A stretch of DNA of 36,885 nt, from NCBI GenBank assembly GCA_031275895.1, contig JAISOD010000060.1, positions 1-36,885 of the forward strand. The letters are read 5' to 3'. This document shows, one piece after another, positions 1 through 36,885 of the stretch. The translations under genes were made by a program, and so were the position numbers. How positions within the stretch are numbered: position 1 is the first letter of the stretch; each line of letters begins with the position of its first letter. This DNA comes from Holosporaceae bacterium (GTDB taxonomy: Bacteria; Pseudomonadota; Alphaproteobacteria; UBA3830). Under the pieces are notes generated by a model. That model was not told the origin of the DNA. It worked only from the letters and a program-made list of their open reading frames with translations, and searched no databases.

Positions 1-185
1 ATTGCAAAAATTATGGCAAAGGCCAGCAGCACGTCCTCAAAATTATTGCCCGATATTCCAAATGCGCAGGATAATAGATATAAACCTAGTAAAAACAGAA
101 CGTATTCGTTTTCTATGCGAAAGAAAAGAAAATCATTTGCGCTGATTATCAATAAGATCACGCCGAATATTAGCCAAATAACCAC
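1..185 (-). CDS. Prepilin peptidase-like protein (CpaA/TadV type), N-terminal part, cut by window edge
   Basis: A minus-strand frame runs off the left edge and gives about 61 residues. It contains a hydrophobic N-terminal segment (VVIWLIFGVILLIISA), then NDFLFFRIEN, then further hydrophobic segments. The spacing D-x5-I-x-N matches the first catalytic aspartate region of type IV prepilin (A24) peptidases of the CpaA/TadV kind, where the usual form is D-x5-I-P-N. Such integral membrane aspartyl proteases cleave and mature Flp/Tad pilins. The GTG start at 185 has an AGAGG-like ribosome site about 7 nt upstream; a TTG at 191 is an alternative. The gene stands divergent to the zeta-subunit gene. 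The second catalytic aspartate lies outside the window, so the call rests on a short motif plus topology. Confidence 0.45.
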   Translation of the reverse strand, partial: MVIWLIFGVILLIISANDFLFFRIENEYVLFLLGLYLLSCAFGISGNNFEDVLLAFAIIFA

Positions 186-325
186 AATCAATCCTCTTTT
201 CCGACGACACTAATTGATGAGTGGTAAAAATTACGTTAATTGCAGCAGCTACGATGAAAAATTACTTTGTTTTGGCTCAAAGATGCGTTAAACTTAAAAC
301 AGAGCGCAGGTGATGGAGTAGTTTT

Positions 326-658
326 GTGGCGCCTATGTTTTCTTTTGGAAAGTCGTTGTACGAAATAAAATTAATGGGGTTGCTCCAGGAAAAGTTTTTT
401 AAAACGGCTCGCAGAAATAAAGTTTTAGCCCAATGGGCCGGAGGGAGGTTGGGTTATAAAGACGCCGCGTTCAGCGGCTATGTGCGGCGGAAATTCCTTG
501 CCTATTTGCTTAATCCCAACGACGAAAAGATGGTTTCCAGCATTTTAAACGACTTCAAGAGAGAAAATATCGCCATGAGCGAGGAAGTAATCAAGAAAAA
601 AATTCAGGCCATTGAATCGAGAGTTAAAACTAAGGCAGATTTGGGAAATGTCGATTAA
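326..658 (+). CDS. F1-ATPase inhibitor zeta subunit (DUF1476 family)
   Basis: A 110-residue protein of the alphaproteobacterial DUF1476 family. In Paracoccus the zeta subunit binds F1-ATPase and blocks ATP hydrolysis, taking over the role of epsilon. The family core is recognisable: an amphipathic helix with KTARRNKVLAQWAGGRLG, then a region like AFSGYVRRKFLAYLL, and a helical tail with DFKRENIAMSEE. The N-terminal 20 residues, which carry the inhibitory segment in Paracoccus, do not resemble the usual TTFDDRE-type start, so inhibition may be altered. GTG at 326 is chosen because a GGAG lies 7 nt upstream; ATG at 335 is too far from it. The stop overlaps the start of the enoyl-CoA hydratase gene by 11 bp. 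The atp operon itself is at 30053-34720. Confidence 0.75.
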   Translation: MAPMFSFGKSLYEIKLMGLLQEKFFKTARRNKVLAQWAGGRLGYKDAAFSGYVRRKFLAYLLNPNDEKMVSSILNDFKRENIAMSEEVIKKKIQAIESRVKTKADLGNVD

Positions 659-1394
659 TCTGTCTTTGGAAGATTCGATTGCCGTCGTAACCATGGATAA
701 TCCATCCAAATTGAACGTTCTGTCCGACGCTACGATGAACGAGCTTCATGAAAAATTGTTCGATATCGAACGGCGAGCATCCGTGTTGATTCTTGCCGGC
801 AGCGGAAAGGCGTTTGCGGCTGGCGTGGACGTTGCGGAGATCGATTCTCGTTCATATGAGGTCGCCCATATGGAAGATTTTATAAACAGTCGTTGGGAAA
901 GGGTTTTTAACCTGCAGATTCCCGTGATAGCGGCTGTTTCCGGATATGCTCTCGGAGGAGGATTCGAATTGGCGCTGATGTGCGATATCATTGTCGCTTC
1001 TAGAAAGGCGGTTTTTGGCTTTCCGGAAGTAAATCTTGGAATTATGCCTGGTATGGGAGGCACTCAGCTGCTTACAGCTATTGTCGGCCCCAAAGTTGCC
1101 AGCGAAATAATTATGACCGGAGAATTTTTTTCAGCTGCAAGGGCGCTGGAGTTGAACATCGTGTCCCAAATTACCGAAGACGACAAATTGATGGAAACGG
1201 CCGTGAGATTGGCGAAAAAAATCGCTCAAAAATCTTCCATGAGCACGAGATTAATAAAGGAAGCCATCAGAGCCGCTCAGAATCAGGGTTTGACTTCGGG
1301 AATGCGAATGGAGAGACTAATGTTTCGGTCCCTATTTTCTACGGATTCTAAGAAGAGTAGCGTTCGAGATTTCCTACGGAAGAAAAAACGTTAA
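648..1394 (+). CDS. Enoyl-CoA hydratase/isomerase family protein
   Basis: A 248-residue crotonase-family enzyme, probably hydrating trans-2-enoyl-CoA in fatty-acid or hydroxybutyrate metabolism. Oxyanion-hole regions are visible as AGSGKAFAAGVDV (residues about 50-62) and ALGGGFELALMCD. Both catalytic glutamates of true hydratases are present, about 20 residues apart: Glu107 in GGGFEL and Glu127 in FGFPEVNLG. The ATG at 648 lies inside the last codons of the zeta gene, which implies translational coupling. An in-frame extension back to 612 is not supported by family length. Substrate range cannot be read from the sequence. A link with the downstream PHB depolymerase through short-chain acyl-CoA metabolism is possible but is an inference. 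Confidence 0.85.
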   Translation: MSINLSLEDSIAVVTMDNPSKLNVLSDATMNELHEKLFDIERRASVLILAGSGKAFAAGVDVAEIDSRSYEVAHMEDFINSRWERVFNLQIPVIAAVSGYALGGGFELALMCDIIVASRKAVFGFPEVNLGIMPGMGGTQLLTAIVGPKVASEIIMTGEFFSAARALELNIVSQITEDDKLMETAVRLAKKIAQKSSMSTRLIKEAIRAAQNQGLTSGMRMERLMFRSLFSTDSKKSSVRDFLRKKKR

Positions 1395-1415
1395 ATTACT
1401 GACCGCGATGTAGAG

Positions 1416-1604
1416 CTACGACGGCATAGCATCGTCAAATAGCCCAGGGCCGGGAGTAAAAATAATTGCGCTGCGAAAAAAGAAATTATCTCCATTTAAA
1501 GGCGTCCGCAGCGGCAGCATATAGAATCCGAACAATCTCCTAGGATTAGTTGAAACTTCCACATTGTCCGCATATTTGAATAGCGTATTCGTAAATTTAC
1601 GTAG
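1416..1604 (-). pseudogene. C-terminal remnant of a second TadE-like gene
   Basis: This minus-strand frame has no start codon but encodes about 62 residues that resemble the C-terminus of the intact TadE-like protein at 13290-14126. RRLFGFYMLPLR here corresponds to KRLFGFYLLSFK there, and FTPGPGLFDDAMPS corresponds to FTTDPGLFSDTPPQ; an upstream FTNT/YTNS match also aligns. The first two thirds of the gene are missing, and the frame opens inside the 37-bp repeat at 1596-1632. It fills most of the gap between the enoyl-CoA hydratase and phaZ. It is best read as a decayed paralogue cut by a rearrangement at the repeat. Similarity was judged by eye from translations. Confidence 0.6.
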
Positions 1605-1632
1605 TTACCAGGGATGGGTTAACGCCCTCGCC
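1596..1632 (-). repeat. 37-bp dispersed repeat, copy 1
   Basis: Matches 13149-13185 (opposite strand) at 35 of 37 positions; both differences are transitions. The flanks do not match at the DNA level. Both copies sit in long gaps associated with TadE-like sequence. Read from GGCGAGGGC onward on the minus strand, it encodes a shared C-terminus followed by TAA. Confidence 0.8.
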
Positions 1633-1671
1633 CTGTATCTTTAGGCGATAGTGGTTGATTAAAGCCTTAAA
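1597..1671 (-). pseudogene. Short C-terminal gene fragment ending in NPSLVTT
   Basis: A start-less minus-strand frame of 24 codons, bounded upstream by a TAG, whose final residues are GEGVNPSLVTT. A second locus, 13014-13184 on the plus strand, ends in GEGINPSLVTT. The two nucleotide differences in the shared 37 bp fall as one V/I change and one silent serine change. This suggests that the repeat is the end of a coding sequence present in two decayed copies. The protein family is not recognised. Confidence 0.35.
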
Positions 1672-1807
1672 CTATCAAAATTATAAAAAAGCCGGCACGT
1701 CGCGTTAACAATAGGAAAAAAATCTACTTTATTTGCGGCGTCTTAACTTTTTTTTAGTATTTTTTAGTCAAAATTACGATCAATATTTGTGGAAAAGGAA
1801 AAAAAGA

Positions 1808-3046
1808 ATGTACTCCTTCTATGAAAGCGCCTCTTATTTAATGGTTCCGGCAAGAAAATTCATGCAATCTATGAGAACTGCCCTGCGATCTAATCCTGAA
1901 GCTCTGGAGTTTGGGGCTCCGCGCTTATTGGAGGGATTAGCGGACATGTATGAACGCTCTACTAGAGCTATTACAAAACCAGAGTTCAACATTGACTCGG
2001 TTTTGGTAAATGGTGAAGACGTAGCCGTTTATCAAACGACGGTTATGAAACGTCCGTTCTGTAACTTGGTGCGTTTTACGAAAGAAAATCAGAAAAAAGA
2101 ACCGAAAGTCTTGATAATAGCGCCTGTTTCCGGTCATTTCGCCACATTGCTGCGGGATACGGTCAAAAGAATGGTACCTGGGCACGAAGTTTATATCACC
2201 GATTGGAAAAGCGCTCGTGATGTGCCGGCAGCGGCAGGAAATTTCGGTTTAGACGAATATTTGACATATTTAATCGATTTCATGCGCCACATCGGCCCAA
2301 ATACCCACGTCATGGCCGTATGTCAACCGGCTGTTCAAGTTATGGCTCTGGCGGCGATTATGGATGAAGGAGACGATCCTTGCATGCCGACCTCCATCAT
2401 TCCCATGGGCGGTCCCATCGACCCTCGCGTGAAAAAAACTCAGGTAAACGAACTGGCGGAGAGCTATCCATTAAAGTGGTTCGAAAATAATTTCCTAACA
2501 TTTGTTCCGGAAGGATATATCGGAGTCGGCAGACGCGTTTATCCTGGATTCATACAATTAACAGCTTTCATAAATATGAATCCAGACGCCCACTATAAAG
2601 CGCATATTCAATTTTTAGAGGACAAAATCCTAAACAATAAAGCTGGAATCGAGAAGCACACAACATTCTACGACGAATATCTATCGGTTCTCGATATGGA
2701 CGACGTATATTATTTGGAAACGGTAGAGAAAATTTTCCAGACCTATGAATTGCCGCGCGGGGTAATGAAATATAAGGGACATACCATTGACCTCAAAGCC
2801 GTCAGACGCTGCGCTCTTCTAACAATCGAAGGAGAAAAGGACGATATTTCCGCTCCGGGGCAGAGTTTTGCAGCTCATGCTCTCTGTAAAAATTTGCCGG
2901 AAAAAATGCATGGACACCATCTGCAGCCGGGAGTTGGGCATTATGGCGTTTTTTCGGGTAGTAAGTGGAGATCACAGGTGGCTCCCAAAATAGAAGAGTT
3001 CATAAAAAAGTTTGATAAAGAAACGTGCAGCCCTCGCAAAGACTGA
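1808..3046 (+). CDS. phaZ: Intracellular polyhydroxybutyrate depolymerase
   Basis: A 412-residue cytoplasmic alpha/beta hydrolase that attacks native PHB granules. The N-terminus (MYSFYESASYLMVPARKFMQ and MYERSTR...KPEF) matches intracellular PhaZ proteins, which fixes the ATG at 1808 after an AAGG; the longer frame from a TTG at 1733 is rejected. The nucleophile is a cysteine in AVCQPA (Cys172), replacing the serine of a lipase box as in Cupriavidus PhaZ1. An aspartate in GEKDD and the histidine in GVGHYGVF (His378) complete a plausible triad. No PHB synthase, phasin or beta-ketothiolase gene is in the window. The gene appears monocistronic and is convergent with rluD. Confidence 0.85.
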   Translation: MYSFYESASYLMVPARKFMQSMRTALRSNPEALEFGAPRLLEGLADMYERSTRAITKPEFNIDSVLVNGEDVAVYQTTVMKRPFCNLVRFTKENQKKEPKVLIIAPVSGHFATLLRDTVKRMVPGHEVYITDWKSARDVPAAAGNFGLDEYLTYLIDFMRHIGPNTHVMAVCQPAVQVMALAAIMDEGDDPCMPTSIIPMGGPIDPRVKKTQVNELAESYPLKWFENNFLTFVPEGYIGVGRRVYPGFIQLTAFINMNPDAHYKAHIQFLEDKILNNKAGIEKHTTFYDEYLSVLDMDDVYYLETVEKIFQTYELPRGVMKYKGHTIDLKAVRRCALLTIEGEKDDISAPGQSFAAHALCKNLPEKMHGHHLQPGVGHYGVFSGSKWRSQVAPKIEEFIKKFDKETCSPRKD

Positions 3047-3060
3047 TGTCTGATGACATC
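3045..3060. other. Perfect hairpin after phaZ
   Basis: GATGTC-TGAT-GACATC forms a 6-bp perfect stem with a 4-nt loop, overlapping the phaZ stop codon. No T-run follows on either strand, so it is not a standard intrinsic terminator. It could protect the mRNA 3' end between the convergent phaZ and rluD genes. Confidence 0.4.
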
Positions 3061-3122
3061 TCATCGTAGAGGACCACAAGCCTAATTCATAACTCGCGTT
3101 TTTATGGTATTCACATTTAACG

Positions 3123-4067
3123 CTAAGGAGATAAATTCTGCAGCCTATCCTCTAACTCCAGCATATCGGTCGGAAGGCTTGTTTCAAAGCGCATGAATTT
3201 TCCTGATCTGGGATGCGAAAATTTCAGAAAATAGGCATGAAGGGCCTGTCTGGGGAACTTATTGATATAATGGTAGATTTCCTGTGGAGAGGCATAGTTT
3301 TTTGTTTTGTAGAGCGAGTCGCCAATGAGCGCGTGTCCCATATGAGACATGTGTAGTCGGATTTGGTGCGTGCGCCCGGTTTTCAATTCGCATTCAACTT
3401 TAGAAGCAATTCCCGAGAATGTTTGAAGAGTTCTGTAGAGAGTGATCGCTGCTTTTCCTCTATCTCCGGAAACGCACATTTTCAATCTATTCTTTCTGTC
3501 GCGTGAAATGAGAGTTTCAATTTTCCCCTGAGGAAATCGCAAAATCGAATGGCAGAAACAGATGTACTTTCTAGTTATTGAATGCGTTGCAAATTGCCCG
3601 GCTAATTCAGTGTGAGTAAAGTCATTTTTCGCCACCACAAGTATTCCGCTGGTATCCTTATCGAGACGATGCACTATTCCTGGACGAAATTCGTCGCTCC
3701 CACTGGAAAGAGATTGTCCGCAATGGTGCGCTAGCCCGTTTACCAACGTATGCCTATAATTTCCAGCTCCGGGATGCACCACAATTCCTGCCGGTTTATC
3801 GATAACTAATAGATCTTCATCCTCATGCAAAATAGAGAAAGCCACAGTTGCATCAGGCGTTAAATCAGGTTTCGAGATGACAAGGTTATCATCGCAAAAG
3901 ATCTTGTCTCCAGATTTGAGGCGATAATTTGGATCCAGCAATTGTTTATCATTGACTTGCACGCGTCCAGAAGATATCAAAAGTTGAATTTTACTGCGCG
4001 ACATGCTGCCGATCTCAGAAGTCAGAAATTTATCAAGACGACTTCCGCATGAATTTTCAGTAATCAA
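3123..4067 (-). CDS. rluD: RluA-family 23S rRNA pseudouridine synthase (RluD-like)
   Basis: A 314-residue protein with an N-terminal S4 RNA-binding domain (RLDKFLTSEIGSMSRSKIQ, residues about 10-28) and the RluA catalytic core. The catalytic aspartate is Asp136 in HRLDKDTSG. Family motifs VIDKPAGIVVHPG and GRTHQIRLH are present. RluD normally converts uridines of helix 69 in 23S rRNA to pseudouridine; assignment to RluD rather than RluC rests on the S4 domain and length. The start is a TTG 5 nt after the ftsH stop, with a GAG upstream; no ATG lies nearby. It is the last gene of the minus-strand run. Confidence 0.85.
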   Translation of the reverse strand: MITENSCGSRLDKFLTSEIGSMSRSKIQLLISSGRVQVNDKQLLDPNYRLKSGDKIFCDDNLVISKPDLTPDATVAFSILHEDEDLLVIDKPAGIVVHPGAGNYRHTLVNGLAHHCGQSLSSGSDEFRPGIVHRLDKDTSGILVVAKNDFTHTELAGQFATHSITRKYICFCHSILRFPQGKIETLISRDRKNRLKMCVSGDRGKAAITLYRTLQTFSGIASKVECELKTGRTHQIRLHMSHMGHALIGDSLYKTKNYASPQEIYHYINKFPRQALHAYFLKFSHPRSGKFMRFETSLPTDMLELEDRLQNLSP

Positions 4068-4072
4068 TAGCT

Positions 4073-6001
4073 CTAGGATAGTTTTTTCTCTTTCTTTGAG
4101 CGAAGCTTGCCGCGGCGAGAAGCGCTAATTTTTTCTACGTCTTCAGAAGTTGGCATTTGGAATTTTTGAGACAGAGCGCTAATGGCGCTTTTTTTCTGTT
4201 TTTCAATTTTTTCGCCACCCAGGATCCTTTTTATATCTTCGCCGCTCAGAGTTTCATGCTCCAGCAAACTTCCTGCCAGCAATTTAAGTTCCTTTGTGTG
4301 GTTTTTTAAAATTTTCTGCGCTCTGCTGTATGTTCTATCCATGATGGAGCGAACTTCCTCGTCTATTATTTGAGCGGTTACGTCGGAGATATTTTTACTT
4401 GTACCGTAGGAATGCCCCAAAAATATCTCTTGAGCGCCTTCGGTATAAGATAAAAATCCCAACTTGTCGCTCATTCCCCATTCCACTACCATTAGCCTGG
4501 CGATTTTTGTTGCCTGATCTATGTCAGACGAAGCTCCGGTAGTGATTTTTTCACGACCGAAAATCATTTCCTCCGCTATCCTGCCGCCGGCCGCTACTGA
4601 TAGGTCAGCCTCTAGTTTTATCTGAGAAACTGAGATTCTATCCTTTTCCGGCAACCGCAAAACCATTCCCAACGCTCGTCCGCGAGGTATAATTGTTGCT
4701 TTGTGTATGGGATCAGATTCCGGGATACTCAAAGCCACAATGGCATGTCCGGCCTCATGGTAGGCAGTTAATTTCCGTTCATCTTCTGTCATTACCATAG
4801 AGCGGCGTTCTGTTCCCATCATCACCTTATCTTTGGCTTCTTCCAGCTCGTCCATGCCGACCACTCGCTTCCCTCGCCTCGCTGCAAGTAGAGCCGCTTC
4901 GTTGACTAAATTTGCGAGATCTGCTCCGGAAAATCCAGGAGTGCCGCGAGCTATTACCGTTGGATCGACGTCGGCGGACATGGGAACCTTTTTAAGATGA
5001 ACCCGCAAAATCTTGTCCCTTCCATTTATGTCCGGAGCCGGAACAATCACCTGCCTATCAAACCTTCCGGGACGCAACAGGGCTGGATCCAACACATCCG
5101 GCCTATTGGTTGCTGAGATAATTATGACGCCATTATTTTCTTCGAATCCGTCCATTTCTACCAAAAGCTGATTTAGAGTTTGCTCTCGCTCATCATTTCC
5201 TCCGCCAAGACCGAAGCCGCGATGTCGTCCGACGGCGTCTATTTCATCGATAAATACGATGCATGGAGCGTGTTTTTTCCCCTGTTCGAACATGTCGCGC
5301 ACACGGCTAGCGCCTACACCCACGAACATTTCAACGAATTCCGATCCTGAAATGCTAAAAAACGGCACGCCAGCTTCTCCGGCAATAGCTCTTGCAAGCA
5401 GAGTTTTTCCAGTTCCGGGAGGCCCCACCAACAGTACTCCCTTTGGGATTTTACCGCCTAATCTTATGAATTTGTTCGGATCCTTAAGAAAATCCACGAT
5501 TTCTTCCAACTCGCTCTTGGCTTCGTCTATGCCAGCAACGTCGTTGAAGGTGATATTTCCAGCCTGCTTATTCAAAAGTTTAGCTTTTGACTTTCCAAAA
5601 CCGAGAGCTCGATTTCCACCGGCCTGCATTTGACGTAGCGCAAAAAACCATATACCGCCCAGAATTAAAAGAGGCAACCAACTGAGAAATAAATGAAATA
5701 GAGAAGAATGTTCGTCGCTCGGAATGGCGGAAATTTTTACATTTTTCGCTAGAAGACGATTCACAAGCTCCGGATCTCGCGGATCATAGGTGGAGAATAT
5801 TTTTCCATCCAACCTTACGCCCTCGATCGTTAGTCCGCGAATTACAACAGCTGAGACTTTTCCATTGTCAACATCTGATAAAAAATCTGAATAAGAAATA
5901 TTGGAAATGTTTTCTTTTGAAACATTAAGGGCGTGGAATAGAATCAGCAAAAAACATCCAACAGCTATCCAAACCGTTAGATTTTTATAACTCTTTTTCA
6001 T
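4073..6001 (-). CDS. ftsH: ATP-dependent membrane zinc metalloprotease FtsH
   Basis: A 642-residue AAA protease that degrades misfolded membrane proteins and regulators. Two transmembrane segments (residues about 9-26 and 105-121) flank a periplasmic domain. The AAA module has Walker A GPPGTGKT (193-200), Walker [11 protein letters not shown], and the second region of homology [20 protein letters not shown]. The zinc site HEAGH is at 415-419. Length and domain order are normal for the family. The ATG at 6001 follows GGAGAG at good spacing. It lies directly after tilS, an order common in alphaproteobacteria. Confidence 0.97.
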
Positions 6002-6019
6002 CGCTTCTCTCCGGGAAGA

Positions 6020-7243
6020 TTACAGAAATATATCGAATAGGTTCATTTTATTAGCAAATCCGGACGGCCAATCAATGGAACCGCCGTGTATTCTATGACT
6101 TTGCTCTAGGTAAGGCAATCCAAAAAGAGTTTCTCCGGAAATATTGTGACGCCGTTGACGAAGCGCCGCAATGTGATCGTCTGTATCCGGATTTGGCGGC
6201 ATTTTTTTCACATTTCTATTTTCTCGGAGCACAAGAATTTCGTGTTTTTTTACCTTTAACAGACATCTGCCAAGCGTGTTTATTTTTCCTTGGAGAATTT
6301 TAGTAAGAAGATCTTCGCTTATTGCCGTGGCATATTTTTTACCTCCAATACTCCAAATGATTCTCCTCAAAATTTCCCTTTGAGTCGCTTTTTCTTCCGC
6401 CAAGAATTGATCAAGTGGAATAATTGCATGACAGAACTGTGGAAACACACAGAATTGCCTCAAAAAAGCAACTGCTTTTACTTCTACTGCGTTACGCATT
6501 TCTCCCAATCGCATTATCTCGTCGGAAAGCGCAGATATTTTTTCCACTCCGTAGGAGGAAATTTTTTTTCGCCACAGGACGCGCTGAAACGTTTCATTAT
6601 CATTCATGGGATCTTCTTTCCACGTTATTTTTTTACTGCGCAAGAAATTTTTGAGACAGTCTCGCGTAAAATACAACAGTGGACGCAGCAGTTTTATATC
6701 ATCTGTTAATGAACGTATTCTACTAATTCCGGCCAATCCAATTTCCGAGCTTCCGCAATTTTTACGCATGGCAAATGTTTCCAGTTGATCGTTCCATGTA
6801 TGTCCGACTAGCACGACGCCGATGGATTCCTTGGCGCAAAACTCTGAAATCAATCGATATCTGGCTTCTCGAGCTAAATTTTCAAGTTTTCCACGATCAA
6901 TCTCGTCGCTTTTTGAATTCCAAGTCAGAACTTCGTGCTTTATTTGCATTGATTCGCAGATAGTTTGCACGAAAACAGCCTCATCCAGCGATTCTTTTCT
7001 TAATTTATGATCTACGGTGATGCAAAATACTTCCATTCCTCTTTTCTGCACCCAGCTGCGAGCAAGAAACAACAACGCTAGACTATCGGAACCTCCGGAA
7101 ACGGCTACGCAGAGCTTCGGGAAAGTGGTCGCCCCATATGCATAATGCTTGCGATAAAAATCAAATAACTCGTTTAGATTTTTAGCAAAAAAGTCGTCAA
7201 TCGACTGCTCGTCTACGAATTCGGAAACAATCCTACGATGCAT
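6020..7243 (-). CDS. tilS: tRNA(Ile)-lysidine synthase
   Basis: A 407-residue ATP-pyrophosphatase-family enzyme that converts the wobble cytidine of tRNA-Ile(CAU) to lysidine, so that AUA is read as isoleucine. The PP-loop SGGSDS is at residues 49-54, preceded by LCVAV. Further family signatures are FCITVDHKLR, VLVGHTWNDQLETF and IRSLTDDIKLLRPLL. The C-terminal region is weakly conserved, as usual for the family. The ATG at 7243 overlaps the end of cpoB by 11 bp, implying coupled translation. ftsH follows 18 nt later. Confidence 0.9.
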   Translation of the reverse strand: MHRRIVSEFVDEQSIDDFFAKNLNELFDFYRKHYAYGATTFPKLCVAVSGGSDSLALLFLARSWVQKRGMEVFCITVDHKLRKESLDEAVFVQTICESMQIKHEVLTWNSKSDEIDRGKLENLAREARYRLISEFCAKESIGVVLVGHTWNDQLETFAMRKNCGSSEIGLAGISRIRSLTDDIKLLRPLLYFTRDCLKNFLRSKKITWKEDPMNDNETFQRVLWRKKISSYGVEKISALSDEIMRLGEMRNAVEVKAVAFLRQFCVFPQFCHAIIPLDQFLAEEKATQREILRRIIWSIGGKKYATAISEDLLTKILQGKINTLGRCLLKVKKHEILVLRENRNVKKMPPNPDTDDHIAALRQRRHNISGETLFGLPYLEQSHRIHGGSIDWPSGFANKMNLFDIFL

Positions 7244-7868
7244 TCTTGATTGTTTTTAGATCCTGAGACGCCTTTTGAGAGAAAGCCCCAGGATACTCGT
7301 CGACTATTTTTTCCAAAGTAGTTTTATATTTTTCCATGTCATTCAGATTCTTAAAACATAAAGCTAACTTATACAATGCAGCGGCAGACTTAGATCCCTT
7401 AGGATTGGTTTTGTAACTACCCATATACTCGAGAGCCGCATTTTCATAGTCTTTTTCAAGGAAAAGGCTCTCTCCAATATGGAACATCATCATACCGCAG
7501 TAGATATTTCCGGAATTTTTTGAAACAAAAGCTTTCAACAGTCTGCGCGCTTCTGTTGTATTTCCTTCTTCGATCAATTTTTCAGCGGTTTTTACAATCT
7601 CCTCGGGCGTCTTATTTGCGATGAGAAGTTCTGCTTCTTTAGCGGCAGCTTCCTCTTTTTCTCTTTGTAGTTGAGCGCCCTCTACGGCAGAGAATTTCTT
7701 CTCTAGGTCGATGATTTTTTTTTCCATTTCTTCGAGTTTTTTCTCTAATTCTTCAGTTTTTCCAGTTAGCATTCGATTAGATTCCGATATTTCTTCCAGC
7801 GAAGAATCAGCCGACGAATGTTGGTTGAGCAAGGCGCAGACAAAAGCTGCATAAAGTACTTTTTTCAT
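7233..7868 (-). CDS. cpoB: Periplasmic TPR protein CpoB/YbgF
   Basis: A secreted protein of about 211 residues. It has a signal peptide (MKKVLYAAFVCALLNQHSSA), then a coiled coil rich in E, K and L (TGKTEELEKKLEEMEKKIID) that drives trimerisation. The C-terminal TPR-like repeats are around YCGMMMFHIGESLFLEKDY and SAAALYKLALCFKNLNDM. In the Tol-Pal system CpoB coordinates outer-membrane constriction with septal peptidoglycan synthesis. No tolB or pal gene is in the window. ATG 7868 is preferred because the SD AAAGGA touches the upstream ATG at 7880, leaving no spacing there. A possible -10 (TATGAT, minus strand of 7902-7907) lies just upstream in the 36-bp gap after folD. Confidence 0.8.
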   Translation of the reverse strand: MKKVLYAAFVCALLNQHSSADSSLEEISESNRMLTGKTEELEKKLEEMEKKIIDLEKKFSAVEGAQLQREKEEAAAKEAELLIANKTPEEIVKTAEKLIEEGNTTEARRLLKAFVSKNSGNIYCGMMMFHIGESLFLEKDYENAALEYMGSYKTNPKGSKSAAALYKLALCFKNLNDMEKYKTTLEKIVDEYPGAFSQKASQDLKTIKNAS

Positions 7869-7916
7869 AACAGACGCCATCCTTTAGCACCGTGAGAATC
7901 TATCATATTTTTAGAC

Positions 7917-8768
7917 CTAATAACAACAGGCCAACTTTAACGTATTGTGCATCAAATAAGCCACCGTCATGGGTCCTACTCCATTTGGAACCTGCGTTAT
8001 CGCTCCTGCGATCTCTGATACGTTGTCAAAATCAACGTCGCCAACGATTTTTTTGACGCCGTTTTCTTCAATCCTATTAACTCCAACATCAATGACTGTA
8101 GCTCCAGGCTTTACAAAATTCTGTTCCACAAAGCGCGGCTTCCCGACTGCGCTGATTAAAATATCAGCGGTTCTGCATATGCTCGTCAAATCCTGAGAAT
8201 ATGAATGGAGAGACGTTACGGTGCAATTGGCGTTCAATAGCAGCTGCAAAAGAGGACGGCCGACGATGGAAGATCTGCCAATAACCACCGCATGCAGTCC
8301 GGCAAGTCGATCGTGTACCGTACGTAAAAGATGCAGCACGCCGAGAGGTGTACAGGGGATCACGCCCGGTTCTCCAGAAAATAACCTTCCTTGATTAAGA
8401 GCTGTGAGGCCATCTACATCCTTATCCGGATGAATTAGGTTTACCAACTCTCGAAATCTAACATTTTTTGGCAACGGAGCTTGAAGCAATACGGCATGAA
8501 CGCTACTGTTTTCGTTCAGTTTTTTTATTAAATCAGCAAGCTCGTTTTCCTTTACATCGCCATCAAATCTGTAAACCACCGAAGAGATCCCGACTGATTC
8601 GGCGAGCTTTTTCTTTTTGGATATATATACCTCGCTAGCCGGATCGTCGCTGGCATTGATTAAAGCAACGCAAGGCGTAGTTCCATTTTCTTTTATTTCA
8701 CGAACTCTTTCTCTTATTTGCTCGCAAAACTCATCGGCGATTTTTCGTCCATTGATTATTTTTGCCAT
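7917..8768 (-). CDS. folD: Bifunctional methylenetetrahydrofolate dehydrogenase/cyclohydrolase
   Basis: A 283-residue FolD, catalysing NADP-dependent oxidation of 5,10-methylene-THF and hydrolysis to 10-formyl-THF, which feeds purine and formyl-Met-tRNA synthesis. The substrate-site lysine motif is YISKKKK; LLQAPLPKNV, DVDGLTALNQGRL and PCTPLGVLHLLR follow, then the nucleotide-binding loop VIGRSSIVGRPL. The usual PGGVGPMT signature appears as PNGVGPMT, with one glycine replaced by asparagine. The ATG at 8768 has AAGGG 6 nt upstream. Length is typical. Confidence 0.95.
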   Translation of the reverse strand: MAKIINGRKIADEFCEQIRERVREIKENGTTPCVALINASDDPASEVYISKKKKLAESVGISSVVYRFDGDVKENELADLIKKLNENSSVHAVLLQAPLPKNVRFRELVNLIHPDKDVDGLTALNQGRLFSGEPGVIPCTPLGVLHLLRTVHDRLAGLHAVVIGRSSIVGRPLLQLLLNANCTVTSLHSYSQDLTSICRTADILISAVGKPRFVEQNFVKPGATVIDVGVNRIEENGVKKIVGDVDFDNVSEIAGAITQVPNGVGPMTVAYLMHNTLKLACCY

Positions 8769-8787
8769 TCTGAGCCCTTCATGAAGC

Positions 8788-9090
8788 CTAACAGAATCTT
8801 AAAAGAATACGATTTATTATGTTCTCGCAAAGAGTCAAAAGCAAAATGAGTATTACCGGCGAAATATCCAGCGTTCCAATGCCAATCGGCGTCCACTTTC
8901 TTATCGGCTTGAGCATAAAGCCAGATAGTCTTGAGACGGCCTCAATGACGGCATAAACAAATCTGTTGTGAACGTTAAAAATATCGGCGGCTATCAGCCA
9001 ACTCAACACAACGTCAGTAACCGTAATCATTATCGCAATTCCGATTACCGTCTTAATTAAAAGTAACGTCGGCACAAGGAAAATATCCAT
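8788..9090 (-). CDS. YggT family integral membrane protein
   Basis: A 100-residue protein with two hydrophobic segments. The family pattern is clear: TDVVLSWLIAADIFNVHN, then LKPIRKWTPIGIGTLDISPV before the last membrane segment. YggT proteins are conserved inner-membrane proteins of uncertain role, often linked to osmotic stress or division. The ATG at 9090 directly abuts the xseB stop; its SD (GGAGG) lies within the last xseB codons, so the two are probably co-translated. Confidence 0.8.
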   Translation of the reverse strand: MDIFLVPTLLLIKTVIGIAIMITVTDVVLSWLIAADIFNVHNRFVYAVIEAVSRLSGFMLKPIRKWTPIGIGTLDISPVILILLLTLCENIINRILLRFC

Positions 9091-9360
9091 CTACGCCTCC
9101 ATTTCAATTGGTTCTACGCTTATTACGCCATTTTTATCAGATGATATTTGATTTATTCTCAATTGCACTGATTCAAGTATTTTATCGCAGTGCTTTTTCA
9201 AAAGAGTTCCACGTTCATATAGATCTACAGAAACTTTCAAAGAGGATTTGCCCTCCTCCAGAATTTTTACTATCTCTTCCAGTTCGTGAAGAGCATCCTC
9301 AAACTCCATCTTATCGATATCTCTAGGATCGCAGGCTATGGTCATGTTATTTTCTTTCAT
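9091..9360 (-). CDS. xseB: Exodeoxyribonuclease VII small subunit
   Basis: A small acidic helical protein of 83-89 residues with the XseB core FEDALHELEEIVKILEEGKSSL followed by SVDLYERGTLLKKHCDKIL, written here in two parts. It associates with XseA to form exonuclease VII, which trims single-stranded DNA. xseA is not in the window. No start has a strong SD. ATG 9360 is listed; ATG 9345 gives the usual short leader before the core and is equally plausible. It is transcribed divergently from the CCA-adding enzyme, with a gap of about 40 bp. Confidence 0.85.
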   Translation of the reverse strand: MKENNMTIACDPRDIDKMEFEDALHELEEIVKILEEGKSSLKVSVDLYERGTLLKKHCDKILESVQLRINQISSDKNGVISVEPIEMEA

Positions 9361-9369
9361 CAATTATGC

Positions 9370-9375
9370 TATAAA
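9370..9375 (+). promoter_or_regulatory. Candidate -10 element for the CCA-adding enzyme gene
   Basis: TATAAA lies 27 nt before the ATG at 9402 and would place transcription start near 9382. The hexamer 17 bp upstream (TTATTT) is a poor -35. A start near 9382 favours ATG 9402, which has an AGG upstream, over ATG 9384. Confidence 0.35.
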
Positions 9376-9401
9376 ATACACGCATGTTAGGCTATAAAAC
9401 A

Positions 9402-10604
9402 ATGGGTAACGATAAAAAAAAAGGTACAGTTAACTCAATTTTCGGAGAAGAAGCGTCGTTTGTTTTGGATTTAATTGAAAAAAGCGGGCAGGAAGCGCGC
9501 CTTGTCGGCGGAGCTGTTCGCAATTTCCTTCTAAAGACTGACATTTCGGACGTCGATATTGCAACCACCGCCTCGCCCTATGAAATTACCGATCTTTTCT
9601 CAAAAAACGAGATTTTAGTTGTTCCAATCGGAATCGAGCATGGAACAGTTTTAATTTCCATTGGCAATAAATCCTATGAAATAACCACTCTACGCGAAGA
9701 TGTTCAGACCTTCGGTCGCCGCGCTAAGGTAAATTTTACAAAATCCTTTGAAATGGATTCGCGTCGCCGCGATTTCACCATTAACGCCCTATACATGGAC
9801 AAAAGCGGCGAAATTTTTGATTACCATTCCGGAATTGGCGATCTGGAGGCAAAAAACATCAAATTTATCGGCGATCCATATGTGAGGATCACAGAGGATT
9901 ACCTTAGAATCCTCAGATATTTTCGCTTTCTGGCCTATTACGGGGAATATAAGCCTAATCCGGAATATCTGGCGCTAATTAACGATCTAAAATCTAATCT
10001 TTCTCTTCTTTCCAGCGAGAGAATTTTGGGAGAGTTGTTGAAAATTTTCGCCATTCCCGATTCCTACAAAATTGTTCCGCTAATGTGGGAGGTTTTGAAC
10101 GAATTGTTTAATTTGAAACTGGATCCGCTTGAAATCTGCAAAAAATTAGGCATATATGCAACCTTGTCCGCAGAAGAACGTCTAGGATTTTTCTTGAAAT
10201 TTTCCGCGCTTTCCCATTCCGAGCTGTTCAAAAGGTACAATCTACCAAAAAGCATCAAGGAAATTATTCAATTGCCGGAAATCAGTTTGTCCGATATATT
10301 TCTTGCTCTAAAGCGCGCCAAAAAAACGTCAAGAAAATTTTACGCCAAGTATTCGATTGTGAAATCGTATGCGGAAGGCCTTCTCAATGAAACAGAAGCA
10401 AAAACTACTCTGCAGAATCTGCTGGATTTTTGCGAATCCGAATATGCGGACTTCAATTTAAGGGCAGAACATCTGCGGACCAACAATCTTTCTGATCGCG
10501 AATTGAAACGCGTCATGATGGCGACTAGAAAATTCTGGATGGAATCGTCCCATGTCTCAGTCAACGAATGCAGAAACTACGCCGTCGATTGCATCAAAAA
10601 CTAG
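9402..10604 (+). CDS. cca: CCA tRNA nucleotidyltransferase (class II polymerase family)
   Basis: A roughly 400-residue nucleotidyltransferase that adds or repairs the 3' CCA of tRNAs. Present are the GGxVR loop (RLVGGAVRNFLL), the metal-binding DVDIATTASP, the central motif RRRDFTINALYMD, and DYLRILRYFRFLAYYG. Poly(A) polymerases of the PcnB type share this fold, but the lack of a basic tail and the alphaproteobacterial family suggest CCA addition. This fits the downstream tRNA-Leu gene, which has no encoded CCA. ATG 9384 is an alternative start without an SD. It ends about 100 bp before the sigma-54 activator gene. Confidence 0.85.
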   Translation: MGNDKKKGTVNSIFGEEASFVLDLIEKSGQEARLVGGAVRNFLLKTDISDVDIATTASPYEITDLFSKNEILVVPIGIEHGTVLISIGNKSYEITTLREDVQTFGRRAKVNFTKSFEMDSRRRDFTINALYMDKSGEIFDYHSGIGDLEAKNIKFIGDPYVRITEDYLRILRYFRFLAYYGEYKPNPEYLALINDLKSNLSLLSSERILGELLKIFAIPDSYKIVPLMWEVLNELFNLKLDPLEICKKLGIYATLSAEERLGFFLKFSALSHSELFKRYNLPKSIKEIIQLPEISLSDIFLALKRAKKTSRKFYAKYSIVKSYAEGLLNETEAKTTLQNLLDFCESEYADFNLRAEHLRTNNLSDRELKRVMMATRKFWMESSHVSVNECRNYAVDCIKN

Positions 10605-10705
10605 CCGCCGTTGAGTATCTGTGCGAAATATTTTTTTTACTCTCCGTTCTTTACCAATTTTTCATAAAATCGATTGTAGATTGGTTTTTGGGAGGATTTT
10701 TATTC

Positions 10706-11764
10706 ATGAAAATTCTTGTGGTTGGCGAAAAATTAGAAAATTCGCTATTTGAAATCGTAAGGATAGCAAAGAGCGCTAATTGCGATACCATGTTTTTCAA
10801 AAAGGATATTAAAACGGCCATTGCAAGCGATGATCTGATCGTCATAGATAGCGATCTTGTTGCTACGCTTCCAAAAGAGATTGATAATACCGTGATTTCC
10901 GTAGTTAATTCTCCCAATTATCGGACGTCGTTGAAGCATGAGAGAAGCATAAGTCTTTCTTCCATAAGATCCCTGGAGCAGATGATCAAAAACTCGGAAA
11001 ACGCATCGGAGCCAATCGCAGTTGACCCCGCCAGTCGACGAATTTTTCAAATCGCAGATAAGGTGGCGTCCAGCGATGCAACTATCTTAATTACTGGAGA
11101 AACAGGCGTCGGTAAAGAAGTGTTAGCCAAGTATATTCATCGGAAAAGCAACAGATCGCAGCGGAAATATGTGGCCATAAATTGCGCGGCCATTCCCGAT
11201 ACGTTGCTGGAATCGGAATTATTCGGCCATGAAAAAGGCTCGTTTACGGGCGCGATTCAGCGGCGCATTGGGAAATTCGAGGAAGCGGACCGCGGAACCG
11301 TGCTACTGGACGAAGTAAGCGAGATGTCTCTGCATCTCCAGGCGAAACTTCTGCGGGTAATCCAGGAGAAGGAAATTTCCCGCATTGGCGGCAGTTCCGT
11401 AAAAGTAGATACAAGAATCATAGCAACCAGCAACAGAGATCTATCGCGGGCCGTGCAGGACGGAATTCTGCGAGAAGATCTTTTCTACAGATTAAACGTC
11501 GTGCCAATTGAAATACCAAGATTGAACGATCGTCCCCTGGATATTGAACCGCTAGCCATTTCTTTTTGCAGAAAATACTCCCCTGAAGGAAAAACCCTAT
11601 CCGGACGCTTTATGCGCTCGTTAAAAAATTACCAATGGAAAGGCAACATTCGCGAGCTGGAAAATATAATACAACGGGCCGTACTATTTTCCTCTGGCGA
11701 AACAGTAGACTACCTTCCGCTGAACGAAAACAGGTCGGCGCAAAAAATTGCCGTTGGATCGTAG
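10706..11764 (+). CDS. Sigma-54-dependent activator without a DNA-binding domain
   Basis: A 352-residue AAA+ enhancer-binding-protein homologue that should remodel sigma-54 RNA polymerase. Residues 1-95 resemble a degenerate receiver domain. The central domain starts near 105, with Walker A GETGVGKE (131-138), the sigma-54 contact loop GSFTGA (178-183), Walker B GTVLLDEVSEM (197-207), and REDLFYRLNVVPIEIPRL. It ends about 30 residues after the sensor-II motif WKGNIRELEN, so the Fis-type helix-turn-helix of NtrC/FlbD proteins (usually 440-480 aa) is absent. ATG 10706 follows GGAGG by 10 nt. Central-domain relatives include FlbD and NtrX. No sigma-54 or flagellar gene is visible nearby. Confidence 0.85.
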   Translation: MKILVVGEKLENSLFEIVRIAKSANCDTMFFKKDIKTAIASDDLIVIDSDLVATLPKEIDNTVISVVNSPNYRTSLKHERSISLSSIRSLEQMIKNSENASEPIAVDPASRRIFQIADKVASSDATILITGETGVGKEVLAKYIHRKSNRSQRKYVAINCAAIPDTLLESELFGHEKGSFTGAIQRRIGKFEEADRGTVLLDEVSEMSLHLQAKLLRVIQEKEISRIGGSSVKVDTRIIATSNRDLSRAVQDGILREDLFYRLNVVPIEIPRLNDRPLDIEPLAISFCRKYSPEGKTLSGRFMRSLKNYQWKGNIRELENIIQRAVLFSSGETVDYLPLNENRSAQKIAVGS

Positions 11765-11776
11765 ATGCAGAAACGC

Positions 11777-11995
11777 CTACTTGGATCTAAAGGTAATACG
11801 TCCTTTGGTGAAATCATAGGTCGTCATTTCAACATTAACCTTATCGCCAACCAGAACGCGTATCCTATTTTTTTTCATTCTTCCTGAAGTGTGAGCTAAA
11901 ATCACATGATTGTTCTCTAGTTTTACACGAAACATTGCGTTTGGTAGAACTTCCGTCACTTCCCCAGAAAACTCCAGTAGGTCTTCCTTTGCCAT
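11777..11995 (-). CDS. infA: Translation initiation factor IF-1
   Basis: A 72-residue OB-fold protein beginning [20 protein letters not shown], with [20 protein letters not shown] and a C-terminal KGRITFRSK as in bacterial IF-1. It binds the 30S A-site during initiation. The ATG at 11995 has GGGAG 5 nt upstream; the longer frame to 12007 would remove that site. It is convergent with the sigma-54 activator gene (12 bp apart) and divergent from rpoZ. Confidence 0.95.
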
Positions 11996-12020
11996 ACAAG
12001 CTCCCATTGAACATTAGCTC

Positions 12021-12049
12021 AAGATACAACATTTTGTTTACACTTACAA
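12021..12049 (-). promoter_or_regulatory. Candidate infA promoter
   Basis: On the minus strand, TTGTAA (12044-12049) and TATCTT (12021-12026) are separated by 17 bp, each matching 4 of 6 consensus positions. Transcription would begin about 20 nt before the infA start. Confidence 0.4.
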
Positions 12050-12083
12050 CAAATTGGCAGATTCCATATGCGCGCTCTTTCGA

Positions 12084-12112
12084 TTGTATTTCAGAAGACA
12101 ATGTGCTAGAGT
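12084..12112 (+). promoter_or_regulatory. Candidate rpoZ promoter with extended -10
   Basis: TTGTAT (12084-12089) is followed after 17 bp by TAGAGT (12107-12112), preceded by TGC, i.e. an extended -10 TGn. Transcription would start near 12119, leaving a 23-nt leader carrying the GGAGG of rpoZ. Confidence 0.4.
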
Positions 12113-12141
12113 TTGCCATCAAAATTTAGCGGAGGAATTTT

Positions 12142-12540
12142 ATGGCGCGCATAACTGTGGAAGATTGTGAGCAGATAGTGAAAAATAGGTTCGATTTGGT
12201 TATTTTAGCCGCTCAGCGCACTCGTCAAATTCTGGCCGGCGATACCATCACCGTGAAAAACAAGGATGAAAAAAAACCGGTAATCGCCCTGCGAGAAATA
12301 GCAGCCGGAACGGCGTCCGTAGAAGCTTTAAAAGAAAGCTCCATTAAAAGTTTCAGATCTTTTGTCACAAAGGACGATCTTGAGAACGAATCTGATGATT
12401 TGATCGAGGAGGACAGCTATAACCCGAATATTAGTCTTGAAATAAAATCACTGGAATCGCGCAAAATTACGGCGCCAAAAGACAAAGACTCGGTGGCAAT
12501 AGAAGATACGCCGCTGGAAGAATCCAGCGTCACGATTTGA
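12142..12540 (+). CDS. rpoZ: RNA polymerase omega subunit
   Basis: A 132-residue omega subunit that helps assemble beta' into RNA polymerase. The conserved core MARITVEDCEQIVKNRFDLV, LAAQRTRQI and PVIALREIAAG is present. The tail after residue 75 is long and acidic (DDLENESDDLIEEDSY), as in several alphaproteobacteria, and is poorly conserved. A strong SD, GGAGG, lies upstream of the ATG. A terminator hairpin follows 48 bp after the stop. Confidence 0.93.
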   Translation: MARITVEDCEQIVKNRFDLVILAAQRTRQILAGDTITVKNKDEKKPVIALREIAAGTASVEALKESSIKSFRSFVTKDDLENESDDLIEEDSYNPNISLEIKSLESRKITAPKDKDSVAIEDTPLEESSVTI

Positions 12541-12588
12541 TTTTTATGGATTGCTTCATGAAGATAGGAAATCGATCGGCTTCAGGCT

Positions 12589-12630
12589 GAATCGCAGTTC
12601 TGTATTCATGGAGCGATTCTCATTTTTTTC
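12589..12630 (+). terminator. Intrinsic terminator after rpoZ
   Basis: A 7-bp perfect stem (GAATCGC at 12589-12595 with GCGATTC at 12613-12619) with a 17-nt loop, followed closely by a run of seven T. The position fits rpoZ termination, which would separate it from tRNA-Leu. Confidence 0.5.
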
Positions 12631-12709
12631 CTTTTCGATATGATCTTTTCTTTTTTTTATCTGAAAATCCTGATAATGTTTGGCCGGCGAAGTAGCAATT
12701 GCTCATGTT

Positions 12710-12793
12710 GCCCCTGTGGCGGAACTGGTAGACGCGGCAGACTCAAAATCTGTTGTTCGCAAGGACGTGCTGGTTCGATTCCGGCCAGGGGCA
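12710..12793 (+). tRNA. tRNA-Leu (anticodon CAA)
   Basis: A complete 84-nt class II tRNA. The acceptor GCCCCTG pairs with CAGGGGC and the discriminator is A. The D arm region has GGTAGACGC. The anticodon arm GCAGA-CTCAAAA-TCTGT gives CAA, reading UUG. The long variable arm GTTC-GCAA-GGAC is typical of Leu tRNAs, and the T arm is GCTGG-TTCGATT-CCGGC. The three bases after the discriminator are CCG, so CCA is not encoded and must be added. A GATAAT at 12672-12677 could be the -10. Confidence 0.96.
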
Positions 12794-13013
12794 CCGCCGT
12801 CTTCATAAAAATTTTTGTGAAAATAACCCATTCTTCGAATTCATTCATAAATTATTAATAAAACTATAATGATATACTAACAATTGAGACTATGCGATGA
12901 AAAAGACATTAAAGCAGATTATTAGAGTAAACTCCAAACTTATATTCATTTCATTTGAGAAACAGGATGTTAGCGTTGTTGCGTCGTTGAATTTTTAGGC
13001 AATTTCATTATGA

Positions 13014-13184
13014 TTCTCATTTGAAATAAGTATATGCATTTATGAAAATTATAATCCCTGCGCTAAAACTACACTATCTCAGTGTGATATTGCAGCTCGC
13101 TTCATTAAATCTAGTTTTCCTAAATTCGAAAAACAAATAAAAATACTAGGCGAGGGCATTAACCCATCTCTGGTAACTACGTAA
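13014..13184 (+). pseudogene. C-terminal fragment of an unrecognised gene (second NPSLVTT copy)
   Basis: The gap 12794-13289 holds no intact gene. This frame of 56 codons plus stop opens directly after a TGA and contains no start codon. It reads protein-like (QCDIAARFIKSSFPKFEKQ) and ends GEGINPSLVTT, matching the fragment at 1597-1671. Its last 37 bp are the dispersed repeat. The family is not recognised. It converges on the intact TadE-like gene. Confidence 0.35.
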
Positions 13185-13185
13185 A
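13149..13185 (+). repeat. 37-bp dispersed repeat, copy 2
   Basis: 35 of 37 positions match 1596-1632 in inverted orientation. It lies in the gap between tRNA-Leu and the TadE-like gene, about 100 bp beyond that gene's stop. As with copy 1, an open frame encodes a C-terminus that ends within the repeat. Confidence 0.8.
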
Positions 13186-13289
13186 CAAAAATCTAAGCTC
13201 TGTAGTAGTCTAACTTCTATCTGAACTTACTCAAAAAGCTACGGATTGCGCTATATCGTATATATTTTTACACAGGCATGACGACGAAA

Positions 13290-14126
13290 TTATTGCGGAG
13301 GAGTATCGCTGAATAGGCCTGGATCGGTGGTGAAGACGATGCGACCTTGAAACATATAGTTGTATACTATTTCTTTGTTGATTTTGAAGGACAATAAATA
13401 AAAACCAAAAAGTCTTTTCGTATCGTCTGAAACTTTTTGCCCATCTTTAAATTTATAAGCTGAAGAATTCGTATAACAGGAAGCAATCAGCAATATTTTG
13501 TATTCATCTTTCTCTATTGTAAATTCTTGCTTAACCTGTTCGCGAGGAATTTCGGTATTGTACTCTGGAATTCCCAAAAGATCATCCCAAGCCGTTTTTG
13601 AAGAATATACTGAGCAACTGAATGTATCAGGAGAAGTACCAGCCCCTGTCCAGGTTTCGCAACTCCATAAAATTTTTACTTTATTCCCTTCAATCCCTTG
13701 TATATAAACAATGGTGAGATCAGGAATGTGCCCCAATGGATATCTGGAGTCGCTACCGCAATAGAATGCATTTGTACCATAGTAATTCATGTAAGCGGCA
13801 TATGCGATTCTTTTGAGGTCGTTTCGCGTTATCCTCCTGTCCGCTCTATGTTTGCTTATGTTTTGAATCATATTGACGGCCATGTGGGCGGAATTCCTGG
13901 CTTTTGCTTTTAGCTGCTCGTATTTGGGGTAATCAAGAACGTAGTATAAGACCGCCAAAAGGGTAGGAATCGAGAAAGCGAACTCTACGAGAATGGCGCC
14001 CCGATATCGGCTAACGCCGTTGCTGCGAGGAGAAATTGCTAGATTCCTCAGCGACGCGATTCGCCGTTGCAACTTTTGCAGGAGGGATAATCTTTCTGGT
14101 CTTTGGAGCACAATCCTACCCACCAA
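13290..14126 (-). CDS. TadE-like pseudopilin/pilus assembly protein
   Basis: A 278-residue protein. Residues 1-40 are basic (RLSLLQKLQRRIASLRNL), followed by RGAILVEFAFSIPTLLAVLY, which is the TadE signature: a short G/A processing site, the conserved Glu of VEFA and a hydrophobic helix. The rest is a periplasmic domain with several cysteines (FYCGSDSR, WSCETW, FSCSVY, ASCYTN). TadE-type minor pilins are part of Flp/Tad pilus machines. A decayed C-terminal copy lies at 1416-1604 and a prepilin-peptidase-like gene at the left edge. No tadA, tadB, tadC or cpaC is present. The exact start is uncertain because no strong SD was seen. Confidence 0.65.
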   Translation of the reverse strand: MVGRIVLQRPERLSLLQKLQRRIASLRNLAISPRSNGVSRYRGAILVEFAFSIPTLLAVLYYVLDYPKYEQLKAKARNSAHMAVNMIQNISKHRADRRITRNDLKRIAYAAYMNYYGTNAFYCGSDSRYPLGHIPDLTIVYIQGIEGNKVKILWSCETWTGAGTSPDTFSCSVYSSKTAWDDLLGIPEYNTEIPREQVKQEFTIEKDEYKILLIASCYTNSSAYKFKDGQKVSDDTKRLFGFYLLSFKINKEIVYNYMFQGRIVFTTDPGLFSDTPPQ

Positions 14127-14237
14127 TTTTCAAGCACTCTAGAACGCGGACGCGAGTACCATGCTCAGGTATCAGGCAACCGAGTTTCTGACGCGTCCTT
14201 AAAGCGACGGTTTAAATTCACAAAATGCCGAGAAACT

Positions 14238-15506
14238 TCAATTGACTGAATCACTGCAGCGTCTATTTCTTGGTAGAAGTAATCCTGATATGCACAGGGC
14301 GAAACACGAAACGCAGAGACTATACTTAAACGCGTACTTCCCGCCAAAATTTGTCCAAATTCTGCCCGCAATTACGGAGGCAGTCAGAAATGATAGTCCT
14401 ATGGTAATGTAGTAGGTCCCAATGGCCGTTGCTCTGATACGCGCGTCGGCCATAGAGCTTATAATGGACAGGAAAAGCCCCTGAATAGCCGTCATCTGTC
14501 CACCCCAGAGAAATGCGCCAAGGTATACGCCGAATATGGATTCCCAGAATATAAAGGATATATTCGCCATTATCATGCAGATCATACATATCCTTATCAG
14601 CATTGGTTTTCCAAATCTATCTGCACATAGTCCAATCGGAAACGACATCAAAATTTGTCCTAGGCTGACAAACATACTCTCGGAGCCAGCAGTAGTTCTG
14701 GATAGATATTGGTTTGCATAGATGGGCAGTAGCGTCTCGGTAAAATGACCAAGCTCAAATATGAACGCCAAAATTAAAACTTTCCAAAACACCGAGTCCA
14801 GAGACTTTAGATATCTTTTTTTAAATGGGTTGCTAAAGCTTCTTGCGGAATGCTCGCTGAAACTGTGCTTCTCCGTTGGCGTTTTGATCTTCATAAGAAA
14901 AATTATGGACATAATCACGGGAATGGACGCGCAGGCAAACACCACTCTATAGTTATTGTCGCTGAGGTACATTATCAATATCGCTATGGGAATACCTATC
15001 AGCGCCCCGATGGTTTTCAGAGAGCGACTAAAACCATAGGCCATTCCCCTGTGCTCTATTGGGCTCAAATCTGCTATCAGCGCGTCGCGAGGAGTTGCCT
15101 GAAGCCCATTTCCTATTCTTTCCATAGCGCCGATCATCGTTACCGTAAAAGAAGACATTGCGGTCGCCAAAAGCGGCCTTGCAAACAATGTTATCACGCA
15201 GCCAATCATCAGGAACAATTTACGTTCTCGCAGGTAATCGCTTATAGCTCCGACAAAAACGCGACATAGGAAAGAAATGAACTCTATAATGCCATCCATA
15301 AGAGCTACTGTGCCCTCTGTGGCATGTATTTCTGTTTTCATGAACATGCCGATTTGGCTATAGACCATGGTCATGGACATTCCAAGAAACAGCCCGAAAA
15401 ACGAGACGCCGAATACGCCGCGCGGAACTGCCCTAAACACCGAAAGAAAAGCATCGCTAAAACTTCGCTGAACGATTCCAGGTTGCTTTGACGATCTTTT
15501 AAACAA
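14238..15506 (-). CDS. Major facilitator superfamily transporter
   Basis: A 422-residue membrane protein with about 12 predicted hydrophobic helices. MFS signatures include the loop 2-3 motif GAISDYLRERK, the region RIGNGLQATPRDALIADLSP, and a second-half counterpart GLCADRFGKPMLIR. The substrate cannot be deduced. The TTG start at 15506 has GAGGG 6 nt upstream. No obvious operon partner: the flanking gaps are 111 and 215 bp. Confidence 0.85.
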   Translation of the reverse strand: MFKRSSKQPGIVQRSFSDAFLSVFRAVPRGVFGVSFFGLFLGMSMTMVYSQIGMFMKTEIHATEGTVALMDGIIEFISFLCRVFVGAISDYLRERKLFLMIGCVITLFARPLLATAMSSFTVTMIGAMERIGNGLQATPRDALIADLSPIEHRGMAYGFSRSLKTIGALIGIPIAILIMYLSDNNYRVVFACASIPVIMSIIFLMKIKTPTEKHSFSEHSARSFSNPFKKRYLKSLDSVFWKVLILAFIFELGHFTETLLPIYANQYLSRTTAGSESMFVSLGQILMSFPIGLCADRFGKPMLIRICMICMIMANISFIFWESIFGVYLGAFLWGGQMTAIQGLFLSIISSMADARIRATAIGTYYITIGLSFLTASVIAGRIWTNFGGKYAFKYSLCVSCFALCISGLLLPRNRRCSDSVN

Positions 15507-15721
15507 TGATTTCCCTCGCGTTTACTATATCAAGCTCATTCTTAAATTACCTAAACGACTTCCAGGACGCTTTCCGTAACGACTGCAGCTGGGTCTGCGG
15601 TAGCAAGTCAAAAGCTCAACTTAGCGCTATCACCAAATCCACAGGCGATTTAGCGGAACCTATCACATTGTGTTTAGAAAATCTATAGAAAACTTTGGAA
15701 TTATATGATTAACGCTCAATT

Positions 15722-16363
15722 CTAATCGGAAATTTCGAATTTTTCGAATTCCTTATCCGAAATATCATGTCCGAATCTATGATTTTCTAGGCAAACCTCA
15801 GTGTATCCATCGGCCAAGACGTCGCTCTTGTTGCTTAGGAGGATCCATTCCTTTAAAGTTAACGGGTTTTTGGAAAATACCAATAGGACTGCTTCCTCTA
15901 TTTCTTCATCTTTTCTGCAAAATTTTAGTGAAAATTCATCCTTTCCGTCATGAATCGACGTAACGTCCACATGCTGTTCCAGATTTATTTGCGGTTCTAA
16001 AAGAAAGGATAAGGGCGAAGAATAGGTCGAGGTTTCGGTTTTTTCCTTTAATTCGCGATCATAGTGGATAATTTTGTTGTTTTTCGCAATGATTACGCGC
16101 GTAGGCGGATCTCTGTAGTCCATTTTCATTAAATATGGTCTTTTCAGGAAAAAATGCCCCATGGAAGTGCGCCCATGTTTGTCAATTTGCACAAAATCGG
16201 CCTCTAACGTTCTAATGCCGTTGAAATATTCCTCTACTTTTTTTATGTGTTCTCTTCGTTTGTCAGTTTTTGAACGCGAAACGTCTGCCGCTTCTAAATG
16301 AATCGACGCGACCAATATCGACAGAAACGCCGCGACAGCGCGCGCTATTTTCAGTTTTTGCAC
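15722..16363 (-). CDS. lolA: Outer-membrane lipoprotein carrier protein LolA
   Basis: A 213-residue periplasmic chaperone that ferries lipoproteins from the LolCDE complex towards the outer membrane. A signal peptide (KLKIARAVAAFLSILVASIH, then LEA) precedes the LolA pattern YFNGIRTLEADFVQIDKHGR, GHFFLKRPYLMKMDY and SPLSFLLE. GTG 16363 is chosen: it gives a normal signal peptide and has GAG upstream. The longer frame to 16420 would overlap ftsK and spoil the signal. The start lies 7 nt after the ftsK stop, so the two are probably co-transcribed. Confidence 0.85.
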   Translation of the reverse strand: MQKLKIARAVAAFLSILVASIHLEAADVSRSKTDKRREHIKKVEEYFNGIRTLEADFVQIDKHGRTSMGHFFLKRPYLMKMDYRDPPTRVIIAKNNKIIHYDRELKEKTETSTYSSPLSFLLEPQINLEQHVDVTSIHDGKDEFSLKFCRKDEEIEEAVLLVFSKNPLTLKEWILLSNKSDVLADGYTEVCLENHRFGHDISDKEFEKFEISD

Positions 16364-16370
16364 TGCAATC

Positions 16371-18551
16371 TCACTTTCCCAAAATCTCCCTTTTGCCGAC
16401 ATGATTTGGCTGAGAAACAATTCCAGCCGTTTCCATCATGTCGATGATGCGAGCCGCTCTGTTGTACCCAATTTTAAGATGCCGCTGAATGAAGCTGGTG
16501 GAGGCCTTTCCTTCGCGCAGTATTAGTGATACGGCTTCGCCATACAGCGGATCGTCTCCGGATGGGATTGCCGAGGAATCATCGCCCTCTTCGCAGTCGT
16601 TTTCTTCTAGAATTGTGGAAATGTAATGCGGCTCTCCCTGAGCCTTCAAATTTTCCGTAACTTTCTCAACTTCGCCATCGCTCACAAAGGGACAATGGAT
16701 GCGAATCATGCGTCCGCCGGAGGCCATGTAAAGCATATCGCCCTGTCCCAGCAACTGCTCGGCTCCCTGTTCTCCCAAAATGGTGCGACTGTCGATTTTG
16801 GAACTTACCTGAAAGCTTATGCGGGTCGGGAAATTCGCCTTAATGGTGCCGGTAATAACGTCCACAGACGGACGCTGAGTTGCCATCACAAGATGTATGC
16901 CAGCCGCTCTTGCCATCTGCGCCAATCTCTGAACGGCGACTTCTATATCTTTCCCAGCCACCAGCATCAGATCTGCCATCTCATCGACAATTATCACAAT
17001 GTAGGGAATGGCCTCCATCTGTACCGTTTGTGTTTCATATATGGGAGCGCCTGTTTCCTGATCAAAGCCGGTATGGATCCGACGCGTTAAAGATTCTCCG
17101 GAATTTCTCAGACTTTCCAGTTTGGCATTGTATCCATCAATATTGCGGACTCCGAGTTTTGACATGGCCATATAGCGCGACTCCATTTCACGCACGGCCC
17201 ATTTTAAAGCCACGACGGCTTTTTTGGGGTCCGTAACCACCGGCGTTAGCAGATGCGGGATATCATCGTAAACCGATAGTTCCAACATCTTCGGATCAAT
17301 CATGATGAATTTGCACTCGCTCGGAGAAAGTTTATAGAGCAGCGAGAGAATCATGGCGTTTATGCCGACGGATTTTCCGGATCCAGTAGTGCCAGCTATC
17401 AGCAAATGCGGCATTCGAGCCAAATCCGCAACAATGGGCTCTCCGGAGATATCTTTTCCAAGAGTAATCGGCAGCGTGGCCGCCGATTTACCATAGGCGT
17501 CGGATTCTAGAATTTCACGCAGATAAACGGTTTGACGTTTAAGGTTCGGAAGTTCGATACCCAAGGCGTTCTTTCCTGGAATTACCGCAACTCTAGCCGA
17601 AACAGCGCTCATGTACCTGGCAATATCGCTGGATAATCCAATAACCCTAGACGATTTTATTCCTGCAGCCGGTTTTAGCTCATAAAGAGTGACTACTGGA
17701 CCAGGATTAACGCCGGTAATCTCTCCTTTGACGCCAAAATCGTTCAGTACGGCCAACAAATTATCCGACCTAGCCTTCAATTCCGATTCTGAAAGCTTTT
17801 CGCTTCGAGATTGAACCTCTCTTAACATGCTGACCGGCGGCAGGACAAACATATCTTCTCGATTTGCCTTCAAATGACTGCCGGTTTTTGCTCCCATCGC
17901 CCGTTTTTTAATCAACGACGATTCGGACGTTTCTAGACTTTCCAAAGAATCTGCGACCTCCAGCGCATCATCGGAAAAATCGCCGTCGCCGCCCAGGAAA
18001 GATTCGCAAAGCTCTTTAAAATGAGAAAAATTTAAGCGCATCGCTAAAATTGTGGCCGTCGCAAGCGTAAAAGCGACTATCCCAACCAATAGCCAGAAAT
18101 TTGTGGGAATTGATAGGTCTATTTTTGTCCTGGTAGCTTCAATCAAAAGATTTCCCACTATTCCGGCGCCGAACCATTTGACATTCCAGATCGACGCCAT
18201 AAATGCAGCGGAAATGCAAGCGACAAAACAGGCTAGAATCCTAAAAAACTGCACAGCATGGTATTTCATCAACTGATATCCGAAAGACAGTAGAATTGCT
18301 GAAAACAGGTAAGATGACGCTCCAAAAATCTGTACCATGACGTCCGAATAATAGCTGCCGGCCAGCGACAATAAATTAGACGGAGAAGCATTGATGGCCG
18401 TATTAAGGGACGGATCGTCTGGACTGTAGGATATTAGAGACGCCACCGTGGCCATTGCTACGAAAAACAAAAAAATCCCGAAAATCTCTATAAATCCTGT
18501 ATATAATCCAGATAGAAAATTACGAAAAGCATATCGATCATTCTTGTACAT
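16371..18551 (-). CDS. ftsK: DNA translocase FtsK
   Basis: A 726-residue FtsK/SpoIIIE translocase that moves chromosome termini through the closing septum and activates XerCD. The N-terminal 190 residues hold four membrane segments. A short linker leads to the motor, with Walker A AGTTGSGKSVG and Walker B YIVIIVDEMADLM. The C-terminal gamma winged helix (SFIQRHLKIGYNRAARIID) reads KOPS sites. The linker is brief compared with E. coli, as usual in alphaproteobacteria. ATG 18551 is used; a TTG two codons upstream is possible. It sits between the zinc-ribbon gene (12 bp) and lolA. Confidence 0.95.
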   Translation of the reverse strand: MYKNDRYAFRNFLSGLYTGFIEIFGIFLFFVAMATVASLISYSPDDPSLNTAINASPSNLLSLAGSYYSDVMVQIFGASSYLFSAILLSFGYQLMKYHAVQFFRILACFVACISAAFMASIWNVKWFGAGIVGNLLIEATRTKIDLSIPTNFWLLVGIVAFTLATATILAMRLNFSHFKELCESFLGGDGDFSDDALEVADSLESLETSESSLIKKRAMGAKTGSHLKANREDMFVLPPVSMLREVQSRSEKLSESELKARSDNLLAVLNDFGVKGEITGVNPGPVVTLYELKPAAGIKSSRVIGLSSDIARYMSAVSARVAVIPGKNALGIELPNLKRQTVYLREILESDAYGKSAATLPITLGKDISGEPIVADLARMPHLLIAGTTGSGKSVGINAMILSLLYKLSPSECKFIMIDPKMLELSVYDDIPHLLTPVVTDPKKAVVALKWAVREMESRYMAMSKLGVRNIDGYNAKLESLRNSGESLTRRIHTGFDQETGAPIYETQTVQMEAIPYIVIIVDEMADLMLVAGKDIEVAVQRLAQMARAAGIHLVMATQRPSVDVITGTIKANFPTRISFQVSSKIDSRTILGEQGAEQLLGQGDMLYMASGGRMIRIHCPFVSDGEVEKVTENLKAQGEPHYISTILEENDCEEGDDSSAIPSGDDPLYGEAVSLILREGKASTSFIQRHLKIGYNRAARIIDMMETAGIVSQPNHVGKREILGK

Positions 18552-18563
18552 TTTCAATCGCCG

Positions 18564-19166
18564 TCACATGGTATCCAACCTAATATCGCATACCAAATTA
18601 TTGTATGGAACGCTCTGTAATTCTGTTTCGAAAGCTATTTTCTGATTGGGCAGAAGCTTTTTGTACATCAAATTGTGTGTCCAAATTCTTCGATAGCGAA
18701 TTCCAGGCTGCTTTCCGACTGCGCCTGCATCGTCCCGCAGCGATATTACGATTCCAGGCAGAGCCAGAACTTCGCCGGATGTGTTAAGAAGCTCGCCCCT
18801 CAATCCCATGTATAATTTTCCGTTTTTATGGGAAAAAAAGTTGGACACGTTTTGTATGATAATGGCTCTTCTGTGGAAATTTGCGGATATACCGACTGCT
18901 TCATAGAAATCGCCAACCGATGGCCATACTCTCGCCATAGCGTTTCTGGCAAAAAACAGCGAAAAAACAGATATCGATACGCAAAACCAGAAAAAAGTCC
19001 ACTTAACTAAATTAGACGCTCGCTGCTTTTTTTCCATAGAATCGCTACCTATGGCGGCCTGCTGCCATGTTGTGCCGCATACGGAACAGCGCACCAACTT
19101 TCCAGAACCGATAGACTCAGGCTGAACGGAATATTTGCTGGCGCACGTCGGACATATAACTATCAA
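18564..19166 (-). CDS. MJ0042 zinc-ribbon membrane protein (DUF3426-like)
   Basis: A 200-residue protein starting with the zinc ribbon CPTCASKYSVQPESIGSGK...RCSVCGTTW, two CxxC pairs near residues 6 and 27. One membrane segment (FFWFCVSISVFSLFFA) and a periplasmic beta-rich domain follow. Such proteins sit near cell-division genes in alphaproteobacteria; their role is unknown. TTG 19166 is chosen because GGAG lies 8 nt upstream, giving the family-typical N-terminus MIVICPTC. It is 12 bp upstream of ftsK in the same direction. Confidence 0.75.
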   Translation of the reverse strand: MIVICPTCASKYSVQPESIGSGKLVRCSVCGTTWQQAAIGSDSMEKKQRASNLVKWTFFWFCVSISVFSLFFARNAMARVWPSVGDFYEAVGISANFHRRAIIIQNVSNFFSHKNGKLYMGLRGELLNTSGEVLALPGIVISLRDDAGAVGKQPGIRYRRIWTHNLMYKKLLPNQKIAFETELQSVPYNNLVCDIRLDTM

Positions 19167-19343
19167 AACCAATTCTCCATGCTATTTCGCCAATGATATA
19201 CCCATGAAAATGAACTTTCAATTATGCCGCCGATGTGGGCAAAAAATGGAGACGAGACGCAGTTATTGTAATCGGCGCGCGCCATTTACGATTACTTAAC
19301 TTTTATCTTGCTTTAATAGACTGTATTTTGCGGAGATAATCGC

Positions 19344-20006
19344 ATGAGGAAATGTTTTCTTTGGGAATCGAAAACTCTGCTCCACAAAATCGCGATGCGC
19401 TTCGCGAATGTGGAAGCGTTGCCAACAAATTGTGCGGCTGTATTCCACAAATTATTCCTGATTATCTTATTTTCAGTATCTATAGCATCGCAAGCTGGAG
19501 CTGCTTCCGTTATGTTGGGGGGAGTGATGGCTCTCTCCGCAGCGTCTTCGCTCAATACGTTGACAAGTAAAAAGGATTCTATGCTCGGCGACGTCTTCGC
19601 TTCCAAAGAGGGCGTTACCCTGGAGAAAATAAGGATATCAACGGAAGAAGATATGAATTCCAAAGGCGCCGTAAGGGTTCATATTGTGATCGTATATGAT
19701 CAAGAAGTTGCCGGCATATTGAAAAACATGGCCTCGAGCGAATATTTTAAACGCGTGGATCAATTGATACGGGACAACCAGGATAAAATGAAAATTTTTG
19801 AAATTACGTTGGTTGCCAAAAAACGAAACGTTCCCATAGAAAATCTGAAATATCCAATTGATCACATGACTCCAGTAGCCTGCTATATTTTCGTCAACTA
19901 TTCTTCTCCTGGCGAACATAGAGCTAAAATTCCAGACAGTTGGGAGGGCATAAACATAAGCTTCGAGAAAGACGATTTTCACGTGCGTCAGATGACGTAT
20001 GAGTAG
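19344..20006 (+). CDS. Predicted exported protein of unknown function
   Basis: A 220-residue protein, not recognised. A basic N-terminus of about 34 residues precedes a hydrophobic stretch (KLFLIILFSVSIASQAGAAS) that looks like a signal peptide or anchor. The rest is a compact alpha/beta domain with VRVHIVIVYDQEVAGIL, IFEITLVAKKRNVP and VACYIFVNYSSPGEHR. The pattern, a VRV strand then a late aromatic FVNY strand with a final FEKDDF, is faintly like TssJ-type T6SS lipoproteins, but no lipobox cysteine is seen and this is only a guess. ATG 19344 has GGAG 8 nt upstream. It starts a plus-strand block of three genes in a mostly minus-strand area. Confidence 0.6.
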   Translation: MRKCFLWESKTLLHKIAMRFANVEALPTNCAAVFHKLFLIILFSVSIASQAGAASVMLGGVMALSAASSLNTLTSKKDSMLGDVFASKEGVTLEKIRISTEEDMNSKGAVRVHIVIVYDQEVAGILKNMASSEYFKRVDQLIRDNQDKMKIFEITLVAKKRNVPIENLKYPIDHMTPVACYIFVNYSSPGEHRAKIPDSWEGINISFEKDDFHVRQMTYE

Positions 20007-20033
20007 GTTCAGACAGAAGCGAGACTATGAAAC

Positions 20034-20579
20034 TTGAATTTTTCTTTACAAACGCAAAGAAAAAAGCTACAATGCTGCGATTTTATTGCTGCGATTTTAT
20101 TGCTGCGATGCGTTTCGTTGAGCCGTTTATTCAGGATTAATAATTTTCCTAGTATATCGTACAATGCTGTTGACGAGTTGCGTAAAGGTAGTCCTGAAGC
20201 TAATGATTATGAACGAGTGCGAAAGCTTGCTACTGTTGTTAATGCGGTAGTTCATAAACTGATATCCATTATGCAAGACGTCAAGACGAGAACTGACTAT
20301 GGTCTTGAAATCGAAGAATCCGAGTATGAAAATGCTGTGAATTGTATTCGTATTTTGCGCTGTGCTTCGCAGATAATTGGGGGTGATCTTTTCTCGAGGG
20401 ATGGTGTTTTGGATTTGAATGATTATATGACCGTTGATTATGAAAGCTCGCTGTGTACGCTTCCACATGCTGTAAAAGAGGTAAATTTCGTAGGCTATGC
20501 AGTGGACGCATTGTTCGAATCTTTGCGCAAGGTTAATACTGTTGAAAAGTTTAAAGATTTTTTTGCAAGGATTGATTAG
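20034..20579 (+). CDS. Unknown protein with a 14-bp tandem repeat across its start region
   Basis: The main frame gives about 181 residues from a TTG at 20034 without a proper SD. It contains LRKGSPEANDYERVRKL and a hydrophilic helical body; no family is recognised. A better start, ATG 20027 with GAG/AGAAG just upstream, is in another frame and stops after 37 codons. The 14-bp repeats at 20073-20109 lie between. One more repeat unit, or two fewer, would join ATG 20027 to the main frame. The gene is therefore a candidate phase-variable or freshly frameshifted locus. It ends 107 bp before the next exported-protein gene. Confidence 0.5.
   Translation: MNFSLQTQRKKLQCCDFIAAILLLRCVSLSRLFRINNFPSISYNAVDELRKGSPEANDYERVRKLATVVNAVVHKLISIMQDVKTRTDYGLEIEESEYENAVNCIRILRCASQIIGGDLFSRDGVLDLNDYMTVDYESSLCTLPHAVKEVNFVGYAVDALFESLRKVNTVEKFKDFFARID
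20073..20109 (+). repeat. 14-bp tandem repeat, 2.6 copies
   Basis: The unit TGCTGCGATTTTAT occurs perfectly twice, followed by 9 matching bases. It lies about 40 nt into the coding region of the 20034 gene. As 14 is not a multiple of three, any copy-number change shifts the reading frame. Confidence 0.9.
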
Positions 20580-20686
20580 TAACTCGAAGACGGAGTCAGT
20601 TTATGTGGTGGTGAGAATATGCAGTGTTTGGGCTATGGTGGCCTGGGCGCGGGGTTTGGTCTTTAATTATGAAGGAGAAATAGCAA

Positions 20687-22414
20687 ATGGTTAAGTTGAA
20701 ATATTTTAGAGCGTTGGGGTTATTGGGAATGTTGTCCGTTGCCGATTGCTCGATGGCAATGCTCATGTTGGAAGATGGCGGAAATATCGATAATAAGGAG
20801 GCTCTCGTTAAGATTGACGGGAAAAGCATGTTGCAGGGGTATATACCATATACTGATCCATTACAGATGGCATCATTCTCTGGTAGCGGCGCTGCAGTAG
20901 CGCAGTATGAAGCAATACGGCAAGATATTCCGGTGATCGCCAAAGACTTCGATAACTTCGAACAATATCTCAAAAATACACTCTCGAATATCAGTGATAA
21001 AAGTAATGAGGCGGCTTTCAATAGTATCAAGATTGCCTACTATGCTCTCCTGCTGCAAGCTGGTGGAGCGACCTTACAGACTGTAAGAAGTTTGAACGAC
21101 ATGGTACGCACATTTATGTTTTCATTTGCGCACTTGGCAAACGTCGTGCAAGGTGGTAACGATACGGCGACGGTGGAAGCTTGCGCGAAAAAAGCCGCTG
21201 GTAACCTTGCTGCATTGGCGCTGCGCTATAGGGAACTTCCTGTAAGCTATAAGAGCCCAATGTACTCTTATATTACGTCCATGCTTGGAATTATATACAA
21301 AGCTGAAAACCCTAAGTTACTGATGGGGGCTATATATAATGCTCTTCTGTCTCAGGGAGCGGCTTCTACGGCAGATGCTGCGCAGCTTACAGCTATCGTA
21401 AAAGATGGTAGGGTTACTGTTGCCGATACAGCTATCATGCTGCGTGGATCTGACGATAAGGACGCTATTGTAAAGCGTGGCGGCGGCAATGCCGAAGGAA
21501 GTTACAATCGCCTTGTTAGCGATTTCGGCAAGCGGCTTGCCAATATGCTTGGTTATGGCGCCGGAGGTAAAGTTGTTCTTGACTATAAGAAGGCTTTGGA
21601 GGATGTGAGATTCGAAGATGATAATCTGACTTTGGCGGTCTCTGTGATAAATTCGGTGACAAGCGATGACAGGAAACTGATGCTGCAGCTTTTTCGAAAC
21701 CTTGGTAAAGAGGTAATGGATCAAATCGACAACGATGGCGAAGGAGGTAGCCGCTGGCGTAACTATATGCTGCCATTGCTGCAAGCAGGGGATGTTAGAA
21801 GCATTGCTAAATTTATGCAGTATATGGGGTCCGGACCGTTGCTGAACATCATTAATGTATTGCAGGGAAAACTGACGTCGATTACCAGTGACTTGGGAGC
21901 GGAGATTATTACTGACCAGGGAAACAATGGACTCTACGTTAAGTTTGGTTTAGCGGATACATTTTTCAACCTTCTGCAGTATAGTGCTAAAGAAGGTGGT
22001 ATTCCGGTTGACAAGCAGGCTATTGTGGCTGGCTTACTCGGCAGTATACGGCAGAAACTAAAGAGTTTTGGTGACTTGCCAGAGTTTCTCCAGCACTTCG
22101 CGTTTGACGATCTGTTCTTTAGATTTTTTATTACGTCTGGAGTAATTTCTAATACTCCTGAGATGCTGTTGTCTAATTCTTTGGGTATTATACGAATGCT
22201 TTCCGATGAGAAGAATTCTTTTGATGTTGGTCTCTTGACAAAGATCGCTGTTGATAATGGTATAAAATCCATTCAAACGTTATTGCTTAAAGATAAAGCA
22301 TTCATAAAAACGCTTACTTCTGGTATTGAGAAGAAGGCGTTGCCGTCTGTGGATGATGATGAAGATGATGACTACGGGGGTAAGTCCAGTCTAGTCTCTG
22401 CTTCTTTTGACTAG
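20687..22414 (+). CDS. Large exported protein of unknown function
   Basis: A 575-residue protein, family not recognised. An N-terminal signal peptide is likely (LKYFRALGLLGMLSVADCSM, cleavage near AMA). The body is alpha-helical, with glycine-rich loops (ASFSGSGAAVAQ, KRGGGNAEGS, GYGAGGK) and no membrane segment. The C-terminus is acidic (SVDDDEDDDYGG). ATG 20687 has a strong SD (AAGGAG). A strong terminator follows at once. Its size, export signal and lack of relatives suggest a surface or secreted host-interaction protein; this is inference from context. Confidence 0.65.
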   Translation: MVKLKYFRALGLLGMLSVADCSMAMLMLEDGGNIDNKEALVKIDGKSMLQGYIPYTDPLQMASFSGSGAAVAQYEAIRQDIPVIAKDFDNFEQYLKNTLSNISDKSNEAAFNSIKIAYYALLLQAGGATLQTVRSLNDMVRTFMFSFAHLANVVQGGNDTATVEACAKKAAGNLAALALRYRELPVSYKSPMYSYITSMLGIIYKAENPKLLMGAIYNALLSQGAASTADAAQLTAIVKDGRVTVADTAIMLRGSDDKDAIVKRGGGNAEGSYNRLVSDFGKRLANMLGYGAGGKVVLDYKKALEDVRFEDDNLTLAVSVINSVTSDDRKLMLQLFRNLGKEVMDQIDNDGEGGSRWRNYMLPLLQAGDVRSIAKFMQYMGSGPLLNIINVLQGKLTSITSDLGAEIITDQGNNGLYVKFGLADTFFNLLQYSAKEGGIPVDKQAIVAGLLGSIRQKLKSFGDLPEFLQHFAFDDLFFRFFITSGVISNTPEMLLSNSLGIIRMLSDEKNSFDVGLLTKIAVDNGIKSIQTLLLKDKAFIKTLTSGIEKKALPSVDDDEDDDYGGKSSLVSASFD

Positions 22415-22416
22415 AA

Positions 22417-22449
22417 GCGCGCCGATGATTCTGTGTCGGCGCGTTTTTG
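22417..22449 (+). terminator. Strong intrinsic terminator
   Basis: CGCGCCGA pairs perfectly with TCGGCGCG (8 bp, loop TGATTCTGTG), directly followed by TTTTTG and TTATTTT. It begins 3 nt after the stop of the 575-residue exported protein. Confidence 0.9.
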
Positions 22450-22521
22450 TTATTTTAGGCGCTATGTTGAGTTATGTTTCAAAAGGGCGTTTCAGTGTGG
22501 TCAATTATTGCAATCGAGGCT

Positions 22522-23778
22522 CTAGTGGCGATTTTTTTCCGCTTCGATGGTTTCTTTCATGTATAACGACAACGCGTAGGCAATTATCAGGCAAATGGGC
22601 AGCGTTAGGATGGCATTCTGATAACAGGATACGTCATAGATGCGTAGACCATGCTCCGACACTTTTCCGGTCCAGAAAAGATCCAGCAACACTCCCAGCA
22701 CCGGCTGAAATATTAGTCCGGCGAACATAATTAATCCATTGGAAAAGGCGATGGCGGAGCCGGCGTTGCGTGGCGACTCGTTGTTCTTGGCGCAGGTGAA
22801 AACCAGCACCTCTCCGTTGGTCAGAATCCCAATCAAAAACACAATGGCGAAGGACAGATATATATTGTGGACGTATATCAACGGAATGAACAACAGCGCG
22901 ACTCCGACGATGGAAAAGCGGATGGTTTTCACGTATCCGTTTATTTTTCTGGCCACCATTGCCACCGGAATGCTGCCCAGAGCGAAGCCAATGAACAGCG
23001 TGGAGGCGGCGAAGGAGGCGGTTTCGTTGTCGACGCCGTAGTTGGCCATGAAGAATGGGATGGCCCACAACTCCGAAAAAGCCGAAATCGGCAGATACAT
23101 GAATCCGCCCACCAGTCCGGACAGAATTATCTGCTTGTTTTTGAAAATTTTCATGAGAACGGCCATGAAATGATTTCGCAAATGGGTATTTTCAGAGATT
23201 TTTATGACTTTTGGGATGATCAGGAAGGCCGCCAACGCAATGACAACTCCAAAGATCGCCAACAGCAGCACCGTTTCCCTCCAGCCGAAGACGTTCACGC
23301 ATCTTGCCACCGGAAACCCGCCGAAGAGAGCGCCGAAGGTGCCCATCATGTTGGTTATGCCGGCGAACAGCGGGAAATATCTCACCGGAAACAGGACCGA
23401 GGCGATCTGGAGACTGGACACGAAGGCGCTGGCCGCTCCGGCTCCCACCAGGAAACGTCCCAGTTGGCCTATCCACATTTGATCAGTGATGGCGAACAGC
23501 ACAGATCCAACGATGGATAGAATCACGGAGAAACCAATGAGATTCCGCGCTCCCAATCTATCCAAAATCAGTCCGCACGGTATTTGCAGTAGCGTGTAGG
23601 AAAAATAGAAGCAGGAAACCAGCAGCCCAAGTAGGCTGGTGGTTATGCCATAGTGGCGCATCAGGCCGTCGGTCATGACGCTGGGCGACACCCGCAGAAT
23701 CACCTCGTAAAGATAGAAGAGATTCGCCACGCTCCATATTATGACGGATCTCGCGTTAATTTTTTTTCCGTCGTCCAA
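22522..23778 (-). CDS. Major facilitator superfamily transporter
   Basis: A 418-residue, 12-helix MFS carrier. The N-terminus VANLFYLYEVILRVSPSVMT and the loop motif LILDRLGARNLIGF resemble carriers frequent in intracellular gammaproteobacteria and alphaproteobacteria; the substrate is unknown. The TTG start lies 2 nt after the stop of the secreted S9 peptidase, with AAGGA about 11 nt upstream inside that gene. Translational coupling is likely, so it may import products of that enzyme, such as peptides or amino acids (inference). It converges on the exported-protein terminator. Confidence 0.85.
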   Translation of the reverse strand: MDDGKKINARSVIIWSVANLFYLYEVILRVSPSVMTDGLMRHYGITTSLLGLLVSCFYFSYTLLQIPCGLILDRLGARNLIGFSVILSIVGSVLFAITDQMWIGQLGRFLVGAGAASAFVSSLQIASVLFPVRYFPLFAGITNMMGTFGALFGGFPVARCVNVFGWRETVLLLAIFGVVIALAAFLIIPKVIKISENTHLRNHFMAVLMKIFKNKQIILSGLVGGFMYLPISAFSELWAIPFFMANYGVDNETASFAASTLFIGFALGSIPVAMVARKINGYVKTIRFSIVGVALLFIPLIYVHNIYLSFAIVFLIGILTNGEVLVFTCAKNNESPRNAGSAIAFSNGLIMFAGLIFQPVLGVLLDLFWTGKVSEHGLRIYDVSCYQNAILTLPICLIIAYALSLYMKETIEAEKNRH

Positions 23779-23780
23779 TG

Positions 23781-25772
23781 TCAGATCTTTCCTTCGAGAA
23801 TCTTGTGGGAAGATCCATCCAGCTCATTGTCATGGATCGGCTCATGCCATCCGCCCAGCTTTTCCGAAAGGAATTTCTCGACGATGGCAAAATACGACTT
23901 GCTGTTTGGTTCCCGAATAAAACCGTGGCCTTCGTCCGGATAGAGCACATAGGTCACGTCCAGTCCATTTTTTTTCATGGCCGCCACCATCTGGTCCGAC
24001 TCCGCTTTGTTCACCCTCGGATCGTGTTCTCCCTGAAAAATCAGGAGAGGTTTTTTGATATCGTTCACCCGAGTAATTGGCGAGTTAGCCCTCATCAAAG
24101 CTATTCCTTCAGCAGTTCTAGGATCTCCAATGCATTTGTACCAGCCAATCATATGCGGAATCCAATACTTTGGAACGGTATTTGTGGTTGTGACCCAATT
24201 GGACGGTCCAACCGCATCCACTCCGCAGCAGAACACATCCGGCGTAAAGGCTAGTCCAGCCAACGTAGAATATCCGCCGAAACTCGCTCCCATAATGGCA
24301 ATCTTGTTTTTGTCGGCGATTTTGTTTTCGACGGCCCAGTTGACGCCATCGATTATGTCGTTGCGAATTTTGTGGAGATTGCCGTCGGCGGCATTGACGA
24401 AGGCCTTTCCGAAACCAAGAGATCCTCGATAGTTTATCTGCAGCACAGAGTAGCCGCGATTCGCCAGCAACTGCACTTTTTTATCAAAACTCAGATCATC
24501 GCGGGCCCAAGGTCCACCGTGAATCAACACAATCAGTTTCGATGGGCAACCTTCTTTGAAATCGAATGATTTTGTTAGATAGCAGACCAAATCGAGGCCG
24601 TCTCTGGACCGAATGACCACCGGCGTCATTTTCTGCAAATGATATTTCTCCAATTCCGGCTGCGACGAAAATAGATACTTCAACTTCACTGGCGTACCAG
24701 TACGGGGATTCCTTTCGTACACATAATACTTGGTCGGCGCGGTATCGCTATGGGACACGATCAGCCAACGGTCGTCCTTCAAGTTTCGATCCCCCACCAT
24801 GAAGTCGCCGTCGCCAAATTTGGACTTCAGATATTTCATGTCCCCGGAGATTTTGTCGTCGATGACCACGTTTTCCGGCTTCAAATACTCCACAGTCACG
24901 GCCTGGGGAACATAGTTTGCGCGATCGTAGGTGAAGTGCCATACGTCGGCCAAATCACTGTGAAAGAGCACTTTCGTAGTTCCATTCTCTATGTCATAGG
25001 CAACAAGCGCGTTTTTGTCGGTTCCGGAGGAATCAAGCCCGTACAAAGTTTTGCAATCGAAGCTAAAATACAGCAGCAGGCTATTTTTTGAATCCTCAAA
25101 CGGCACTTTTTTGAACAATGTTGGCTTGCCGCCGATCAGATGTTCTTCATCGCCATTCGGCATGATTTTGCTGACTATCCTTAGATCAAAGTTCGGATCG
25201 AAGATGAAATCTCCGTATTCATCGTTCCGGAAGACCAGATCCATTTTGCAGGTATCGATGTTCACCCGATAGGCATCGAAGAACTTCGGATCGCGCCTAT
25301 TGCATGAAACTATCAGCTCGCGTGGATACTTCCGACTCAGTCGGGACGGATGTGATTTCGCTCCGTCGAATGGCGTGAGGTTTTTTGATTTGCCGGTGGT
25401 CGTGTCGAAGCACAGTATCTGGTAATTTTCGTCTCCATTTTTATCCTGGAGCACAAGAAGATGATTATTCGTGAACATCCACACAATGCCGACTTCGTAT
25501 AAACTGCGTGACGGCTTGATGGGGAATTTCATCAGCAATTTTCCCGATAAATTTTCGACGCGCACCTCAAGTTCGCCGCAATTTCTGGCCACATAGGCGA
25601 TTTTATCGCCGTCGGGACTCATCGTTACGCAAAATCGATCCGGCTTCGCCAGCAGAACGCTCCGCGGAATTAAGGTCCAATTGAAAGATTCGTTAGATTT
25701 TATCGTATTCGACGAAAAAGCACCATCCATAACGCCGGAAACTAACATACACATACATATTTTCCTCAACAT
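23781..25772 (-). CDS. Secreted prolyl-oligopeptidase-family (S9) serine peptidase
   Basis: A 663-residue peptidase that probably cleaves oligopeptides or acylated peptides in the periplasm. A signal peptide lies at residues 1-20. A beta-propeller fills about 30-370 (FCVTMSPDGDKIAYVARN is a typical blade). The alpha/beta hydrolase domain follows, with the oxyanion element HGGPWARDD and the triad Ser497 (GASFGG), Asp584 (GEHDPRVN) and His616 (DEGHGF). ATG 25772 has GGAGG 6 nt upstream. It is the first gene of a two-gene unit with the MFS carrier. Confidence 0.9.
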   Translation of the reverse strand: MLRKICMCMLVSGVMDGAFSSNTIKSNESFNWTLIPRSVLLAKPDRFCVTMSPDGDKIAYVARNCGELEVRVENLSGKLLMKFPIKPSRSLYEVGIVWMFTNNHLLVLQDKNGDENYQILCFDTTTGKSKNLTPFDGAKSHPSRLSRKYPRELIVSCNRRDPKFFDAYRVNIDTCKMDLVFRNDEYGDFIFDPNFDLRIVSKIMPNGDEEHLIGGKPTLFKKVPFEDSKNSLLLYFSFDCKTLYGLDSSGTDKNALVAYDIENGTTKVLFHSDLADVWHFTYDRANYVPQAVTVEYLKPENVVIDDKISGDMKYLKSKFGDGDFMVGDRNLKDDRWLIVSHSDTAPTKYYVYERNPRTGTPVKLKYLFSSQPELEKYHLQKMTPVVIRSRDGLDLVCYLTKSFDFKEGCPSKLIVLIHGGPWARDDLSFDKKVQLLANRGYSVLQINYRGSLGFGKAFVNAADGNLHKIRNDIIDGVNWAVENKIADKNKIAIMGASFGGYSTLAGLAFTPDVFCCGVDAVGPSNWVTTTNTVPKYWIPHMIGWYKCIGDPRTAEGIALMRANSPITRVNDIKKPLLIFQGEHDPRVNKAESDQMVAAMKKNGLDVTYVLYPDEGHGFIREPNSKSYFAIVEKFLSEKLGGWHEPIHDNELDGSSHKILEGKI

Positions 25773-25798
25773 TAAGTTCCTCCAAACAACCGTCGGCG

Positions 25799-25804
25799 AT
25801 TATA
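25799..25804 (-). promoter_or_regulatory. Candidate -10 element for the S9 peptidase
   Basis: A consensus TATAAT on the minus strand, with an AT-rich T-tract upstream but no good -35 at 16-18 bp. It would start transcription about 20 nt before the S9 peptidase start codon. Confidence 0.5.
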
Positions 25805-25824
25805 GTGAATTAAAAAAAAACAAT

Positions 25825-36885: not shown

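Follow-up and report, generated by a model that had tools for sequence, protein, structure and literature searches.

Does a short tandem repeat that separates a start codon from the body of a long reading frame act as a translational switch, or is it the trace of an accident at the start of a gene? A locus of this kind occurs in a 36,885-nucleotide stretch of DNA from a Holosporaceae bacterium (the window). The draft genome comprises 85 contigs and 873 kb and is 92.7% complete; the window is its contig 75. A first-pass annotation had proposed that the start of the long frame is phase-variable.

Repeat array and reading frames

ATG 20027 opens a frame of 37 codons that ends with TAA (20027-20140, forward strand; MKLEFFFTNAKKKATMLRFYCCDFIAAMRFVEPFIQD), and our reading of the sequence agrees with the annotation on this point. 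The long frame can be read from TTG 20034 (20034-20579, forward strand) and encodes 181 amino acids. Between the ATG and the body of the long frame, both TRF and the reading of the sequence placed a perfect tandem repeat of the unit TGCTGCGATTTTAT (20073-20109, forward strand; 14 bp, 2.64 copies, 100% match, TRF score 74), as the annotation had described. The whole array is 37 bp long and ends in a 9-bp partial unit, TGCTGCGAT. As assembled, the ATG and the long frame are out of frame with each other. The self-match run at period 14 was 23 nt, and the longest such run in each of six simulated 873-kb genomes was 12-14 nt; that is, the repeat is far beyond chance. The unit occurs at one site only in the assembled genome.

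The unit length of 14 nt is not a multiple of three. In addition, no frame of the unit contains a stop codon, and every frame is open through the array. We rebuilt the locus in silico with zero to six full units. The ORF from ATG 20027 was 174, 26, 37, 188, 40, 51, and 202 amino acids long at 0.64, 1.64, 2.64, 3.64, 4.64, 5.64, and 6.64 copies, respectively. Of the copy numbers tested, only 0.64, 3.64, and 6.64 connected the ATG to the long frame. Thus, the gain or loss of units of TGCTGCGATTTTAT alters the frame read from the start codon, and the statement that the gain of one unit or the loss of two would connect the ATG to the long frame was borne out.

The ribosome site at ATG 20027 had been called good. 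The Shine-Dalgarno-like motif GAAGCGAG (20016-20023, forward strand) is followed by ATG 20027 after 3 nt and by TTG 20034 after 10 nt. Its pairing energy with the anti-Shine-Dalgarno sequence was -4.0 kcal/mol; at random positions, the 10% and 25% quantiles were -5.6 and -3.3, respectively. The site is therefore better described as only moderate, and it is available to both starts. Because TTG 20034 has the same motif at its disposal, the assembled state is not plainly "off"; the state with 2.64 copies could be a weak "on" state translated from TTG 20034.

In order to compare the coding character of these frames, we used a codon-usage model trained on 22 genes of the window, which is a small training set. 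The ATG frame at 20027-20137 scored 0.214 bits per codon, a value in keeping with real genes (mean, 0.164), and all 90 open out-of-frame windows stayed below it. The TTG frame ahead of the repeat and across it scored -0.13 to -0.02 bits per codon, and the long frame at 20109-20210 scored -0.105; both values are non-coding-like. From 20211 to 20576 the long frame scored 0.124 and was coding-like. That is, the long frame is not coding-like across 20034-20210, although the tracts with a poor signal are short (25-34 codons). Leaders are often odd in composition. The succession of a coding-like ATG frame, a poor stretch, and a coding-like long frame is consistent with a disturbed 5' end, and it also fits, less directly, a switch in its non-joined state.

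Product of the long frame and its relative

Near its N-terminus the long-frame product has a hydrophobic stretch, IAAILLLRCVSL, with a mean KD value of 2.43 and with charges in and near the stretch. No Pfam family was matched above the cut-off by this product, and the AlphaFold model computed without an alignment had a pLDDT of 46.8 and was unusable. Searches by sequence gave no convincing relative in 61 related genomes, in its own genome, or in a collection of genome contigs, and no match in viral contigs. The leader of the ATG ORF had no significant match among the ORFs of the compared loci, TadE included, and the Rfam search over the window returned only a tRNA.

The one detectable relative is the syntenic gene in a congener, G001, in a comparison set of one genome per species. 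This gene lies immediately upstream of the relative of P0004, the gene downstream of the long frame, and we picked it by this synteny and not by its score. It encodes at least 287 amino acids and runs off the end of its contig, compared with 181 amino acids for the long frame. The similarity is remote (pairwise BLASTP, E = 0.005); the Smith-Waterman score was 68 against 32 +/- 5 for shuffled sequences, and 0 of 1000 shuffles reached it. It is confined to residues 95-175 of the long-frame product. The 14-bp repeat was present in no relative examined; the 5' end of the G001 gene lies beyond the contig end, so the position of the repeat is not comparable there.

Neighboring genes and a probable rearrangement

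The upstream gene, P0003 (19344-20006, forward strand), encodes a protein with an N-terminal hydrophobic leader. Within the family, 34 of 41 genomes contain it, and it matches no Pfam family. Its neighbors differ from genome to genome. The downstream gene, P0004 (20687-22414, forward strand), encodes 575 amino acids with a predicted leader. A clear relative of P0004 was found only in G001, and an order-wide search with the P0004 alignment gave no further useful neighbor.

In G001, and also in G019, which belongs to a different genus, the gene directly 3' of P0003 is TadE-like, with a Pfam TadE match below the curated cut-off. The orthologue of the G001 gene in the window (13290-14126, reverse strand; 42% identity) is 5-6 kb from P0003, and its strand is inverted. 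Since the TadE-like gene follows P0003 in those two genomes and lies elsewhere and inverted here, the junction between P0003 and the long frame would most simply have been derived by rearrangement, as judged from these three genomes. ATG 20027, its ribosome site, and the repeat all lie within about 100 bp of this junction.

The window also contains an orphan fragment of a TadE C-terminus (1422-1592, reverse strand) that is 61% identical to the end of the TadE-like protein of G001. The fragment is cut off at a dispersed element some 48 nt long (TTTACGTAGTTACCAG.GATGGGTTAA...), which occurs at 1596-1643 and at 13138-13185 in inverted orientation, 11.5 kb apart. One copy abuts the fragment, and the other is separated from the end of the intact TadE-like gene by about 105 bp. 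The core of the element has four copies in the genome, those on contigs C7 and C38 included.

Probable slippage at a frayed 5' end

We consider it probable that the array is not an evolved switch but a duplication that arose by slippage in a fast-evolving gene whose 5' end is frayed. Replication slippage would have made the array, probably seeded by the 9-bp direct repeat TGCTGCGAT that bounds it, and selection for switching would be absent. The host gene would be lineage-specific as well as fast-evolving, with an upstream edge reshuffled by genome rearrangement. The long protein, if it is made at all, would begin at TTG 20034, served by the moderate site that it shares with the ATG, or at a still weaker start downstream. 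Alternatively, the gene may be losing its 5' end.

The small number of copies of a 14-nt unit that is unique in the genome supports slippage. The derived junction upstream, the greater length of the G001 gene, and the non-coding-like tract of the long frame at 20034-20210 also speak for this explanation. A second perfect tandem duplication, at 34800-34873 (36 bp, 2.1 copies), marks the beginning of the gene at 34794-35810 and is in frame. This duplication holds a GGGAGA ribosome-site motif and an ATG, and the start of the gene is effectively doubled. It follows that such duplications arise here without frame switching. The two arrays, at 20073 and 34800, were the only perfect arrays of at least 35 bp that TRF found in 121 kb of the genome (the window and nine further stretches).

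Some observations point the other way. Across the repeat the ATG frame has a good codon signal, which fits a frame that was once, or is sometimes, joined to the long frame. That the long ORF is open over 181 codons argues against decay of long standing. The case for slippage and decay may also be weakened by the remoteness of the homology in G001, by the unseen 5' end there, and by the shortness of the tracts with a poor codon signal.

Our array resembles the low-copy slippage duplications of reduced genomes: it is short, perfect, and head-to-tail, microhomology flanks it, the gene is lineage-specific, and rearrangements lie nearby. It differs from them in its position, exactly between the two alternative starts, and in the good codon signal of the ATG frame. 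A duplication of this low-copy kind at the start of a gene is nevertheless an ordinary and the most likely origin of the array.

Alternative explanations

It is rather unlikely that the long ORF starts downstream of the array, at TTG 20178, GTG 20217, or later. The repeat would then lie in an untranslated spacer, and 20027-20140 would be either a small ORF in its own right or what is left of another gene. The coding signal that appears only from about 20211 is as this explanation expects, and so is the restriction of the similarity with G001 to residues 95-175. Two promoter-like boxes containing TACAAT, whose ends lie at 20073 and 20165, point the same way; the first belongs to a TTTACA-17-TACAAT match just upstream of the repeat (20045-20073, forward strand). 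These are, however, matches to a consensus only, of which 8 were found against 3.4 +/- 1.9 expected. Moreover, the candidate downstream starts are essentially without a ribosome site, and the frame is open from 20034. The sequence TACAATGCTG occurs twice, 92 bp apart (20068-20077 and 20160-20169), and in both places it forms the -10-like box of a promoter-like match.

Translational phase variation seems to us doubtful. According to this explanation, the gene passes in cycles through three states as the 14-bp unit slips: a strong state with the ATG joined (0.64, 3.64, or 6.64 copies), a weak state with TTG 20034 joined (2.64 copies, as assembled), and an off state with no usable upstream start (1.64 or 4.64 copies). 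The frame arithmetic of the copy-number series and the openness of all frames through the stop-free unit agree with it, as does the coding-like ATG frame set against the non-coding-like TTG frame, and both neighbors, P0003 and P0004, bear leaders. In the frame arithmetic and the codon usage the annotation was supported; the reversible variation that it proposed was not. The unit size and copy number lie outside the range of recognized simple sequence repeat (SSR) contingency loci (PMC2651432). The repeat occurs at a single site in the genome and in no relative found, and the gene adjoins a rearrangement breakpoint. We regard as very unlikely the specific form in which one ribosome site serves two starts in different frames and the repeat chooses which of them reaches the gene.

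The arrangement had also been described as typical of contingency loci. A survey of Haemophilus influenzae defined SSRs as units of 1-9 nt, with at least 3 copies for units of 5-9 nt (PMC2651432), whereas our array has a longer unit and a lower copy number. According to a recent review, repeat number is the determinant of the switching rate in H. influenzae and Campylobacter jejuni (PMC11868660), and a gonococcal study accepted a locus with two or three copies of AAGC because strains vary (PMC5320596). Like the tetranucleotide loci of H. influenzae and the CTTCT repeats of the Neisseria opa genes, our array separates a start codon from the body of an ORF, its unit length is not divisible by three, and its copy number sets the frame. 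It differs from them not only in unit size and copy number but also in being the single array of its unit in the genome, and the current frame has a weak TTG start of its own. By this comparison, the array would work, at most, like a contingency locus, and we would not file it as one.

An error of metagenome assembly, with a true copy number different from 2.64, is most improbable: the genome is an incomplete draft in many contigs and tandem repeats are a known source of mis-assembly, but the 37-bp array is shorter than an ordinary short read, so single reads can span it.

Were the array to vary in populations, this would count as evidence for contingency switching in a Holosporaceae-like lineage, for which one review (PMC11909080) makes no mention of phase variation. 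If it does not vary, the locus would illustrate on a small scale how gene starts in reduced genomes are worn away by slippage and rearrangement, and would warn against taking low-copy repeats for contingency loci.

In G001, the counterpart of the long frame carries a perfect repeat of its own (locus L029, 13699-13724, on contig C4 of G001), with a 9-bp unit in 2.9 copies that encodes a Pro-Val-Val linker. Changes in this repeat alter the length of the protein and keep the frame.
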